Assembly: GCA_018436925.1 (NCBI GenBank)
Contig: JAHDKI010000010.1
Location: 1 to 64,000 of the forward strand
Length of the DNA stretch: 64,000 bases
DNA from: Syntrophaceae bacterium
GTDB lineage: Bacteria; Desulfobacterota; Syntrophia; Syntrophales; Smithellaceae
Reading direction: 5' to 3'
Position numbers and translations under genes: made by a program. This document shows positions 1-64,000 of this stretch, piece after piece; position 1 is the first letter of the stretch; each line of letters opens with the position of its first letter. The notes beneath the pieces were generated by a model, which saw only the letters and a program-made list of their open reading frames with translations, did not search any database and was not told the DNA's origin.

Positions 1-122
1 ACGGGCAATCCGCTTTGATGCTGGTTGCTGCCCGACTCCGGCATGTTTCAGCCACCAGGTGGGGCAACCGGCAATATTTGAACATGGACAGATTGACAGA
101 AAACCTTGCGGATATGGCATAA
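1..122 (+). CDS. IS256-family transposase, C-terminal fragment (cut by window edge)
   Basis: Frame 3 is open from the first base to TAA at 120-122 and encodes about 39 residues. They contain SALMLVAARLRHV followed by TRWGNRQYLNMDRL. This matches what I know of the extreme C-terminus of Mutator/IS256 DDE transposases, where SALMLV.ARLRHV and WG..RYLNM recur. The catalytic DDE residues lie outside the window, so whether the element is intact cannot be judged. Other frames over these bases lack recognisable protein. Confidence 0.7.
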   Translation, partial: GQSALMLVAARLRHVSATRWGNRQYLNMDRLTENLADMA

Positions 123-227
123 GCGCCAATCGCTCCGGGAGCTTTAAGGCTCCCCGATCGCTTGGCTTACCGATTACCGGATTGTTGGGATGCTAAATTA
201 AAAGTGCGAAAGATTGTTGACACTACC
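1..227 (+). mobile_element. Right end of an IS256 (Mutator)-family insertion sequence
   Basis: The window opens inside the last codons of a transposase (next entry). Its stop at 120-122 is followed by about 105 bases of non-coding DNA with an imperfect inverted repeat (121-168). The sequence GTTGACACTACC ends at 227 and looks like the outer end of a terminal inverted repeat. Only one end is visible, so the exact border and any 8-9 bp target duplication cannot be confirmed. The family call rests on the transposase tail; the border at 227 is inference. Confidence 0.55.
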
Positions 228-251
228 TGAGAAATGCGCGCTGAATTTGTA

Positions 252-281
252 TTGACATTCTTGAAACGCTTCACATATATT
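252..281 (+). promoter_or_regulatory. Sigma-70 promoter for the DUF2339 gene
   Basis: TTGACA at 252-257 and TATATT at 276-281 are separated by 18 bases, close to the sigma-70 consensus, and lie 50 bases before the start codon at 331. A second TTGACA (217-222) lies in the presumed IS end pointing the same way, but no good -10 box follows it at the right distance. Confidence 0.6.
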
Positions 282-330
282 CCCAAAATCTAATGATTTT
301 TTCCGACACAAATGTTCCGGGGAGGTGTTT

Positions 331-3300
331 ATGGCAGCGACACTCACGTTGTTTCTCCTTATTGCTTTTTTCTTTATGCTCCTAAAATTCACTAGATTGA
401 ATCATCGGATTGAGTTTCTCGAAGATCAAATTCGCTTACTCAAAAACGAATTATCCCATCTCAGGCAGATCAAAACTGTTTTTAACTCATCCGCTGAAGA
501 TATGTCGACCCCTGCTTCCACCAGTCAGCCGTCCACTGTATCTCCAGATACGGATCAGATGACCCTTGCGTCACCTTCTGCAGAAAAAAACATCCCGGCC
601 AGGAAAAGAACAGACGTTATTTACAAAACCGTGGAGATTCCGCCTGCAAGTGAAATTCCTCCAGCCTCTCCCGCGCCTCCTCAACCGATTATTGAACAAC
701 CTTCCATACCATCGCCCCCCCTTGATAAAGTTGCGATTGCATTTTCAACTCGGCAATCGGAAAAATCCGTATCCGGGGCATCCGTCGAACCGGAAAGAAA
801 AAAAGAAACTCTCAAAACAGTTTTTGAACCCCCTGCGGCTTCCGCCCTGGAAGAAAAATGGGAGAATTTCAAAAAGAATGTCGACTGGGAGCAGTTTACC
901 GGTGTCAAACTGTTTGCCTGGCTGGGCGGACTGGCTTTATTTATCGGCGCTATTTTCTTTGTAAAATACTCTATCGACAACAACCTGATTCCCCCACAAT
1001 TGCGCTTGGCCATCGGCGCGCTGGTAGGCATTGCATTGATTGCCGCTTCCCTTTTCATCAATCGCGATCGCTACAGCACAACCGCGCACACTCTAGCCGC
1101 CGGGGGCATCGCGGTGTTGTATGCCGTTTCTTTTACGGCTTGCGTCTATTATGGATTCATTCCCAAAATGATTGGTTTCGGGTTATTTGCTTTCATTTCC
1201 GCCGCCGCGTTCGTCCTGGCTGTTTTCCATCAGGGCCGGTTCATTTCCGTGCTGGGCGCCGTCGGCGCCTATGCCACTCCCCTTCTGATTCAGACAGGAC
1301 ACCCCAATCTGATCAGTCTTTTCCTGTATTTGACCGTCGTCAATATCGGTCTGTTTGAAGTGATCCGCCGAACCGGCTGGCTGCCGTTATCCATTCTGGT
1401 TACCGCAGGCACACTGCTGACGCTTTCAGCCGGAGCCTGGGGCACGCATCCTCCTGCCGAACCGTATCTGATTGCGCTGATTGCCATAGCCAATTTGACG
1501 GTTTTCAGTTTGTTTTTCTGGATCTATCGCGGAGACAACGCCGATAATCGCTTTATTATGTATTCTTTACGGACATTATTTGCCAGCGCCTTGCCGGTTG
1601 CTTTCCTTCTGATTGACGCACCCGCAGGTTTCGATTATCTGCCGCTCCTTCTGATCACCGCGGCAACAGGTCTGGCCCTGATTCTGGCTTATGCTGAAAG
1701 GAACTGGGGAACAGGCTTTGTCGTTTATGCATTTGCGGGGTTCTTCATCATCGGCGCTTGGTCTTTCCTGAAATTCGATCTCAGCAAGCCATCCTGGGAA
1801 ATGTTGATCTTCTTTATCTATACGCTTCTTGCCGGTCTTGGACCGGTTTTTGTCATTCGCAAACACGGCATCGACTCGGGCAACCTCACCTGGTTGAAAA
1901 TCTTTCCTGCCCTGCTTACGGCGCTGGCCTTGGTTATATTCCTGAAACATGAAGCGACATCCTTTTTCTTCTGGCTGATGCTGATGGGCATTGGCGTCAT
2001 CGGCATCTTTGTCGGCATGCTGGTCGGCAGCCTTCTTTCCGTGGGCGCTCTCATCCTGCTGCTTCTGGCAGGCGGGGCAGGATGGATTTTCAAAACTCCC
2101 GTCGTGCTAATCGGAAGCGAATTTTTTATTTTCATTTTGGTTGCCGGTTTGCTGATCTGCTTTCTGACTGTTGTGTTTTTAAAAAAAGCTGATCAGTGGC
2201 GTCTGGTCACCCCGACGGACGCATCCTCCCGACCGGCTTCCGGGGCTTTCTCCATTCCCTCGGCCTGGATTACGGCGCTGCCGGTTCTGGGACCATTTAT
2301 TCTTTTATCCATCGTGCTGCTGCGCCAGGTTCCGTTATCGCCCACCCCGGCAATGGCGGCAGGGCTTTGTTTTTTTGCCGTCGCCATTGTTCTGGCCCGA
2401 TATTTTGCCTCGCAGGAAATATTGACCGTAACGCTCACGGCCATGACCGTCACGCTACTAAGCTGGGGCCTTCGACTGGATGCGGGAGCACAGATTCATC
2501 TTTTGCTGCTGGCCTGGAGCGCTTTTTTCTGGGCGCTGGCCGTCATCCTGCCCAATGTTTTATTCCGCCCGGAAAAAGCATGGAAGATCGGTTGGTATGC
2601 ATGGGCTGTCTTTGAACTGGTCATGGCCTGCCTGATCGTTTTTACCGTGGACAATCTATGGAAACGAGAGATTGCCGGTTGGATTCCTCTTGCGCTTGCC
2701 GCATTAAAACTTCCCATCATCGTCCTTCTTTTGAAAAGACTTAAAGGCGATGAAGCCCGAAACGCGATACTGGCCTTCCACGGCGGCGTTCTTTTATTTT
2801 ATGTTTCTTCAATTTCCGTTCTCCTTCTGGGCAATTCATGGATCGGCGTTTCTTTCGTTATCGAAGCAACCTTGCTTTTATGGCTGAATCGCAGAATCGA
2901 GCATCCCGGCCTGCGCTGGGTTGCCCTGGGCCTGGCGCCTGTGGGTCTGGCTCTGGTGCTCACACATCTGGGCGCGTTGAAATCGGCCGCAGACATGCCG
3001 GTTTTCAATCTCGCGGTTGGCAGCTGCGCCATCTGCGTTCTTGCGCTTTTTGCAGCCGTTAAACTGGCGGATTATCCCCGGAAAGAACTCATCGCTGATT
3101 TTTCATTGCCGCAATATTTTTTGTGGCTCTCCTGCGGCTCGGCTTTTTTCCTCCTCAATCTGATGGTTTCGGATATCTTCGGCGGAACGGGCGGCGGATT
3201 CAATACTGCATTCCATCAGAACATTCATCAATACATCAGTCACACATTGCTGTGGATTGTTTTTGCGGCTCTGATGCTCAGGCTCGGGCTTGTTCCCAAG

Positions 3301-4314
3301 GCCATAAAGACAGCGGGCCTAGTCGTTTTCCTGATCGGACTGGCGGCGGCTTTTTATGCGCCCTTTTATTTCAGCCGTCAGATTGCGACCATGACACCGC
3401 TTGTCAATCCCCTTTTGATTCTTTTCGCTCCGGCGCTGGCGGTCTTAATCTACCTTTCCGTCGTGCAAAATGACGATGACGTTGACGGACGTCAGTTGAA
3501 GAATCTGTATATCGCGCTGGGACTTCTTCTGGGCCTTCTGGCGCTCACAGCCGAATTCTCGACAATCTTTAATCAAATGACGCCGTTTAATTTATTCTAC
3601 AATCAGTCCTCGACCATGACACTTGCGCTGATATTGTCCTGGTTTATATTCGGGCTTGTTCTGATTTTGTGGCCCAGACCGCTTCATAACAATTTCCGGC
3701 TGGCCGGAGCCGCCCTGATTCTCATCAGCCTGGCCCGGTCCGTCTATTATCCGTTAGCCTACGCCCGGGACTTTGGCGCAGTCACGCCCATTCTCAATAT
3801 TCCTTCTTTGATCTTCCTGATCGTGATTGTCGGCCTGGGCATTTTAACCCTAAAGTCCTATGATCGGGATTTGTCGTTTAATGATATGACTTTCAGCCCG
3901 CGTTACCTTTGGGGGGCCGCTCTTATTGCTTTTAGCTTTTATGTAACAAATGTGGAAGTCGCTTCCGTCTTCGGAATGTTTCATACGCAGGCGGAGGCCG
4001 GGCGATTTACTTTTTATACGCACGGGCGTCTCTCACAGCAGCTGGCCTACAGCATCAGCTGGCTGATTTTTGCCATTACTCTGCTGATCATCGGCATTCG
4101 CTGGCAATTGATTCACATCCGCTGGGTGGCTCTTGCGCTTCTGGTGCTGACCTCGCTGAAGGTCTTTATTAAGGATTTATGGGCCCTGGGGCAGCTCTAC
4201 CGTGTCTTTTCCTTTATCGGACTGGCCGTAACGTTAATCCTCGTTTCCTTCATTTACCAGCGTTATCTTGGAAGCGGAACAAAGGCAAAGGAGAAGATCC
4301 ATGAGAAAAATTAA
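331..4314 (+). CDS. DUF2339-family giant polytopic membrane protein
   Basis: 1327 residues. An N-terminal membrane anchor (about 2-20) is followed by a short heptad-like coiled coil (about 25-50), a Pro/Ser/Thr-rich linker (about 55-165), and then an almost continuous series of hydrophobic segments to the C-terminus, well over 25 predicted membrane spans. This layout is typical of DUF2339 inner-membrane proteins, whose function is not established. I chose ATG 331 over GTG 325 because GGAGG at 321-325 is then spaced correctly and the GTG overlaps that ribosome-binding site. The 3' end overlaps the start of a broken partner gene at 4301. Family assignment is from architecture and length; no catalytic role is claimed. 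Confidence 0.8.
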   Translation: MAATLTLFLLIAFFFMLLKFTRLNHRIEFLEDQIRLLKNELSHLRQIKTVFNSSAEDMSTPASTSQPSTVSPDTDQMTLASPSAEKNIPARKRTDVIYKTVEIPPASEIPPASPAPPQPIIEQPSIPSPPLDKVAIAFSTRQSEKSVSGASVEPERKKETLKTVFEPPAASALEEKWENFKKNVDWEQFTGVKLFAWLGGLALFIGAIFFVKYSIDNNLIPPQLRLAIGALVGIALIAASLFINRDRYSTTAHTLAAGGIAVLYAVSFTACVYYGFIPKMIGFGLFAFISAAAFVLAVFHQGRFISVLGAVGAYATPLLIQTGHPNLISLFLYLTVVNIGLFEVIRRTGWLPLSILVTAGTLLTLSAGAWGTHPPAEPYLIALIAIANLTVFSLFFWIYRGDNADNRFIMYSLRTLFASALPVAFLLIDAPAGFDYLPLLLITAATGLALILAYAERNWGTGFVVYAFAGFFIIGAWSFLKFDLSKPSWEMLIFFIYTLLAGLGPVFVIRKHGIDSGNLTWLKIFPALLTALALVIFLKHEATSFFFWLMLMGIGVIGIFVGMLVGSLLSVGALILLLLAGGAGWIFKTPVVLIGSEFFIFILVAGLLICFLTVVFLKKADQWRLVTPTDASSRPASGAFSIPSAWITALPVLGPFILLSIVLLRQVPLSPTPAMAAGLCFFAVAIVLARYFASQEILTVTLTAMTVTLLSWGLRLDAGAQIHLLLLAWSAFFWALAVILPNVLFRPEKAWKIGWYAWAVFELVMACLIVFTVDNLWKREIAGWIPLALAALKLPIIVLLLKRLKGDEARNAILAFHGGVLLFYVSSISVLLLGNSWIGVSFVIEATLLLWLNRRIEHPGLRWVALGLAPVGLALVLTHLGALKSAADMPVFNLAVGSCAICVLALFAAVKLADYPRKELIADFSLPQYFLWLSCGSAFFLLNLMVSDIFGGTGGGFNTAFHQNIHQYISHTLLWIVFAALMLRLGLVPKAIKTAGLVVFLIGLAAAFYAPFYFSRQIATMTPLVNPLLILFAPALAVLIYLSVVQNDDDVDGRQLKNLYIALGLLLGLLALTAEFSTIFNQMTPFNLFYNQSSTMTLALILSWFIFGLVLILWPRPLHNNFRLAGAALILISLARSVYYPLAYARDFGAVTPILNIPSLIFLIVIVGLGILTLKSYDRDLSFNDMTFSPRYLWGAALIAFSFYVTNVEVASVFGMFHTQAEAGRFTFYTHGRLSQQLAYSISWLIFAITLLIIGIRWQLIHIRWVALALLVLTSLKVFIKDLWALGQLYRVFSFIGLAVTLILVSFIYQRYLGSGTKAKEKIHEKN

Positions 4315-4440
4315 GGCTCTTTCATCTTCGTGGTGCTGATGATTTTGATACCTCCTTTCTCGCAGGTTCAGCAATACAAGCGCACTGTGGGACGCCGTCT
4401 TTACCGGCGCCCCAATGACAAAGACCAAAAGACCCGTTGA
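4301..4440 (+). pseudogene. Frameshifted remnant of a DUF2339 partner gene (possibly DUF3999)
   Basis: An ATG at 4301 overlaps the end of the DUF2339 gene by 14 bases, as in coupled genes, and begins MRKIKAL. That frame stops after 12 codons. The +1 frame continues as FIFVVLMILIPPFSQ, a textbook signal-peptide core, then a basic tail ending at TGA 4438-4440. Adding one T in the TTT run near 4320 would restore a secretory N-terminus. In other proteobacteria DUF2339 genes are often followed by a secreted DUF3999 gene, so this is probably its decayed start. The DUF3999 identity is inference, since only the signal peptide survives. Confidence 0.5.
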
Positions 4441-4562
4441 ACAAAAACCGGAAATGCATTAATCAGAAAGACCCAGTTTCAACAAATAAGCCGGGCCGGC
4501 CGGAAAGGCAAGGCACCCAACCAAAAGCTTTTGCACAGGCGCGCCGGCAAGGAATCGAACCG

Positions 4563-5096
4563 ATGCGAAAAGAATTTGGGAAAGTTCTCAGAGACTATTT
4601 CTCAAGGAAAATGAAAAGCCTTGTTCCGGATTTCGCCGAGGAAAAGGTGAAATCCGTCTATATCGGCCCAGGAGAAAGAGCTTTCTGCAAGAAAATTGAT
4701 GATTCCTTGTATTGCTGGATCGTTTTAAGTCCTAGCGCAAAAGATTACGACGAATTCACTTTGATGGTCGGGTGGTCGAATCGGGCAAGATATCCGGAAT
4801 TGAGCCCCATTCCCTCGCATATCTCCCCCACGCCGGACCGTAGTGAGTTTTCCGAATCTGAATATCTTGTCAGACTTCCGGAACTGTTTTCGGGCAAAGA
4901 CGGGTGGTGGGTGATCAAACCTTTTGAAGCGCCGTTAACGATCGCGCAGTTGCAGGCATCCCTATCGCCTGTATCGAAGCAGGAAGCACAGGCGCTGGTC
5001 ATCCCGCAGGTTGATTCGGCGTTCAACAGATTGATTGAAACCGGGCTTCCCTATTTAAAAGCCTATGTCGATTTTAAACAGCGGTTCAATGCGTAA
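4563..5096 (+). CDS. Hypothetical soluble protein
   Basis: 177 residues from ATG 4563. The reading frame is open further upstream to a TTG at 4437, but that stretch is basic, low in structure and lies in the decayed partner-gene region, while AAGGA at 4549-4553 suits the internal ATG. There is no signal peptide or membrane span. The N-terminus is amphipathic and basic (RDYFSRKMKSLVPDF), followed by an alternating beta-rich core with several Trp residues (YCWIVLSP, GWWVIKPF). I do not recognise a family with confidence; DUF4304-like proteins have a broadly similar look, but I see no diagnostic motif. Confidence 0.6.
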   Translation: MRKEFGKVLRDYFSRKMKSLVPDFAEEKVKSVYIGPGERAFCKKIDDSLYCWIVLSPSAKDYDEFTLMVGWSNRARYPELSPIPSHISPTPDRSEFSESEYLVRLPELFSGKDGWWVIKPFEAPLTIAQLQASLSPVSKQEAQALVIPQVDSAFNRLIETGLPYLKAYVDFKQRFNA

Positions 5097-5157
5097 CCGT
5101 CGCCGGCGCCTGCAATCAAGCGTTGCAGATAGACTCGCTTTCATGGTTAAGTTCATC

Positions 5158-5184
5158 CATCCGAGGGTCATCGACCCTCGGATG
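5158..5184 (+). terminator. Perfect 12-bp hairpin after the hypothetical gene
   Basis: Arms 5158-5169 and 5173-5184 are perfectly complementary around a 3-base loop, 62 bases after the upstream stop codon. There is no T-tract on either strand, so this may be an mRNA-stabilising or Rho-assisted structure rather than an intrinsic terminator. Confidence 0.4.
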
Positions 5185-5246
5185 TGATGCGCTGCTCCGG
5201 GGCGCAAAACGGCCGCAAAATCCGCCGTGCCGATCGGCAAGGTTAC

Positions 5247-6002
5247 ATGCAGGTGACGCGCACAGTGCATCCATCAAAGTTCGCCATCAATCCCTATGGC
5301 GCCGTCGGTTTCGGACTGGTATCGATTTTTGCCGTCGCGCAGGGGTGGTCGCTGCCGGAGTTCTGCTGGGGCGTCTGGCTGGCCGGGCTTGTCTATTCCT
5401 GGGCATGCGTGGCGGCGGCGGCCATTTCTATCATTCTTTCCGCCCGTTCCACAAAGCCCGCGTATGACGCCCGGATGCCGTTTCTTCAAAGACTCTCTCC
5501 GAACGCTTTTCTGCTCGTGATGACGGCCGTCGGCATAGCGGCGGGCCTGATTGGGTTTCATCTGTACGCCGCCCTCTTCGGATTTTACGGATTGTTTCTG
5601 TCCGTCTTTGCCGAGATGGCCCCCTTGTCTTTGTTTGGGAGAAACGGCTTCATCAATTCGGACTTCTGCACACCGCTCATATACCTTTTAGAACGATTCT
5701 GGCCCCTGGCCGCTGCGGCGCTGATTGCCGACTGGCGGGATTTTTTCTCAAAAAACCCCTGGAAGTGGATTGTCCTGCCGTTTCAATCCGAGATTCTGCG
5801 CATCCACATCATGGTCCTGGCCCTGCCGTTTTTGTCGCTTCTGGCCTGGGCCCTGTTCCGGGGCGCGTATCAGCCCGCAACCATCGTGCTTCTTTTAGGC
5901 ATCTTTTTTCTCTTGCCGAAAAAAAGAAATAAGGCAAAATACCCTGGCTCGACCCCTTCGGATTCGGCCGGGCAATCGGATAAAGCCGGGATGAACCGAT
6001 GA
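5247..6002 (+). CDS. Polytopic membrane protein, possibly DUF6498-like
   Basis: 251 residues. The frame is open upstream to a GTG at 5184, but that start lies at the edge of the preceding hairpin, and AAGG at 5239-5242 favours ATG 5247. Six or so hydrophobic segments can be traced, the last ending in a basic tail. The pattern of an aromatic/His segment (FHLYAALFGFYGLF) and a late RIHIMVLALPFLSLL helix resembles DUF6498 membrane proteins, but this is a weak resemblance from memory. Function unknown. It heads a run of small membrane and lipid-related genes on the same strand. Confidence 0.6.
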   Translation: MQVTRTVHPSKFAINPYGAVGFGLVSIFAVAQGWSLPEFCWGVWLAGLVYSWACVAAAAISIILSARSTKPAYDARMPFLQRLSPNAFLLVMTAVGIAAGLIGFHLYAALFGFYGLFLSVFAEMAPLSLFGRNGFINSDFCTPLIYLLERFWPLAAAALIADWRDFFSKNPWKWIVLPFQSEILRIHIMVLALPFLSLLAWALFRGAYQPATIVLLLGIFFLLPKKRNKAKYPGSTPSDSAGQSDKAGMNR

Positions 6003-6046
6003 TCCGCCGGCTTTTGGGCCAATAGAATGCCTTTCGGAGAACAAAT

Positions 6047-6565
6047 ATGAAACGATTACCCGGCTTGCCTTCCCCTGGCGCAAAAACGGCGGCTTCAATC
6101 CTCATTCTTGCATTCGTTTTCTTGTCCTTTTCATTGAGTCTGAGCGCGGATTTCAAAAGGGGAGGAAACCCTCTGGAAGATCATATTTGGAAAGGGGAAG
6201 AATCCTATTTCACAAATCTTTATCGGGCCGACTATGACGGCGTTCTGGCTTTGGTGCATCCGCAGTTTCTCGGCTGGCCCGGCAACCTGCCTGCACCCAT
6301 CAACAAGGAACAAAGCGCGCGGTTCATGAAAAAGTTGATCCCTAAGCCAACCGCCTGCGCCGTCCGCATTGCGCGCGCCGGTTTTCAGCATGCCGGGGAT
6401 GCGGTAATAACCCAGTACACACTTCACGTGGATTGCCCCGACGCATCGGGAGCGGCAAAAACCACGTCATCGCGGATCACGCATACCTGGGCCCAGCACA
6501 AAGGCCGGTGGTTGATTCTGGGTGGCAGTAGCGTTGATGTTAAACAGGAAAAAGATCGGGACTGA
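6047..6565 (+). CDS. Secreted NTF2/DUF4440-like protein
   Basis: 172 residues with GGAGA eight bases before the ATG. An N-terminal signal peptide (hydrophobic core about 15-33, SILILAFVFLSFSLSL) precedes a mature domain of about 135 residues. That domain contains WKGEESYFTNLYRADYDGVLALVHP and ends in HTWAQHKGRWLILGGSS, the layout of NTF2-like/DUF4440 folds (helix, then curved sheet ending in W....GW or GRW). Two cysteines (CAVRIA, VDCPD) could pair in the periplasm. Ligand or enzymatic role unknown. Confidence 0.6.
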   Translation: MKRLPGLPSPGAKTAASILILAFVFLSFSLSLSADFKRGGNPLEDHIWKGEESYFTNLYRADYDGVLALVHPQFLGWPGNLPAPINKEQSARFMKKLIPKPTACAVRIARAGFQHAGDAVITQYTLHVDCPDASGAAKTTSSRITHTWAQHKGRWLILGGSSVDVKQEKDRD

Positions 6566-6608
6566 GCGCAGGGCTCGATTTCCCCCGTCTGAAGGAGAAT
6601 ACGAACAC

Positions 6609-7085
6609 ATGATTGCCAGAATCTCGACTATTCTGAACACCACGCCGGATAAGCTCTGGCAAGAGATCGCAAAGCCGCAATCGCTGCAATATGTGGCCGC
6701 GCCGATACTGTACTTCTTTCCCAGGGGCGATACCGATTTGAACCCCGATTGGGAAATCAACCGGGAATATCCTCTGGATTTATTTTTTCTGAAATTCATT
6801 CCATTGGGCGCCCATACAATTATTCTGAAAAAAATTGATCCCGAAAAGAATGAAATCTTGAGCAATGAGAAAGGGAAGCTTGCGCGAATCTGGAATCACA
6901 CCATTCAATTCAGGGCCATCAACGATAGCCAAATTGAATACAGCGACACGATAGAAATCAGGGCCGGATTGCTGACACCCTTGATCTGGCTGTTCTCCCA
7001 TTTCTTCTACCGTCACCGGCAAAGACGATGGAAGCAGCTTTTATCCAGCAAAGCCAAAAAGGAAAACAAGCATGGAAACGATTAG
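6609..7085 (+). CDS. SRPBCC (START/polyketide cyclase-like) protein
   Basis: 158 residues from ATG 6609, preceded by GAAGGAG at the right distance; the upstream extension of the frame lacks a ribosome-binding site and overlaps the previous gene. MIARISTILNTTPDKLWQEI is the first strand and helix typical of SRPBCC ligand-binding domains, which bind hydrophobic molecules in a deep pocket. The C-terminus ends in a hydrophobic stretch and a very basic tail (YRHRQRRWKQLL), suggesting membrane-surface association. It overlaps the next gene by 14 bases, so the two are probably co-translated. Confidence 0.65.
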   Translation: MIARISTILNTTPDKLWQEIAKPQSLQYVAAPILYFFPRGDTDLNPDWEINREYPLDLFFLKFIPLGAHTIILKKIDPEKNEILSNEKGKLARIWNHTIQFRAINDSQIEYSDTIEIRAGLLTPLIWLFSHFFYRHRQRRWKQLLSSKAKKENKHGND

Positions 7086-7635
7086 TCAAAACCTGGCCGC
7101 CGTTGCGATCCTGAGTGTGAATCTCATCGCTTCGATAAGCTATTTCGTGATCTATTCGACGCAGACCTTGAAAAACGCCTTTTTCAGGCTGCCGGTCGTA
7201 TTGCAAAAAGGATATGTCGCCTTCTTCGTCATTCCGTTGTTTGCGGCGCCTTTTTTCTCCGTTTCCCGATTCGCCGGCCCAAATCCGCTGCTTCTTTCAA
7301 CAGGTATTCTGATCGCCTTTATCGGGCTGTCCATCATCGTTTTGTCTTTTTTGAAAATCGGGGTTGTGCCGAGCATTAAAAGCGATGGAAAGTTATCGAC
7401 GAGCGGCCCCTACAAAACGGTTCGGCATCCCATTTATTTTGGAACCATTCTTGCCCAGTCCGGTCTGATTTTAGCCAATCAAGCACTGATCCCGCTGGTT
7501 TATCTCCCGGTGTCCATCTGCCTGTATTATCTGATGGCCACCCTAGAAGAGAAGGACCTGGTCCATATGTTCGGAAGGGAGTATATTGAATTTCAAAAGA
7601 AAACCAGGGGCAAGGTTATCCCCTTTATTCTGTAG
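7072..7635 (+). CDS. Isoprenylcysteine carboxyl/phospholipid methyltransferase-family membrane protein (copy 1)
   Basis: 187 residues, start overlapping the upstream SRPBCC gene by 14 bases. Four to five membrane segments are visible. The C-terminal half carries the ICMT/PEMT signature: GPYKTVRHPIYFG at about 115-127 and an EEKDL....GREYIEFQKK segment near the end. In the family these bind S-adenosylmethionine at the cytosolic face. ICMT-like bacterial proteins methylate small lipidic or thiol substrates in the membrane; the substrate here is unknown. A second paralogue follows at 7750. Confidence 0.7.
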   Translation: METISQNLAAVAILSVNLIASISYFVIYSTQTLKNAFFRLPVVLQKGYVAFFVIPLFAAPFFSVSRFAGPNPLLLSTGILIAFIGLSIIVLSFLKIGVVPSIKSDGKLSTSGPYKTVRHPIYFGTILAQSGLILANQALIPLVYLPVSICLYYLMATLEEKDLVHMFGREYIEFQKKTRGKVIPFIL

Positions 7636-7664
7636 CATACAACGTCGAACACGGCCCTTCTTTT

Positions 7665-7704
7665 GGGGAAATTTTGCACGCCTGTATTCTGTGCAAGCAA
7701 CCCC
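7665..7704 (+). other. Hairpin between the two ICMT-family genes
   Basis: GGGG (7665-7668) and TTGCAC (7674-7679) pair with GTGCAA (7691-7696) and CCCC (7701-7704) around an internal loop. No T-tract follows. It could stabilise or separate the two mRNAs; the role is unproven. Confidence 0.3.
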
Positions 7705-7749
7705 TGAAAGTCAACGCGCTTGAAGCAGACGCAGAAAGGTCGTCTTTCC

Positions 7750-8316
7750 ATGATCGGCAAAGGCATTGATCTGATCTACAAAGTCGCCACGGGAAGCTGG
7801 AAGACTCGGCTTGCGCTTGCGCCGCTTGTCGCCGTGATGTTCGTGTCTTTGATCGGCCTGCTGATCGGTTTGTCTGTTGCCGCGGATCGCTTTTTATCTT
7901 TCCCGAAGGCGCTCTTTCCTTGCTGGAGCAAAGCGGGCGGCCTTGCGCTTATCGCTCTGGGCTTATTCATCATGGTCCTTTCGATTTTTTATTTTATCAA
8001 AGCGAAGGGGACACCCGTTCCGCTTAGCCCTCCTCCCAAACTCGTCAAAGCCGGTCCGTACCGATTCGTCCGTAATCCCATGCTGACCGGCATATTTATG
8101 CAGCTCTTCGGGCTGGGCATCGCCACCGGCTCGCCTTCCCTCACATTTATCTTTACGCCCTTATTCATTGGCGTCAATGTCTGGGAGCTCAAAACGATAG
8201 AAGAGCCGGAGCTGGTCAAAAGACTCGGGGCTGAATACGTCGAATACAAAAAACAGGTGCCCATGTTCTTTCCGTTTCGAATCGGAAGAAATGCGCAACC
8301 TAACCGGCAACCATGA
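7750..8316 (+). CDS. Isoprenylcysteine carboxyl/phospholipid methyltransferase-family membrane protein (copy 2)
   Basis: 188 residues from ATG 7750 (AGAAAGG at 7732-7738 is a distant ribosome-binding site). Hydrophobic segments lie at about 20-45, 60-85 and 115-140. The SAM-site signature AGPYRFVRNPMLTG and the terminal EEPELVKRLGAEYVEYKKQVPMFFP are diagnostic of the ICMT/PEMT fold. It is similar in plan to the gene at 7072 but diverged in sequence, so this looks like an old duplication or two distinct substrates rather than a recent tandem copy. Confidence 0.7.
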   Translation: MIGKGIDLIYKVATGSWKTRLALAPLVAVMFVSLIGLLIGLSVAADRFLSFPKALFPCWSKAGGLALIALGLFIMVLSIFYFIKAKGTPVPLSPPPKLVKAGPYRFVRNPMLTGIFMQLFGLGIATGSPSLTFIFTPLFIGVNVWELKTIEEPELVKRLGAEYVEYKKQVPMFFPFRIGRNAQPNRQP

Positions 8317-8398
8317 CTCGGAACGCATCTTCATCACAGGGTGATACAGCATGCCGGCGGCGCATCCAGTTAAAAATTTTTTTGCGGGGTGAAATCTC

Positions 8399-8902
8399 AT
8401 GATCAGGAAAATCATCGTGAACGATCTGATGCAGCAGGGTTATGAATACATTTTGTCCGAACCGGAAGGATCGCATTTTTCGCCGGACTTCAACCCGGAG
8501 CTGTCGCCCGTGCAGATGCTGGAGATGGGTATTTTCGGCGGAAAGTATATGACGGATTGCCGCGACGAGTTTCCGAAAGCCTGGTTTCGCCGCGCGAAGC
8601 TGTGTTCCGAAAGGCATGATCCGGATCTGAACTATTTCAAAGTCAACGCCTCCCAGCCCTTATCATACTGGGTGGAAAAAGGCTGGATCTACCATGAGGA
8701 TCCGCGAGGCTGGTTTCAGTGGTATTGCCGCTACTTTTTGGGCAGAAGATGCCAAGACGATGCCCGGCAGATCAAACGATGGGTTGCCATGAAACGTCAT
8801 ATCGCCCAGCTTGAAAAGCACTGCGCGCCTCAGGATTTATCCTGCCGCCCGAAGCAGAGACAGTCGCTGCTTCACTGGGCCTATGACAGCCGGAAAATAT
8901 AG
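8399..8902 (+). CDS. Conserved uncharacterised protein
   Basis: 167 residues with GGGGTGA before ATG 8399. Soluble, rich in Trp, Tyr and Arg. Blocks such as EMGIFGGKYMTDCRDEFP, GWIYHEDPRGWFQWYCRY and the tail QSLLHWAYDSRKI look like a highly conserved family that I recall from bacteria and from plants and fungi, with no known function. Five cysteines are spread through the chain, with no clear metal-binding spacing. It stands alone between the membrane cluster and the convergent gene at 9385. Confidence 0.7.
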   Translation: MIRKIIVNDLMQQGYEYILSEPEGSHFSPDFNPELSPVQMLEMGIFGGKYMTDCRDEFPKAWFRRAKLCSERHDPDLNYFKVNASQPLSYWVEKGWIYHEDPRGWFQWYCRYFLGRRCQDDARQIKRWVAMKRHIAQLEKHCAPQDLSCRPKQRQSLLHWAYDSRKI

Positions 8903-8941
8903 CGCGGCTGGTTTTGGCCGGTTTCCGCGCTTTGTCGCTTT

Positions 8942-9385
8942 TCAGCCGACATTCATCCCCAGCAGTTTCACCGAGTCGCAAAACAGCGCGTAAAAGCTTT
9001 TGTCGGAGGCGATCTTTTCCACAAATCCGACGCCGAAGGTCGGGTGATGAATCACCTCGCCTACCCGATATATTTCCTTCATGGAATAATTCCGCACAGG
9101 TGCATCCGCGGATAGAGTGCGGCTTTTTTCACCCCAGCGAATCGCGAGATCGGCCACTTTCTTGCCGTCGGCCAGAGGCTTTTTCGAGGCGGCGACTTTC
9201 CGGGGCGAGGCGAGCCGGGGCGTTTTGGTCTCCCGGCCGGCCGGCGGCCGGTATTTGTGTTCAGCGCCGCAGGTTTTGCATTGAACGCGGTTGACCTGTC
9301 CATTCACCTTGAAGAGGACCACATGGGCCAGAACCATTTTACATTTCAAACAATATGCATCAATGCGATCGCCAACAGATGTCAC
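8942..9385 (-). CDS. Zinc-ribbon protein with a CarD/TRCF-like C-terminal segment
   Basis: 147 residues, starting at GTG 9385 with AAGGAG eight bases upstream. The N-terminus has two CxxC knuckles (YCLKC, QCKTCGAEH), a probable zinc ribbon. A basic linker (about 45-80) leads to YRVGEVIHHPTFGVGFVEKI at about 106-125, which resembles the Tudor-like fold of CarD or the transcription-repair factor RID domain. That mix suggests a nucleic-acid or RNA-polymerase-associated protein, but this is inference. It lies just downstream of the dehydratase operon, separated by about 120 bases. Confidence 0.6.
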   Translation of the reverse strand: MTSVGDRIDAYCLKCKMVLAHVVLFKVNGQVNRVQCKTCGAEHKYRPPAGRETKTPRLASPRKVAASKKPLADGKKVADLAIRWGEKSRTLSADAPVRNYSMKEIYRVGEVIHHPTFGVGFVEKIASDKSFYALFCDSVKLLGMNVG

Positions 9386-9508
9386 TCAATGCTCCTTACC
9401 GGATGATTGCGCCGATTAAACGGCAGGCGGCAGGCTATATCAGATTCGGTCAAGATGTCCTAATGAATTATGCAGTTTTTTTCAAAGGCTTGTAATATTT
9501 GGTAAAGA

Positions 9509-10276
9509 TTATAGGGCTGCCGCCAGAATGGCCGCGCCGATTGCGCCGTTTTGCTGGGCGTGCGGGGAGACTTCGATGGGAACGCCGAGTTTTTTTGATA
9601 GCGCCGCCACCACGCCCGCGTTTTTGGCCACGCCGCCGGTGATCATGACGGGCTCCACCACGCCCACGCGCGCAAGCATGGCGGAAATTCTCGCCGCGAT
9701 GGATTCATGGATGCCGGAAATGATGTCGGGGCGCTTCTCGCCGCGGGCGATGAGAGAAATCACTTCGGATTCGGCAAAAACCGTGCAGATGCTGCTGATT
9801 TTTGCGGGCGCCTGCGATGCAAGAGACATCGATCCGAATTCATCGAGATTGACTTCCATCGCCCGGGCCATGACCTCCAGAAATCGGCCGGTGCCCGCCG
9901 CGCATTTGTCGTTCATTATGAAGTTTTTGACTTTGCCTTTGTCGTCGAGCGAAATGGCCTTGGAATCCTGCCCGCCGATATCGACAATCGTCTTCACGCG
10001 CGGATCGGCATAATGCGCGCCTGCCGCATGCGCCAGAATTTCGGTGAAGGTCTTGTCGGCAAACGCCACCGCGTTGCGGCCGTATCCGGTGGCGACGACT
10101 TTCGCCACGTCCTTGCTCGTTACCCCGATTTCGGCCAGAAGCTCTTCATAAACCCGCTTACCTGCGGCCGCCGCGTTATAGCCGGTGAAAATCACTTTAT
10201 CGCCCAGAATCCGTCCATCCTGCACCAGGGCCGCCTTGGCCGTAATCGATCCGATGTCAATGCCCGCTGTAATCAT
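9509..10276 (-). CDS. 2-Hydroxyacyl-CoA dehydratase activase (ASKHA ATPase, HgdC/BcrD type)
   Basis: 255 residues, the usual length for the short-form activase. It opens with the ASKHA phosphate loop GIDIGSITAKA, has DIGGQDSKA at about 99-107 and a second nucleotide motif ITGGVAKN near 215. Cys125 (NDKCAAGTG) and Cys164 (SSICTVF) match the pair that bridges one [4Fe-4S] cluster across the homodimer in this family. The enzyme hydrolyses ATP to inject one low-potential electron into the partner dehydratase. It is the last gene of the operon and is separated from the preceding gene by a 117-base spacer containing a tandem repeat. Confidence 0.9.
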   Translation of the reverse strand: MITAGIDIGSITAKAALVQDGRILGDKVIFTGYNAAAAGKRVYEELLAEIGVTSKDVAKVVATGYGRNAVAFADKTFTEILAHAAGAHYADPRVKTIVDIGGQDSKAISLDDKGKVKNFIMNDKCAAGTGRFLEVMARAMEVNLDEFGSMSLASQAPAKISSICTVFAESEVISLIARGEKRPDIISGIHESIAARISAMLARVGVVEPVMITGGVAKNAGVVAALSKKLGVPIEVSPHAQQNGAIGAAILAAAL

Positions 10277-10319
10277 GATTCGCGTATCGTCCCTCGCAGA
10301 TTATAGCTCATAGCTCAAA

Positions 10320-10396
10320 CCTTTCACCTTGAACCTTGATCCTTGAACCTTGAACCTTGAACCTTGATCCTTGATCCTTGAACCTTGATCCTTTCA
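10320..10396. repeat. Eleven-unit heptanucleotide tandem repeat
   Basis: Nine perfect copies of CCTTGAA or CCTTGAT (10327-10389) are bounded on each side by the variant CCTTTCA. The array fills most of the spacer between the dehydratase subunit gene and the activase gene. The dehydratase stop codon (10394-10396 on the minus strand) lies in the last unit. On the transcribed strand every unit contains CAAGG, so the array presents repeated AAGG-like sites upstream of the activase start. Confidence 0.9.
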
Positions 10397-11680
10397 CCTT
10401 GTCTCTTTTTTTCTTTCTTTAATAATTTCCATAAACGCGTCGATGCGGGTGGAAATCTGTCCTTCGGCGAAGCTGCGCTCGTCGGTCATATCCGATTCGA
10501 TCATCAGGCAGGGAATGCCGCGCTCGGCCTCCACGATCCGCTGAATGTCGAGCTGACCGAATGAGTAAGGCTTGCAACTGCGGTTGGAATGCAAAACGAA
10601 TCCGTCCACGTCGTATTTGTCGATCATGTCCAGAACCATTTTCGCCATTTCATCGACGCCGATGTTGAGGTAGATGCGCGTGTAGGCCTCGGCCATGGAA
10701 TCCATAAAACGGTTTTCGTCGATGTATTTCGTCACGCCGCACCAGGCCGAGGTGTAGGTGTCGGCCACCAGGCAGGCGTTGTGCGAAGCGAATTTGTTCG
10801 ACAGCCAGCGCGTGCGGTGCCAGATGGGGATGTTGTCCCACAGCAGGCGGTATTTTTCGCCCGGCACCACACCCTCGCCTCGCGCGACGCGGTCTTTCAT
10901 CACCGCCAGCAGATTCTGGTAGTAGCTCACGGCCTCTTTCGTGCCCCGCAGCGTGACGATGAGCGCCAGATGGTAAAACGCGTCAAAAGCGCTCAAAGGC
11001 GCGGGACGGCTTGCGGCCGTATCGAGCACGGCCTGCCAGAGTTTCTGCGCTTCGAAGGATAAAAGCCCGGCTTCAGTGAGTTTATCAAAGTTATATTTTT
11101 TATGGCAGGCGTCTTCGATGAATGTGATGTATTCGTCGATCTGCGCGCGCACATAACGGGCGGCTTCCTCCGAATAGCCCGTGTGGCAAAACGGCGTGTC
11201 GAGGATAAACAGCGGCACATTGAAATAGCGCGCCTGGATTTCATACCACTTGAGCACCGTGCCGCAGATATTGTTGCAGCACACCAGCATGTCGGGGCGC
11301 GGCAGGCCCCCGATGGGGCCGCCGTTGACCGTCGCGCAGGCGATGTCCGAGCGCGCATACGAGCACAGGTCGTTGGAGTAGCCCATCGCTTCGGCCTTTT
11401 CGCAAAGCCCCCCGCCCATTTTCGACGCGCCGATCATGGCGCCGTGGTTTTCCGGATAGACCGGAATCACATCCATGGCAATGAGCGGTTCAACCGGGCC
11501 GCCGCTTGTGATCCAGGCCACTTTGCGGCCCGAAAGCGATGCGGATTTGGCCTCGGCGTAATAGACCATCATCAGCTCTTTCATCGTCGGCGCTTTTTTG
11601 AAGGCAAGCGATAATTTTTTGGCTTTGCCGAAAAGGTAGATGCCCAGGGTTTTCCAAAAATCGGAATTTGATGAAGTCAT
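10394..11680 (-). CDS. 2-Hydroxyacyl-CoA dehydratase subunit, HgdB/BcrB-like (second gene)
   Basis: 428 residues, COG1775-type. Blocks seen include VAWITSGGPVEPLIAMDVIPVYPENHGAM, which is the conserved N-terminal Rossmann-like block of this family, here given only by type; Cys residues in GGGLCEKAEAM, NDLCSYARSD and VCCNNICGTVLKW; and SNRSCKPYSFGQ near 360. Family members bind a [4Fe-4S] cluster and the acyl-CoA, and dehydrate (R)-2-hydroxyacyl-CoA or reduce aromatic acyl-CoA by a ketyl-radical mechanism. ATG 11680 has GAGG seven bases upstream and lies 15 bases after the first subunit gene. The true substrate cannot be read from sequence. Confidence 0.85.
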   Translation of the reverse strand: MTSSNSDFWKTLGIYLFGKAKKLSLAFKKAPTMKELMMVYYAEAKSASLSGRKVAWITSGGPVEPLIAMDVIPVYPENHGAMIGASKMGGGLCEKAEAMGYSNDLCSYARSDIACATVNGGPIGGLPRPDMLVCCNNICGTVLKWYEIQARYFNVPLFILDTPFCHTGYSEEAARYVRAQIDEYITFIEDACHKKYNFDKLTEAGLLSFEAQKLWQAVLDTAASRPAPLSAFDAFYHLALIVTLRGTKEAVSYYQNLLAVMKDRVARGEGVVPGEKYRLLWDNIPIWHRTRWLSNKFASHNACLVADTYTSAWCGVTKYIDENRFMDSMAEAYTRIYLNIGVDEMAKMVLDMIDKYDVDGFVLHSNRSCKPYSFGQLDIQRIVEAERGIPCLMIESDMTDERSFAEGQISTRIDAFMEIIKERKKETR

Positions 11681-11695
11681 GCGGCCGCCTCTGAA

Positions 11696-12817
11696 TTAAA
11701 TGATTTCCATGTAGGTTTCCAGACGGGTTTGCAGCTGCCCGCCCGCCTGCCCGTCCGATTCCATCTCCACAAGCAGCGACGGGATATTCTCGCGATCGAG
11801 CATCTCTTTCATATACGGATAATCAAACGCGTGGGGATCGCAGAATTTAAGCAAAATGAAAATCACGCCGTCGGCGCCGGCGCGGCGCACCCGGGCAATC
11901 AGATCGTCGGCGCGCCGGGTCAGGCCCGCGTGCTTGGCCGGACAAACCGGACGCGTGATCAGACGGTCGGCCAGCGCCGGAAGCGGCGCGAGCGACTCAT
12001 CCGCAAGCGCTTCATAATACCGTGTGCCCATGCACAGATCGTCATCCACCACAACGCCGCCCGCTTCCTCAATGGCGCCGTAGATATCCGGTGTTGTGCA
12101 GCCGCCCCCGGCCAAAACCAGTTTTTTCGCGCGCGAGGCCGGATGCCCCGGCGCGGCCTGTTCCCTGTCGGCCACAAAAGCCTCAAGCAACGAAAGGTAT
12201 GCGGCGCGGTCCATCCGCATGGCCGCCGTCACCCAATCGGAGTAATCTTTTGCGCTAATCAGGCCCGGATGCGCCCGGCGCAGCTCGTTTATGCGGTTGA
12301 GATTGCGGCGGATCGCATTGTAAAGGCGGATCGCGTCTTGAAGCGCTGCATCGGAGATGGCCGCGCCGAGTTTGGCTTCAAGATCACCCCGGAATTTCTG
12401 CAAAACATCCAGCAGATATTGACGTGCGGCCGGGGACGTAAGTTTCACGGGCAAGACGACATCGGCAAAAAAAGTCTGCGGCAGATTGATGCGCCAGATA
12501 TCGGACAGGCGCTGGATGGTGTCGCAGGTATGGGGAAAGACCACGCCGTCAAGATAGTCCAGACGGCCGGCCAGCGCCGCATCAAGAATGCTTCGCGCCA
12601 GCGAGCACCCGTAGGACTGAAAATGCAGATCGGCCCGGTGTGGATTCTCGGTGGCGGTCAGCAACCTCACCGGCAGCGCGCCCGCGGCCAAGATCATCTC
12701 TTCCGGGGCATAAGAACAGACGAAGCCGATGACCTTTGCTGCGTTTTTTTGTTTGATTTCTTTGAGATAGGAATGCGGATCTTCTGCCAGAGCGTTGATC
12801 AGATCGGTCTTTTGCAT
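11696..12817 (-). CDS. 2-Hydroxyacyl-CoA dehydratase subunit, HgdA/BcrC-like (first gene)
   Basis: 373 residues from ATG 12817 (GGAG upstream). The frame runs back to 12880, but that extension lacks a ribosome-binding site. Family blocks: VIGFVCSYAPEEMILAAG at about 28-45, FPHTCDTIQRLSD near 115, LVLAGGGCTTPDIY near 230, and ILLKFCDPHAFDYPYMKE near 325. Conserved Cys in the HTCD, GGGCT and KFCD motifs are likely cluster ligands. It pairs with the next gene to form the heterodimer. Members of this family act in amino-acid fermentation (2-hydroxyglutarate, phenyllactate, lactate) and in benzoyl-CoA reduction. With only three genes and no ferredoxin or hydratase, a fermentative dehydratase seems likelier than a class I benzoyl-CoA reductase. 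Confidence 0.85.
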   Translation of the reverse strand: MQKTDLINALAEDPHSYLKEIKQKNAAKVIGFVCSYAPEEMILAAGALPVRLLTATENPHRADLHFQSYGCSLARSILDAALAGRLDYLDGVVFPHTCDTIQRLSDIWRINLPQTFFADVVLPVKLTSPAARQYLLDVLQKFRGDLEAKLGAAISDAALQDAIRLYNAIRRNLNRINELRRAHPGLISAKDYSDWVTAAMRMDRAAYLSLLEAFVADREQAAPGHPASRAKKLVLAGGGCTTPDIYGAIEEAGGVVVDDDLCMGTRYYEALADESLAPLPALADRLITRPVCPAKHAGLTRRADDLIARVRRAGADGVIFILLKFCDPHAFDYPYMKEMLDRENIPSLLVEMESDGQAGGQLQTRLETYMEII

Positions 12818-13185
12818 GGGGGCTCCGTTCGATCGAATTTGCGTGCCACAGCATGTTTTGCGCGGTAACTTAACATACAACGGCTCAAGATGAAAGTTTC
12901 AGGTTTCAAAGCGAACCGATGAAGTCATCCGACCGATATTGATCGAATGACCGGCGAGACACAAACCCCGGGCGAGACGTTCTTTAACCCGAATCGTTGT
13001 GTCGGTTTTCCTTACAATGCTAAGCCTCCATCCGCCCCCATGAAATTAATACCTCATGTTATTCGCTATTTATATAAAGGCACAAGGTTTGCAAGAATTT
13101 ACCGTTTTAGAACAAAATGATTTTTTTAGCTTCATGCATCATCATGAGGGGGATTTGCCTACAAAAGAACTTAAGGAGGAGCAGC
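12818..13185. other. Divergent intergenic region, dehydratase operon / PEP-CTERM gene
   Basis: 368 bases between divergent genes. Contents: the sigma-54 site at 13078-13093 for the rightward gene, an inverted pair GTCAT/ATGAC (12924-12928 and 12947-12951) lying about 130 bases upstream of it that could be an activator site, and no clear sigma-70 promoter for the leftward operon. No small gene is evident. Confidence 0.5.
13078..13093 (+). promoter_or_regulatory. Sigma-54 (RpoN) promoter of the PEP-CTERM GDSL gene
   Basis: AGGCACAAGGTTTGCA matches the sigma-54 consensus TGGCACRNNNNTTGCW at every constrained position but the first, with GG and GC correctly spaced. It predicts a leader of about 80 bases before ATG 13186. 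PEP-CTERM genes in several Gram-negative bacteria are known to be controlled by RpoN with the PrsK/PrsR two-component system, which fits. Confidence 0.65.
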
Positions 13186-14016
13186 ATGGTTTCAAAAACA
13201 AGGAAGTTGATGGCAGCTTGGTTTTGCAGTGTTTTTCTGGTTTTTGCGGCGGTAACCGGCGCGCAGGCTTACAGCGGCATTCTGGCCTTCGGCGACAGCC
13301 TGTCGGATAACGGGTATTACGAAGGCTATCCCGGTGGAACGGCAGGAAACACCAATCCCGCTGATTTTTATGGTTTTCGAAGTTTTTCCGCAGGTCCGGT
13401 CTGGGTTGATTATCTGGCATCGGATTTAGGCGTGAGCGCCATGTTGAATATGGCTTACGGCGGCGCAACCAGCGGATGGGACAATCCCGCCGCGTATGCG
13501 GCAACCGCCGACAGCAAATACCTGACACAGACGGGTTTGCAATGGCAGGTAGCCGCCTACGGAAGCGTTTTCGGCTCGGTCGCCGATGAGACGCTTATCA
13601 CCATGTCGGCCGGCGGCAATGATAATTTTAACAGCCGACCCGCGGATACCGCAGCGCAAAATGTCGCGCTGGCCATTTCGACCTTGTACGCACTGGGCGG
13701 CAGAGACTTTCTGGTTCTTAATCTTCCCGCCACCAACGACTGGCAGACCAATTTCAGTTTGCTTTTGTATGCCCAGCTCTCCATTTTGAACAGCCTGTTT
13801 GATGACATCAATTTATACATTCTGGATTGGAATCAGGTCGATTTAACCGGCCTTGCCTTAGACAACATCATGATGCCCGACGGCATTCACCCGACCACCG
13901 ATCATCAAAGACGCATTGCCAATATCGCCTGGACGGCCGTTCCCGAACCGGCCTCCATCCTTTTGATGCTTTTGGGGTTCGCGGGGCTGGCGGGTTTAAG
14001 AAGAAAAATGAAATAA
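13186..14016 (+). CDS. Secreted GDSL/SGNH-family esterase with PEP-CTERM sorting signal
   Basis: 276 residues from ATG 13186, preceded by AAGGAGGA. A signal peptide (cleavage after GAQA, about residue 28) is followed at once by block I AFGDSLSDNG with catalytic Ser38. Block III is MSAGGNDNF, and block V DGIHPTTDH supplies the Asp and His. The C-terminus is VPEPASILLMLLGFAGLAG then RRK, a canonical PEP-CTERM tripartite signal recognised by the exosortase system for cell-surface or EPS-associated sorting. Likely an extracellular lipase/esterase. No exosortase gene is in the window. Confidence 0.88.
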   Translation: MVSKTRKLMAAWFCSVFLVFAAVTGAQAYSGILAFGDSLSDNGYYEGYPGGTAGNTNPADFYGFRSFSAGPVWVDYLASDLGVSAMLNMAYGGATSGWDNPAAYAATADSKYLTQTGLQWQVAAYGSVFGSVADETLITMSAGGNDNFNSRPADTAAQNVALAISTLYALGGRDFLVLNLPATNDWQTNFSLLLYAQLSILNSLFDDINLYILDWNQVDLTGLALDNIMMPDGIHPTTDHQRRIANIAWTAVPEPASILLMLLGFAGLAGLRRKMK

Positions 14017-14046
14017 ACATTTTTTCCATTTATACCCATTTTTAAG

Positions 14047-14081
14047 AAAAGGGCGGAGGATGTTTCCCCCGCCCTTTTTTT
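14047..14081. terminator. Bidirectional terminator between the GDSL gene and polA
   Basis: Arms 14047-14060 and 14065-14081 form a GC-rich stem with one mismatch. T7 follows on the plus strand and TTTTCTT on the minus strand, so it can end both convergent transcripts. Confidence 0.8.
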
Positions 14082-14127
14082 GCGCCTTATCGTTTTCCCC
14101 GTGCTCCTTTATTCTTTGGTCCTTTCT

Positions 14128-16785
14128 TCAGTGCGCTTCGTCCCAGTTCGCCCCGGCGGCAATCTCGACTTTGAGCGGCACACGAAGCTCGATCACTTCT
14201 TCCATTTCTTTTTTAACCAGCGCCATGACCTCTTCTTTTTCCGCAAACGGCGCTTCGACGACGAGCTCATCATGGACCTGGAGAATCAGACGCGCGGCAA
14301 GTTTCTTTTTCAAAAGCAAGCGGTCGATGTTGACCATGGCCACTTTGATGAGATCGGCGGCCGTGCCCTGAATGGGGGCGTTAATGGCCATGCGCTCGGC
14401 AAACTGACGCACTGAGGGAATACTGCTTTTGAGGTCCGGCAGATAGCGGCGGCGGTTCAAAAGAGTGCAGACGAAACCGTCTTTTCTTGCGCCTTCCAGA
14501 ATGCCGTCGAGGTAGTCGCGCACTTTTTTGTAGCGCGTGAAGTAGCCGTCGATGTACGCCTGCGCGGTTTTCTGCGGCACGCCCAGTTCTTTGGCCAGAC
14601 CGAATGCGCTCATGCCGTAGAGCACGCCGAAATTGATGACTTTCGCCTGGCGGCGCATGTCGGGACTGACCATTTGGGGGAAGACGCCGAAAATATCGGA
14701 GGCGGTGCGGGTATGAATGTCTTCGTCCGCCGCAAAGGCTTCAACGAGCGCTTCGTCGCCGGACAGATGCGCGAGCACCCGCAGCTCGATTTGCGAATAA
14801 TCCGCCGAGATGAGCGCCGCGCCCCGCGGCGCGATGAACGCCTGTCGAATGCGCTTTCCCTCAAGGGTCCGGATGGGAATGTTTTGCAGATTGGGGTTAC
14901 TGCTCGAAAGCCTGCCTGTGGCGGCGACCGTCTGATTGTAGGAGGTGTGAATGCGCCCGGTGTGCGAGTTCACCAGCGCGGGCAGCGCGTCCACATAAGT
15001 GGATTTGAGCTTGGCCAAAGACCGGTAGGCGAGTATTTCCGCCGGCAGCTCATGGCTTTTGGCCAGCTCAGAGAGCACCTCGACATCCGTGGAATAGCCT
15101 TCCTTGGTTTTTCTGCCCTTGGGCAACTTCAGTTTTTCAAACAAAACCGTCTGCAACTGCTTGGGGGAATTGATATTGAATGTCTCTCCGGCCAGACGAT
15201 GAATCTTTTCTTCAGACAGAGCCAGAAGTTGCCCCAGTTCCTCCGACATCTGCTTCAAAAGCGCAACATCCACCAGCACGCCCTTTTTCTCCATTGCGGC
15301 GAGCGTGAACAAAAGCGGCATTTCCACTTTGCGGTACAAATCCGTCGCGTCCGCCTCGCGAAGTTTTTCCTCTAAAACAGGCCGAAGTCGGAAAACGGCT
15401 TCGACGCGTGAGGCGGCCCATGAGGCCGTTTTTTCCACGGGAACAAGCGCCAGCGGATAGGTTTTGGCCTTGCCCCCTGAGATCTCCGCGGGCGATTCGA
15501 GCGATTCGTGCAAATAGTCCCAGACCAGTTCATGAAGATCGTAGGAATGCCTGCCGGGATTATGCAGATAAGCGGCAAGCTGCATGTCCAGCGCATCGCG
15601 CACATCGGCATCGGCAAGCGACACGAGCGCGGTTTTCAGATCAAAGACGGTTTTGCAAAGCCCTTCGGAAACAAGCGCGGGGGCAAGCGCCGAAAGCACG
15701 GAGGATAACGACAGTTGAGTCTTGGCGGCCGTGTGACCCAGCGGCACATAAAACGCCCGGCCGTCGGCATAGACGGCAAGTCCGATGAGCAACGCCGGAC
15801 CGCTTTTTTCCCACAAAAAATCCAGAGCGATCTCGCGGCGGCCTTCGAGCTTCTGAACCAGCGATTGGAGGGCTTCATCATCGGCGACAATCACGCCGTC
15901 CCGTCGGGGTTTCGCCGCGCCGGTTTTGATCTGCTGAAGAAGCGATGAAAATTCGAATTCGCTAAATAGACGGGTCAGAATTTCCGTGTCCGGATCCTTT
16001 CGCGCCGCATCTTCCAGGCGGAAATCCAGATCGATGGCCGTGTCGATCACCGCAAGTTGCCGGCTTAGCCTTGCCTGGTCGGCAAAGCGGTTCACGCTTT
16101 CGCGCAGTTTGATGTTTCGCAGATTCTCGGCGTTTTCAATCACCGCCTCCACCGAACCGTATTCTTCAATCAGTCGCTGAGCGGTTTTCGGACCGATGCC
16201 GGGAATGCCGGGAATGTTGTCGGACGTGTCCCCCATGAGCCCCAGAATTTCAACCACCTTGCCGGGACCGACGCCGAATTTTTCTTTCACCGCCGCCTCG
16301 TCATAGGTTTTGTCCTTCATCGTGTCGATCATGGACACATCGGCATCAACGAGCTGCATCAAATCCTTGTCGCCCGAAATGATCGCGGCGCGCCATCCCC
16401 GTTCGGAGGCCTGCCCGACCAGCGTCCCGATGATGTCGTCGGCTTCCACGCCCTGCTTCTCCAAAAGACGGATATTGAATCCGCGCACGACGTCCTTGAT
16501 GCGGTCCACCTGGGGAATCAGATCGTCCGGCATCGGCTTGCGCTTAGCTTTGTAGTCGACAAAGGCCTCGTGACGCTGGGTCGGCCCTTTGAGGTCAAAG
16601 GCCACCGCTACGTAATCGGGGGCAAGATCGCGCAGCAGTTTCATCAGCATCGTGGTGAAACCGTAAATGGCGTTGGTGGGAAAACCTTTGGAATTGGTGA
16701 GCGCGGGAATGCCGAAATAGGCGCGATACAGATAATTGCTGCCGTCAACGACGGCCAGAAGCGGTTTTTGATTCGGTTGGGTCAT
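14128..16785 (-). CDS. polA: DNA polymerase I
   Basis: 885 residues. Three domains: 5'-3' exonuclease (about 1-290: VVDGSNYLYRAYF, EADDIIGTL, SGDKDLMQLV, GDTSDNIPG), a degenerate 3'-5' exonuclease region (about 300-500), and the polymerase (about 520-885). Polymerase motif A is DYSQIELRVLAHLSGD with Asp662, motif B is RRQAKVINFGVLYGMS, and motif C is QVHDELV with Asp839/Glu840. Compared by eye with E. coli Pol I, the proofreading carboxylates seem lost: DTE is DFL, the Exo II Asp is replaced in FDLKTALVSL, and Exo III lacks the Tyr-Asp pair. It acts in repair and Okazaki-fragment processing. Confidence 0.97.
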   Translation of the reverse strand: MTQPNQKPLLAVVDGSNYLYRAYFGIPALTNSKGFPTNAIYGFTTMLMKLLRDLAPDYVAVAFDLKGPTQRHEAFVDYKAKRKPMPDDLIPQVDRIKDVVRGFNIRLLEKQGVEADDIIGTLVGQASERGWRAAIISGDKDLMQLVDADVSMIDTMKDKTYDEAAVKEKFGVGPGKVVEILGLMGDTSDNIPGIPGIGPKTAQRLIEEYGSVEAVIENAENLRNIKLRESVNRFADQARLSRQLAVIDTAIDLDFRLEDAARKDPDTEILTRLFSEFEFSSLLQQIKTGAAKPRRDGVIVADDEALQSLVQKLEGRREIALDFLWEKSGPALLIGLAVYADGRAFYVPLGHTAAKTQLSLSSVLSALAPALVSEGLCKTVFDLKTALVSLADADVRDALDMQLAAYLHNPGRHSYDLHELVWDYLHESLESPAEISGGKAKTYPLALVPVEKTASWAASRVEAVFRLRPVLEEKLREADATDLYRKVEMPLLFTLAAMEKKGVLVDVALLKQMSEELGQLLALSEEKIHRLAGETFNINSPKQLQTVLFEKLKLPKGRKTKEGYSTDVEVLSELAKSHELPAEILAYRSLAKLKSTYVDALPALVNSHTGRIHTSYNQTVAATGRLSSSNPNLQNIPIRTLEGKRIRQAFIAPRGAALISADYSQIELRVLAHLSGDEALVEAFAADEDIHTRTASDIFGVFPQMVSPDMRRQAKVINFGVLYGMSAFGLAKELGVPQKTAQAYIDGYFTRYKKVRDYLDGILEGARKDGFVCTLLNRRRYLPDLKSSIPSVRQFAERMAINAPIQGTAADLIKVAMVNIDRLLLKKKLAARLILQVHDELVVEAPFAEKEEVMALVKKEMEEVIELRVPLKVEIAAGANWDEAH

Positions 16786-16799
16786 AAAATATCCCCGAA

Positions 16800-16842
16800 A
16801 AGAAAAGGGCGCGCCCGGAGAGTCGGCTTCGTGTTTCCGGGC
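16800..16842 (-). terminator. Weak terminator after the Yip1 gene
   Basis: Read on the minus strand, GCCCGGA (16842-16836) pairs with TCCGGGC (16819-16813), followed by CGCCCTTTTCTTTT. The loop is 16 bases, so strength is doubtful. It sits between the Yip1 stop (16869) and the polA start (16785). Confidence 0.35.
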
Positions 16843-16868
16843 ACACCCGCAGTTTTAAATCTATTATC

Positions 16869-17579
16869 TTAGTCTTCCTGTTCCTGCAGGCGACGCTGCT
16901 GTTCAACCTCCCGAGCCATTTTCTCGGCCTGTTTACGCATCTCATCGGCATCGCCCTCGCGGACGGCTTTCCGAAAATCATCCGCACTTTGCCTGTCTAT
17001 GCCGGACCAGCCCCCCATGCGCGCGGCCATCTGCCGCCCCCGATATTGCGCCGACAGACCCAGCAGTGCAATGATCAAGGCCAGAAGGCCGAAGACCAGC
17101 CAGGCTTTCTGAGAGGGGATGCCGTGGACATGAATGCTGGCCGCGACGGTGTAATAGGCCATAATCGCCATGTTGATCACGATGCCCGCATAAGGAATAT
17201 AGCCCAGAATCGACGTAATGGGTGAAAGCGCAGCAAGGTAGGCGCAGCATCGGTATGCCGTTTCATAATCTTCCTGCGAACCCATAAGTTTCCAGATCAC
17301 AAACAAAATGGCCGCCCCGATGAAGCTTCCGACCGCAAAGGCAATCGGCATAAAAAGGATCATGCCGAAACCGCCCATCATCCCGCGGCCGTAGCCCAGG
17401 CCGACCATGTTCAGTATGGCCTGAATAATTCCGGAGATCAGCCCCATGATGACGACAAAAACAAGCGGCTCCAGAAAGCCCCCTGTTTTAGGCATCGCTT
17501 GAAAAAATTCGGCGGGCTTGGTGACGACATTCACCGCGGTGCCCGGCATGGCTGCGAAGTTGATGTCTTTTGGTTCCAT
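16869..17579 (-). CDS. Yip1-domain membrane protein
   Basis: 236 residues from ATG 17579 with AGGAGGAG upstream. The N-terminal cytosolic stretch (about 1-35, VVTKPAEFFQAMPKTGGFLEP) is the typical lead-in of bacterial Yip1-family proteins. Five hydrophobic segments follow between about 40 and 190. A highly charged, helix-prone tail (about 200-236, rich in Arg, Glu and Gln) is a likely coiled coil. The family's bacterial role is unknown. It lies downstream of the heme operon on the same strand, separated by hairpins at 17685-17724. Confidence 0.75.
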   Translation of the reverse strand: MEPKDINFAAMPGTAVNVVTKPAEFFQAMPKTGGFLEPLVFVVIMGLISGIIQAILNMVGLGYGRGMMGGFGMILFMPIAFAVGSFIGAAILFVIWKLMGSQEDYETAYRCCAYLAALSPITSILGYIPYAGIVINMAIMAYYTVAASIHVHGIPSQKAWLVFGLLALIIALLGLSAQYRGRQMAARMGGWSGIDRQSADDFRKAVREGDADEMRKQAEKMAREVEQQRRLQEQED

Positions 17580-17684
17580 GGTCTCCTCCTTTTTTAAGTT
17601 TCGGAAGTTAGGCACGTACAACGAAACGCTCTTAAGAATGCGCCTTCTGAACTAATATTTCATCAACGACGAACGATTGATTCC

Positions 17685-17724
17685 CGGACGGCATAACGCT
17701 TTACCGTCCGACGCTTTGCGTCGG
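17685..17724 (-). other. Two overlapping perfect hairpins at the end of the heme operon
   Basis: CGGACGG (17685-17691) pairs with CCGTCCG (17704-17710), and CCGACGC (17708-17714) pairs with GCGTCGG (17718-17724). They share CCG at 17708-17710, so the two stems compete or stack. They start six bases after the last heme gene. No T-tract is present. Confidence 0.5.
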
Positions 17725-17729
17725 TGATT

Positions 17730-18179
17730 CTACACACTGAACGTTGCGTCGATTTTAAAGACTTTCGTCGTCCGCATATCCAGAATATCGGTGACGCCGG
17801 TTTTATCTTTGAGATCGTCAAGAAAAGCGGTCAGTTCCGGGGCGGAGGGCGCGCTCACGGTGAACCAGATATTATAATCGTGGGACCGGCGGTAATTATG
17901 CGTGACGTTTTTGCTGCGATTGACTATAGACACAAACGCTTCGATTTTTTCTTCCGGAACGCGCGCCGCGCACAAGGCGCTCACCCGTCCAAGTGTCGGG
18001 CCGTCGAAAACCGCGCCGATCCGGCGGATAACCCCATCGTTTTTGAGTTTTTGAACTCTTGAGAGCACATCGTCCTCGCTGATTCCGAGACGGTCCGCGA
18101 TAATCCGATACGGCCGCTCCTCAAGCGGAAACTCTTTCTGAAGAATGTTCAGTATTTTTTTATCGATATTGTCCATCAT
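17730..18179 (-). CDS. Siroheme decarboxylase subunit (AhbA/AhbB, Lrp/AsnC-like)
   Basis: 149 residues. An N-terminal winged helix (about 1-60: DNIDKKILNILQKEFPL, ADRLGISEDDVLSRVQKL) is joined to a ferredoxin-like half with THNYRRSHDYNIWFTV near 95-110. That HNY....YN.WFT block is characteristic of AhbA, AhbB and the related NirD/L/G/H proteins, which decarboxylate siroheme to 12,18-didecarboxysiroheme rather than act as ordinary regulators. Characterised AhbA and AhbB work as a pair; only one copy is seen here, and I cannot say which of the two it is. An inverted-repeat element sits immediately upstream, and no strong ribosome-binding site is left. Confidence 0.8.
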   Translation of the reverse strand: MMDNIDKKILNILQKEFPLEERPYRIIADRLGISEDDVLSRVQKLKNDGVIRRIGAVFDGPTLGRVSALCAARVPEEKIEAFVSIVNRSKNVTHNYRRSHDYNIWFTVSAPSAPELTAFLDDLKDKTGVTDILDMRTTKVFKIDATFSV

Positions 18180-18193
18180 CTGTGACCATTACT

Positions 18194-18218
18194 GTCATTC
18201 CGGCGAAAGCCGGAATCC
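18194..18218. repeat. Palindromic 25-bp repeat, left copy
   Basis: The unit is an internal palindrome built on ATTCCGGC-GAAA-GCCGGAAT. An inverted copy lies at 18518-18542. Similar REP-like units (CATTCCGGCGAAAGCCGG...) are widespread in proteobacterial intergenic DNA. It starts 15 bases upstream of the AhbA/B start codon. Confidence 0.8.
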
Positions 18219-18220
18219 GG

Positions 18221-18503
18221 CTATAATATCTCCGGATATAAATCATTCCAATGCGGGTAACTATTTTCTATAAGGTTGAGTTTCCAATCCCTTTTCCACG
18301 ACTTTATCCTTTTTTCCCTTTCTATCGCTGATTGGATATTCTCATGAAGCTCATACCACACCAAATGATAAATCTGATAGCGCTTCGTGAAACCTTCAAC
18401 AAAATGATTCTTAGGCTCCCAAACACGCTTAACAAGATCCGACGTTACCCCCAGTCCCCTTTCTTCGACATGCCATTATATATACGGCTGGTTGCCCGAC
18501 CAT
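18221..18503 (-). pseudogene. Broken GIY-YIG endonuclease (UvrC/Slx1-type domain, YhbQ-like)
   Basis: Read leftward from ATG 18503, the first frame gives MVGQPAVYIMACRRKGT. A small deletion with a frameshift near 18450 then removes the YIG tyrosine. The next frame resumes with GVTSDLVKRVWEPKNHF, then EGFTKRYQIYHLVWYE, AIEREKRIKSWKRDWK and NSYPHWNDLYPEIL to TAG at 18223-18221. These are the characteristic blocks of single-domain GIY-YIG proteins of about 95 residues. With the catalytic YIG half missing, the gene is dead. Its ribosome-binding site AGGAA abuts one repeat, and its stop codon lies three bases from the other. Confidence 0.85.
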
Positions 18504-18517
18504 TTCGGTTTTTTCCT

Positions 18518-18542
18518 GGATTCCGGCTTTCGCCGGAATGAC
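18518..18542. repeat. Palindromic 25-bp repeat, right copy (inverted)
   Basis: Exact reverse complement of 18194-18218. Together the two copies bound a 349-bp unit (18194-18542) whose only content is the GIY-YIG pseudogene. The unit is wedged between ahbD and the AhbA/B gene. No target-site duplication is obvious. Confidence 0.8.
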
Positions 18543-18562
18543 ACACCTCGCAAAAGATAGCC

Positions 18563-19633
18563 TCAGCGTCGCGGCTGATAGAGGCACAGCGGCTCTTCGG
18601 CCAGATAGTCCCCCGTCGCCTCAAACGCCCGCGCACGGCATCCGCCGCAGACCTTGATAAACTCGCAGCGTCCGCACTTGCCGCCGTATTTTGAATAATC
18701 GCGCAGATTGCAAAACACCTCCGATTGTTCCCAGATCTCTTGGAAGCTTTTTTCACGCACATTGCCGCAGTCGAGTTCCAGGTATCCGCAGGGCTGCACC
18801 TGTCCGACATGGGAAATGAAACAAAATGAAATGCCGCCCAGACAGCCGCGCGTCGATTCGTGAAAATGCCCGCCGACTTTCTTGACCGGTTTTTGGCCTT
18901 TGGGTTTGTTTTGGCGCATAATGCGGAAATAGTGGGGGGCGCAAGTGGCTTTGAGCTGAATTTCACAGGTCAGGCTCTCTTCGTAAAACCAATGAAGCGT
19001 CTCTTCATAGTCGGCGGCGGTGATCGCCTGCTGGGCCAGATCTTTACCGCGCCCGGTGGGCACCAGCAAGAAGATGTGATGCGCGGCCGCGCCGATCCGA
19101 AGCGCCATATCGTGAATGTCTTTGATCTGATGCAGATTGGTATTGGTGATCGTCGTGTTGATCTGAAATTCCATGCCCGCACTCTTCATCGCCTCGATGC
19201 CGCGCATCGCGCCGTCGAACGCGCCTTTTTCCTGGCGGAATGCGTCATGGCTTGCCGCATCCGGCCCGTCGATGCTGATGCTCACGCGCTGAATGCCGCT
19301 TTCGATCATTTTTTTTGCAACGGCTTCATCGACCAGCGTGCCGTTGGTCGCCAGTACCATGCGCAGACCTTTGGACGTCCCGTAAGCGGCGATTTCAAAA
19401 ATATCCGGCCGCAAAAGCGGCTCGCCGCCGGTCAGAATAATCACCGGTTGAGCTACACTTGCAATATCGTCAAGAAGGCGAAGGCACTCAGCGGTGGAAA
19501 ACTCCTCCGGATAAGGCCCCAGATGGGACGCGGCGCGGCAATGCACACAGCTGAGATTGCAGCTGCGCGTCACCTCCCACGCGATCATGCGGCAGATATG
19601 TTCATTAGCCAGTCGATTCATCGATGTCGTCAT
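18563..19633 (-). CDS. ahbD: AhbD-type heme synthase (radical SAM, SPASM)
   Basis: 356 residues. The radical SAM cluster motif is RSCNLSCVHC (about 23-32), followed by ILTGGEPLLRPD and SIDGPD. The C-terminus has an auxiliary-cluster motif CGRCEFIKVCGGCRARA and a final Cys near LCLYQP. Within the heme context this fits AhbD, which oxidatively decarboxylates the two propionates of iron-coproporphyrin III to give protoheme. NirJ-like proteins are close relatives, so the specific step relies on neighbours ahbC, hemB and AhbA/B. A 214-base spacer with a large hairpin separates it from hemB. Confidence 0.85.
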   Translation of the reverse strand: MTTSMNRLANEHICRMIAWEVTRSCNLSCVHCRAASHLGPYPEEFSTAECLRLLDDIASVAQPVIILTGGEPLLRPDIFEIAAYGTSKGLRMVLATNGTLVDEAVAKKMIESGIQRVSISIDGPDAASHDAFRQEKGAFDGAMRGIEAMKSAGMEFQINTTITNTNLHQIKDIHDMALRIGAAAHHIFLLVPTGRGKDLAQQAITAADYEETLHWFYEESLTCEIQLKATCAPHYFRIMRQNKPKGQKPVKKVGGHFHESTRGCLGGISFCFISHVGQVQPCGYLELDCGNVREKSFQEIWEQSEVFCNLRDYSKYGGKCGRCEFIKVCGGCRARAFEATGDYLAEEPLCLYQPRR

Positions 19634-19739
19634 ATAAATACTTCCCGTCCGGATTCACTTCACTGGTTCAAGCTTGTGGCTGAACTGAAATATTTTATTC
19701 AGTCCGCATGACTTAAACCAGCAGAAATCTTTAGAACAA

Positions 19740-19857
19740 AGGCCGTTCAGAATGCTCAGAAGCAAGGCGCGCGAGAACCGCGAGCGGAGCGTATATGTTC
19801 ATACGTGAGCATCGCGGCTCGCTGCGCAACGCAGCTTATGAGCGTTATCAACGGCCT
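19740..19857 (-). repeat. Long nested inverted repeat overlapping the hemB stop codon
   Basis: Outer arms AGGCCGTT (19740-19747) and AACGGCCT (19850-19857) are perfect. Inside are a second pair (GCTCA near 19755 with TGAGC near 19840) and a central stem around CGTATATGTTCATACG (19790-19805), so the whole 118 bases can fold into one rod. The hemB stop codon (19848-19850) lies in the outer arm. I recall similar rods in deltaproteobacterial intergenic regions, but cannot name the family. Confidence 0.6.
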
Positions 19858-20825
19858 GCCAGGCATTTCGCCAGATCCTTCGCCCAGTAGGTAATGAGTA
19901 TATCCGCGCCGGCGCGCTTGATGGCGGTGACGCTCTCCATCATCGCTTTTTCTTCGTCGAGCCAGCCCTGTTTTGCTGCGGCCTTGATCATGGCGTACTC
20001 GCCGCTCACGTTATACGCGGCAAGCGGCAGATCGAATTCCTGTTTGGCGCGGCAAATGATGTCCAGATACGGAAGGGCCGGCTTGACCATGATGATGTCC
20101 GCGCCTTCGTTGACATCCAGCGAGATTTCCCGGATCGCTTCGTCGGCATTGGACGGGTCCATTTGATAGGCCTTGCGGTCGCCGAACTGCGGCGCGCTTT
20201 GGGCCGCTTCGCGAAACGGGCCGTAAAATGCCGATGCGTACTTTGCCGAATAGGCCATGATGGGAAGGTCTTCAAATCCGTTTTCATCGAGCGCCTCACG
20301 GATGGCGGCAATCTGGCCGTCCATCATCGCCGAAGGCGCGACCATGTCCGCTCCTGCTTTGGCTTGAGACAGGGCCGTCTCGGCGAGCACTTCGATCGTT
20401 TCATCGTTCAATACCTTGCCCTTTTCAATGATGCCGCAATGGCCGTGGCTTGTGTATTCACACAAGCAGACATCGGTGACGATCAGAAGATCCGGCAGCT
20501 CGTGTTTGATTTTTTTCACCGCCTGCTGAACGATGCCGTCTGCGGCAAACGCGCCGGTTCCCTGCTCGTCTTTTTTCGCCGGAATGCCGAAAAGCAAAAT
20601 CGCCGGAATGCCCAGCTCGAAGGCTGCGCGCGCTTCTTTCACAAGATGATCGACCGACAGTTGGAACTGTCCCGGCATGGAAGCAATGGGTTTTTTAATG
20701 TCCCTGCCGGACACCGCAAAAAGCGGATAGACCAGATCGTCCACGCTCAAACGGGTTTCACGAATCAGTCTGCGGAAATGATCATTTTTTCTTAATCTGC
20801 GGCCGCGATATTCGGGAAATTGCAT
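19848..20825 (-). CDS. hemB: Porphobilinogen synthase (5-aminolevulinate dehydratase)
   Basis: 325 residues, usual length. The zinc-site segment is [14 protein letters not shown] (about 121-134), with the three Cys of zinc-dependent enzymes. The two Schiff-base lysines lie in [14 protein letters not shown] and [11 protein letters not shown], and [11 protein letters not shown] follows. It condenses two 5-aminolevulinates into porphobilinogen in the cytosol. ATG 20825 is preceded by AAGGAG, ten bases after the ahbC stop codon. It is the seventh gene in the heme operon. Confidence 0.97.
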
Positions 20826-20835
20826 GGTTTGCTCC

Positions 20836-22017
20836 TTACTTTCCGGATATTTCCTGATCGGTTAAATAGCAGGCCGGGTCTTCGCCCCAAACGTCGCCTG
20901 CCGCCTCCGCGCGCGCGCGGAAATTACCGCCGCACACCGACAGCCACACGCAAGACGCGCAACGGCCGGTGACATGCTTTTTCTTGTCTTTTAATTTCAT
21001 GAGGAACTCGTTTTTTCCGTCCGTCCAGATTTCGCTGAAGGGCCGGTTTCGAACATTGCCCAAAGGACGGTTGCGCCAGAACTGGTCGGGATAGACTTCA
21101 CCGTCCCAGCTCACGCACCCGATGCCCACGCCGGTGGAATTGCCCTCGTTCATTTCCAGAAGCTCCAGAATCTCGGCGGCGCGAGCCGGGTCTTTGGACT
21201 TCATTTTCAAATACAGATAAGGCCCGTCGGCGTGATTGTCCACCGTGAGGATTTCCGGCGCAAGACCGTCGTCAAACATTTCCTTGGTTTTGTCGGCGAT
21301 CAGATCCAGAAGCCTTCGCGACTCGTCATGCGTTAAATCTTCCTCGCGCAGCTTCGAACCGCGGCCGGTGTAAACCAGATGGTAAAAACACATCCTCTCG
21401 ATTTTCTCCTGCCTCATCAAATCGAACATGTCCGGCACATCTGCAAGATTATGTTTGTTGACCGTGAATCGCAAGCCCACCTTGATACCCGCTTCCCTGC
21501 AGTTGCGAATGCCTTCAATAGCCTTTTCAAACGCGCCTTTTGACCCCCGGAAACGGTCGTGCGTCTTTTGCAGGCCGTCGAGGCTCACGCCCACGTAAGA
21601 CAAACCGATTTTCTTGAGTTTCGCCGCGATGTCTTTCGTAATCAGCGTGCCGTTGGTGGAGATGACCGCACGCATGCCTTTTTCCGTCGCATACTGGGCA
21701 AGCTCCGGCAGATCGGGACGCATCAACGGTTCGCCGCCGGAAAACAGCAGCACCGGCGATCCGAAGGCCGCCAGATCGTCGATCATCGCTTTGGCTTCAT
21801 CCGTCGTCAGTTCATCGGGGTAATCGATGTCGGCGGAGTTGGAGTAGCAGTGGATGCATTTTAAATTGCAGCGGCGCGTCATGTTCCAGACGACCACCGG
21901 TTTTTTATCCGCTGAAAATTGCAGCAGGTGAGACGGCAGCTTGCCTGAGTGCCGGTTGTAGCGCAGCACGTCGGAGGGTTCCACCGCCCCGCAATAGAGT
22001 TTTGAAATGCCGATCAT
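20836..22017 (-). CDS. ahbC: AhbC-type 12,18-didecarboxysiroheme deacetylase (radical SAM, SPASM)
   Basis: 393 residues. Conserved N-terminus ([20 protein letters not shown]), then radical SAM motif [10 protein letters not shown] (about 48-57) and [13 protein letters not shown]. The C-terminal half carries [13 protein letters not shown] and [17 protein letters not shown] for an auxiliary cluster. AhbC removes the acetate side chains of didecarboxysiroheme to give Fe-coproporphyrin III in the siroheme-dependent heme route. Its ATG overlaps the cobA-hemD stop codon by four bases (ATGA), so translation is coupled to the enzyme that makes the siroheme precursor. Confidence 0.9.
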
Positions 22018-23561
22018 CGTTCCTTCCCTTCAAGCTTGAGCTGATGCCTCACCAAAGAGGCAACCAGGCCTTCCATCGTGTATTCGTCCTGCTCGATGTC
22101 GACGGAAAACCCCGCTTTCTTAGCCGTCGCGGCCGTCACCGGGCCAATGCAGGCAATTTTGACGTCCGGGGGCAATTTATAGTCGGGCCCCATGATCTCG
22201 ACAAAATTCGTCACGGTCGAGGAACTGGTAAACGTAAGCATTTGCACCTCGCCCGCCTCGATACGGGATGCGAGCTCTTCTTTTTTTCTGCCGGAGTTGA
22301 CCGTCCGGTAGGTTGCCGCTACGACGACTCCGGCGCCCATTTTTGCGAGCCCTTCAGGCAGAATGTCGCGGGCCTTTTCCGCGCGCGGAATCAGAATCTT
22401 TGCGCCGGTCAGATCCATCGCCGCAAACGATTTCAAAATGCCTTCGGCGATATAGTCTTGGGGCACCAGATCGACGCGAACGCCCCGATCTTCAACTTGC
22501 TTTGCGGTCGCCGGACCGATGCAGCAGATTTTTCTGCCCTTGAGGTCGCGAACATCGCGGCCTTTTTGCTTGAGTCGATCAAAGAAGAATTGCACGCCGT
22601 TGGCGCTGGTGAAAATGAGCCAGTCGAAGGTGTCCAGGGTTTCAAGCGCCGCGTCCAGGTCACTCCAGGCCGCTGGCGGCTCGATGGCGATCGTCGGAAA
22701 TGCGATGGGATTCGCCCCTTCGGCCGCAAGCAATCTGGCCAGATCGTCCACCTGGCGCTCGGGTCTCGTAATGACCACGCCCATGCCGAACAGAGGTTTG
22801 CCGTCAAACCAGCCAAGCGTTTCGCGCAGCCCCACTACTTCGCCCACCACTAAAATCGCGGGCGGCTTGAATTGATTGATGCGGGCCATCTCGACGATGC
22901 CGCCCAGCGTCCCGGTAAGACTTTGCTGGTGCGGCGTGGTGCCCCGCCGGATGAGCGCCGCAGGCGTGTCGGGCGACTTGCCCCGCGAAATCAACGCATC
23001 GGTAATCTGCGCAAGATTTTTCACGCCCATCAAAAACACGAGCGTTCCGATCCCGCACAAAGCCTGCCAATCGATATCGCTTTTTTCCTTGGTCGGATCT
23101 TCATGGCCGGTGATAAACGCGACGGTGGACGTAAGCCCCCGATGCGTGAGCGGAATGCCCGCATAAGCGGGCACGGCAATGGCGGAAGTCACGCCCGGAA
23201 TCACTTCAAAGGGAATGTTGTTTGCAGCCAGAACTTCGGCTTCCTCGCCGCCGCGCCCGAAGATAAACGGATCGCCGCCTTTCAGGCGCGCCACGGTGTG
23301 ACCCTCCAGGGCTTCTCCGGCCAGAAGCGCGTTAATCGAATCCTGAGACAGCGTGTGATCGCCGCCCTGCTTGCCCGCATAAATGAATCGCGCGTTTGCA
23401 GGCGCATACTTGAGGAGTTCCTCATTCACCAGATTATCGTATATCACGACATCGGCCAGACGAAGGGCTTCGACCGCCTTGAGCGTAATCAGCCCCGGAT
23501 CCCCCGGCCCCGCGCCGATGATAGACACTTTTCCAGGTTTTGTTTTTGTCATTTTCAGCAC
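22014..23561 (-). CDS. cobA-hemD: Uroporphyrinogen-III C-methyltransferase / uroporphyrinogen-III synthase fusion
   Basis: 515 residues starting at GTG 23561 (GGAG five bases upstream, inside hemC). Residues about 8-250 are the SAM-dependent methyltransferase (VSIIGAGPGDPGLITLKA, GGDPFIFGRGGEEAEVL, TGHEDPTK). About 258-505 is the HemD synthase (VVITRPERQVDDLA, IFTSANGVQFF, TFTSSSTVTNF). The fusion closes the tetrapyrrole ring and makes precorrin-2, the branch point to siroheme and cobalamin. It overlaps hemC by seven bases and ahbC by four. Such fusions are common in Clostridia and Deltaproteobacteria. Confidence 0.95.
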   Translation of the reverse strand: MLKMTKTKPGKVSIIGAGPGDPGLITLKAVEALRLADVVIYDNLVNEELLKYAPANARFIYAGKQGGDHTLSQDSINALLAGEALEGHTVARLKGGDPFIFGRGGEEAEVLAANNIPFEVIPGVTSAIAVPAYAGIPLTHRGLTSTVAFITGHEDPTKEKSDIDWQALCGIGTLVFLMGVKNLAQITDALISRGKSPDTPAALIRRGTTPHQQSLTGTLGGIVEMARINQFKPPAILVVGEVVGLRETLGWFDGKPLFGMGVVITRPERQVDDLARLLAAEGANPIAFPTIAIEPPAAWSDLDAALETLDTFDWLIFTSANGVQFFFDRLKQKGRDVRDLKGRKICCIGPATAKQVEDRGVRVDLVPQDYIAEGILKSFAAMDLTGAKILIPRAEKARDILPEGLAKMGAGVVVAATYRTVNSGRKKEELASRIEAGEVQMLTFTSSSTVTNFVEIMGPDYKLPPDVKIACIGPVTAATAKKAGFSVDIEQDEYTMEGLVASLVRHQLKLEGKER

Positions 23562-24469
23562 ATCAACTCCAAAAGGCGCCGCCCGCCTTTTTCCAAAATG
23601 ATCTCGGCAAGCTCGTTACCAAGCGCTTCAGCCTCGCCCGGCTCGCCCCAGACCTTATCGCGCACATAATCGGAGCCGTCGGGCGCCGCCAGAAAGCCTT
23701 CCAACGACAGCCGTCCTTTTTCGATCAGACCGTAAGCGGCAATGGGCAGCCGACAGCCGCCGCCCAGCGCGCGCAGATAGGCGCGCTCCGCTCCGACTTC
23801 GGCCGCGGTGACCGAGTCATTGAGTTTTGCGCAAAGCTCAATGAGCGCCGTGTCGCCCTGCCGCGCCTGCAACCCCAGCGCGCCCTGGCCCACCGCCGGC
23901 AGCATGATTTCCGGCGGCAGAAACTGCGAGATCCGTCCGGCATATCCCAGACGCTTCATGCCGGCCGCCGCGAGGATGACGCCCGTCAAGTTTTCCGTTT
24001 CGATTTTCTTAAGCCGCGTGTCGATGTTGCCTCGAAGGGGAACAATGTCCACATCCGGCATGAAGGATTTGATCTGCGCGCCGCGACGAAGCGACCCGGT
24101 GCCGATTTTCGCGCCTTTGGGCAGAAATTCAAATTTTATATTGCCCCGGGACACCAGCACGTCGCGCATGTCCTCGCGCTTTAAAATCGCAGGGAAAGCC
24201 AGTCCTTCGGGAACCTCGCCGGGAACATCCTTCATGGAATGCACGGCCAGGTCGATGGCGCCCGACAACAGCGCTTCTTCGATTTCTTTGACAAACACGC
24301 CCTGCCCGCCGATTTGCAAAAGCGACACGTCCGCCAGAACGTCGCCTTTGGTTTTAATCACGTCCACCTCGGCTTCCAGGCCGGGGACGATCTTTTGAAG
24401 GCTTGCGATTACCGAATTCGTTTGCGCAAGCGCCAGTTTACTGCCTCGGGTTCCCACTTTAATTTTCAT
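23555..24469 (-). CDS. hemC: Porphobilinogen deaminase (hydroxymethylbilane synthase)
   Basis: 304 residues. The N-terminus IKVGTRGSKLALAQT is canonical, and SMKDVPGEVPEGL and TGSLRRGAQ carry the substrate-binding Asp and Arg residues. Cys239 in LGGGCRLPIAAYG is the attachment residue for the dipyrromethane cofactor. It polymerises four porphobilinogens to hydroxymethylbilane. The preceding spacer (24470-24589) holds a palindromic element and a good AAGGAG-rich leader. Confidence 0.97.
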   Translation of the reverse strand: MKIKVGTRGSKLALAQTNSVIASLQKIVPGLEAEVDVIKTKGDVLADVSLLQIGGQGVFVKEIEEALLSGAIDLAVHSMKDVPGEVPEGLAFPAILKREDMRDVLVSRGNIKFEFLPKGAKIGTGSLRRGAQIKSFMPDVDIVPLRGNIDTRLKKIETENLTGVILAAAGMKRLGYAGRISQFLPPEIMLPAVGQGALGLQARQGDTALIELCAKLNDSVTAAEVGAERAYLRALGGGCRLPIAAYGLIEKGRLSLEGFLAAPDGSDYVRDKVWGEPGEAEALGNELAEIILEKGGRRLLELMC

Positions 24470-24540
24470 ATTAATCTGTTTCCTTTTTGCTCCTTCCTTA
24501 TTTCGAAGGAGGGTCGGAGAGGATTCTTTAAAATCCGCTT

Positions 24541-24585
24541 CAATCCCCCTTTATACCCTAAAGGGCACAGGGAAAAGGGAGATTG
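24541..24585. repeat. C5T3-type palindromic intergenic element
   Basis: CAATCCCCCTTT (24541-24552) pairs with AAAGGGAGATTG (24574-24585) around a 21-base loop, between hemA and hemC. A shorter relative occurs at 44910-44930. It could form a hairpin in the heme mRNA. Confidence 0.6.
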
Positions 24586-24589
24586 AAAT

Positions 24590-25852
24590 TTAATCATCCA
24601 GACGAAAAAGCTGACGCGCCGCCGCGACGATATCGCGCGAATCCAGCTCGGCGCTTTCTTCCTTCATCACCGCAACAGGCGCATGCAGAATTTTATTGAC
24701 AACACCGTTGACCAGCGCTTCCACTTTCTCGCGATCGCCGTTTTGCAGGCCGCCCATCCAATTTTGGGCTTTTTCCAGTTCCTGGCTTACAATGCCTTCG
24801 GCTTTGGTCCGCAGCGATACGATCGTGGGAACGGCTTCAAGTTCCTTAAGCCAATGGACGTAGTTGGCCGTTTCTTCAGTGACGATCGTCTCGGCTTTGA
24901 GCGCTTCGCGCCGGCGGTTTTTGGCGTTTTCATCCACGATGCCCTGCAGATCGTCGATGTTGTATAAAAAAACATTTTCCAATGAATCCACCGCCGGATC
25001 GATATCGCGCGGCACGGCGATATCCACGAAAAACAGCAGGCGGTTCTTACGTTTGCGCAGGCAACGGGCCGCGCTGTCTTCGGTAATGATGTAAGAGGGC
25101 GCGCCGGTGGAACTGATCACAATATCGGCATCGCGCAATGCGTCGTCAAGGGCATCAAGCCCCACGGCCTGCCCGTGGAATTTTTCGGCAAGCGCACTTC
25201 CCTGCGCGGCCGACCGGTTGGCCACAACGATTTCCTCCGCCCCGTTGCCCATCAGATGCAGACAGGTCAGCTCCGCCATTTCACCCGCGCCGATCACCAG
25301 AATTTTCTTTCCGGCAAGCGTCCCGAAGATTTTCTTGGCCAGTTCCACCGCGGCGAAACTCACCGAGACGGGATTGGCCGCGATGCCTGTTTCCGTGCGC
25401 ACCCGCTTGGCGGTGCGAAACGCCCGGTGCAGAAGACGATTGAGCGCCACACCGGTCGCATTTTTTGCCAGAGCGCGGCGATAGGCGTCTTTGACCTGCC
25501 CCAGAATCTGCGCCTCGCCCGTCACCAGCGAATCCAGGCTCGAGGTCACGCGAAACAGATGGCGGATCGCATCTTCGCCCTCATACGCATACAGACACAA
25601 TGCCGTTTCCTCATCGGTCAGCCCCCCCTGACGAGCCAGATAGCGGCACAGCGCGTCCGTTGCTTTGGCATCCTCCACGGCTGCGACGATTTCAATGCGG
25701 TTGCAGGTGGACAGGTAAAGGGCCTCGCGCACGCCTTCCGTGGACAGAAGATCGCCCGGCAATCCGGCCTCCGGATCCTGGCATCCGGCAAACAGTCTTT
25801 CGCGCACGGCAAGCGGCGCGGTTTTATGATTTAATCCGACTAATACAATCAT
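24590..25852 (-). CDS. hemA: Glutamyl-tRNA reductase
   Basis: 420 residues from ATG 25852. A TTG at 25858 overlaps the upstream stop codon and is possible, but ATG 25852 places the catalytic cysteine at residue 50 (STCNRIEIV), as in E. coli. GLNHKTAPLAVRERL is the family N-terminus, KILVIGAGEMAELT the NADPH-binding turn, and the helical dimerisation domain follows. It reduces glutamyl-tRNA(Glu) to glutamate-1-semialdehyde, the entry step of the C5 pathway. The next enzyme (hemL) is not in the window. Confidence 0.97.
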   Translation of the reverse strand: MIVLVGLNHKTAPLAVRERLFAGCQDPEAGLPGDLLSTEGVREALYLSTCNRIEIVAAVEDAKATDALCRYLARQGGLTDEETALCLYAYEGEDAIRHLFRVTSSLDSLVTGEAQILGQVKDAYRRALAKNATGVALNRLLHRAFRTAKRVRTETGIAANPVSVSFAAVELAKKIFGTLAGKKILVIGAGEMAELTCLHLMGNGAEEIVVANRSAAQGSALAEKFHGQAVGLDALDDALRDADIVISSTGAPSYIITEDSAARCLRKRKNRLLFFVDIAVPRDIDPAVDSLENVFLYNIDDLQGIVDENAKNRRREALKAETIVTEETANYVHWLKELEAVPTIVSLRTKAEGIVSQELEKAQNWMGGLQNGDREKVEALVNGVVNKILHAPVAVMKEESAELDSRDIVAAARQLFRLDD

Positions 25853-25854
25853 CG

Positions 25855-26679
25855 TCAAATAAAACTATGAATGGTTGGCAGACAAAAACGGATCACCAGA
25901 GCCGTTCCAACAAATAAAACAAACGCCGCGCAGGACAATGCCGCCATGCGCACCCCCCGCCAGCCGATGGCCAGGCGCTGATGCAGCAAGATGCCGTAAA
26001 CGGCCCAGGCGGCAAGCGACCACAGAATTTTGGGGTCGGACGCCCAGGCGCCCTCCCACACAAACGCGGCGTAAACCGCCCCGCCGATCATCCCCAGCGT
26101 CAGAAGGGCGAATCCCCATAAAAGACCGATGGCGTTGAGCCGGTCCAGATCGCCAAGCGACGGCAGAAACCGGATCATGGCCGCGGTTTTTTTATGCTTG
26201 ATCAGACGGTTCTGCATTAAAAACATGGCGCCCGCGGCGGAGGCCAGAACAAACAGCGCCTCGCCGGCGATCGCCAGCACCAGGTGAACGACGGTGAGCC
26301 ATCCCTGCCAGGCGATCGGAATCAGATTCCGGTCCGCGCCGGACCCGGCGGCGGCGATCAGAAACAACAGGATCACCGGCGCAAGAAAGGCGCCCAGCAC
26401 GCGGGTTTTGGTTTTAAACTGCAGGCCCAGGTAAATGCCCGCAATCGCCCAGGCATAAATGATTAAAATCCGGCGGGACCCGAATCCCCTTAGCCCTTCC
26501 GGATGAAAGACCGACGCGACCAAAACAACCGAAAGCAAAACAAACCCGGCCGCCAGCACCCAGCTGGACACGCGGGCCAGATGAACCTTTTTCATGAGCA
26601 GAGACGCCAGATAACCCAGGGTGGACAAGGCCGAACACAAACCGGCCGCGATAAAAAGAATCCATTCCAGATCAGTCAA
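25855..26679 (-). CDS. CcsA/HemX-type cytochrome c assembly protein
   Basis: 274 residues with about eight hydrophobic segments. Contains HLVLAIAGEALFVLASAAGAMFL in the middle of the chain (described here by type) and WASDPKILWSLAAW near 215, the tryptophan-rich WD-like segment of the CcsA/HemX family. Conserved His residues in VVHL and LLHQRL may ligate heme. HemX sits next to hemA in many bacteria and has been linked to control of glutamyl-tRNA reductase levels; a direct role in cytochrome c assembly is also possible. It ends three bases before the hemA start and overlaps the met8-like gene by eight. Confidence 0.8.
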   Translation of the reverse strand: MTDLEWILFIAAGLCSALSTLGYLASLLMKKVHLARVSSWVLAAGFVLLSVVLVASVFHPEGLRGFGSRRILIIYAWAIAGIYLGLQFKTKTRVLGAFLAPVILLFLIAAAGSGADRNLIPIAWQGWLTVVHLVLAIAGEALFVLASAAGAMFLMQNRLIKHKKTAAMIRFLPSLGDLDRLNAIGLLWGFALLTLGMIGGAVYAAFVWEGAWASDPKILWSLAAWAVYGILLHQRLAIGWRGVRMAALSCAAFVLFVGTALVIRFCLPTIHSFI

Positions 26680-27307
26680 GACACACCTCCGAATTCGTCA
26701 CTGAAAAAACAATCTCTCTGATCTTTTGCCGGTCTTTCCCGCGGATGGCCTCCAGAAGGCCTGCCGCCATGAGCCCATCGAACCATTTTTTTCCCACACC
26801 CGCATTTTTCTCCATCTTCTCGCGCAATTGTCCGAGGATGCTCAAAAGCGTGGCGTATTCCTCTCCATAGACGGATTCAAGCTCTTCCCGCAGGTGTCGG
26901 GCCAAAGCCGGCGAGGCGCCGCCCGTTCCGCAGGCAATCGTCAAATCGCCGCGTTCGACCAGCGAGGGTAAAATAAAATCACACTTTTGCGGGTCGTCTA
27001 CGATATTGACCGGGATGCCGGCCGCTTTGGCATCCTTGGAGACGGCGGCATTGGTTTTTTCGTCATCGGTGGCCCCAATCACCAGCGCCGCGCCGTCAAG
27101 ACAGCTGCCTTCATAGCGGCCTTCGTAATGGACGATACGCCCCTCCCGCTTTAAATCGGCCAGCTCGGAAATGATTTCAGGACTCACCACACTGACTTTC
27201 GCGCCGCACGACAGCAGGCGTTCGACCTTCCTCGCCGCCACCTCGCCGCCGCCGACCACGACGCATTTTTTTCCCTCAATGTTCCAGAAAACCGGATAAT
27301 ACTTCAA
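26672..27307 (-). CDS. Precorrin-2 dehydrogenase / sirohydrochlorin ferrochelatase (Met8/CysG-N type)
   Basis: 211 residues from TTG 27307, where AAGGA is correctly spaced; the frame continues upstream without a ribosome-binding site. YYPVFWNIEGKKCVVVGGGEVAARKVE is the family N-terminus, described here by type: a Rossmann NAD site. CGAKVSVVSPE, DDPQKCDFILPSLVERGDLTIACGTGGASP-type blocks follow, with the conserved Ser/Asp region of Met8. It oxidises precorrin-2 and inserts iron to give siroheme, which in this operon feeds AhbA-D heme synthesis. It is the first gene of the heme operon. Confidence 0.92.
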   Translation of the reverse strand: MKYYPVFWNIEGKKCVVVGGGEVAARKVERLLSCGAKVSVVSPEIISELADLKREGRIVHYEGRYEGSCLDGAALVIGATDDEKTNAAVSKDAKAAGIPVNIVDDPQKCDFILPSLVERGDLTIACGTGGASPALARHLREELESVYGEEYATLLSILGQLREKMEKNAGVGKKWFDGLMAAGLLEAIRGKDRQKIREIVFSVTNSEVCLD

Positions 27308-27357
27308 GATTTTCCTTTTCCAACGACCCGGAAGCCGTTCATGGTTGTGGTTCGGGC

Positions 27358-27386
27358 ACGCTATCATGAAGGAATGTAAAATTCAA
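27358..27386 (-). promoter_or_regulatory. Candidate sigma-70 promoter of the heme operon
   Basis: On the minus strand TTGAAT (27386-27381), a 17-base spacer and TAGCGT (27363-27358) precede the first gene by about 50 bases. The -10 box is weak (4 of 6). No obvious regulator operator or riboswitch is seen here. Confidence 0.4.
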
Positions 27387-27466
27387 GCAGGCGTTTGGCT
27401 GAAAATATTTTTCATCTATTTGGAATTAATGATGATTTACTGAAATCACCCGTCGGGATATGAATT

Positions 27467-30400
27467 TCAGGGTTTTGTGCCGACAAACCACTTCTCTTCC
27501 ACACCGGCCACAGACGACGAAGCCACTTTCACGTTCAGACCGGCGGCTCTCATCAAGCCGGCGATTTCCTCTTCCGACCGAAACCGGTGCGTCAGACCGG
27601 CGAGCGTGACGCGAGCCGATTCGACCCAGCGCTTCCAGGGCATCCTTCTGGCCGACGGCACGGTTGCCCGCACCAGAAGCATTCCCCCCGGTTCGAGCTT
27701 TTCATTAATGCGGGAAAGCGCCAGTTGAAACTCATCGTTGCTGATCAGGTGCAGCATGTCCAGCATCAAAACCGTATCCACCGGCCCGGCGACGTCGGGC
27801 AAATCCGGCGCACGTCCGGCTTGGACGGATCCGTTGGCTCCGATGACGCGCCGGGCGATCCAAACCCTTTCTTCATCGGGCTCCAGACCGAAAAACTGCG
27901 CCCGGGGATGCTTTGCCAGAAGCCAGGCGGCCGGAACGCCGAAACCGCAACCGATGTCCATAACCCGTCTTGGAGCGCCGATGAAACGATCCAATTCGCG
28001 AAACATCGGATCGATCCGTATCTTTAAACGCGCAAAGACCCGCGGATAGCCGGGCAGCAACCGGTAACGCGAAAGCGCCGCGCGAATCCGCTTACGGAAG
28101 TTCTCGGCGGGGGGACAAACGGACGGATCGCCCGGGGAAAAGATTTTTTCCATGGTCGCAGGCAGAATAAGATAAGTGCCCAAAAGCGAATAGGCGATTC
28201 CAAGAAGCGACACGACGCCGATGCTGCGCAAAAGAGGATGCTGGGCCAGCGCCAGAACGCCGAAACCGACAAAGGTGGTGGCCGCCGCCAGGAAAACGGA
28301 CAGCCTCACCGTCTGCATCTGCCAGGCGCCCGTGTCGGGATGGCGCTGATAGGTGCAGACATAATAGATCGCGTAATCGATACCCATCCCCATGATCACG
28401 ATCCAGAGCATGATGCCGGGAATGTCCAGCGGATGTCCGATCAGTTTCAGGGTACCCAGCGTCGCCACCAGCGCAAACACGATCGGGGCCAGCACCGCCA
28501 GCGACAGCCGCCACTCCAAAAAAAACAGGAAAACAACCAGCACAATGCCCACACTGACAATGAGCGCAATTTCAAGAAAAAGGCTTTGAAGAAACTCGCT
28601 CATTTTCCGGTTGAACAAATCCGCGTCAAACAGTTTCGCCTGACCGTTTCGGGCCAGACGATTGAAAAACTCCGACGCGTCATAATGCGCCCCGGTTGAA
28701 AGGAGATTGAGCTGCACCAGCCCGGAAGCGGTTTGGGTGATGCCCAACAATTCGAAATGCTTGGCGGGAATGGCCGCCGCTTGCGGATAGGGCGCCTCAA
28801 GCGAAGCCCAAAAGGGGGCGAAGGCATCCGGCGTAAAGCCGTATTCAGCCGCGGCTCGATCGAGTCTCGTTTTGAGCCCCGCGATGCGATCGGGCGTCCA
28901 GAATCCGCGCCAGGCGTCATAGTTTCGCCCGGCGGTCTCTTCAGACGGAAACAGCATGCCGGGCAAAAACGCGTCGGCCAGTTTTCCCCGGCGGAGATCC
29001 TCGCGCAACATCGGCAGGACAAGGTCGTTTTTATTCTGAAGCGACTGCATGTCCGGCGCTTCGATATATAAATAACATTTCCCGGACAGATCGCCCCAGA
29101 CGCTTTGAATCTTTTGCTCCGCGGCAAGCGTTTCCGGCCGGAGCGAATTCATCGCCTGCAGATCCACGTTAAACACCGGTTTGGCCAAAACCAGCATCGA
29201 CAGCCCAAAAATGAGCGCAAGGGCGACTTTCCACCAGGCGGGCGCGGCGATCCGTTCGATGGCTCGCACCAGCCACTGATTGCTGGCGCGTTTTGCCGGC
29301 GGCATCTCGGGAAAGATCTTCGGAAAGATGAAATGCACAAACAACAGCGCAAGCAAAGCGCCCAGCGCCGCAAAAACGCCGATTTGTGCCAGAATTTTAA
29401 AATCGCTGATAAGCAGCAGCGCGAACGCCCCCAGCGTGGTGAGCGCCGACAGACGTTCGGCGCTCCAGAGCTCGCGAGCGACCTGGGGCCCGTAAGTTCT
29501 CTGCGTGCGGTCCAGAAACAGAAGGTAGGTCAGGCCCAGATCCACAGTAAACGCCAGTATCGCCCCGCCGAACCCCACCGCCAGAATGGATATGGAATCA
29601 AATAAAAAAGAACAGATGAACAAAGCGCCCAGAGCGCCGACCGTGGAGGGAATGAGCGCCAAAAGCCCCAGAAGCGGACGGGGGAAAGTAACCAAAAGTA
29701 AAAAGGCGATCGACAGCGTCGTCAGCACGATCGCCACGCGCGTGTCCCTTTTGGCGGCGGTTTCATTGTCGAGTGCCGCCCGGTAGGCGCCTGCCGCGGC
29801 CAGTCCCTGGAAACCGCCCGCAAAATCCGGATGCGCACGCAGATCTTTTTCAATTTGCAAAATCGTGTCCGAGATGGCGGCGGCCCGGACCGTATCGGTT
29901 CCCGAACCGTCGATATGGGCGATGACGAGCGCATGCCGCCCGTCGGCGGAAAGCAGATGTCCCCGGTGAAACTGCGCTCCTTCCGACGGCACGAGTGAGG
30001 CCAAAGGCTTTAAAACGATCGCGGAAAAATCCAGCGGATCTTTGGCAATACGCGAGGCGCTGCCCAATCCTTCAAGCTGCCCGAGGCCCGCGCGGACCAG
30101 CGCAAGATGGGCGGAGATTTTTTCATCCGTTAAAAGCGGCTCGATTTTTTCCTCAAGATCGGCCGGCGAAAACAAAATCGGCAGGGAATCGGCCACATGC
30201 GCAATCAGATCGGGAAAATCCTCGGCCGCATCGTTCATACCTACGGTGGAAAAAAGTCCGCTTTGGCGCAGACGCTCCTCGACAAACGAGGCCGCGCGGG
30301 CGACGGCCGTCCGGTCGGTTGACGCCCATTCCAGATCGACAATGATGCGGTCCTGAACAGGGAGGTGGCTGATAATGAGTCTGGCATCGGCCAGAACCGG

Positions 30401-30535
30401 ATCGTCATGCGGCATCGACTCCAGAATGTCGGTTTCGATATTGAGCGCCCGGTTCTCCCAGGCAAAAAGCGCCAAGACGATCACCGCCACCCAGACGACC
30501 CATCGCCACCTGATCGAATGTTTGCCTGAAACCAT
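27467..30535 (-). CDS. RND/MMPL-family exporter fused to a SAM-dependent methyltransferase
   Basis: 1022 residues from ATG 30535; a GTG at 30595 is possible but lacks a ribosome-binding site. Residues about 8-840 are an MMPL/HpnN-like exporter: two repeats, each of one membrane helix, a large periplasmic domain and five more helices (e.g. VGFGGAILAFTVDLGLTYLLF, then IVIMGMGIDYAIYYVCTYQ in the second half). The last 170 residues are a class I methyltransferase: VMDIGCGFGVPAA (motif I), FGLEPDEERV, MLDMLHLISND, and LEPGGMLLVRA. MMPL proteins move lipids or polyketide-like products; separate MMPL and methyltransferase genes occur in aryl-polyene clusters, but no such cluster is here. A genuine gene fusion, not a frame error, since the frame is continuous. 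Confidence 0.85.
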   Translation of the reverse strand: MVSGKHSIRWRWVVWVAVIVLALFAWENRALNIETDILESMPHDDPVLADARLIISHLPVQDRIIVDLEWASTDRTAVARAASFVEERLRQSGLFSTVGMNDAAEDFPDLIAHVADSLPILFSPADLEEKIEPLLTDEKISAHLALVRAGLGQLEGLGSASRIAKDPLDFSAIVLKPLASLVPSEGAQFHRGHLLSADGRHALVIAHIDGSGTDTVRAAAISDTILQIEKDLRAHPDFAGGFQGLAAAGAYRAALDNETAAKRDTRVAIVLTTLSIAFLLLVTFPRPLLGLLALIPSTVGALGALFICSFLFDSISILAVGFGGAILAFTVDLGLTYLLFLDRTQRTYGPQVARELWSAERLSALTTLGAFALLLISDFKILAQIGVFAALGALLALLFVHFIFPKIFPEMPPAKRASNQWLVRAIERIAAPAWWKVALALIFGLSMLVLAKPVFNVDLQAMNSLRPETLAAEQKIQSVWGDLSGKCYLYIEAPDMQSLQNKNDLVLPMLREDLRRGKLADAFLPGMLFPSEETAGRNYDAWRGFWTPDRIAGLKTRLDRAAAEYGFTPDAFAPFWASLEAPYPQAAAIPAKHFELLGITQTASGLVQLNLLSTGAHYDASEFFNRLARNGQAKLFDADLFNRKMSEFLQSLFLEIALIVSVGIVLVVFLFFLEWRLSLAVLAPIVFALVATLGTLKLIGHPLDIPGIMLWIVIMGMGIDYAIYYVCTYQRHPDTGAWQMQTVRLSVFLAAATTFVGFGVLALAQHPLLRSIGVVSLLGIAYSLLGTYLILPATMEKIFSPGDPSVCPPAENFRKRIRAALSRYRLLPGYPRVFARLKIRIDPMFRELDRFIGAPRRVMDIGCGFGVPAAWLLAKHPRAQFFGLEPDEERVWIARRVIGANGSVQAGRAPDLPDVAGPVDTVLMLDMLHLISNDEFQLALSRINEKLEPGGMLLVRATVPSARRMPWKRWVESARVTLAGLTHRFRSEEEIAGLMRAAGLNVKVASSSVAGVEEKWFVGTKP

Positions 30536-30967
30536 GCAAGATCCTAAATTAACGGCGGTATTTTTTCCGCAAGCCGTGAGTGGACTTTTAACCACAAATC
30601 GACCGGGGTGGCAAGGGAAAACGCCCCATCTGCATCCATATGAATTTCTTAAATAATATTACTATCTGCCGCATCTTGATTTTTGCAAAAAAAGGCTTAA
30701 GTTTTTTATCAAGAAGGTCGATTATAGAAACAAAAGAGAGCTTCTGGAGTGCGCGCAAGCGACTCAGGATGGCGGAATCGAACAAAAAGAAGACTACAGC
30801 GGTCCAATGACCCGGAAGATGTCCGTAGGGACCGAAAGACTTGAACAGCGATTCCAGCCGGATCGAATCCCAACGGCACATCCGGAGCCAAATACCCTCC
30901 GTGGCCCCCTCCCGGGGGGTATTCTTTTTTCATCAGCATATTGTCAAAATAAAAAAAGCGCGGATGG
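30536..30967 (+). other. Non-coding leader of the TPR signalling operon
   Basis: 432 bases between divergent genes. I see no convincing small gene. The plus strand ends in a terminator-like hairpin (30891-30930) only 38 bases before the operon's first ATG, and an earlier stem GGTCC/GGACC is possible near 30805-30835. A weak promoter (TTATAG at 30722-27) would give a leader of about 200 bases. Since no plus-strand gene precedes the hairpin, it is either an attenuator or the end of a small RNA. Confidence 0.45.
30891..30930 (+). terminator. Intrinsic terminator/attenuator before the signalling operon
   Basis: AATACCC (30891-30897) pairs with GGGTATT (30917-30923) enclosing a C-rich/G-rich inner stem; CTTTTTT follows. 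The T-tract is on the plus strand only. Position just upstream of ATG 30968 suggests attenuation. Confidence 0.65.
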
Positions 30968-32611
30968 ATGGTGAAGCAGGAAGCTACGGCAAACATCAAT
31001 CTCAAGATGAAAAAAGTTCTGGTCGTCGACGATTTTTTCAACTTTCGTCTGACGATGAAGAATATGCTGCGTTCGCTGGGCATCATGTACATCGACGACG
31101 CGGCCAACGGCGAAGAAGCCATCAAAAAACTCGCCGCCCGGAAATTCGACATTATTTTGTGCGACTATAACCTCGGTCCCGGCAAATCCGGACAGCAGGT
31201 TCTTGAAGAAGCCAAATACCGCGGATACATCAACTACGCAGGGATTTTTATCATGGTCACGGCGGAAAACACGCTGGAGATGATCATGGGCGCCATGGAG
31301 TATGAACCCGACGACTACCTGATGAAACCCTTCGCCAAGGAAGTTCTCGAAAAGAAAATCAAATCCGTCACCTTGAAAAAAGAAAACGTCCGAGACATCG
31401 AAAAGGCGATCATCGACAGCGATTTCGACCACGCCTTGCGCATCTGCGACGAACTGATCGCCCAGTCTCCTGCGAACCTTGCGGAAATCATGAAACTCAA
31501 AGGAGAGGTGCTGCTGAAAAAGGGCGCCTACGCGGAGGCGGCCGAATTTTACGACAAGGTGCTCACCATGGGAAACATGACCTGGGCGCGCCTGGGACGC
31601 GGCCGGGCCGATCTGCTTCTGGGCCGTTATGAAGACGCCAAAAACAGGTTTGAAGAGATCCTGGCGCAAAACAATAAAGTGATTGCCGCCTATGACGAGC
31701 TGGCCAGAACCTATCTGAAGTCGGGACAGCCCGAAGAAGCGCAGCAGGTTCTGATGAAAGCCGCCGCGATCTCGCCGCGCGCGCTGCTTCGGCACAAGAC
31801 CCTGGGCGGCCTCGCTTACCGTAATGAGGATTACACCACCGCCGAAACCTCCTTCCGGGCGGCCGTGGTCCACGGCAAGCACTCTTGTTTTAAAACCACA
31901 TCCGATTACACGCAACTGGCCAAATCGATGGTCATGCGCGACGCGCTCCAGGAAAGCCTTCAGGTTCTGGGGCAGGCGTCCCGGGAATTTCCGGAATCGC
32001 CCGACACCCGGCTGCATCTGTCGGCCGCGGAAAGCCTGGTCTACACGAAAATGAACAAGCCCGCCGAAGCCAAGCGCGCCCTGGCCCAGGCGCATAAGTA
32101 CGCGCAGGATCTTGCAGGCGACCTGCCGTCGGCCGTCGCGCTGGATCTGGCCCAGGCGCATCTGCTGGCCGGAGACGTGGAAAAAGGCACCGACATCATC
32201 CGGGGCGTCATCGGCGCCAATCACGACAACGACGACGTGCTCAACACCATCCGGATCGTTTTTAAAGAAACCGGCATGCCCGAAAAAGGCGAAAAGATCA
32301 TCAAAGACACGACGGAAGACATCATGCGCCTCAACAACGAAGGCGTCGATCTTGCGCGCCGGGGAAAACTCGCCGAGGCCATCGATTACTTCGAAAAAGC
32401 CGCCGCCAGGTTGCCGGAAAATAAAATCATCAATGCCAACGCGGCTCAGGTGCTCATGCTGTTCATGAAACAAAACGGCCCCGACGAGGAACGCTTAAGC
32501 AAGGCTTCCTCCTATCTGGAGCGCGTGCGTCGAATCGACGGCGCCTACGCCGACATTCCGATGCTGCTTTCCATGTATCGCGAGCTCGCGTCCAGGGAGG
32601 TTTCCTCATGA
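30968..32611 (+). CDS. Response regulator with receiver domain and TPR repeats
   Basis: 547 residues. Residues about 14-135 are a receiver: VLVVDDFF, phospho-acceptor Asp66 in LCDYNLGPGKSG, VTAENT and DDYLMKPFAKE. There is no DNA-binding domain. The remaining 400 residues are helical TPR-like repeats (KLKGEVLLKKGAYAEAAEFYDKV, given by type; ARLGRGRADLLLGRYEDAK; NNEGVDLARRGKLAEAIDY), so output is probably protein-protein interaction. ATG 30968 is used; ATG 31007 is a possible later start. The stop codon overlaps the kinase start by four bases (ATGA), implying that kinase and regulator are made together. Confidence 0.85.
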   Translation: MVKQEATANINLKMKKVLVVDDFFNFRLTMKNMLRSLGIMYIDDAANGEEAIKKLAARKFDIILCDYNLGPGKSGQQVLEEAKYRGYINYAGIFIMVTAENTLEMIMGAMEYEPDDYLMKPFAKEVLEKKIKSVTLKKENVRDIEKAIIDSDFDHALRICDELIAQSPANLAEIMKLKGEVLLKKGAYAEAAEFYDKVLTMGNMTWARLGRGRADLLLGRYEDAKNRFEEILAQNNKVIAAYDELARTYLKSGQPEEAQQVLMKAAAISPRALLRHKTLGGLAYRNEDYTTAETSFRAAVVHGKHSCFKTTSDYTQLAKSMVMRDALQESLQVLGQASREFPESPDTRLHLSAAESLVYTKMNKPAEAKRALAQAHKYAQDLAGDLPSAVALDLAQAHLLAGDVEKGTDIIRGVIGANHDNDDVLNTIRIVFKETGMPEKGEKIIKDTTEDIMRLNNEGVDLARRGKLAEAIDYFEKAAARLPENKIINANAAQVLMLFMKQNGPDEERLSKASSYLERVRRIDGAYADIPMLLSMYRELASREVSS

Positions 32612-33300
32612 CGCCCAAAATGAGTTTTTCCGACATTCTCGCCTCAACGCTGCATGACACCAAAAATTCTCTGGGGATTCTGTTTAACAACCTCGAGAAC
32701 ATCATCGCCGGATGCCGGGAAAAAAACTGCGCGCAATATCAGGATTTTTATCTCCTGCAGTATGAAATCAAAAGACTCAACCACAGCCTGATCCGCCTTT
32801 TGTCTTTGTACAAGGCGGAGAAATCCCAATTGACGATGAATGTGGATTTTCACTCCGCCCGAGAGCTTCTTGAAGACGTAGCCGTTCAACATGAAATTCT
32901 GCTTGCCTCCCGCGGCATTCAAGTGGATATCGATTGCGACGGCGGACTTTTTCACGCGATGGATCGAAATCTGATCATGGGCGTCATCGACAACATCATC
33001 AATAATGCGTTTCGCTACACGAAATCGGCCGTCCGCCTGAGCGCCGCAGTCGACGGCGGCTATTTTGTCATCCGGGTCGAAGATGACGGCGACGGCTATC
33101 CGCCGTCCATGCTCTTCAACGAGCAGCAAGACCCGAATTTTTCCGGCAACGTGGATTTCAGCACCGGCTCCACAGGCCTGGGCCTGTACTTTTCCACGAT
33201 GGTCGCGCAAATGCATGTCAACCGGGACCAAAGCGGCTTTATTTCCATCTATAACGGCGGAACGCTGCGCGGCGGCGTGTTTTCCATTTATCTGCCTTAA
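32608..33300 (+). CDS. Soluble sensor-less histidine kinase
   Basis: 230 residues, short for a kinase because there is no sensor or membrane domain. H-box STLHDTKNSLGIL carries His16. After a dimerisation helix come N-box DNIINNAFRYT, G1 VEDDGDGYPP and G2 GSTGLGLYFST, a complete HATPase_c domain. Input must come from partners, plausibly the TPR proteins on either side. It shares a four-base overlap with the receiver-TPR gene, its most likely phosphotransfer partner. Confidence 0.85.
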   Translation: MTPKMSFSDILASTLHDTKNSLGILFNNLENIIAGCREKNCAQYQDFYLLQYEIKRLNHSLIRLLSLYKAEKSQLTMNVDFHSARELLEDVAVQHEILLASRGIQVDIDCDGGLFHAMDRNLIMGVIDNIINNAFRYTKSAVRLSAAVDGGYFVIRVEDDGDGYPPSMLFNEQQDPNFSGNVDFSTGSTGLGLYFSTMVAQMHVNRDQSGFISIYNGGTLRGGVFSIYLP

Positions 33301-33314
33301 ACAGGGAAAAGGCG

Positions 33315-34178
33315 ATGGCGGCAAAAATTTCAAACATCACGGAACTGTTTCACCGCTTCCATCAGTGCGAAATGCAGCTTCGGCAGGGCAAAATCGCCTC
33401 GTGCCTGATCAACTTCCGCGACATCCTGGCCAGAATGCCGGCCATCCCCATTACGGAAAAAGAAAAAACGGAACTCAACGCCGGCATCGAGCTTTTTTTA
33501 CGCAATCTTTCTGCGCACAAGACATTTCAGGAAATCTTCGGCGAGGTTTCTTTCACCGACACTGATCTGGCCACCAATCTCGAATTCATCAAAAGCATGA
33601 TTGCGGCCCAGGAAGAAGAAATTGTTGAGAAAGTCAAGAAAGACGAGGAAGCCGCGGAGTTCCAACGCCTGGAAATCGCCCGGGAAGAGCAGGAACGCCT
33701 TGAAACGCTGCGCAATAAAGTCTCTCAGGCCGTGGCCCACATCAATGAGGGCAATCTGCCTGCCGCCCTGGAGATTATCGCCGAAAGTGAAGAAATCGCC
33801 AACGACGTCGTCGCCCATTTCAACGAGGAGGGCATGCGGCATCGGGAAGCGAAAAAATTCGACGACGCGGTCGCCTGCTACCAAAAAGCGCTTGAAGTCG
33901 CCGCGGACGATGAACACCTGCACTACAACATTGCTCGCGCGTATTATGAAGCTGAACATCTCGACAAAGCCGAAGAACTTCTGGCCAAAGCCCTGCAGAT
34001 CAATCCGGATTTCGAAGAGGGAAAGTCTTTTTACACCTTTCTTTTGAAGCTTCGCTATCCTTCGGGGGAAGAGTCCGCTGCGGAAGCGCCGCCGGGACTC
34101 TTGTCGCGAATCCTGCAAAAGCTCAAAGGGCTGAAAAAAAACAAAGCTCCTGAAGAACCGGCACCGGCCGGCAAGTAA
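33315..34178 (+). CDS. TPR-containing cytoplasmic protein
   Basis: 287 residues, no signal peptide. The N-terminal 95 residues are helical (FHRFHQCEMQLRQGKIASC), followed by a long charged coiled coil (about 95-140, EEEIVEKVKKDEEAAEFQR). Three TPR-like units follow in the C-terminal half (GMRHREAKKFDDAVACYQKA, YNIARAYYEAEHLDKAEELL). The basic Lys/Pro-rich tail ends the chain. It lies 14 bases after the kinase gene. Probable scaffold of the signalling complex; no enzymatic motif. Confidence 0.7.
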   Translation: MAAKISNITELFHRFHQCEMQLRQGKIASCLINFRDILARMPAIPITEKEKTELNAGIELFLRNLSAHKTFQEIFGEVSFTDTDLATNLEFIKSMIAAQEEEIVEKVKKDEEAAEFQRLEIAREEQERLETLRNKVSQAVAHINEGNLPAALEIIAESEEIANDVVAHFNEEGMRHREAKKFDDAVACYQKALEVAADDEHLHYNIARAYYEAEHLDKAEELLAKALQINPDFEEGKSFYTFLLKLRYPSGEESAAEAPPGLLSRILQKLKGLKKNKAPEEPAPAGK

Positions 34179-34204
34179 GGCGTTCGGGCGGCGTCCGCGC
34201 CGCG

Positions 34205-34255
34205 AAAAAGAGGGGATCGGGCTTCCCAATCGGCCATTGACCTGCCGCCTCTTTT
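34205..34255 (+). terminator. Possible internal terminator of the signalling operon
   Basis: AAAAAGAGG (34205-34213) pairs with CCTCTTTT (34248-34255) around a 34-base loop with partial inner pairing. It could reduce expression of the two distal genes. Long loop, so modest confidence. Confidence 0.35.
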
Positions 34256-34390
34256 GATCTAATAGAAAACCAGAAGAGCGTCTGTCGCAGGAACAGTCCC
34301 CCCAAATCCGCCGCGCCCTTTGATTCCGGCTTACGGGGATGTCGAAACGCAGGCTTCCGGCGCGACGCAAGATTTGAAACCAAGAAAAAG

Positions 34391-35848
34391 ATGGCTCTGA
34401 ATTTCAGACAGTTGAACCGGATTGCGTTGGTTACCGTGCAGTCCCCGTCGCGGCTGGCCAAAGGCGCAGGAAGACGGATCCGCGCAGGATACCGGTCGCT
34501 GAGCCTTCGTTTTAAAATCGCCCTCTTCGTCGTCGTCGTCATGACGTGCACCTCTTTTGTTCTGTCGCTTCTCACCGTTGAGATCATGAACAACTACCTC
34601 AAAAACGAAATCATCAAACGCGGCGAAGCCATCGGCAGAAGCATCGCCGCCTCCGCCGGCTACAGTCTGTTGTCAAACGATCTGCTTGGGCTCGACAATC
34701 TCGTTTTCAAGGCAAAAGCGTCCAACGCCGACATCGAATACGCCGCGGTCGTGACCTCCGACATGCAAATTCGCGCGCACAGCGACATGACGCAAAACGG
34801 CAAGGTCTTTTCACTCCCGCCGGGCAACCTGCTCGGCACCCGGTCCGATGCGACCATCATCCGGCAGGTGGACGCGTCAGACGGCTCCGTCTTTGAAATC
34901 ACCGCCCCGGTTGTCTTTATGAACAAAACGCTGGGAAGCGTCGTTGTGGCCGTCAACACATCCGTTTTGCTTGCGGCGCAGGCGGAAGTCCGCACCCGCA
35001 TCTTCATTGTCTTCGGCATTATTCTTGTTTTGGGCACGATTGCCAGCGTTTTGCTGGCCTCATTTATCATCCGGCCGATCCGGGAGCTCTCGGCGGGCGT
35101 CAACAGAATGAAAGACGGCGTGTCCAAGGCGCCTTTGAAAATATACTCCGATGACGAACTGGGCAAACTGACCCTCAACTTCAACGAAATGTCGTCCACC
35201 ATCGCCCGGCAGCAAAGCAAGCTCAACAAGTACGCCCGCGATCTGGAGGAGGCTTACGTCTCCATCGTCCGGGTGGTCGCGGCGGCCATCGACGCCAAAG
35301 ATCCCTATACTCACGGACATTCAGCCCGCGTGGCCGCGTTGTCGGTCCGTTTGGGAGAAGCGATCGGCCTGTCGTCGGGCGAACTCAAAGACCTTGAAGT
35401 CGCCTGTTTGTTTCATGATGTCGGAAAAATCAAGACGCCCGACGCCATCTTGCGCAAACCGGGCGGTCTGGATGAACCCGAATACGAAGAAATGATTCAG
35501 CATGTCGAAGACGGCGTCGCGATTCTCGACAAGGCCCCCTCGCTGCGCAAATATATTCCCGCCGTCAGACATCATCATGAGCGCCAGGACGGCAAGGGCT
35601 ATCCCGACGGCTTGTCGGGCGAGGACATTCCGCTTTTTGCCTCCCTCATCGCCGTGGCCGACACCTTTGACGCGATGACGACGGATCGCCCCTACCGCAA
35701 AGCGCTGTCCGAAGAAGAAGCGCTTCGCGAACTTGTCCGGATCGCGGGCCCGAAGCTGCGGGCCGATCTGGTGGCCGTTTTTGTGGGCATTATCAATGAA
35801 GGCCGCGCGTCCGGACCGCCCCGGACCGCCGCAGGACATGCGTCATGA
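34391..35848 (+). CDS. Membrane HAMP/HD-GYP c-di-GMP phosphodiesterase
   Basis: 485 residues. Basic N-terminus, membrane helix about 42-65 (FKIALFVVVVMTCTSFVLS), a periplasmic sensor region of about 150 residues, second helix about 213-238, and a HAMP domain (SFIIRPIRELSAGVNRM). HD-GYP follows: HGHSARVAAL, LFHDVGKIKTPDAIL (HD pair), RHHHERQDGKGYPDGL (GYP), and ADTFDAMTTDRPYRK. All metal-binding residues expected for an active c-di-GMP hydrolase appear present. Ends in a four-base overlap with the lipoprotein gene. The link to the kinase genes upstream suggests a c-di-GMP output. Confidence 0.9.
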   Translation: MALNFRQLNRIALVTVQSPSRLAKGAGRRIRAGYRSLSLRFKIALFVVVVMTCTSFVLSLLTVEIMNNYLKNEIIKRGEAIGRSIAASAGYSLLSNDLLGLDNLVFKAKASNADIEYAAVVTSDMQIRAHSDMTQNGKVFSLPPGNLLGTRSDATIIRQVDASDGSVFEITAPVVFMNKTLGSVVVAVNTSVLLAAQAEVRTRIFIVFGIILVLGTIASVLLASFIIRPIRELSAGVNRMKDGVSKAPLKIYSDDELGKLTLNFNEMSSTIARQQSKLNKYARDLEEAYVSIVRVVAAAIDAKDPYTHGHSARVAALSVRLGEAIGLSSGELKDLEVACLFHDVGKIKTPDAILRKPGGLDEPEYEEMIQHVEDGVAILDKAPSLRKYIPAVRHHHERQDGKGYPDGLSGEDIPLFASLIAVADTFDAMTTDRPYRKALSEEEALRELVRIAGPKLRADLVAVFVGIINEGRASGPPRTAAGHAS

Positions 35849-36441
35849 TTTCCTTACACCAACGCCGCTTGCTTGTATCCGTTCTCCTGATGACGCTGGT
35901 TTTCCAGGCCTGTGCGCTGATTAAAAGAGAGATGCCGGGCCGTCCCTCCGCTTCGGCCGCTCCGGCCCCTCCGGCCGCATCCACCGTTTTGCCTCCTGAG
36001 CAAATTCGTCAGCAGATGGAGGCCGGAAACTACCGGCAGGCCGTTGACCTCCATAAGGCCGCAATGGCCTCCGAACCCCAAAATAAAAATCTGGTTCGCG
36101 CCTTCGAAATCAGTCTCGAAGACATTTATCTGAAAGCGGAAAAAGCCGCCGCGGCCAATGATTTTGCCGCCGCGGGAAAACTCTATCATCTGATTTACGG
36201 AAATTATCCGGACCCGAAAGGAACAGCCCAAACTCTTTCATTCACCCGGGCGGGACTGGCCTCGAAACTGGAACAGTGCAAATCCGCTTTATACCACAGA
36301 GGGTTTCAGGAATACCGAGACGGCAATCTCAACCGGGCCATCGCTGTGTGGCAGGACTACTTAAGCCTTGAGCCGGACAATGCCGACATCCAAAAGGCCC
36401 TGAACACGGCAAAGACCCAGCAGAAAAATCTCCGCCCCTGA
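35845..36441 (+). CDS. TPR-type lipoprotein
   Basis: 198 residues. The signal peptide ends in a lipobox VFQAC (Cys about 23), so it should be lipidated and membrane-anchored outside the cytoplasm. A Pro/Ala linker precedes helical repeats (IRQQMEAGNYRQAVDLHKAA; YHRGFQEYRDGNLNRAIAV; a unit ending SLEPDNADIQKAL). The Ser at +2... is not seen; residue after Cys is Ala, so outer-membrane sorting is expected by the +2 rule. It overlaps the HD-GYP gene by four bases and closes the operon; it may present a periplasmic signal to the phosphodiesterase. Confidence 0.75.
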   Translation: MISLHQRRLLVSVLLMTLVFQACALIKREMPGRPSASAAPAPPAASTVLPPEQIRQQMEAGNYRQAVDLHKAAMASEPQNKNLVRAFEISLEDIYLKAEKAAAANDFAAAGKLYHLIYGNYPDPKGTAQTLSFTRAGLASKLEQCKSALYHRGFQEYRDGNLNRAIAVWQDYLSLEPDNADIQKALNTAKTQQKNLRP

Positions 36442-36510
36442 CGACGAATCGGATCGAAAAGGCAAGCTCTTTGACGGCGCGAAACCGCCCGCCGACATGA
36501 TCCGCCGGAA

Positions 36511-36684
36511 CTATTGTTTAAGATCCCAATCGTGGTTCGGATCGCTCACAAAAGTCTGATCAACGGCACAGCCGGTTCCTTCGGCCGTATCATACTTCAC
36601 GACCGAACGAACAAGCCATCCGCCCGGCACTTTCAATCTGCTGGTCTGGACATGGGGATCAATATCTTTCAAACGCTCCCACAT
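36511..36684 (-). CDS. Small conserved-looking soluble protein (57 residues)
   Basis: An ORF on the minus strand from ATG 36684 (GAGGT six bases upstream) to TAG at 36513-36511. It encodes MWERLKDIDPHVQTSRLKV, GGWLVRSVVKYD and ends FVSDPNHDWDLKQ. The start MWE.LK..D, the internal GGW.VRS and the terminal F..D..H.WDL recall short proteins of unknown function seen in other anaerobic proteobacteria. That is from memory and unverified. It lies between the signalling operon and rmlD, on the same strand as rmlD. Confidence 0.65.
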   Translation of the reverse strand: MWERLKDIDPHVQTSRLKVPGGWLVRSVVKYDTAEGTGCAVDQTFVSDPNHDWDLKQ

Positions 36685-36756
36685 TTTTTACCTCACTTCG
36701 TTAATCAGAGTCTGTCGGGCCGACGAATACGGCGCCGCTTTTGAAAGAAGGCCCTC

Positions 36757-37644
36757 TTAATCCCGGATCTTCACCAGGCTTGCATCCGCCAAGCAGGTGC
36801 GGCTGGTGATGTATTTATAGTAATCCGAAAATGCGAGTTGCCAGGGCTGCATGGTTTTGCCGGTTGCGTTCATGAATTTCTGCATACTCAGCACGCTGTA
36901 GGCCGGCCGCGGCGCAGACCTTTTAAGTTCGGAGGTTTTGATGGCAGCAAGCGATACATGCTCCAGATTCGCCTCTTTAAGAATTCTTTTGGCAAACTCA
37001 AACCAACTGCAATAGCCACGGTTGGTCACATGAAAAATTCCCCTGCCCTTTTTGTCGTGCAGCAGTTCCGTGGCGGCCGCAAGATCGCGGGTGCAGGTGG
37101 GGGATCCGATCTGATCATCCACCACGGTAAGCGCTCCCGTCGTTGCGGCTTTCTCCAAAATAGCGGAGACGAAATTCCTTCCCTTAAGGCCGTAAAGCCA
37201 GGCGGTGCGGATGATGAGCCAGTCGTCGGCGATCTCCTGAAGGTATTTTTCCCCCGCGAGCTTCGAGGCGCCGTAGACGCTGACCGGTCTGCAGGGATGG
37301 TCTTCCTCGTAGGGTTTAGTCTGCGTCCCGTCGAAAACATAATCCGTGCTGTAGTGGATGATCAAAATCCCTTTTCCCTTGCACGCCGACGCGATATTTT
37401 TAACGGCCTCGGCGTTGACGGCATAGCACGCGTCACGATCCGTTTCACAGCCGTCCACGTTGGTATAGGCCGCGGCATTGATCACGATCTGCGGACAGAC
37501 CTCGCCGACAGCGCGATGGACGTCGCCTTCCCGCGTGATGTCGATGTCGTCCATGTCCATCCCCACCACTTCGTGGCGGTGACGAAACTGAGCCGCCAGA
37601 TCGCTGCCCAACATGCCTTTATGGCCCAGAAGCAATACTTTCAT
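36757..37644 (-). CDS. rfbD: dTDP-4-dehydrorhamnose reductase
   Basis: 295 residues, usual length. Rossmann start KVLLLGHKGMLGSDLA, VINAAAYTNVDGCE, HYSTDYVFDG and the catalytic YGASKLAGE (Tyr and Lys of the SDR motif) are all present. It reduces dTDP-4-keto-rhamnose to dTDP-L-rhamnose for surface polysaccharide. The other rml genes are not in the window, so the isolated copy may serve another NDP-sugar. Start overlaps the truA stop codon by four bases. Confidence 0.88.
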   Translation of the reverse strand: MKVLLLGHKGMLGSDLAAQFRHRHEVVGMDMDDIDITREGDVHRAVGEVCPQIVINAAAYTNVDGCETDRDACYAVNAEAVKNIASACKGKGILIIHYSTDYVFDGTQTKPYEEDHPCRPVSVYGASKLAGEKYLQEIADDWLIIRTAWLYGLKGRNFVSAILEKAATTGALTVVDDQIGSPTCTRDLAAATELLHDKKGRGIFHVTNRGYCSWFEFAKRILKEANLEHVSLAAIKTSELKRSAPRPAYSVLSMQKFMNATGKTMQPWQLAFSDYYKYITSRTCLADASLVKIRD

Positions 37645-38387
37645 ACCTTTGAGTACTTGACCTCCTTGAGAAAAAGTCCCTGCGCCGGCGCGGTGGCGCC
37701 GGCGATTTTCCGATCGCGCGATGCGATGATGTCTTTCATGTCGTCGGGTTTGCGTTTGCCGCGGCCCACCTCAACGAGTGTGCCGACGATGTTGCGGACC
37801 ATATACTTTAAAAACCCTTTCGCTTCCACGGTTATTTCCAGCATGCCGTTTGCGCCGGTTTTCACCTGAATATTCCGCAATGTGCGGATTCGGTCGGCCA
37901 CGTCGGTCCCGGTGGCGCAGAAACACGAATAGTCGTGTGTGCCCAGCATTTTGCCCGCCGCCTCCCGCATGGCGTCGACATTGAGCGGGACGCGGACATG
38001 CCAGCAGTACTCGCGGCCGATCACCGGACGCAAAGGCGCGTTGCAGATGCGATAGACGTAGGTCTTGCCCGTCACGTCGCGCTGGGCGTGAAAATCCAAA
38101 GAGACTTCTTCCAGATTCTTCACAACGATATCCGGGGGCAGGAGACTGTTGATCCCCCGGAAGATTTTATCGGCCGCAAGGGGGGTTTCACTGCGAAAGC
38201 TCGCCACCTGGGCGATGGCGTGCACCCCTGCGTCGGTTCGCCCGGAGCCTACGATTTTGACTTTTCCCGACGTCACCGTGCCTGCCGCGTCTTCGAGAAT
38301 CTGCTGAACGGAGGGCCCGTTTTTCTGCCTTTGCCAGCCGCAATAGGCCGCGCCGTCGTATTCCACTGTTAATTTAAAGTTTCTCAT
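37641..38387 (-). CDS. truA: tRNA pseudouridine(38-40) synthase
   Basis: 248 residues from ATG 38387 (MRNFKLTVEYDGAAYCGWQ), where similarity to the family begins; the frame runs upstream to 38561 without family sequence. Catalytic Asp in GSGRTDAGVHAIAQV at about 50-64, then FHAQRDVTGKTYVYRI, and GFLKYMVRNIVGTLVEVGRGK-type block near the end. It modifies uridines 38-40 of tRNA anticodon arms. Overlaps rfbD by four bases. Confidence 0.95.
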   Translation of the reverse strand: MRNFKLTVEYDGAAYCGWQRQKNGPSVQQILEDAAGTVTSGKVKIVGSGRTDAGVHAIAQVASFRSETPLAADKIFRGINSLLPPDIVVKNLEEVSLDFHAQRDVTGKTYVYRICNAPLRPVIGREYCWHVRVPLNVDAMREAAGKMLGTHDYSCFCATGTDVADRIRTLRNIQVKTGANGMLEITVEAKGFLKYMVRNIVGTLVEVGRGKRKPDDMKDIIASRDRKIAGATAPAQGLFLKEVKYSKV

Positions 38388-38546
38388 GGATCGTGAATCG
38401 GACTTGCCAGTTTTTTTCAAAAAGGATATGTGTCGGACCAATTCCACCAAGAACTGGACGGCCCCGGGCTTTCCCGGAGCGCCGCGATAGTAGCTTACGC
38501 GATGGCGATGGTCAAGATAAAACAAATATAAATAAGGAGAGGCTTT

Positions 38547-40118
38547 ATGAGCGAAGAACAAAAAGCGTCAACCACTCAGGGGAAAATTCAGGATTTCGAA
38601 GCGCGCGCGCAGGCTCTTCGGAAAATGGGGGGAGACAAGGCCGTCACCAAGCAGCACGAAGGCGGTAAACTCACGGCCCGCGAGCGACTGAATCTGTTGT
38701 TCGATGAAGGAACCTTTCAGGAAGTTCAGCTCTTTGTAAAGCATCATTCCACGCTTTTCGGCATGGACAAAAAAGACATCCCCGCCGACGGCGTGATCAC
38801 GGGCTTCGGTCAGGTCAACGGCCGAACTGTTTTCGCGGCTTCGCAGGATTTTACCGCCGCCGGCGGCACACTCGGAGAAATGCATGCTAAAAAGATCTGG
38901 AAAGTCATGGATATGGCTATCGCCGCGCGCAAGCCGTTTGTCGCCATCAACGATTCCGGCGGCGCGCGCATCCAGGAAGGCGTCCCGTCGCTGGAAGGCT
39001 ACGGCGGCATCTTCTACCGCAACACGATCGCATCGGGCTACATTCCGCAGATCACGGCCATCATGGGTCCGACGGCGGGCGGCGCCGTGTATTCACCGGC
39101 GCTCACCGACTGGATTTTCATGGTGAAGGATAAATCCTACATGTACATCACCGGCCCGGATGTCATCAAAGCCGTCATCGGCGAGGACGTGTCGCAAAAC
39201 GACCTGGGCGGCGCGGTGGCGCACGCGGCAAAAAGCGGCGTGTGCCATGTGGTGACGGAAAGCGACGAGGACTGCATCAACAAAATCAAAACCCTGCTGT
39301 CGTATCTGCCCGACAGCTGCCAGAGCCTTCCGGCGGTCGTCGCGCCAACCGATTCAGCGGACCGGCTCTGCCCGGAACTCGACAAAATCATTCCCGACAA
39401 GGCGGCGCGCGCCTACAATATGAAAGCGGTCATCAAGGCGGTCGCCGACAACGGCACGCTGTTCGAACTGCACGAGCAGTGGGCGCAAAACATTCTCGTC
39501 GCGCTCATCCGCGTCATGGGCCAACCCGTCGGCGTCATCGCCAATAACCCCATGTTCTACGCGGGCGTGCTCAACGTCAACGCCTCGGACAAGGCCGCGC
39601 GCTTTATCCGTTTTTGCGACGCCTTCAATATTCCGCTTCTGACCTTCACCGATGTGCCGGGTTACATGCCCGGCACCGAGCAGGAATGGGCGGGCATCAT
39701 CCGCCACGGCGCGAAGCTTCTGCACGCCTATTCGGAAGCCACCGTGCCGAAAATCACCGTGGTCACCCGCAAGGCTTACGGCGGGGCTTACATCGGCATG
39801 TGCTGCAAACAGCTCGGCGCGGATTACGTCATGGCCTGGCCGACGGCGGAAATCGCCGTGATGGGCGCGGAAGGCGCCTGCAATATCATCTATCGCGGCG
39901 AGATCTCTCAGGCTTCCGACCCGGCGGCCAAGCGCGCGGAGCTCATCGCGGGTTATGAAGAAAAATTCAACAATCCCTATTTCGCCGCCTCGCTGGGCGC
40001 AATCGATGAAGTGCTCCCGCCGCAGCACACGCGAAAAAGGATCATTGCGATTCTGGAGGCGATGAAGGATAAGAAAGAAGCGAGGGTTGCAAAGAAGCAT
40101 AATAATATACCGCTGTAG
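38547..40118 (+). CDS. Biotin-dependent acyl-CoA carboxyltransferase / decarboxylase alpha subunit (MmdA/PccB/GcdA-like)
   Basis: 523 residues with GGAGAG before ATG 38547. Two crotonase-like carboxyltransferase halves: N-terminal KLTARERLNLLFDEGTF, GGTLGEMHAKKI, INDSGGARIQEGVPSL, GPTAGGAVYSPAL; C-terminal FTDVPGYMPGTEQEWAGI, TRKAYGGAYIGMC and MGAEGACNIIY. It moves CO2 between biotin and acyl-CoA. No biotin carrier, biotin carboxylase or membrane decarboxylase subunit is adjacent. The following glutaconate-type CoA-transferase genes hint at a glutaconyl-CoA decarboxylase or acyl-CoA carboxylase role, but substrate is not certain. Own terminator at 40148. Confidence 0.85.
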   Translation: MSEEQKASTTQGKIQDFEARAQALRKMGGDKAVTKQHEGGKLTARERLNLLFDEGTFQEVQLFVKHHSTLFGMDKKDIPADGVITGFGQVNGRTVFAASQDFTAAGGTLGEMHAKKIWKVMDMAIAARKPFVAINDSGGARIQEGVPSLEGYGGIFYRNTIASGYIPQITAIMGPTAGGAVYSPALTDWIFMVKDKSYMYITGPDVIKAVIGEDVSQNDLGGAVAHAAKSGVCHVVTESDEDCINKIKTLLSYLPDSCQSLPAVVAPTDSADRLCPELDKIIPDKAARAYNMKAVIKAVADNGTLFELHEQWAQNILVALIRVMGQPVGVIANNPMFYAGVLNVNASDKAARFIRFCDAFNIPLLTFTDVPGYMPGTEQEWAGIIRHGAKLLHAYSEATVPKITVVTRKAYGGAYIGMCCKQLGADYVMAWPTAEIAVMGAEGACNIIYRGEISQASDPAAKRAELIAGYEEKFNNPYFAASLGAIDEVLPPQHTRKRIIAILEAMKDKKEARVAKKHNNIPL

Positions 40119-40147
40119 GTGGTTAGGTGTTAGGTGTTGCGTGTTAA

Positions 40148-40177
40148 GGGGCGGTTTTTACCACCGCCCCTTTTTTT
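40148..40177 (+). terminator. Intrinsic terminator after the carboxyltransferase gene
   Basis: GGGGCGGT (40148-40155) and ACCGCCCC (40163-40170) form an 8-bp perfect stem followed by T7. It should insulate the CoA-transferase genes from the upstream transcript. Confidence 0.88.
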
Positions 40178-40262
40178 GTGCTTGAATGGACGTTCGATTT
40201 CTGGCTAAATCGGTTACACGTTTCATTGCCCCTGATTTTTTGCGCCTGCTGGGAGGAATTTC

Positions 40263-41309
40263 ATGGACCCATCCAACGGAAAAGTCATGACCGCCAAAGA
40301 AGCCGTCAGCCGGTTTGTCCACGCGGGCGATGCGCTTGTGATCGGCAACTATACGGTCGGCAGTTGCGCCGAACTGGTCTATGAAGTCATCCGGCAGCGC
40401 AAAAAAGGCCTGACGCTGTATTCGCAGTCCGGCATCTTCGACGTGGAGGTGCTGGTCGGCGCGGGCTTAGTCGATAAACTGGTCACCACTTATGTCTTGC
40501 GAGCCGGCGGCCGCAAAGGCGGTTCGGCGGTGGAGCGGGCGCTTCAGGCCGGAACCTTGCAGATGGAGGACTACACGAACTTCGACTATAACGCGCGGAT
40601 GGTGGCGGGCATGCACGGCATGACCTTCATCCCCGTGCTCGAAGGCGTTATGGCCACCGACCTTTTCCGTAAGCGCGGTTTTATGGGGGACGACAAATTC
40701 CGCGTGATCGACTGCCCTTACACGGGCAAAAAAATCCTCACCGTTCCTGCGGCCAATCCCGACGTGTGCATCGTCCACGTGCAGCGCGCCGACAAGTTCG
40801 GCAACGCCCAGTACTGGGGCGCGCTGGGATCGGTGGCCGCCGCCGCGCTCGCCAGCAATCGGATTATCGTATCGTGCGAGGAAATCGTCGAACACGACAT
40901 TATTCAGTCGAGCCCGCACCTCACGATTATTCCGGCCTATCGGGTGAGCGCCGTCGTGGAGGTTCCCTGGGGCGCGCACCCCACCGAAGTGCTGGGCTAC
41001 TACAATATCGATTCGGCCATGTACGGCCTGTTTATGATGGCTGACTCAACGGCCGACGGCCTGAAAGCCTGGATGGATGAATGGGTCTTCGGCTGCGACA
41101 ATCGCGCGGCGTATCTGGAGCGCTACATCGGCAAATTCGGCATGAAGGCCCTCGACGCCATCCGGGCCAAGCCCTACTATTCGGCGCAGGCCAATTACGG
41201 CGCGGCGGTGACCTCGCGCTGGGACCGCGACGGCCGGGAAATCTTCACAGGGCTCACACTGCCCGAGATGGAAGCCATTCTCAAGGAAAGGGGGAAATTC
41301 TATGAGTAA
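40263..41309 (+). CDS. Glutaconate-type CoA-transferase, subunit A
   Basis: 348 residues from ATG 40263 with GGGAGG upstream. Family I CoA-transferase alpha chain: MTAKEAVSRFVHAGDALVIG at the N-terminus, VGAGLVDKLVTTYV in the first third, and FIPVLEGVMATDLF with VHVQRADKFGNAQYWG in the middle. It forms the substrate and CoA pocket together with subunit B. It overlaps the B gene by eight bases. GctA-like proteins activate glutaconate or other acids with acetyl-CoA; in a syntrophic anaerobe aromatic or dicarboxylic acids are plausible too. Confidence 0.85.
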   Translation: MDPSNGKVMTAKEAVSRFVHAGDALVIGNYTVGSCAELVYEVIRQRKKGLTLYSQSGIFDVEVLVGAGLVDKLVTTYVLRAGGRKGGSAVERALQAGTLQMEDYTNFDYNARMVAGMHGMTFIPVLEGVMATDLFRKRGFMGDDKFRVIDCPYTGKKILTVPAANPDVCIVHVQRADKFGNAQYWGALGSVAAAALASNRIIVSCEEIVEHDIIQSSPHLTIIPAYRVSAVVEVPWGAHPTEVLGYYNIDSAMYGLFMMADSTADGLKAWMDEWVFGCDNRAAYLERYIGKFGMKALDAIRAKPYYSAQANYGAAVTSRWDRDGREIFTGLTLPEMEAILKERGKFYE

Positions 41310-42114
41310 GCCCTACACCCTCCAGGAATTGCTGATCATCTCGGTGGCCAAGGAGATCCATGATTACGAAAACGTCATTCTCGGCGTGGGGCTGCCCACC
41401 ACGGCCGGAGCGCTGGCCAAGGCGCTCTACGCGCCGCACGCGACCCTTATGATGGAATCGGGCATTATTGATTTTCAGCCGCTTGTTCCCTTAAACCACA
41501 TTGCCGACGCGCATTCGTGCCGAGGCTTTTCGTATGCCACGGATTTATTCTCCGCCTTCACGATGACCTACCGGGGCTTTGTGGATGTGTGTTTTCTGGG
41601 CGTGGGCCAGATCGACAAGTTCGGCAATCTCAACACCACCTGCATCGGCGATTACGACAAACCCGCGATGCGTCTGCCGGGCTCCGGCGGCGCGGCGGAC
41701 TTTATTTCTTACGCGAAAAGAACCGTGCTTACGATGCTGGGCGGCCAGTTTGTCGAAAAGCTCGATTACCTCACCTCGCCGGGCTACCTCGACGGCGGCG
41801 ACAGCCGGGATCGTTCCGGATTGTTCCCCAAAGGCTCGGGGCCGTCGATGCTTTTGACGACTCAGGGCATCTTCCGCTTCGATCCGGTGACCAAGGAAAT
41901 ATACCTGGCGCAGATCCATCCGAAAGTGAAGCTCGACGATGTTAAAAAAAACGTTCCCTGGGACTTGAAAATCGCAGGCGATCTGTCCGAAACGCCGCAT
42001 CCCACGGACGCGGAAATCGACTTCATCCGCAACTTCGCCCCGAACATGGCCATCGGCCGTGAGCTGATGCTGGAGTTGACTGTGGCGAATCTGATGAAGA
42101 AGATGAAAAAATAA
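41302..42114 (+). CDS. Glutaconate-type CoA-transferase, subunit B
   Basis: 270 residues. ILGVGLPTTAGALAKALYAPH leads to LMMESGIIDFQP, where Glu52 corresponds to the catalytic glutamate of glutaconate CoA-transferase beta (Glu54 in Acidaminococcus, by memory). GVGQIDKFGNLNTTC and LPGSGGAADF are further family blocks. The glutamate forms the glutamyl-CoA intermediate. The gene ends directly before the TTGACA box of the next promoter. Confidence 0.88.
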   Translation: MSKPYTLQELLIISVAKEIHDYENVILGVGLPTTAGALAKALYAPHATLMMESGIIDFQPLVPLNHIADAHSCRGFSYATDLFSAFTMTYRGFVDVCFLGVGQIDKFGNLNTTCIGDYDKPAMRLPGSGGAADFISYAKRTVLTMLGGQFVEKLDYLTSPGYLDGGDSRDRSGLFPKGSGPSMLLTTQGIFRFDPVTKEIYLAQIHPKVKLDDVKKNVPWDLKIAGDLSETPHPTDAEIDFIRNFAPNMAIGRELMLELTVANLMKKMKK

Positions 42115-42143
42115 TTGACAAACAAGCGCCCTTTCATTATGCT
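42115..42143 (+). promoter_or_regulatory. Sigma-70 promoter of the MarR/oxidoreductase unit
   Basis: TTGACA (42115-42120), a 17-base spacer and TATGCT (42138-42143) give a near-consensus promoter directly after the CoA-transferase stop codon, 42 bases before the MarR start codon. Confidence 0.75.
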
Positions 42144-42168
42144 CGCATACAAGTAAATTGCATACGAG
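42142..42168 (+). promoter_or_regulatory. Imperfect palindrome, probable MarR operator
   Basis: A 27-bp inverted repeat with 20 of 27 positions symmetric; outer arms CTCG and CGAG, with two GCATAC copies inside. It overlaps the end of the -10 box and the start point, where MarR repressors commonly bind their own promoters. Autoregulation is inference. Confidence 0.6.
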
Positions 42169-42184
42169 TCGATATGGGATTCCC

Positions 42185-42610
42185 ATGCAGGAAAAAGATT
42201 GCATATTCTTTCAGTTCGCCAAGGCCTATCAGCTCTCCAGCCGTTTTCTCACGCAGAAAGTTTCTGAACTCAACCTTACCTCCGTTCAGGCGATGGTTTT
42301 AGGGTTTCTAACGGAGGAAGACCAGATCACATCGAGTGAACTGGGCAGACGCACGGAACTTGATTCCGCAACGCTTACCGGCATCCTGGATCGTCTGGAA
42401 GCGGCGGGTTATCTGGAGCGCAAAAGCAATCCCGACGACCGGCGCTCCATTCACATTCACCTGACGGCGAAAGGCAAAGCGCTGGGAAATGAGGCGACGG
42501 CATTGCTTTTGAAGGCCAATTCGGAGTTTTTGCAGGTTTTAGACGACGCCCAGAGGAAGGAACTTCACGAGATCATACAAACCCTGCGCCACAACGCCCC
42601 GCGTGGCTGA
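42185..42610 (+). CDS. MarR-family transcriptional regulator
   Basis: 141 residues from ATG 42185. Winged helix-turn-helix: TSSELGRRTELDSATLTGILDRLEAAGYL-type recognition helix at about 52-80 (given by type), then wing SNPDDRRSIHIHLTAKG with the conserved DDRR and T..G. Long N- and C-terminal helices form the dimer interface. The promoter and palindrome immediately upstream suggest autoregulation and control of the downstream oxidoreductase and crotonase genes, by an acyl-CoA or aromatic ligand as in other catabolic MarR proteins. Confidence 0.88.
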   Translation: MQEKDCIFFQFAKAYQLSSRFLTQKVSELNLTSVQAMVLGFLTEEDQITSSELGRRTELDSATLTGILDRLEAAGYLERKSNPDDRRSIHIHLTAKGKALGNEATALLLKANSEFLQVLDDAQRKELHEIIQTLRHNAPRG

Positions 42611-42658
42611 GGCGCCAAAAACCAAGACCGGACAGGATGCCGGAGAAAGGCGGCAATC

Positions 42659-44893
42659 ATGGGAACGATACATAAAACCGGCTGTGTCCTGTGCGCGCAA
42701 AACTGCGGTCTGGAAATCGAAGTTGAAAACAATCGCATCATCAAAGTCAAGCCCGATAAATCCAACGCGAAAAGTGAAGGCTATGTCTGCCGCAAAGGCA
42801 TGAATGTCGCCTATCATCAGCACAATGCCGACCGCCTGAAATATCCGCTCAAAAAAGTAAACGGCAAGTTCGAACGGATTTCCTGGGATCAAGCCCTTGA
42901 TGAAATTGCCGCAAAACTCAAGACCATTATCGGTCAGCACGGTCCGCGCTCGTTTGCCTATATGGGCGGCGGCGGTCAGGGCTGCCACTTTGAAGTGCCC
43001 TTTGGCGTGCGCCTGATGCGGGGCCTGGGCTCGCAGTATCAGTACAGTGCGCTCGGGCAGGAATTTGCCGGCGCTTTCTGGGTTATCGGACGCACGCACG
43101 GCAAGCAGTATCTTCACGACGGCCCGGATGTCGATCATACGGATGTTCTGCTGGTCATCGGCTGGAATGGCATGCAAAGCCATCAGATCCCCCAGGCCCC
43201 CCGAAAGCTCCAGCGCATCTCTAAAGATAAAGACAAGGTGCTCATCGTCGTTGATCCGCGGATTTCCGAAACGGCGAAGCTTGCCGATATTCATCTGCGC
43301 ATCCGCCCCGGCACGGATTCCCTGCTGCTTAGGTCTCTGATTGCCATCATCCTGAAAGAAGGGTGGGACAATAAAGACTATCTGGCCAATCGCACGTCCG
43401 GCTTTGATGCTGTAAAGTCCTATTTTGAAAATTTCGACGTCCGCGCCGCCCTCAAAGTCTGCGAACTGGATTTCGATACGGTGCGCGAAGTCGCAAGGCT
43501 TTACGCCACGCGCAAATCGTCGCTGCGCTACGATCTGGGCATTTACATGGGGCGCCACAGCGGTCTCAACTCGTATCTGATCGTAATTTTGATGGCCGTC
43601 TGCGGCAGGCTTTGCGTGGAGGGCGGCAATATCATTCCCGGACATCTGATGCCCATCGGCCCTTCAAGCGATGAACGGGATGCGAAAACCTGGCGGACGG
43701 TCGCGACGAATTCCTTCCCGGTTTGCGGCGTCTTTCCGCCCAATGTGATGCCGGAAGAAATTCTTTCGGATCACCCCGACAGGCTGCGCGCGGTTTTTGT
43801 CACCGGACTGAATCCCGTGCGTTCCTATGCGGACACGACCGCTTATGAAAAAGCCTTTGAAAGACTCGACCTGCTGGTTACGGCGGAACTCGCCATGACG
43901 GAGACGGCGGCGCTATCCCACTATGTGCTGCCCTCGCGCACCGGTTATGAATCGTGGGACGGAACGTTCTTTCCTTTCACTTATCCGGGCATCTACTTCC
44001 AGATGCGCCGGCCGATTATCGAACCGGACGGAGAGCAAAAAGAACAAGGCGAAATCGATTTGCTTTTGGCCGACAAACTGGGGCTCATTCCGCCGATTCC
44101 GGAAAGTCTTTATCAGGCGGCCGATGAAAGCCGCGCGGCCTTTGCCAAAGCTTTAATGGAGTATGCCGTCACGGAGCCGAAAGCATTGAAGGCCATGCCG
44201 TTTATTCTGGGGAAAACGCTGGGCAAGGCGCTGGGTTCCGTGCATCTTGCGGCTCTTTGGGGCATGCTGCAGGTCGCGCCCAAATCATTGTATCAAAATG
44301 CCGTCCGCGCGGGATTTTCGTCGGGCCCGGCAATGGGCGAAGAAATCTTCCAGGCGATTCTCGATTCTCCTGAAGGCGTCTGGGTGGGAAAAATCGACCC
44401 GGCCGACAATTTTGCTCAAGTCAAAACAGACGACGGGAGAATCAATCTGTTGATTCCTGAGCTGCTCGATGAGTTGCGGTCGATTGAAGCAGCCAAAGAA
44501 GAAGCGGCCTTGACGCTTCCCGCGGAATTCCCCCTGGTTCTCATGGCGGGCAAGCATATCGACAAAAACGCAAACACCCTGATGCGCGATCCGGCCTGGA
44601 ACGAAGGCAGGCGCGCCTGCACGCTGGCGATGCATCCCGACGATGCATCCGCCCTCAATTTGAAAGACGCTCAGACGGTCCGTGTCACCACGGAGGCAGG
44701 CTCGGAAACCATCGAACTGGAACTTACCGACACGGCCAGGCCCGGCCATGTGGTTATTCCGCACGGCTTCGGCCTGGTGTATGACGGCGTCAAGTACGGC
44801 GCGAACGTCAACCGATTAACGAAAAATACGAACCGCGACCAGTTCGGCACGCCCATTCATCGGTATGTGCCTTGCCGGGTGGAAGCGGTATAA
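42659..44893 (+). CDS. Molybdopterin (Mo/W) oxidoreductase, DMSO-reductase superfamily
   Basis: 744 residues, AAAGG before ATG 42659. N-terminal [4Fe-4S] motif Cys9-x2-Cys12-x3-Cys16 with Cys44 (GYVCRKG). The molybdopterin domain follows (SWDQALDEIAAKLK, LVIGWNGMQSHQIP, VVDPRISETAKLADI, HLRIRPGTDSLLL) and a C-terminal cofactor-capping barrel from about 625 (LVLMAGKHIDKNANTLM, PDDASALNLKDAQTV). No Tat signal, so cytoplasmic, and no electron-transfer subunit is adjacent. Related stand-alone enzymes include formate dehydrogenase-like and hydratase-like members; substrate is unknown, and acyl-CoA-linked chemistry is suggested only by the neighbours. Confidence 0.85.
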   Translation: MGTIHKTGCVLCAQNCGLEIEVENNRIIKVKPDKSNAKSEGYVCRKGMNVAYHQHNADRLKYPLKKVNGKFERISWDQALDEIAAKLKTIIGQHGPRSFAYMGGGGQGCHFEVPFGVRLMRGLGSQYQYSALGQEFAGAFWVIGRTHGKQYLHDGPDVDHTDVLLVIGWNGMQSHQIPQAPRKLQRISKDKDKVLIVVDPRISETAKLADIHLRIRPGTDSLLLRSLIAIILKEGWDNKDYLANRTSGFDAVKSYFENFDVRAALKVCELDFDTVREVARLYATRKSSLRYDLGIYMGRHSGLNSYLIVILMAVCGRLCVEGGNIIPGHLMPIGPSSDERDAKTWRTVATNSFPVCGVFPPNVMPEEILSDHPDRLRAVFVTGLNPVRSYADTTAYEKAFERLDLLVTAELAMTETAALSHYVLPSRTGYESWDGTFFPFTYPGIYFQMRRPIIEPDGEQKEQGEIDLLLADKLGLIPPIPESLYQAADESRAAFAKALMEYAVTEPKALKAMPFILGKTLGKALGSVHLAALWGMLQVAPKSLYQNAVRAGFSSGPAMGEEIFQAILDSPEGVWVGKIDPADNFAQVKTDDGRINLLIPELLDELRSIEAAKEEAALTLPAEFPLVLMAGKHIDKNANTLMRDPAWNEGRRACTLAMHPDDASALNLKDAQTVRVTTEAGSETIELELTDTARPGHVVIPHGFGLVYDGVKYGANVNRLTKNTNRDQFGTPIHRYVPCRVEAV

Positions 44894-44909
44894 ATTATAT
44901 CCCCCTTAG

Positions 44910-44930
44910 TCCCCCTTTAAAAAAGGGGGA
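44910..44930. repeat. C5T3-type palindromic hairpin
   Basis: TCCCCCTTT (44910-44918) pairs perfectly with AAAGGGGGA (44922-44930) around a 3-base loop, between the oxidoreductase and crotonase genes. Related to the element at 24541-24585. On the plus strand GGGGGAAAAAC follows, so it is not a typical terminator. Confidence 0.65.
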
Positions 44931-44951
44931 AAAACATGAGAAGGAGACATG

Positions 44952-45755
44952 ATGAGTGAACTGGTAAAAATTAGCATTGCCGACCATATTGCGGATGTCC
45001 GCCTGAACCGGCCCGATAAGTTCAACGCGCTGAGTTTCGATCTGATTGACGCGATCGCCGCCGCCATCGACCGTCTGGCGAAGGAACCCGGCGTGCGCGT
45101 GGTCGTTCTCTCGGGCGTTGGCAAAAGTTTCTGCGCCGGGCTCGACATTGAAAACTTCGCAGCCATACAATCCGGCGAGAAAAGGTTCCCCAACCTGACA
45201 GACCGGTATAAAAACAAAATATCCAACATCTATCAGCATATCGGCTACGGTTGGAAAGAGTTGCCCGTGCCGGTGATCGCAGCCATTCACGGCGTGGCGC
45301 TGGGCGGCGGCCTTCAGATCGCCCTGGGGGCCGACATCCGCTTCTGCACGCCGGATACTAAATTTTCCATCATGGAAATGCGCTGGGGATTGATTCCGGA
45401 TATGAGCGTGACCCAGACCATCCGTGACGTGGTTTCCATCGACGTGGCCAAAGAACTGATCTTTACCAACAAAGTCATCCTGGGCGAGGAGGCGCTACGG
45501 CTGAAGCTGGTCACGCATGTCGTCGAAAAGCCCTATGACGACGCGATGGCCCTGGCCAAAGAAATCGCCTCCAAGAATCCCGACGCCATCCGCGCGGCCA
45601 AGAAGCTGCTCAACGACGTGTGGCACGGTGATTCCGCACGGGGCTTGATGAGGGAATCGGAATTGATGATGACGCTCATGGGCAGCCCCAACCAGATCGA
45701 GGCGGTGACCGCGCAGTTTGCCAAGCGCCCGCCGAATTTCAAGGATCCCGTTTGA
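44952..45755 (+). CDS. Enoyl-CoA hydratase/isomerase (crotonase family)
   Basis: 267 residues from ATG 44952, where AAGGAG (44941-44946) is properly spaced; ATG 44949 is too close. Oxyanion-hole blocks VVVLSGVGKSFCAGLDIENF (given by type) near 44-63 and IHGVALGGGLQIALGADIRF near 115-134. The region after it has EMRWGLIPDMSVTQ, with Asp at the position where dienoyl-CoA isomerases have an acid, while the usual hydratase Glu pair is not evident. That would favour an isomerase-like activity, but this is a by-eye alignment. Last third helical, as in crotonase trimers. Confidence 0.82.
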   Translation: MSELVKISIADHIADVRLNRPDKFNALSFDLIDAIAAAIDRLAKEPGVRVVVLSGVGKSFCAGLDIENFAAIQSGEKRFPNLTDRYKNKISNIYQHIGYGWKELPVPVIAAIHGVALGGGLQIALGADIRFCTPDTKFSIMEMRWGLIPDMSVTQTIRDVVSIDVAKELIFTNKVILGEEALRLKLVTHVVEKPYDDAMALAKEIASKNPDAIRAAKKLLNDVWHGDSARGLMRESELMMTLMGSPNQIEAVTAQFAKRPPNFKDPV

Positions 45756-45824
45756 TCTTTCGATCCGCGAACCGCCCCAATGGTAAAAGAAGGGAAACGC
45801 AGCCGGACGGCGGAAAACTTAACG

Positions 45825-45852
45825 CTTGCATTGTTTTTCCGTTCGGTAGTAT
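45825..45852 (+). promoter_or_regulatory. Candidate sigma-70 promoter for the NTF2-like gene
   Basis: CTTGCA (45825-45830), a 16-base spacer and TAGTAT (45847-45852) lie 37 bases before ATG 45889. Moderate match only. Confidence 0.35.
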
Positions 45853-45888
45853 GCCGAAACGGCAATGCCCGAAAAGAAAGGAGCAGAC

Positions 45889-46278
45889 ATGATTTCAGAC
45901 ACAATGGCGGCCTGGCACAAACTGGTCGAAACCCGCGACGCGAAAGCACTCGATGCCATCCTGGCGGATAACGTGGTGTTTCATTCTCCCGTCGTTCATA
46001 CTCCTCAGGCGGGAAAACCGATCACGAAACTGTATCTGACGGCCGCGCTGCATGTGCTCAACAACGACACCTTCACCTATCTGCGGGAAGTGATTCAGGA
46101 TCGTAACGCCGTTTTGGAATTTTCGACCGTCATCGACGGCATCACGATCAACGGCGTGGACATGATCACCTGGGGCGAAGACGGCCGCATTTATGACTTC
46201 AAAGTGATGATCCGCCCGCTCAAGGCGATCAACCTGGTCCATAAAATGATGGGCGCGATGCTGGACAAATTAAAATAA
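45889..46278 (+). CDS. SnoaL/NTF2-like protein
   Basis: 129 residues from ATG 45889 (AAAGGAG upstream). MAAWHKLVETRDAKALDAIL is the N-terminal helical pair, then NVVFHSPVVHTPQAGK and FTYLREVIQDRNAVLEF form the curved sheet, and ITWGEDGRIYDFKVMIRPL ends the cone. The fold binds small hydrophobic molecules or acts as isomerase/cyclase. A His/Asp pair lines the expected pocket. It follows the acyl-CoA catabolic genes, but has its own putative promoter. Confidence 0.75.
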   Translation: MISDTMAAWHKLVETRDAKALDAILADNVVFHSPVVHTPQAGKPITKLYLTAALHVLNNDTFTYLREVIQDRNAVLEFSTVIDGITINGVDMITWGEDGRIYDFKVMIRPLKAINLVHKMMGAMLDKLK

Positions 46279-46362
46279 CCCCAAACTCCAAGATGGACGT
46301 TTGTCCCGGCAATCCAAAAAGGACGAATCAACCCGCTGTTTTTTTCAGAAAGGAGAAAGGCT

Positions 46363-46704
46363 ATGAACGACGGCATGAACCTCTCTTTCAGAATGGCTTT
46401 AGCATGTTTGCTGATTGCGGCGCTGGCCTGGACGACCCCGGCGGCCGCCCAGGGACGATCGGCCACCCCTGTGGAAGGGGCGAGTTTCAATGTTTCGGCA
46501 TCACTTAAGGATAACCTGAAAACCTACGCCGGCAAAGAAGTGGTGCTTCATCTGAAATCGGGCAAGACGCTTCAGGGCCGGGTTAAAGCCGTAGAAGACC
46601 ACCTTGTCCACATTGAGAAACTCTCCGGCCGCGATTTTTTTGACGCGCTCGTCCGCATTGAAGACATCGCCGCCATGGAAGCGAGATTTCGAGAATTAAA
46701 ATGA
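46363..46704 (+). CDS. Small secreted Sm-like (LSm-fold) protein
   Basis: 113 residues, AAAGGAG before the ATG. A signal peptide (about 1-29, MALACLLIAALAWTTPAAAQ) precedes about 80 residues. The core KEVVLHLKSGKTLQGRVKAV, then EDHLVHIEKL, resembles the Sm1 strand pattern (V.L..G....G.V.....V.I). A C-terminal helix (EDIAAMEARFREL) replaces the Sm N-terminal helix. Periplasmic Sm-like proteins are not well understood. The fold call is pattern-based. Confidence 0.6.
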   Translation: MNDGMNLSFRMALACLLIAALAWTTPAAAQGRSATPVEGASFNVSASLKDNLKTYAGKEVVLHLKSGKTLQGRVKAVEDHLVHIEKLSGRDFFDALVRIEDIAAMEARFRELK

Positions 46705-46720
46705 AACATCGGCAGGCTCT

Positions 46721-46740
46721 CCGCCCGCCCCTTCGGGCGG
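46721..46740 (+). terminator. GC hairpin after the Sm-like gene
   Basis: CCGCCCG (46721-46727) and CGGGCGG (46734-46740) form a 7-bp stem 17 bases after the stop codon. No T-tract follows directly. The rest of the 298-base gap to 47003 shows no gene or clear promoter. Confidence 0.4.
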
Positions 46741-47002
46741 CGGAAGCCTTCCGCGCCCGCATCGGCGTCAACCGGTTTTTCCTTGCCGTCTGAAAATGAC
46801 GAAAGCTTTAGTCTTTTGCTGTTTCGGGATGCCCCCATTTGCCGGTGATTTAAAAACGCTCCGTTGGACCGTGAGAAATCGTCTTGATTCCCCCCGCCCT
46901 CGCGTCAAGGGATCACCGCCCGTAATTTTTCTCCTTTGGCTCAAGAAAAGTACGCAAACTGGCGATATTGTCTCTAAGATTGTATTCATGGAATCGTGCC
47001 CT

Positions 47003-49267
47003 ATGACGACCGCAAAGAAAACTGAAGGACATTTTAAAGAAGACCTGGATCAGGCGCGCCGGCATATTGCCCAACTGGAGCAGCGCCTGGCCGAACAAAA
47101 GATCATTGAAGCGCAGTTGCGTCAAAACGAGGAACGCTACCGTAATTTTATGGAAAACGTCAGCGATGAATGCTACGAAACAGACCTCCGCGGAAACATT
47201 ACTTACATCAATGAGATCGCAGCCAGACGAAGCGGCTACCGGCGAGACGACTTAATCGGCAAAAATAACCGGGACTATACCTCGCCTGAGGAAGCCAAAC
47301 GCACCTACAAGATATTTCACGAGATTTATCGCACCGGCACACCCGCCATCTTGACCGACTACAAACTCCTGACCCGAGACGGCCAATTCCGGTTTGTCGA
47401 AACCTCCGTGTCGCTGATCCGCGACAGCGCGGGGAATCCGACGGGCTTTCGCGGCATCAGCCGGGATCTCACCGGCCGGCGCCAGGACCAGACCAACCTG
47501 GAACGCTATCGGGATTTTATGGAAAACATCGCCGACGGGTGCTTTGAAAACGATCTGCGCGGAACGATCACCTATACCAACGAAGTCGGGGCGCGCCGGC
47601 TCGGCCTGACCAAAGAGGAGTTTGTGGGAATGAACCTGCGCGAGTTTACCAGCCCCGGTGAAGCCCAGCGGATTATCAAATTTTTCAATGAGATCTACCG
47701 GAGCGGAAAGCCCGCGTTCATCGATGAATGCGAGCTTTACCGCAAAGACGGACAAAGTCTTTTTGTCGAGATGTCCGCGGCGTTGATTTACGACGCACAG
47801 GGCAAGCCTGTCGGGTTTCGCGGCACGACGCGCGATGTGTCTGAAAAGAAGAAAGCCCGCAAGGAACTGGAGCGGTACCGGGATTTTATGGAGACTATCG
47901 CCGACGGATGCTATGAAAACGACCTGCGTGGAACCATTACCTACGCCAATGAGATCGCCGCCAGAAGAATCGGCTACAGCCGGGAAGAATTCGTCGGCAT
48001 GAACAACCGGGATTTTATGACGCCCGGGGAAGCCAGACGAATCAACGCCATTTTCAATGACGTTTATAAAACGGGGAAGCCGACTTTCATTGACGCAACG
48101 GAAGTGCTTCATAAAGACGGCCATACCGTCTTCATCGAGCAGTCCGCCGCGGTCATCCGGGACGAGAAGGGCAACATTGCGGGCTTCCGCGGGACCACAA
48201 GAGACATTACCGAAAGAAAGAAAATCCAGGATGCGCTCAAAGAAAGCGAAAAAAATTACCGGCTGCTCATCGAAAACAATCCGGCGGGCATTCTGATCTA
48301 TTCTCCGGCGGGACGGATTATCATGGCCAATAAGCGGGCGCTGGAGGATCTGGAAACAACCGAAGACCGGCTGGTCGGCAAACTGGCCAGCCTGACGGAT
48401 TTGAAACTCTTTCGCCCGGACGGCAAACCGCTCCCTCAAAATGAGCACCCGGTCATGAAAGCCATCATCGGAAATGCGCCGGTAAATGACGTTGTGATCG
48501 GCGTGTCGTCGCTCCAAAGAGAAAACATCGTCTGGCTGGTCGTCAATGCCGAACCGCAGTGGGACGAGGCGGGACGACTTTCCCGCGTGATCGCCTCTTT
48601 TTTCAATGTCACGCGCAGAATCAAGGCCGAAGCGGCGCTGAAATCCAGCGAAGCGAAATACCGTTTTCTGACCGAAAAAATGACGGACATCGTCTGGACG
48701 GTGGATAGAAACCTGAACTTCACCTATGTCAGCCCATCCATTGAGAAAGCCTTAGGCTACCCGCCGGAGGCTTTCGCGCGCCTCCGGGCGGAAGACATTC
48801 TGACGGAGGAATCCTTCCGCCAGGTCATGGAACTCATCGTTGTCGAGCTGGCCCGCAATCGGGAACCGTCGCCTGAAGCCGACCGCTTCGTGGCCTTTGA
48901 AACGACTTACCGCCATCAGAACGGCTCGATGGTCTGGTTCCACAACGTCGCCAGCGCCATCCGGGACGAACAGGGCGTCATCACCGGCTTTCACGGCGTG
49001 TCACGCAACGTCAGCGACCAAAAACAGGCGGCGGCGGAGCGCGAAGAGCTTATCGCGGAGCTCAAGCAGGCGCTGGCCGAAGTGAAGACCCTAAGCGGCA
49101 TGCTGCCGATCTGCGCCCATTGCAAGAAAATCCGCGACGATCAGGGATACTGGAATCAGATGGAAACGTATATCACCAAACACTCCGAAGCCCTTTTCTC
49201 CCATTGCATCTGCCCGGACTGCGCAACAAAAATCTATCCGGACTATTTACCGGGCCCTAAGAAATAG
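47003..49267 (+). CDS. Five-PAS-domain signalling protein with C-terminal Cys module
   Basis: 754 residues from ATG 47003; the frame is open back to 46796 but that stretch has no family sequence. A short coiled coil (about 10-35) is followed by three near-identical PAS/PAC units, then two diverged PAS domains (about 418-545 and 550-675). A coiled coil then leads to a terminal module LPICAHCKKIRDDQGYWNQ ... SHCICPDCATKIYPD with CxxC pairs. That module recurs at the end of many multi-PAS proteins and probably binds zinc. No kinase, GGDEF or methyl-accepting domain follows, so the output is by interaction. No signal peptide. Confidence 0.85.
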   Translation: MTTAKKTEGHFKEDLDQARRHIAQLEQRLAEQKIIEAQLRQNEERYRNFMENVSDECYETDLRGNITYINEIAARRSGYRRDDLIGKNNRDYTSPEEAKRTYKIFHEIYRTGTPAILTDYKLLTRDGQFRFVETSVSLIRDSAGNPTGFRGISRDLTGRRQDQTNLERYRDFMENIADGCFENDLRGTITYTNEVGARRLGLTKEEFVGMNLREFTSPGEAQRIIKFFNEIYRSGKPAFIDECELYRKDGQSLFVEMSAALIYDAQGKPVGFRGTTRDVSEKKKARKELERYRDFMETIADGCYENDLRGTITYANEIAARRIGYSREEFVGMNNRDFMTPGEARRINAIFNDVYKTGKPTFIDATEVLHKDGHTVFIEQSAAVIRDEKGNIAGFRGTTRDITERKKIQDALKESEKNYRLLIENNPAGILIYSPAGRIIMANKRALEDLETTEDRLVGKLASLTDLKLFRPDGKPLPQNEHPVMKAIIGNAPVNDVVIGVSSLQRENIVWLVVNAEPQWDEAGRLSRVIASFFNVTRRIKAEAALKSSEAKYRFLTEKMTDIVWTVDRNLNFTYVSPSIEKALGYPPEAFARLRAEDILTEESFRQVMELIVVELARNREPSPEADRFVAFETTYRHQNGSMVWFHNVASAIRDEQGVITGFHGVSRNVSDQKQAAAEREELIAELKQALAEVKTLSGMLPICAHCKKIRDDQGYWNQMETYITKHSEALFSHCICPDCATKIYPDYLPGPKK
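47135..48241 (+). repeat. Three tandem 369-bp coding repeats (PAS units 1-3)
   Basis: The segment encoding ERYR(N/D)FME starts again at exact 369-base steps (47135, 47504, 47873), i.e. 123 residues per unit. Units 2 and 3 are the closest (IADGCFENDLRGTITYTNE versus IADGCYENDLRGTITYANE). This is an in-frame tandem amplification. Confidence 0.9.
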
Positions 49268-49307
49268 GACGCTCCATGCAGGGCGGCCGGCCTCGCCGTA
49301 AAACCGC

Positions 49308-49337
49308 TTGACAGCGCCCCGGGTGTTTTCATAGGCT
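49308..49337 (+). promoter_or_regulatory. Candidate sigma-70 promoter of the patatin cluster
   Basis: TTGACA (49308-49313), an 18-base spacer and TAGGCT (49332-49337) lie 43 bases before ATG 49381. Confidence 0.5.
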
Positions 49338-49380
49338 TGCCTCTGATGTGATTGCCTATGAACGGAGTTCCCTACTTCAG

Positions 49381-50229
49381 ATGAAAAGCCTATCCCCGTT
49401 CACGACCATCGTTTTTGCAGGCGGCGGCTGCCGCTGTCTTTGGCAGGTGGGTTTTCTGACCGAAGCGGAACCTGCGGCCGGCATCGTCCCTGATGAAATC
49501 GCCGCGGCCAGCGCCGGCGCCGCCATGGCCTGCATCTACTACGCCGGCCGCGCCGACGTCGCGCTTGCGGCTTTCAAAAAAGCGACCGCGCGGAACCGGA
49601 AAAATTTTTATCCCTCGCGCTGGCTTCAGGGCAGGCCCGCCTTTCCCCATTACGCCATGTACCGCGATCTGATGCTGGCCAGCCTGGACGCTGAGGCCTT
49701 GACACGCCTGCGGAATGGACCCGACATCCGCATCGCAATATCAAGACCTCCGGCCTCGATGGGGCCGCGAACGGCCGCGCTCGCCGGGATCGTCGCCTAT
49801 CTGATCGACAAGCGCATTTACGGCGGTGTTCATCCCCGGCTTCCGGCAAAACTGGGTTTTCGTCCTGAAATCCTTTCCGCCCGGGACTGCGACACGCCGG
49901 AGTCGCTTGCCGATCTGGTGTTGGCGTCGTCCTGCACGCCTCCCTTTACGCCTATTGTGCGAGTGAATGACCGGACAGCGCTCGACGGCGGCCTGTATGA
50001 TAATGTTCCGGCGCACGCGATTTCGAAACAGGACGCCGCTTGCCTCGTTCTGCTGACGCGCCGCTACAAGGCATCCGATATCCCGAACCAACCCGGCAGA
50101 CTCTATGTTCAACCGTCGCAGCCCCTGCCGATATCCAAATGGGATTACACCAGCCCGGGAAAAATGCAGGAGACGTTTGATATCGGACGGAGAGACGGTG
50201 AGCGGTTCGCCCTGCTTCACCGCCGGTAA
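49381..50229 (+). CDS. Patatin-like phospholipase
   Basis: 282 residues from ATG 49381; a GTG at 49348 is possible. VFAGGGCRCLWQVGFL supplies the glycine-rich oxyanion segment. AASAGAAMACIYY has the nucleophile Ser in a G/A-x-S-x-G elbow (ASAGA, where the first Gly is Ala), and LDGGLYDNVPAH supplies the Asp-Gly-Gly of the Ser-Asp dyad. Soluble, without signal peptide, so it probably acts at the inner leaflet. It is 53 bases upstream of the formyltransferase gene and likely co-transcribed. Confidence 0.82.
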   Translation: MKSLSPFTTIVFAGGGCRCLWQVGFLTEAEPAAGIVPDEIAAASAGAAMACIYYAGRADVALAAFKKATARNRKNFYPSRWLQGRPAFPHYAMYRDLMLASLDAEALTRLRNGPDIRIAISRPPASMGPRTAALAGIVAYLIDKRIYGGVHPRLPAKLGFRPEILSARDCDTPESLADLVLASSCTPPFTPIVRVNDRTALDGGLYDNVPAHAISKQDAACLVLLTRRYKASDIPNQPGRLYVQPSQPLPISKWDYTSPGKMQETFDIGRRDGERFALLHRR

Positions 50230-50282
50230 GCAGGCTTAAGGCTTTTGATCAAGGAAGGTTTTGCTTTTCATCGGGAGCTCAC

Positions 50283-51305
50283 ATGGACAGACTGCTGATC
50301 TTCGGAGACAATCATTTGTCTTTTCCTCCCCTTCTCATCCGGGAAGCCCATCGTCTTTTAAAAGGCCGATCCGGCATCGAGCTGTGCGGCGTGGTCGATG
50401 CCTCGCGCTGTGTGGCCCCTTCCCGACTGTCGCGGAATGTTAAAGGGGCTGCAACCCGGCTTTCCAAATCGTTGTTCAATCCCGCGCGCATCCGCCCGTT
50501 TTGGCCGGCGCCCCGGGAAAACCTCTCGGACGTTTGTCGGAGACTCCGTCTCCCGATCTTTACACCTTCAAACCGCAACATCAATGACCTGGATTTCATC
50601 GCCTTTTTAAGAAATGACATCCGGCCGACACTGGGACTCTCTGCCGGCTGCCTGCAGATCTTTGGAAAGGAGTGCATGGACCTTTTCGATGTGCTGGTGA
50701 ACTATCATAACGGTTTGCTGCCGGATTACGGAGGCCTTTACGCCACACGCTGGTCGATTTATCAAAACGAAGACTCAACCGGATTTACCTATCACCGCAT
50801 CAGTGGCGTTGTCGACGGCGGACCCATCCTGTATCAGGATTCAATTGCGCTCAACAAAGAAACACCGCAGGAAAATATCGAATTTTTGAAAACCCGACGC
50901 GCCGCAGCGGCGCTCGAAGAAGTGCTCAACCGGATGATTGCCCGCGATCCGGGAATGGCGCAGCCTCGACATCCGCGCTGTTTCTCAAGGAAAGCCTTTG
51001 ACGACATCACGACGCTGTCTGATCCTGAAAGATTGACCGCGTCCGAAATCGAAAAAAGACTTTCGGCCTTCGATTGTCTCCACATCAGGATAAAGGGCGT
51101 TTATTATCCGGTGACCTCCCTCAAGCGGGTCGGCGGGCTGAACGAAAAGAAATCCCGTCTGGTTTTTTCGACCCGGGATTCCATTGACATGCTGCCTGTG
51201 CGGTTTCAGTATCTGCCCTTGCGCCTTTTTCGCCTGTGTCATGTTTTGCCCATCCTCCCGCGGCGCACAGACGGCAGCCGTTATTCTGCGGGACCGCAAA
51301 CATGA
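50283..51305 (+). CDS. Formyltransferase-family protein
   Basis: 340 residues with GGGAG before the ATG. The centre carries the formyltransferase core: LVNYHNGLLPDYGGLYATRW (Asn and His of the catalytic triad, about 139-158), then GFTYHRISGVVDGGPIL with the conserved Asp. The N-terminal half is a Rossmann-like domain with LLIFGDNHLSF and FLRNDIRPTLGLSAG. The C-terminal 120 residues do not match a standard FMT domain. Likely uses 10-formyltetrahydrofolate to formylate an amino-sugar or amine. It ends in a four-base overlap (ATGA) with the next gene. Confidence 0.8.
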   Translation: MDRLLIFGDNHLSFPPLLIREAHRLLKGRSGIELCGVVDASRCVAPSRLSRNVKGAATRLSKSLFNPARIRPFWPAPRENLSDVCRRLRLPIFTPSNRNINDLDFIAFLRNDIRPTLGLSAGCLQIFGKECMDLFDVLVNYHNGLLPDYGGLYATRWSIYQNEDSTGFTYHRISGVVDGGPILYQDSIALNKETPQENIEFLKTRRAAAALEEVLNRMIARDPGMAQPRHPRCFSRKAFDDITTLSDPERLTASEIEKRLSAFDCLHIRIKGVYYPVTSLKRVGGLNEKKSRLVFSTRDSIDMLPVRFQYLPLRLFRLCHVLPILPRRTDGSRYSAGPQT

Positions 51306-52177
51306 ACCACAGTATCTTTTTCCGCGGCCTGGCCAAAAGAATCCTGATTCAGTTTTCACCCGTTGGGTTTTATAAAATCCGGCATCGGCTGCTCTTGGGA
51401 CGTTGGCCGAATTTATCTAATCCGAAAACGTTTGATGAAAAACTGGCCTGCCTGATGCTCTATCATCACGATGCGTTGAAAAGCCGTCTGGCCGACAAAT
51501 ACCTCCTGAGAAGTTATGTCGCCGAAAAGGGACTGGCGCATCTGCTGCCGGAGCTTCTGGGCGTTTATCAAAGCCCGGAGGTTATTCCATTTGCGGATCT
51601 GCCCGAACGGTTCGTGCTTAAATGCACGCATGGCTCCGGCTTTAATCTCGTGTGCTGCGGCAGGGATCATTTTGATCCCGACTCCGCCCGTCAAAAGCTC
51701 GCCCGCTGGATGCACACCGATTTCAGCCATTTCAACGGCGAGATTCACTACGCCGCCATAACACCCCGGATTATCGCCGAAGCCTTTCTGGGCGATGAAG
51801 CAGGCGGTCTTCCCCGGGACTATAAATTTTTCTGTTTTTCCGGCACGCCGCACTGCGTGATGGTTTGCGCCCCGGAGAATCGATGCGGAAGAAAAGCAAA
51901 ATATTATTTCTATGACACGGCCTGGACGCGAAAGCTCCCCTACGATCGATTCGACCCGACCCAAAGCGAGGAGATCGGCAGGCCCCAAGCGTATGACGTC
52001 ATGTTGAATGCCGCCGCAAAACTCTCCAGCCCTTTCGCGTTCGTACGGGTGGACTTCTACAGCTTCAGGGGGCGGGCTTTCGTGGGTGAAATGACTTTTA
52101 CACCGTCGGCCTGCGTCGATCCGGATCTGACCGATCAGGCGCAAGCCGAACTGGGCCGCTTGATTTCTGTGGCCTGA
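51302..52177 (+). CDS. TupA-like ATP-grasp protein
   Basis: 291 residues from ATG 51302. NPKTFDEKLACLML and DKYLLRSYVAEKGL open the chain. RFVLKCTHGSGFNLVC (about 102-117) is the ATP-grasp glycine/lysine segment of the TupA (teichuronopeptide) family, then DYKFFCFSGTPHCVMV and FVRVDFYSFRGRAFVGEMTF with the metal-binding Asp/Glu. TupA relatives ligate amino acids or amines onto carboxyl groups of extracellular polymers. Coupled translation with a formyltransferase suggests the two modify one surface-polymer substrate. Confidence 0.8.
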   Translation: MNHSIFFRGLAKRILIQFSPVGFYKIRHRLLLGRWPNLSNPKTFDEKLACLMLYHHDALKSRLADKYLLRSYVAEKGLAHLLPELLGVYQSPEVIPFADLPERFVLKCTHGSGFNLVCCGRDHFDPDSARQKLARWMHTDFSHFNGEIHYAAITPRIIAEAFLGDEAGGLPRDYKFFCFSGTPHCVMVCAPENRCGRKAKYYFYDTAWTRKLPYDRFDPTQSEEIGRPQAYDVMLNAAAKLSSPFAFVRVDFYSFRGRAFVGEMTFTPSACVDPDLTDQAQAELGRLISVA

Positions 52178-52320
52178 ATAATCGTTTTGAGCGTCCAACA
52201 CTCCCGACAGACATTAACAAAAACCGTCTGCTTTTTGTCTTTTGCCGCCTGGATGTCTGTGCTATGTGTTGCCGTAGAAAATTAAACCTCTGAGCGGAAA
52301 AGACGGAGGCCGGAGAACCG

Positions 52321-53274
52321 ATGCACGATCAATCCATAAACTTGTGGCGTCACGACCACGTGTTCAATGAAGAGAAGAAAGGCGTCGAGACCCGCACGCT
52401 TGTCGTGGTCATCATCACGCTGGTCACGATGGCCGCCGAAATATTTTTCGGCTGGCTGACTCACTCCATGGCGCTTTTTGCCGACGGCTGGCACATGGGC
52501 ACACACGCTTTTGCGCTGGGCATATCGCTTCTGGCCTATATTCTGGCCAGGCGTTACGCGCGCGATGGCTCTTTTTCCTTCGGCGCGTGGAAAATTGAAA
52601 TTCTGGGCGCCTACACCAGCGCGATTGTCATGGCGCTGGTGGGGCTCTTCATGATTTACGCCTCGGTCGAGCGATGGATCCATCCGCTGGCCATTTCCTA
52701 CACGTCGGCTCTGGCGGTGGCTGTCCTGGGATTGGTCGTCAATGTGGTCTGCGCTCTCATCCTTCAGGCCGGCGGCCGCAACCATGATCACGACCCCTCT
52801 GAAGGCGCGCATCAACATGGCGAAGACCTGAATCTGAAAGCCGCCTATCTGCATGTGGTCGCCGACGCGGTGACATCGATTTTAGCCATCGCCGCGCTTC
52901 TGGGCGCCAAGATTTTCGGCGTCGTCTGGCTCGACCCGGCGATCGGGCTTTTGGGCGCGGCGCTGATTTTGCGCTGGTCGGCCTATTTGCTTAAAGACAC
53001 GGCGAAGATCCTGCTTCAGCGCGAAATGGATTCCCCGATTGCACATTCCATTCGAGAGCGGATTGAGGTCGACGGAGATTCAAAGATCACCGATCTGCAC
53101 CTGTGGCAGATCGCTCAGAATCAATATGCCTGCATTGTTTCTCTGGTCACGGGAAAAGGCAGGTCGATTGAGGAATACAAACAAAGGCTTTCCGGCATCT
53201 CCGAACTTTCGCATGTGACCGTGGAAATCTATACATGCGAGGCCTGCAGGCAAGCCAATCGGCCATGCCGCTAA
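52321..53274 (+). CDS. Cation-diffusion-facilitator metal exporter, DmeF-like
   Basis: 317 residues, GGAGA before the ATG. The N-terminal HDHVFNEEKKGVETRT is typical of the DmeF (Co/Ni efflux) subfamily. Six membrane helices follow: helix 2 ADGWHMGTHAFAL supplies metal ligands H and D, and helix 5 HVVADAVTSILAI the H-x3-D pair. A His-rich loop HDHDPSEGAHQHGED lies between helices 4 and 5. The C-terminal cytoplasmic domain has HLWQI and a final CEACR pair. Exports divalent metal by proton antiport. No dmeR regulator is adjacent. Confidence 0.85.
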   Translation: MHDQSINLWRHDHVFNEEKKGVETRTLVVVIITLVTMAAEIFFGWLTHSMALFADGWHMGTHAFALGISLLAYILARRYARDGSFSFGAWKIEILGAYTSAIVMALVGLFMIYASVERWIHPLAISYTSALAVAVLGLVVNVVCALILQAGGRNHDHDPSEGAHQHGEDLNLKAAYLHVVADAVTSILAIAALLGAKIFGVVWLDPAIGLLGAALILRWSAYLLKDTAKILLQREMDSPIAHSIRERIEVDGDSKITDLHLWQIAQNQYACIVSLVTGKGRSIEEYKQRLSGISELSHVTVEIYTCEACRQANRPCR

Positions 53275-53280
53275 CGAGCG

Positions 53281-54114
53281 TCATTCATCCAGCCGATGCT
53301 GCTCGATTTTTTCCGTAAACGGGCAGCGCCAGGAAAGTTCACAGGCGCAAAGGCGCATGGGCTCGCCGTTGCGATTGCCCGTCCCGTATCTTGGATCGCC
53401 CATGACGGGATGACCGATGGCCGCCAGATGTCTGCGGATCTGATGCAGCCGGCCGGTTTCAATCTCGACCTCCAGGACGGCTCTGCCCGCACCGGAATCG
53501 TGGAAAATCACCCGATAGCGGCTTCGGGCCGTTTTGCCGTCCAGCGGAAGATCAATCATGGCGTCATCCGCTGCGGGCAATCCCAAAACCTCAACGCGGT
53601 ATCGTTTGACGACCTGCCGCGTCTGGAAAAGCGCCGAAAGCCTTGCCGCCGCCCGGCGGGAATGCGCCACCAGAATCAGGCCCTCGGCTTCACGGTCGAG
53701 ACGATGAACGGGATAAACTTCGCGTGTGGATTTGAAAAATAGTTCGACCTGGCGCAGAAGCGACCCGGAATCGCCATAGTCCGTCCCCTGCGTGAGCAAC
53801 CCCGCCGGTTTTGACCACAGGCTATAATGTTTGTAATCGACCAGACAAACAGCCTGCGGCGCCTCGGCCTTCAGAATTTTTTCATCGTAATAGAGCTTGA
53901 TCGCGTCGCCCGTTTTCAGCACAAAGGAGGCTTTCCTGAGTCTGATGCGCCGTTCGCCTTTTCTGACCAGCCAAAGGGCGCCTTTGTTCATGGCGTCTTT
54001 GACGCGGGACTTTGAAAGCCCCGTTTTCGCCGCCACAAAATCACAGGCCGTCACGCGCTGGCCTCCGGCGACAGTCATCAAGCGGCTGAACTTTTCGGAC
54101 GGCGGCATCGGCAT
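53281..54114 (-). CDS. RluA-family RNA pseudouridine synthase
   Basis: 277 residues, AGGAGA before ATG 54114. An S4-like N-terminal region (VTACDFVAAKTGLSKSRVKDAM) precedes the catalytic domain. YSLWSKPAGLLTQGTDYGD and YPVHRLDREAEGLILVAHS contain the invariant Asp (HRLD), then KRYRVEVLG and GRLHQIRRHLAAIGHPVMGD close the site. Target rRNA or tRNA position cannot be assigned. Convergent with the DmeF-like gene, six bases apart. Confidence 0.88.
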   Translation of the reverse strand: MPMPPSEKFSRLMTVAGGQRVTACDFVAAKTGLSKSRVKDAMNKGALWLVRKGERRIRLRKASFVLKTGDAIKLYYDEKILKAEAPQAVCLVDYKHYSLWSKPAGLLTQGTDYGDSGSLLRQVELFFKSTREVYPVHRLDREAEGLILVAHSRRAAARLSALFQTRQVVKRYRVEVLGLPAADDAMIDLPLDGKTARSRYRVIFHDSGAGRAVLEVEIETGRLHQIRRHLAAIGHPVMGDPRYGTGNRNGEPMRLCACELSWRCPFTEKIEQHRLDE

Positions 54115-54202
54115 GGCGTCTCCTTTTTTTTCAGTCTTCGTTATCCGCCCTGCCGGCCGATGTCAAGCAGCATGCCGCCCCAGTGAAGCACGCCGATCCT
54201 GC

Positions 54203-54252
54203 AAAAAAAACCCCCGACCGGACGCGATTCCTTCGCATCCCGTTAGGGGTTT
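54203..54252 (-). terminator. Intrinsic terminator of the secreted hydrolase gene
   Basis: Read on the minus strand, AAACCCC (54252-54246) pairs with GGGGGTTT (54215-54208) and is followed by a run of T. The enclosed loop has partial pairing. It lies 58 bases after the hydrolase stop codon. Confidence 0.6.
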
Positions 54253-54256
54253 ACTG

Positions 54257-54294
54257 CTTCCGGAAGTCGTGGAGGTATACACGGCTCCCGGAAG
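54257..54294 (-). other. Second strong hairpin in the hydrolase 3' UTR
   Basis: CTTCCGG (54257-54263) with CCGGAAG (54288-54294), extended by AGTCGTG/CACGGCT with one wobble, gives a 14-bp stem. Lies between the stop codon and the terminator; probable mRNA 3' stabiliser. Confidence 0.5.
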
Positions 54295-54309
54295 GCGGAC
54301 AGCTAGGGC

Positions 54310-55182
54310 TTAAAACCTTGCGTTATGCGCATAGCCGTAAAACCAGCCGGCGCTCATATCCGCGTTGTGCTCGGCGCCGTAGAGATACGTCTCATAGGCG
54401 CTGTTGCCTTCAAGATGGTACTTCATAAACGCCGTGATGTATTTCTTCGCGCGATTATTGTAGGTGTTATAGGATGTTCCCGTCATCCAGTCGGTGTGGG
54501 CAAAACCGTTGAAATACCCAAGCGTCCGGTCAATAGAGGTCGGCAGGCTGTTGTACATCCTTACCACGGCGCTGTCCGAGGCGATGATATCCGACCTGCC
54601 GGTATAGCAGATCGTCTTCGCTTTGGTGCTTCCCAGGTTGTAAGAGAAATCCATGTACGGGGCAAGCGCCTGAGTCGTCTGAACGCCCGAACCCAGGTCG
54701 GCCGAAGCCAGAAGCGCGCCGCCGCCGCCTTTCGAAAATCCCATGATCTGCAAACGCGAGGTATTGACTTTCCCCTTAATCGGGTTGGGGCGCAGATAAG
54801 TCCCCGTGCGGGTGTTTTCCGATTTCAACATCGAGATGCCGGCCTTGTGCGCCGTTCGCCAGGAAGAATTATAGCCATAAATATTGTTCGGCGTCATGGC
54901 GAAAACGATATAGCCGTGTGTGACCAGATGGTTGGCAATCCAGGCCATATCGCTGTACGTGTTGGTGAACCCCCCCGTGAGCGTTGTGGCGGCAAAAGGG
55001 CCTGCACCCGAGCAGGGGTACCACACCGAAGCGGCGGCATACCCGCTGTTGGACGGAGGCGTATAGGTGCATTTCGTGTAAGAACCGGTTGACGACGGAT
55101 TGGTCTGAGCCGCCGCCAGGGCCGCGCAAACCATCGCGATTCCAACCACTGTGAAAATCAAAATAAGCTTTCCTTTTTTCAT
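54310..55182 (-). CDS. Secreted alpha/beta-hydrolase of the cutinase/PET-hydrolase-like type
   Basis: 290 residues from ATG 55182 (a GTG lies one codon upstream; GGGAGGGA serves either). Signal peptide about 1-26 (GIAMVCAALAAAQ). The mature chain follows the polyester-hydrolase plan: oxyanion segment LTGGFTNTYSDMAWIANHL at 68-86, nucleophile Ser150 in IMGFSKGGGGALLAS, acid Asp198 in CYTGRSDIIAS, His229 in NGFAHTDWM. The G-x-S-x-GGGG run and the THGY(I/V)V strand match bacterial cutinases and PETases. Known members cleave aliphatic or aromatic polyesters, lipids or cutin. Polyester activity here is inference. Tyr-, Asn- and Ser-rich surface, typical of a secreted enzyme. Confidence 0.8.
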   Translation of the reverse strand: MKKGKLILIFTVVGIAMVCAALAAAQTNPSSTGSYTKCTYTPPSNSGYAAASVWYPCSGAGPFAATTLTGGFTNTYSDMAWIANHLVTHGYIVFAMTPNNIYGYNSSWRTAHKAGISMLKSENTRTGTYLRPNPIKGKVNTSRLQIMGFSKGGGGALLASADLGSGVQTTQALAPYMDFSYNLGSTKAKTICYTGRSDIIASDSAVVRMYNSLPTSIDRTLGYFNGFAHTDWMTGTSYNTYNNRAKKYITAFMKYHLEGNSAYETYLYGAEHNADMSAGWFYGYAHNARF

Positions 55183-55238
55183 CACTGAATCTTCCCTCCC
55201 TTGAAAATATTACCCTCAACTGGGCGTGCCATCTTTTC

Positions 55239-55254
55239 TGCACAGGGTGTGCCA
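55239..55254 (-). promoter_or_regulatory. Sigma-54 promoter of the secreted hydrolase gene
   Basis: On the minus strand TGGCACACCCTGTGCA matches TGGCACRNNNNTTGCW at every constrained base but one (G for the first T of TTGC). Predicted start is near 55228, giving a leader of about 45 bases. Confidence 0.75.
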
Positions 55255-55339
55255 CACCCCCAATATTACTTTATATGGCTGAAATCATTTATTGTTTTTA
55301 AAATGTCTTTTTTTTCGCCTTGCGTCCTGATGTCAATTA

Positions 55340-55404
55340 TGTTTCATAAATGTTTCACCTGTAAGCAAGCAGGACAGAGTTAACGAAACCTTTTTGAAAC
55401 ATTT
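55340..55404. promoter_or_regulatory. TGTTTCA/TGAAACA repeats, probable enhancer for the sigma-54 activator
   Basis: Two direct TGTTTCA copies (55340-55346, 55351-55357) and one inverted TGAAACA (55395-55401). The perfect inverted pair AAATGTTTCA (55348-55357) / TGAAACATTT (55395-55404) is 37 bases apart. They lie about 90-150 bases upstream of the sigma-54 site and just before the activator gene, the usual place for enhancer-binding sites. Confidence 0.6.
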
Positions 55405-55431
55405 AGACCTGTCCAGATCCCGGGAGGACAA

Positions 55432-57480
55432 ATGGACGCATACCCCCATAACCGCAAAACCACAAAAGAGAGCCTTCTGCAGAACCTGAAATACGAAAAA
55501 AAACATCATCTCACGCTTCTTCAATGGAAACGGTTTGTGGCCGGCGAAGACGACCTCGATCCGTCAGTCATTGGCCCGGAACTCCAGCAGGCGTGGCGAC
55601 GCTGCCGGGAGCTGGGCGTCGATCCGCACGCGAAACCGGTGCACGAAATCGCCACCGGCGAAAGGTTGGCGCAACTGTTCAAAGACAATCAGACGCTCAT
55701 CGATGTGAGCAATCCCTTTCTGGAAAGACTCTATGGGTTTCTCAAGGCCTCAAAATTCACGGTGGCCTTGTTCGACCGGCAAGGCTACGTCCTCCATGTG
55801 CTTCAGGACAGGCAGCATGAAAAAATCAATTTACGGTTCAACTGGTTTCCCGGCTCGCGATGGACCCAGCGCACGGCGGGCAACACGACTGTCTGTGAAA
55901 CCATTTTCCACAAAAAGCCCATTGAGCTCTTCGGCACGCAGCATTACAAAAAACGCTTCCACGGCATCTCGGGAGCCAGCGCCCCCATCTTCGGGCCCGA
56001 TGGAGATCTGCTGGGCGGCATTACTCTGACGTCCCTGTATTCCGGCGCCAATCCGCATACCTTGGGCGTCGCCGTCGCCACCGCCCAGACCATCCAGAAT
56101 GAACTGCTTCTGCAAAAGGCCGCAACCGACTGCCGGGCCGCCTTTGCCCGCACGGAAATTGCCGCAAGCCTGCAAAAAGCGACGCTTCGGGCCATTCCCG
56201 AAGCGCTCATCGCCGTCAACACAGAAAAGCAAATTTTTGTGATTAACGACCAGGCCAAAAAAATGTTTTCTTTAGAGGGCATGACTCTGGAAGGACAGTC
56301 GCTGGAGGACATTTTTCCAGGCCCCGACAACAGCGCTTTTCTGGATTATGTTTTCAGTCATGACGTCTTCGACGATATGGACATGAGAATCCGCTCCCGC
56401 AAAGGACTGGCCGATTATTCCGTAACCGGCAATACCATCACCATTTCGTCCGGCGAGGTTGTGGGGCGGGTTCTGGTTTTCGCCGGCAGCAAAAGAATCC
56501 GCTCGCTGGTGACAAAAATTATCGGCGCAAAGGCGAATTTCCGGTTTGAAGATATCTGCGGGCAAAGTCTGTCTTTCCTGCATGCTGTGGAGCAGGCCCA
56601 AAACGTTTCCCGCAGCGCGTCCAATGTCCTTTTGCTGGGTGAAAGCGGAACGGGCAAGGACGTCTTCGCCCAGGCGATCCACAACGCCAGCGCCAGGAAA
56701 AACGGTCCGTATGTCGCCGTCAACTGCGCGGCCATCCCCCGCGATTTGATCGCCAGCGAATTTTTCGGCTACGCTGAAGGCGCCTTCACCGGATCACGCC
56801 GTGGAGGAAACGCCGGCAAGTTCGAGCTGGCGGACGGAGGTACGATTTTTCTCGACGAGATTGCTGAAATTCCCCTCGAGATCCAGGCCGTTCTGCTGCG
56901 GGCCATTGAGGACAGACAGATCCTGCGCCTGGGCAGCGGCCGGATCCGCAAAGTGGACGTTCGCATTGTGTCCGCCACCAACAAGGACCTGATGGACGAG
57001 GTCCGCCGGGGCAGCTTCCGCAAGGATCTGTATTATCGGCTCAATGTGTTTGCCATCGCGTTGCCGCCGCTTCGCGAAAGAACGGAAGACATTCCGGCGC
57101 TCGTCCAATCCTTTATCGCCAAATATGCCGCCGCCCTGAACAAAACCATTGCCGGCATCACCCCGCGGGCGCTCGACATCCTGATGCAGCACTTATGGCC
57201 GGGAAACGTCCGGGAGCTGCAAAACGTGATTGAACGCATGGTGAACTACGCGGAAGGCAACCTGCTGACCCCGGAGATCATCCCCCAGGAAATTATAAGC
57301 GCCGGACATCCGCGCCGCCGCGTGATGGACCTGGAATCCCCCCAACAGCGCGAGAAAAAAACGATCGAACACATGCTGAAATTGAAATTCCGAAAAAAGC
57401 AGATTGCCCAACAGCTCAACATCTCGCGCACGACGCTGTTTCGCAGACTGCGCGACTATGGACTTAAGGCTCCGACCTGA
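55432..57480 (+). CDS. Sigma-54-dependent activator (GAF-PAS-AAA+-Fis, AcoR-like)
   Basis: 682 residues. N-terminal helical region with an AcoR-like S.....W.RC segment (QQAWRRCRELGVDP), GAF-like sensor at about 85-220 (FTVALFDRQGYVLHV, GNTTVCETIFHKKPIELFG), PAS at about 245-350, AAA+ at about 375-610: Walker A GESGTGKD, GAFTGSRRGG (the loop that contacts sigma-54; the usual final Ala is Ser), Walker B GGTIFLDEIAEI, and R-finger region FRKDLYYRLNVF. Fis-type helix-turn-helix at the end (QIAQQLNISRTTLFRRL). Divergent from the hydrolase gene whose promoter is sigma-54-type, so it is its likely activator; ligand unknown. Confidence 0.92.
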   Translation: MDAYPHNRKTTKESLLQNLKYEKKHHLTLLQWKRFVAGEDDLDPSVIGPELQQAWRRCRELGVDPHAKPVHEIATGERLAQLFKDNQTLIDVSNPFLERLYGFLKASKFTVALFDRQGYVLHVLQDRQHEKINLRFNWFPGSRWTQRTAGNTTVCETIFHKKPIELFGTQHYKKRFHGISGASAPIFGPDGDLLGGITLTSLYSGANPHTLGVAVATAQTIQNELLLQKAATDCRAAFARTEIAASLQKATLRAIPEALIAVNTEKQIFVINDQAKKMFSLEGMTLEGQSLEDIFPGPDNSAFLDYVFSHDVFDDMDMRIRSRKGLADYSVTGNTITISSGEVVGRVLVFAGSKRIRSLVTKIIGAKANFRFEDICGQSLSFLHAVEQAQNVSRSASNVLLLGESGTGKDVFAQAIHNASARKNGPYVAVNCAAIPRDLIASEFFGYAEGAFTGSRRGGNAGKFELADGGTIFLDEIAEIPLEIQAVLLRAIEDRQILRLGSGRIRKVDVRIVSATNKDLMDEVRRGSFRKDLYYRLNVFAIALPPLRERTEDIPALVQSFIAKYAAALNKTIAGITPRALDILMQHLWPGNVRELQNVIERMVNYAEGNLLTPEIIPQEIISAGHPRRRVMDLESPQQREKKTIEHMLKLKFRKKQIAQQLNISRTTLFRRLRDYGLKAPT

Positions 57481-57875
57481 ATCCTACAAGCCGGAGACAT
57501 CCGGTCGTTTTCACAGTCAGGTCAAAGCGAAGGCACTTTGATAATGAAAACCGCCACCAGCGCAATGGAGTCCGCCTCGTTGCCGACCGGAAAAAGCCGC
57601 CTTGACACAAAATAATTCATCAAAGCGGAAAACCGCATGACCAAAACCCGACGGCAACCTTAAAGAGTCAAGAGGCCCCCACCGACAACCAAACCGTTCG
57701 CTCTTTGCGTTTTTGCAGGGACATCCCTCGCCTCTTCTGATTTCAACGCTTTTTAGCCTCTAACGTGAGCGGACGGAAAATTCATTTTTTTCTTGGGGCG
57801 CTCCCCGGCCAAAGTCCTTTGCAGCCCGTTGAAAGTGTGATAGGCATCCCGCCCTGGGACGAAGAAAAAAAAACC
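57481..57875 (+). other. Non-coding gap before epmB
   Basis: 395 bases. No convincing gene or RNA; only a short AUG-led stretch of 25 codons at 57544 with no features. AAAGAG/CTCTTT arms near 57662 and 57700 are weak. The epmB frame is open back to GTG 57765, but without family similarity. Confidence 0.4.
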
Positions 57876-58976
57876 ATGCGCGGACAAGCCATCTTAAAAC
57901 AGTATCGGCAAGCGACGACGCGGGACTGGCGCGACTGGCGCTGGCAAATGCATAACCGTGTCCGCTCGCTTCCCAAACTCGCAACGCTCCTGTCCGGCAG
58001 AAATCTCCAACCCGAGAGCCTGCAAGCAACAGTCTCGGCTTATCCCCTGGCGATCACGCCTTATTACTTATCGCTGATCCATCCGGAAAATCCCGCCGAC
58101 CCCGTCGCGCGCCAATGCCTTCCGGACGAAAAGGAACTGCTTTTTGCAGACAGCTTCAGCGGCGATCCGCTGCAGGAAGACGCCTTTATGCCGGCAGACG
58201 GACTGCTTTGCCGGTATGACGACCGGGCGCTGGCCCTGGTGACCCGAACATGCGCCACCACCTGCCGCCACTGCAACCGCAAACGCCAATGGAAAACTGC
58301 CGACCCGGCCGGATTCAAAAAGCGGATTGCCGGAATGGCCCGTTACGTGGCGTCTCGTCCGCAGATCCGGGAAGTCATCTTGTCGGGCGGCGACCCCCTG
58401 ATTTTCGATGATGAAAGACTGGAATTTATTCTATCCTCGTTTCGAGCCGTCGGACAGGTCGAAATCCTGCGCATCGGCAGCAGAATGCCGGCGGTCCTGC
58501 CCATGCGGATCACACGCAGTCTGTGTAAAATGCTCAAGCGTTTCCGGCCGCTTTGGTTCAACACGCAATTCAATACGGCGGCGGAAATCACGCCTGAGGC
58601 GGCGCGGGCCTGCCTGATGCTTCAGGAGGCCGGTATTCCCGTATCCAACCAGTCGGTGCTTTTGGCCGGCGTCAACGATTCCGAAGCGGCGCTGCGCGAT
58701 CTGTTTTGTGGACTTCAGAAAATCACCGTCCGCCCCTACTATCTGTTTCACTGTGAACCGGTCAGGGGCGCTGCGCACTTCCGCACGGACGTGAAAGAAG
58801 GGATTGCTTTAATGGAGCGCCTCAGAACATCCTGTTCGGGACTGGCGCTGCCTCAATATGTGGCCGATCTGCCGGGAACAGCCGGCAAAGTTCCGCTTTG
58901 GGCCGCCTCCGGCGCCCTGAAAAGAATTTTGGATAAACATCAAGATTTTTTTGACATTTCACAACAATTGGATTAG
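57876..58976 (+). CDS. epmB: EF-P beta-lysylation protein EpmB (lysine 2,3-aminomutase-like radical SAM)
   Basis: 366 residues from ATG 57876, close to the length of characterised EpmB; a GTG at 57765 would add 37 residues of unrelated sequence. RDWRDWRWQMHNRV is the family N-terminus. Radical SAM motif TCATTCRHCNRKRQW (C-x3-C-x2-C) lies near 130, then EVILSGGDPL, and SNQSVLLAGVNDS. The chain ends soon after the core and lacks the C-terminal zinc domain of true KamA enzymes. It converts (S)-alpha-lysine to (R)-beta-lysine for EF-P. It lies 53 bases upstream of efp and 650 bases upstream of epmA, which fixes the assignment. Confidence 0.9.
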   Translation: MRGQAILKQYRQATTRDWRDWRWQMHNRVRSLPKLATLLSGRNLQPESLQATVSAYPLAITPYYLSLIHPENPADPVARQCLPDEKELLFADSFSGDPLQEDAFMPADGLLCRYDDRALALVTRTCATTCRHCNRKRQWKTADPAGFKKRIAGMARYVASRPQIREVILSGGDPLIFDDERLEFILSSFRAVGQVEILRIGSRMPAVLPMRITRSLCKMLKRFRPLWFNTQFNTAAEITPEAARACLMLQEAGIPVSNQSVLLAGVNDSEAALRDLFCGLQKITVRPYYLFHCEPVRGAAHFRTDVKEGIALMERLRTSCSGLALPQYVADLPGTAGKVPLWAASGALKRILDKHQDFFDISQQLD

Positions 58977-59029
58977 GAAAGGCGTCAAAATAATCCATCC
59001 TTTCGCAAGATGAGGAGAATCAGAGTTTT

Positions 59030-59593
59030 ATGTATACCGCCAGTGATTTAAGAAAAGGCCTGCGCCTTAAGATCGACGGTGATCCGTACGTGATCACCGA
59101 ATTCAATTTCGTCAAACCCGGAAAAGGCCAGGCGCTGTATCGCACCAAGCTCAAAAACATGATCAACGGCAACCAGTTTGAGCGCACTTTCCGTTCCGTC
59201 GATGTCTTCGAACCGGCCGACCTTCGTGAGAAAAAGATGCAATTCCTTTACAAAGAAGGCGATAAATTCTGCTTTATGGACAATGAAACCTATGAGCAGG
59301 TTTATCTCACGGAAGAACAGGTGGACGACGCCGTCAATTACATGACCGACAACATCGAGGTCGAAATTCTGCTTTTTGAGGACCGGCCCATCGGGTTAAG
59401 CCTGCCCAATTTTGTTGAACTGGTCGTGACGGAAGCCGAACCCTGGGCCAAAGGCGACACGGTTTCAGGCGCAACCAAACCCGTCAAAGTCCAAACCGGG
59501 GCGACGGTTCTGGTGCCCACGTTCGTTTCGGAAGGTGAAAAAATCCGTATCGACACCCGCACCGGAGAATATCTCACGCGTGTTAAAAGTTAA
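59030..59593 (+). CDS. efp: Elongation factor P
   Basis: 187 residues, usual length, GAGGAGAA before the ATG. MYTASDLRKGLRLKIDGDPY and NFVKPGKGQALYRTKLK: Lys32 at the tip of the KPGKG loop matches the lysine modified by EpmA/EpmB (Lys34 in E. coli). Domains II and III follow (MQFLYKEGDKFCFMD; the tail RIDTRTGEYLTRVKS). It relieves ribosome stalling at polyproline. The neighbours epmB and epmA show which modification route is used. Confidence 0.97.
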   Translation: MYTASDLRKGLRLKIDGDPYVITEFNFVKPGKGQALYRTKLKNMINGNQFERTFRSVDVFEPADLREKKMQFLYKEGDKFCFMDNETYEQVYLTEEQVDDAVNYMTDNIEVEILLFEDRPIGLSLPNFVELVVTEAEPWAKGDTVSGATKPVKVQTGATVLVPTFVSEGEKIRIDTRTGEYLTRVKS

Positions 59594-59623
59594 CTCGCCC
59601 TGGCCGTTTTTCAGGAACCGATC

Positions 59624-60562
59624 TTGACTGAACGCCATCATCACGAAGCATTCCGTCTGGCGCGCAAGGCCGATGTCCTGGGCCTGCGCGCGAACCTCAT
59701 CTCCGCCATCCGGCGCTTTTTCGACGACCACGGTTTTCTGGAAATCGACACCCCCGTGCGCCTGCCCTCACCGGCGCCGGAGGAACACATTGAGGCGTTG
59801 CCGTCCGGCGAGTGGTTTTTGCAGACCTCGCCGGAGTTGTGCATGAAACGCCTTCTGGCCGCCGGATATCCGCACATCTATCAAATCTGCAAATGTTTCC
59901 GAAAAGATGAGCGCGGCGCCCTGCATCTTCCGGAATTCACGCTGCTTGAATGGTATGTCGCCGGATTCGATTACCTCCGCCTGATGGATCAGTGCCGGCA
60001 TCTGATCGAAACGGTGATGGCCCCCTTTGCCCCCGGCCGGAAACTGGCCTGGCGGCAAAACGCCGTCGATCTTTCGCCTCCCTGGAAGACAATGACCGTG
60101 GCGGACGCCTTTTCGAACTATGCCCCCCTCCCGCTTCAGGAAGCCTTGCAAAAGGAGCTTTTCGACGACATCCTGACGGAGTTTGTCGAGCCTCATCTGG
60201 GGCTGGATCGGCCCGTCTTTCTTTTTGATTATCCGTCGGAGCTCTCGGCGCTGGCCAGAATTCGGCCCGGCCGGCCTCCGGTCGCCGAACGTTTCGAGTT
60301 GTACATCGGCGGCATGGAACTGGCCAACGGCTTTTCCGAGCTTACAGACGCCCATGAGCAGCGGCGGCGCTTTGAAGATGCGCTCGCCCGCCGCGCCGAA
60401 AAAGGCTTTTCACCCTATGCCATGCCTGAAAAGTTTCTGGACGCCCTGCCTGCGATGCCGGATTCCGCAGGCGTCGCCGTGGGCGTGGACCGGCTGGTCA
60501 TGCTTGCGGCCGGCGCTGACCGCATCGACGAGGTTGTCGCCTTCGCGCCGGAAGACCTCTGA
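59624..60562 (+). CDS. epmA: EF-P--(R)-beta-lysine ligase EpmA (GenX/PoxA)
   Basis: 312 residues starting at TTG 59624 (CAGGA upstream). A free-standing class II lysyl-tRNA-synthetase catalytic core with no anticodon-binding domain: motif 2 CFRKDERGALHLPEFTLLEWY (here by type), motif 3 GVAVGVDRLVMLA near the end, and LYIGGMELANGFSEL for substrate binding. It activates (R)-beta-lysine with ATP and attaches it to EF-P Lys32. Thirty bases downstream of efp. Confidence 0.95.
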   Translation: MTERHHHEAFRLARKADVLGLRANLISAIRRFFDDHGFLEIDTPVRLPSPAPEEHIEALPSGEWFLQTSPELCMKRLLAAGYPHIYQICKCFRKDERGALHLPEFTLLEWYVAGFDYLRLMDQCRHLIETVMAPFAPGRKLAWRQNAVDLSPPWKTMTVADAFSNYAPLPLQEALQKELFDDILTEFVEPHLGLDRPVFLFDYPSELSALARIRPGRPPVAERFELYIGGMELANGFSELTDAHEQRRRFEDALARRAEKGFSPYAMPEKFLDALPAMPDSAGVAVGVDRLVMLAAGADRIDEVVAFAPEDL

Positions 60563-60573
60563 AGCAAAAACTA

Positions 60574-60602
60574 TTGACAAGGCCGGATTTTTCCTCTAGC
60601 GT
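60574..60602 (+). promoter_or_regulatory. Candidate sigma-70 promoter of the tol-pal operon
   Basis: TTGACA (60574-60579), a 17-base spacer and TAGCGT (60597-60602). The -35 box is perfect and the -10 weak; same -10 as at the heme operon. It starts 12 bases after the epmA stop codon. Confidence 0.45.
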
Positions 60603-60639
60603 ACAACCAAATCTTCAAACTCAACAAATGGAGAAAATC

Positions 60640-61359
<720 letters not shown>

Positions 61360-61379
61360 ACCAGCCGGAGAATCCCGCC

Positions 61380-61802
61380 ATGCGCCACGCCAGAAGAAGA
61401 ATCCGCGATCAGCGTCCGCTTGCTGAAATCAATGTCACGCCTTTTGTCGATGTGATGCTGGTTTTGCTGGTCATCTTCATGGTCACGGCGCCGATGCTGT
61501 CGATGGGCATCGACGTCAATCTGCCGCGGGTCAAATCCAAAAGCATTGACGTCACCGAAGAAAAACTCATTCTTTCAATCAACGAAAACCGGGAGATCTT
61601 TCTCAACAAAACCCCCATGGCGATGGGCGAACTCAATGACAAACTGGCCGCCATTTTCGCCAACCGCATCGACCGCGAAGTTTTTCTGCGCGCCGATAAA
61701 AACGTCCCCTACGGCTTTGTCGTGGAAGTCATGTCGGAAATCCGCAAAGCCGGCATCGACAAACTCGGCATGATCACCGAGCCGCCCGAGGCAAGAAAAT
61801 GA
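61380..61802 (+). CDS. tolR: TolR/ExbD-type protein
   Basis: 140 residues. Basic cytosolic N-terminus, then INVTPFVDVMLVLLVIFMVT with the essential membrane Asp (FVDVM), and a periplasmic domain of about 95 residues ending DKLGMITEPPEARK. It forms the ion-conducting complex with TolQ. Overlaps tolA by four bases (ATGA). Confidence 0.95.
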   Translation: MRHARRRIRDQRPLAEINVTPFVDVMLVLLVIFMVTAPMLSMGIDVNLPRVKSKSIDVTEEKLILSINENREIFLNKTPMAMGELNDKLAAIFANRIDREVFLRADKNVPYGFVVEVMSEIRKAGIDKLGMITEPPEARK

Positions 61803-62521
61803 CTGCGCGCTTGCCCCATAGGCATTCACAGGGCAATTCCGGCAACTCCATTTCGATGTTTTTTCTGTCCCTGCTGCTTCATGCTTTCGTATTGACAGTG
61901 ATGATTGTCTCCCTGCCGGCGCCGACGCGAACACTGACCTTCGGCGGACCTTATGCGGTGTCGCTGGTCGGTCCGGACGCCTTGCTGCCGCAGCGCAGCG
62001 CGCCGTCGCTGCCGGCGATTCCGGCCGCTTCGACTCTGCCGGCGACGGCCGTCGCCAAACAGGACGTTTTACCGACACCCCAGACGGCGCCGATCCGTAA
62101 AGACGACGACATCCTGCGCAGCAATATCGACCGAGCCATCGACGCGATCCGTCAGAGGCAGAGCCAATTCCATACGGACCGCCAAAACGAGAAAATCCCT
62201 CAATCGGCCGGCAACGGAGCTATAACGGATGCGATTTGGGCCGAATACAGCGCCTTTGTTCAGGCCAGAATCAAAAACAACTGGAGCCTGCCCGACACGC
62301 TGCGGCCCAGAAAGCCTGTTCTAACCATTATTGAAGTCCGCATCACCCGCGACGGCGGAATTGAGCATATTGCTTTTGAGAAGCGGTCCGGCAACGCCTA
62401 TTACGACGAATCGGCGCTTCGCGCCGTGCAGAAATCGGCGCCTTTTCCGCCGTTGCCGGCGGAATACCGGCGCGCCACCATGGACCTGGGTGTCCGGTTT
62501 CCATCATCCGAACTCCAATGA
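61799..62521 (+). CDS. tolA: TolA/TonB C-terminal energy transducer
   Basis: 240 residues. Single membrane anchor FFLSLLLHAFVLTVMIV near 21-37, a Pro/Ala-rich and then charged helical linker (about 60-135, including SNIDRAIDAIRQRQSQF), and a TonB-like C-terminal domain (about 150-240: YSAFVQARIKNNWSLPDTL, ITRDGGIEHIAFEKRSGN). The long helical rod of enterobacterial TolA is much shortened here, as usual outside enterics. Spans the periplasm to reach TolB/Pal. Confidence 0.88.
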   Translation: MTARLPHRHSQGNSGNSISMFFLSLLLHAFVLTVMIVSLPAPTRTLTFGGPYAVSLVGPDALLPQRSAPSLPAIPAASTLPATAVAKQDVLPTPQTAPIRKDDDILRSNIDRAIDAIRQRQSQFHTDRQNEKIPQSAGNGAITDAIWAEYSAFVQARIKNNWSLPDTLRPRKPVLTIIEVRITRDGGIEHIAFEKRSGNAYYDESALRAVQKSAPFPPLPAEYRRATMDLGVRFPSSELQ

Positions 62522-62543
62522 CCCGGAAAGGAAGAATGAATTC

Positions 62544-63863
62544 ATGACCTGCAAACGTCTGATGGTCTCGGTTTTTCTGATCATGCTTTTCATCGCGTTT
62601 GCGCCTTCGGCTCAAGCGGAAAAAATTTACATCGACATCGATTCGCCGGCGTTTCGCCAATTTCCACTGGCCGTTGCCGATTTCGCCATGCCGGATGGCG
62701 CCGCCGGCCGCACCCCCAAAATGAGCAGCCTCGTTCCGGATCTGGTCCGAAGCTATCTGGCCCTGACCGGACTGTTCAACATCCTGGACAAAACAAGTTA
62801 TCTCGATGCCGGTCCGTCGCAGAACCCCGAAAAGGTCAGCTTTCCGGACTGGGTCGCCGTCGGCGCGGACTATCTTCTGGCCGGAGCCATGCAGTTCGAA
62901 GGCACGGAAATGCTCTTGGAGGTCCGGCTCTACGATGTCGTCACCGGCCGGACGATCCTCCATAAAACCTACCGCACCGCCGCCGCCGACACCCGCGCCG
63001 CCTCCCGGCTGATTGCGGGCGACATTGTTGTGGCGCTCATCGGAGAAGAAGGCGATTTTGACACGCGAATCGCTTTTGTCGCCAAACGGGCGGACAAGTC
63101 CGACATCTATAGCACAGGCTACGACGGCGAAGACCTCAAACGCCTGACCCGGCACGAAACCCTTGTCGCGACGCCGCGTTGGTCGCCCGATGGACGCTAC
63201 CTTGCCTTCACGTCCTATAAAAACGGCCGGCCGGCTGTTTTTATAAAAGATCTCAAAACAAACGTGGAGCGACAGGTGGCCTTCCACGAAGGGCTGAATC
63301 TCTGCGGCGGATTTTCACCCGACAGCCGGAAACTTCTGCTGACGCTCAGCCGCGACACCAATGAAGAGATTTATGCCCTCGACATCGACTCCCTGAAGCT
63401 CGCCCGGCTCACGTACAATTACGCCATTGACGTGTCTCCGACCTGGTCGCCCTGCGGCCGGAAAATCGCCTTCGTGTCCAACCGCTCGGGCACACCGCAG
63501 ATTTTCGTGATGGATGCCGACGGCAACAACGTTCGCCGCCTTACCTATGAAGGCAATTACAACACCTCGCCCGCCTGGTCGCCGCGCGGCGGAAAACTCG
63601 CGTTTGAAGGGTTGATCGACAGGCGATTTCAGATCTTCACAGTAAACGAAGACGGAGAGGAACTCACGCAACTGACGGCCGATGACGCCAACAGCGAATC
63701 GCCCGCCTGGTCGCCTTCGGGCAGACAGATCGCGTTTAGCTCGCGCAAAGGATCGAAATACCGACTCTGCGTCGTGAACGCCAACGGGGCGAATCTTCGT
63801 GTTTTGCGAGAGGAGCATTATCCTTTGACCATGCCCGCCTGGTCGCCGCGCAAGCTTCAGTAA
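62544..63863 (+). CDS. tolB: Tol-Pal system protein TolB
   Basis: 439 residues from ATG 62544 with AAGGAAG upstream. Signal peptide ends near FAPSAQA (about 24). N-terminal D1 domain (about 25-150: FPLAVADFAMPDG, YLLAGAMQFEG) then a six-bladed PD40/WD40-like propeller with repeated PRWSPDGRYLAFTS, PTWSPCGRKIAFVSN and PAWSPSGRQIAFSS units. Binds Pal and TolA in the periplasm. Confidence 0.96.
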   Translation: MTCKRLMVSVFLIMLFIAFAPSAQAEKIYIDIDSPAFRQFPLAVADFAMPDGAAGRTPKMSSLVPDLVRSYLALTGLFNILDKTSYLDAGPSQNPEKVSFPDWVAVGADYLLAGAMQFEGTEMLLEVRLYDVVTGRTILHKTYRTAAADTRAASRLIAGDIVVALIGEEGDFDTRIAFVAKRADKSDIYSTGYDGEDLKRLTRHETLVATPRWSPDGRYLAFTSYKNGRPAVFIKDLKTNVERQVAFHEGLNLCGGFSPDSRKLLLTLSRDTNEEIYALDIDSLKLARLTYNYAIDVSPTWSPCGRKIAFVSNRSGTPQIFVMDADGNNVRRLTYEGNYNTSPAWSPRGGKLAFEGLIDRRFQIFTVNEDGEELTQLTADDANSESPAWSPSGRQIAFSSRKGSKYRLCVVNANGANLRVLREEHYPLTMPAWSPRKLQ

Positions 63864-63886
63864 ATCGCCGGCTGCGGCTTTTTAGT

Positions 63887-63916
63887 TGACAGCAAGCTGT
63901 TAAATATGTTTAGTTT
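63887..63916 (+). promoter_or_regulatory. Possible promoter for pal
   Basis: TTGACA (63887-63892) followed after 18 bases by TTAGTT. A short GCCG/CGGC stem with TTTTT (63868-63884) lies just before it, after the tolB stop codon. Both are weak on their own. Confidence 0.3.
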
Positions 63917-63976
63917 TCCAAACAGTTGTCATCAACCGGTAAAACCAATGAGTTATTTAAAGAAAGGAGTTTGAGC

Positions 63977-64000
63977 ATGAAAAAGCATTTTGCCCTCGCA
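63977..64000 (+). CDS. Start of the next gene, probably pal (cut by window end)
   Basis: AAGGAG at 63965-63970 precedes ATG 63977, and eight codons (MKKHFALA) are visible, which begin like a lipoprotein signal peptide. Position after tolB makes peptidoglycan-associated lipoprotein the obvious candidate; eight residues do not prove it. Confidence 0.55.

Follow-up and report, generated by a model that had tools for sequence, protein, structure and literature searches.

A five-gene TPR, histidine kinase and HD-GYP locus of a Syntrophaceae bacterium probably combines two independent signalling modules

Do five adjacent genes of a Syntrophaceae bacterium encode a single signalling complex, or do they belong to more than one unit? 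The question is raised by a stretch of contig JAHDKI010000010.1 in which an earlier note had recognized TPR proteins, a kinase and an HD-GYP protein and had joined them into a candidate new c-di-GMP complex. The window, that is, the whole stretch of DNA analysed, comprises 64,000 nucleotides. Five co-directional open reading frames with the domains claimed for them are indeed present (open reading frame list and Pfam), and they are considered real genes because orthologues in other genomes exhibit 34-74% identity. They are given here with a neighbouring structured RNA and with the module, A or B, to which each is assigned below.

30968..32611, plus strand: gene 1, module A, receiver (REC)-TPR response regulator, 547 aa (open reading frame; Pfam Response_reg 3.5e-18 and TPRs)
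32608..33300, plus strand: gene 2, module A, soluble histidine kinase, 230 aa (Pfam HATPase_c 1.8e-10)
33315..34178, plus strand: gene 3, module A in the window's family only, cytosolic TPR protein, 287 aa (TPRs at ~172-238)
34391..35848, plus strand: gene 4, module B, predicted membrane sCache_3-HAMP-HD-GYP phosphodiesterase, 485 aa (HD_5 9.6e-36, HAMP, sCache_3_2)
35845..36441, plus strand: gene 5, module B, TPR lipoprotein, 198 aa (weak TPR match in Pfam)
30733..30931, plus strand: structured RNA of ~196 nt with an intrinsic terminator at 30904-30930 (covariance model, covariation)

Genes 1 and 2 overlap by 4 bp, as do genes 4 and 5, and a gap of 212 bp separates gene 3 from gene 4. Neither a plus-strand terminator nor a sigma-70-like promoter was predicted in this gap, and co-transcription of modules A and B in the window's genome is possible. 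The start position used by the relatives of gene 1 corresponds to the GTG at 30971 of the window, which may be the start codon of this gene.

All five genes were looked for in 149 Syntrophales genomes. The five-gene order, whose presence in other genomes the earlier note had itself proposed as a check, was found in none of the 148 others, those of the same genus included; many of these genomes are MAGs on short contigs, and at some loci a neighbour may have been missed. Genes 1-3 and genes 4-5 occur together only in the window's genome, and the co-occurrence of modules A and B is at chance level (Fisher P = 0.41; one genome in both lists). Because the gene lists and the neighbourhoods of the two modules are separate, the five-gene order is best regarded as a local juxtaposition. 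The single conserved complex has to be given up, as its gene order recurs nowhere and genes 4 and 5 behave as an independent pair. Module A is kept without genes 4-5 in 17 genomes, and module B without genes 1-3 in three; module A is, moreover, cytosolic, and the earlier assertion that a periplasmic signal must be relayed by TPR contacts finds no support. The gene content of the locus, the conservation of its genes, the integrity of their domains and motifs, and their co-occurrence make it probable that the locus comprises two independent signalling modules that became neighbours by a lineage-specific juxtaposition: a soluble two-component pair (A) and a c-di-GMP phosphodiesterase paired with a lipoprotein (B). 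Phosphotransfer, TPR contacts, thiol sensing and contact between lipoprotein and sensor domain are activities that we infer for them. Separating the modules keeps a false five-part complex out of the record and isolates a testable two-gene unit, a kinase/REC-TPR pair that Syntrophales-related bacteria retain or lose as a whole.

Orthologues of the receiver-TPR protein and of the kinase are found in exactly the same 18 of the 149 genomes, distributed over four families (Fisher 1e-23), and the two genes are adjacent at all 18 loci, separated by -11 to +54 nt. The set is sharply delimited: the kinase search of the 149 genomes yielded 18 strong matches with E < 1e-68, followed by generic kinases at ~1e-11. 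A truncated kinase homologue is present in another class of the phylum. The coupling proposed for genes 1 and 2 is thus upheld as an obligate adjacent pair across four families, without the five-part complex that had been built around it. No third partner conserved across all lineages was found beside module A among the loci examined, and in 10 of the 18 genomes the pair stands without any further conserved partner.

The receiver residues D22, D66, T98 and K120 are invariant in 17 orthologues, and the acidic pair, Asp, Thr and Lys are therewith complete. The earlier choice of Asp66 (codon at 31163-31165) as the predicted phospho-acceptor is borne out by its invariance in these 17 orthologues. 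Because the receiver is canonical, the output would most simply be a phosphorylation-dependent change in TPR binding. According to the proposed mechanism, the kinase would autophosphorylate on H16 (codon at 32653-32655) and pass the phosphate on to the receiver-TPR protein at D66, and phosphorylated D66 would alter the binding choice of the TPR solenoid. For the transfer step, the 18/18 co-occurrence and the adjacency of the two genes provide indirect support only. Judged from its genes, module A appears to be a two-component system variant with a REC-TPR output that is new relative to the known ones.

The closest counterpart of gene 1 is VieB of Vibrio cholerae, which binds its kinase VieS and blocks both autophosphorylation and phosphotransfer, subject to modulation by D62, in a system that controls c-di-GMP via a phosphodiesterase (PMC4352251). 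The likeness is one of layout: an N-terminal receiver is followed by TPRs, a DNA-binding output is missing and the protein is encoded with a histidine kinase. Pfam likewise assigns to gene 1 a receiver and then TPRs, with no HTH, and the literature on REC-TPR proteins yielded nothing closer. The analogy raises the possibility that the REC-TPR protein of module A inhibits its kinase until D66 is phosphorylated, instead of serving as an effector that acts through a downstream partner. However, module A contains no other conserved response regulator that such an inhibitor could gate, and the pair is sufficient by itself in 10 of 18 genomes; kinase inhibition is considered rather unlikely as its role. 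The operons differ as well. The kinase of module A is a soluble, sensorless protein of 230 aa, unlike the large, membrane-bound hybrid kinase VieS, and the pair has no conserved phosphodiesterase companion comparable to VieA, a response regulator that itself contains a phosphodiesterase domain. A VieB-type operon with a hybrid kinase and a phosphodiesterase response regulator is not matched, as the kinase consists of DHp and CA only and the pair is flanked in the window by no phosphodiesterase response regulator, and a receiver-bearing phosphodiesterase directly adjoins the pair in a single relative, G085 (1/18 loci).

REC-TPR regulators of Aeromonas, Vibrio and Photobacterium exhibit the same full-length layout as gene 1. 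The Aeromonas caviae protein (L127:3950-5596; 548 aa) shares 25% identity over 89% of the query, and because this homologue is full-length, the REC-TPR architecture extends beyond Syntrophales. No kinase of the module A type was found beside the REC-TPR copies examined in Aeromonas, Photobacterium and V. campbellii.

The kinase comprises the DHp and HATPase domains only. H16, N132/N133, D159-G161-G163 and the G190-G192 region are conserved in 18 orthologues, and its profile aligns with SrrB (6paj) over the DHp-CA region. The description of gene 2 as a kinase lacking a sensor is accurate insofar as there is no separate sensor domain, and what is present is a complete DHp and CA core with H16 and the N- and G-boxes. 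The variable DHp hairpin contains just two residues that are invariant in the 18 orthologues, C36 (32713-32715) and C41 (32728-32730), which form a CX4C motif. A structure model of the kinase, of low confidence (mean pLDDT 57.8) and used for helix boundaries only, has helices at residues 7-39 and 45-72; in it, C36 would tentatively fall close to where helix 1 ends, and C41 in the turn that precedes helix 2. The conserved cysteines of the kinase occupy an unusual position, and the CX4C motif, at the DHp hairpin tip, is a candidate thiol, redox or metal sensor. In the proposed mechanism the kinase input is probably cytosolic and the CX4C motif would act as a thiol, redox or metal switch; should C36 and C41 sense, the signal would enter within the DHp domain itself.

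A kinase without a sensor domain is also what would be expected of a larger sensory array, in which a membrane receptor encoded elsewhere recruits the kinase and the CX4C motif is purely structural. In one relative (L057) the pair has an MCP gene next to it, but no receptor is conserved adjacent to the pair and Pfam detects no CheW-like P5 domain in the kinase. Membership in such an array appears doubtful, and a self-contained soluble pair that signals through contacts between proteins, in the manner of VieB, is the preferred reading of module A.

Gene 3 adjoins the kinase in all eight genomes of the window's family, and its orthologue (E < 1e-86) is confined, among the 149 genomes searched, to the eight family genomes that carry the kinase. 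The cytosolic TPR protein, counted earlier as a part of the unit, is accordingly tied to the pair within this family and not elsewhere. In the proposed mechanism it is the likely partner of the TPR solenoid in the window's family, a role that in other lineages may be taken by an HD-GYP protein or by the kinase itself. Weaker paralogues of gene 3 with ~30-35% identity are present at other sites in some 40 genomes, an example being G000:C30:196591-197247 (L091; ~33% identity). One paralogue (G016, L094) lies near chemotaxis-type genes; that copy apart, the paralogue contexts differ and were set aside as a clue to function. A J-domain protein of 250-285 aa is encoded near gene 3 in most family relatives, usually convergently (L009:9648-10502 and six further loci). 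This gene is missing beside gene 3 in the window; its place there is taken by the HD-GYP pair.

Does the neighbourhood of module A nevertheless suggest a link with c-di-GMP? The 18 genomes with module A have an HD-GYP domain density of ~2.9 per Mb. At a distance of up to 2.5 kb, a limit picked after inspection of the data, HD-GYP genes lie near module A at 4 of 18 loci vs 0.23 expected (P 9e-5), and at 3 of 17 vs 0.21 expected when the window is left out (P 0.0014). In G085 the kinase gene is immediately followed by a REC-HD-GYP gene, in G107 a different HD-GYP gene immediately precedes gene 1, and in G009 a GAF-HD-GYP gene is located 1.7 kb upstream of module A. The HD-GYP proteins concerned have different architectures and are not mutual orthologues. 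A functional tie between module A and c-di-GMP is graded as a weak lead because signalling genes cluster and the 2.5-kb limit was chosen post hoc. Of the c-di-GMP role first envisaged for the locus, a tie of the pair is thus possible, in that unrelated HD-GYP genes recur nearby above the density expectation.

The same excess, together with the REC-HD-GYP gene right behind the kinase in G085, can be cited for a single lineage-specific circuit of all five genes, in which the kinase/REC-TPR pair controls the adjacent HD-GYP protein via TPR contacts in the window's genome only. The genes are co-directional, the 212-bp gap is devoid of a predicted terminator, and the two modules could have been recruited together. 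Against this, three genomes carry module B but lack A and 17 carry A but lack B, the HD-GYP proteins near module A are of different, non-orthologous kinds, and signalling genes cluster anyway, which leaves the single circuit an unlikely explanation. Still less likely is the complete chain in which the sensorless kinase senses redox state or metal via the CX4C motif and phosphorylates a REC-TPR adaptor that docks on the neighbouring HD-GYP protein of each lineage. Two separate modules remain the preferred reading.

With respect to module B, the HD-GYP protein contains HD at residues 342-343 (35414-35419) and HHERQDGKGYP at 395-405 (35573-35605). The motif is complete, lies in the HD_5 domain, and its catalytic residues are invariant among the orthologues; gene 4 is predicted to encode a c-di-GMP phosphodiesterase of the inner membrane. 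The gene is found in four genomes at E < 1e-180 among the 149 searched, and the TPR lipoprotein gene is found in the same four, always adjacent. The lipobox cysteine C23 (35911-35913) is invariant in the four lipoprotein orthologues. RpfG-type REC-HD-GYP proteins share the catalytic motif and are represented next to module A by the G085 gene, whereas the window's HD-GYP protein carries sCache-HAMP in place of a receiver. By domain content, therefore, direct phosphotransfer to this protein is not expected.

The nearest working analogy for module B is the YfiBNR (TpbB) system of Pseudomonas, in which an outer-membrane lipoprotein tunes an inner-membrane HAMP c-di-GMP enzyme (PMC4887326). Both systems combine a lipoprotein with an enzyme of this kind. 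In contrast to module B, the YfiN enzyme is a cyclase rather than a phosphodiesterase and YfiB is not a TPR protein; neither a YfiR-like periplasmic protein nor a GGDEF output is present at module B in the window. The TPR lipoprotein may read or modulate the periplasmic sCache-HAMP region of the phosphodiesterase. In two relatives a GGDEF gene is located directly upstream of module B (L071:2343-5760 and L072:7073-10356), possibly forming a cyclase-phosphodiesterase-lipoprotein cassette. The truA gene and an rfbD-like gene flank module B in the window (36757-38561) and lie ~4.6 kb away from it in L073 (6855-8531), which suggests that this neighbourhood is its older home.

The conserved RNA block at 30733-30931 lies between gene 1 and a divergent MMPL gene. 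A covariance model search retrieved its family from 50 of the 149 genomes, with up to three copies per genome at varied loci. Among 31 members, 38 of 48 pairs have changed on both sides, and the covariation score was 0.398 vs 0.190 for shuffles and ≤0.098 for slid controls, in an alignment that was fitted to the model and thereby favours structure. As the terminator precedes the start codon of gene 1, the RNA was considered as a leader or attenuator of this gene; its homologues, located at many unrelated loci, led to the rejection of this role. No Rfam family, RF00013 (6S) included, scored above cut-off for the RNA in the window and at 20 homologue loci. The architecture is compatible with 6S, with a closing stem, a large central bubble and a long terminal stem. 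Two homologues matched RF00013 weakly (28.0 and 26.7 bits), these being the two lowest E-values of the search on those loci for the RNA position, and a reverse model of the family (R2) matched the genome's canonical 6S locus weakly (20 bits, E 0.007). That canonical 6S resides on another contig and scores 93.5 bits with RF00013, and the RNA was accordingly dismissed as the main 6S of the genome. On balance, the evidence leans toward a divergent second 6S-type RNA, in which case anaerobic syntrophs would be added to the few bacterial groups that have two 6S-type RNAs. The MMPL gene (27467-30595, minus strand) encodes a putative MMPL/RND-type exporter with a C-terminal methyltransferase-like fusion, as assigned by sequence reading, and is divergent from gene 1 in all eight family genomes with module A.
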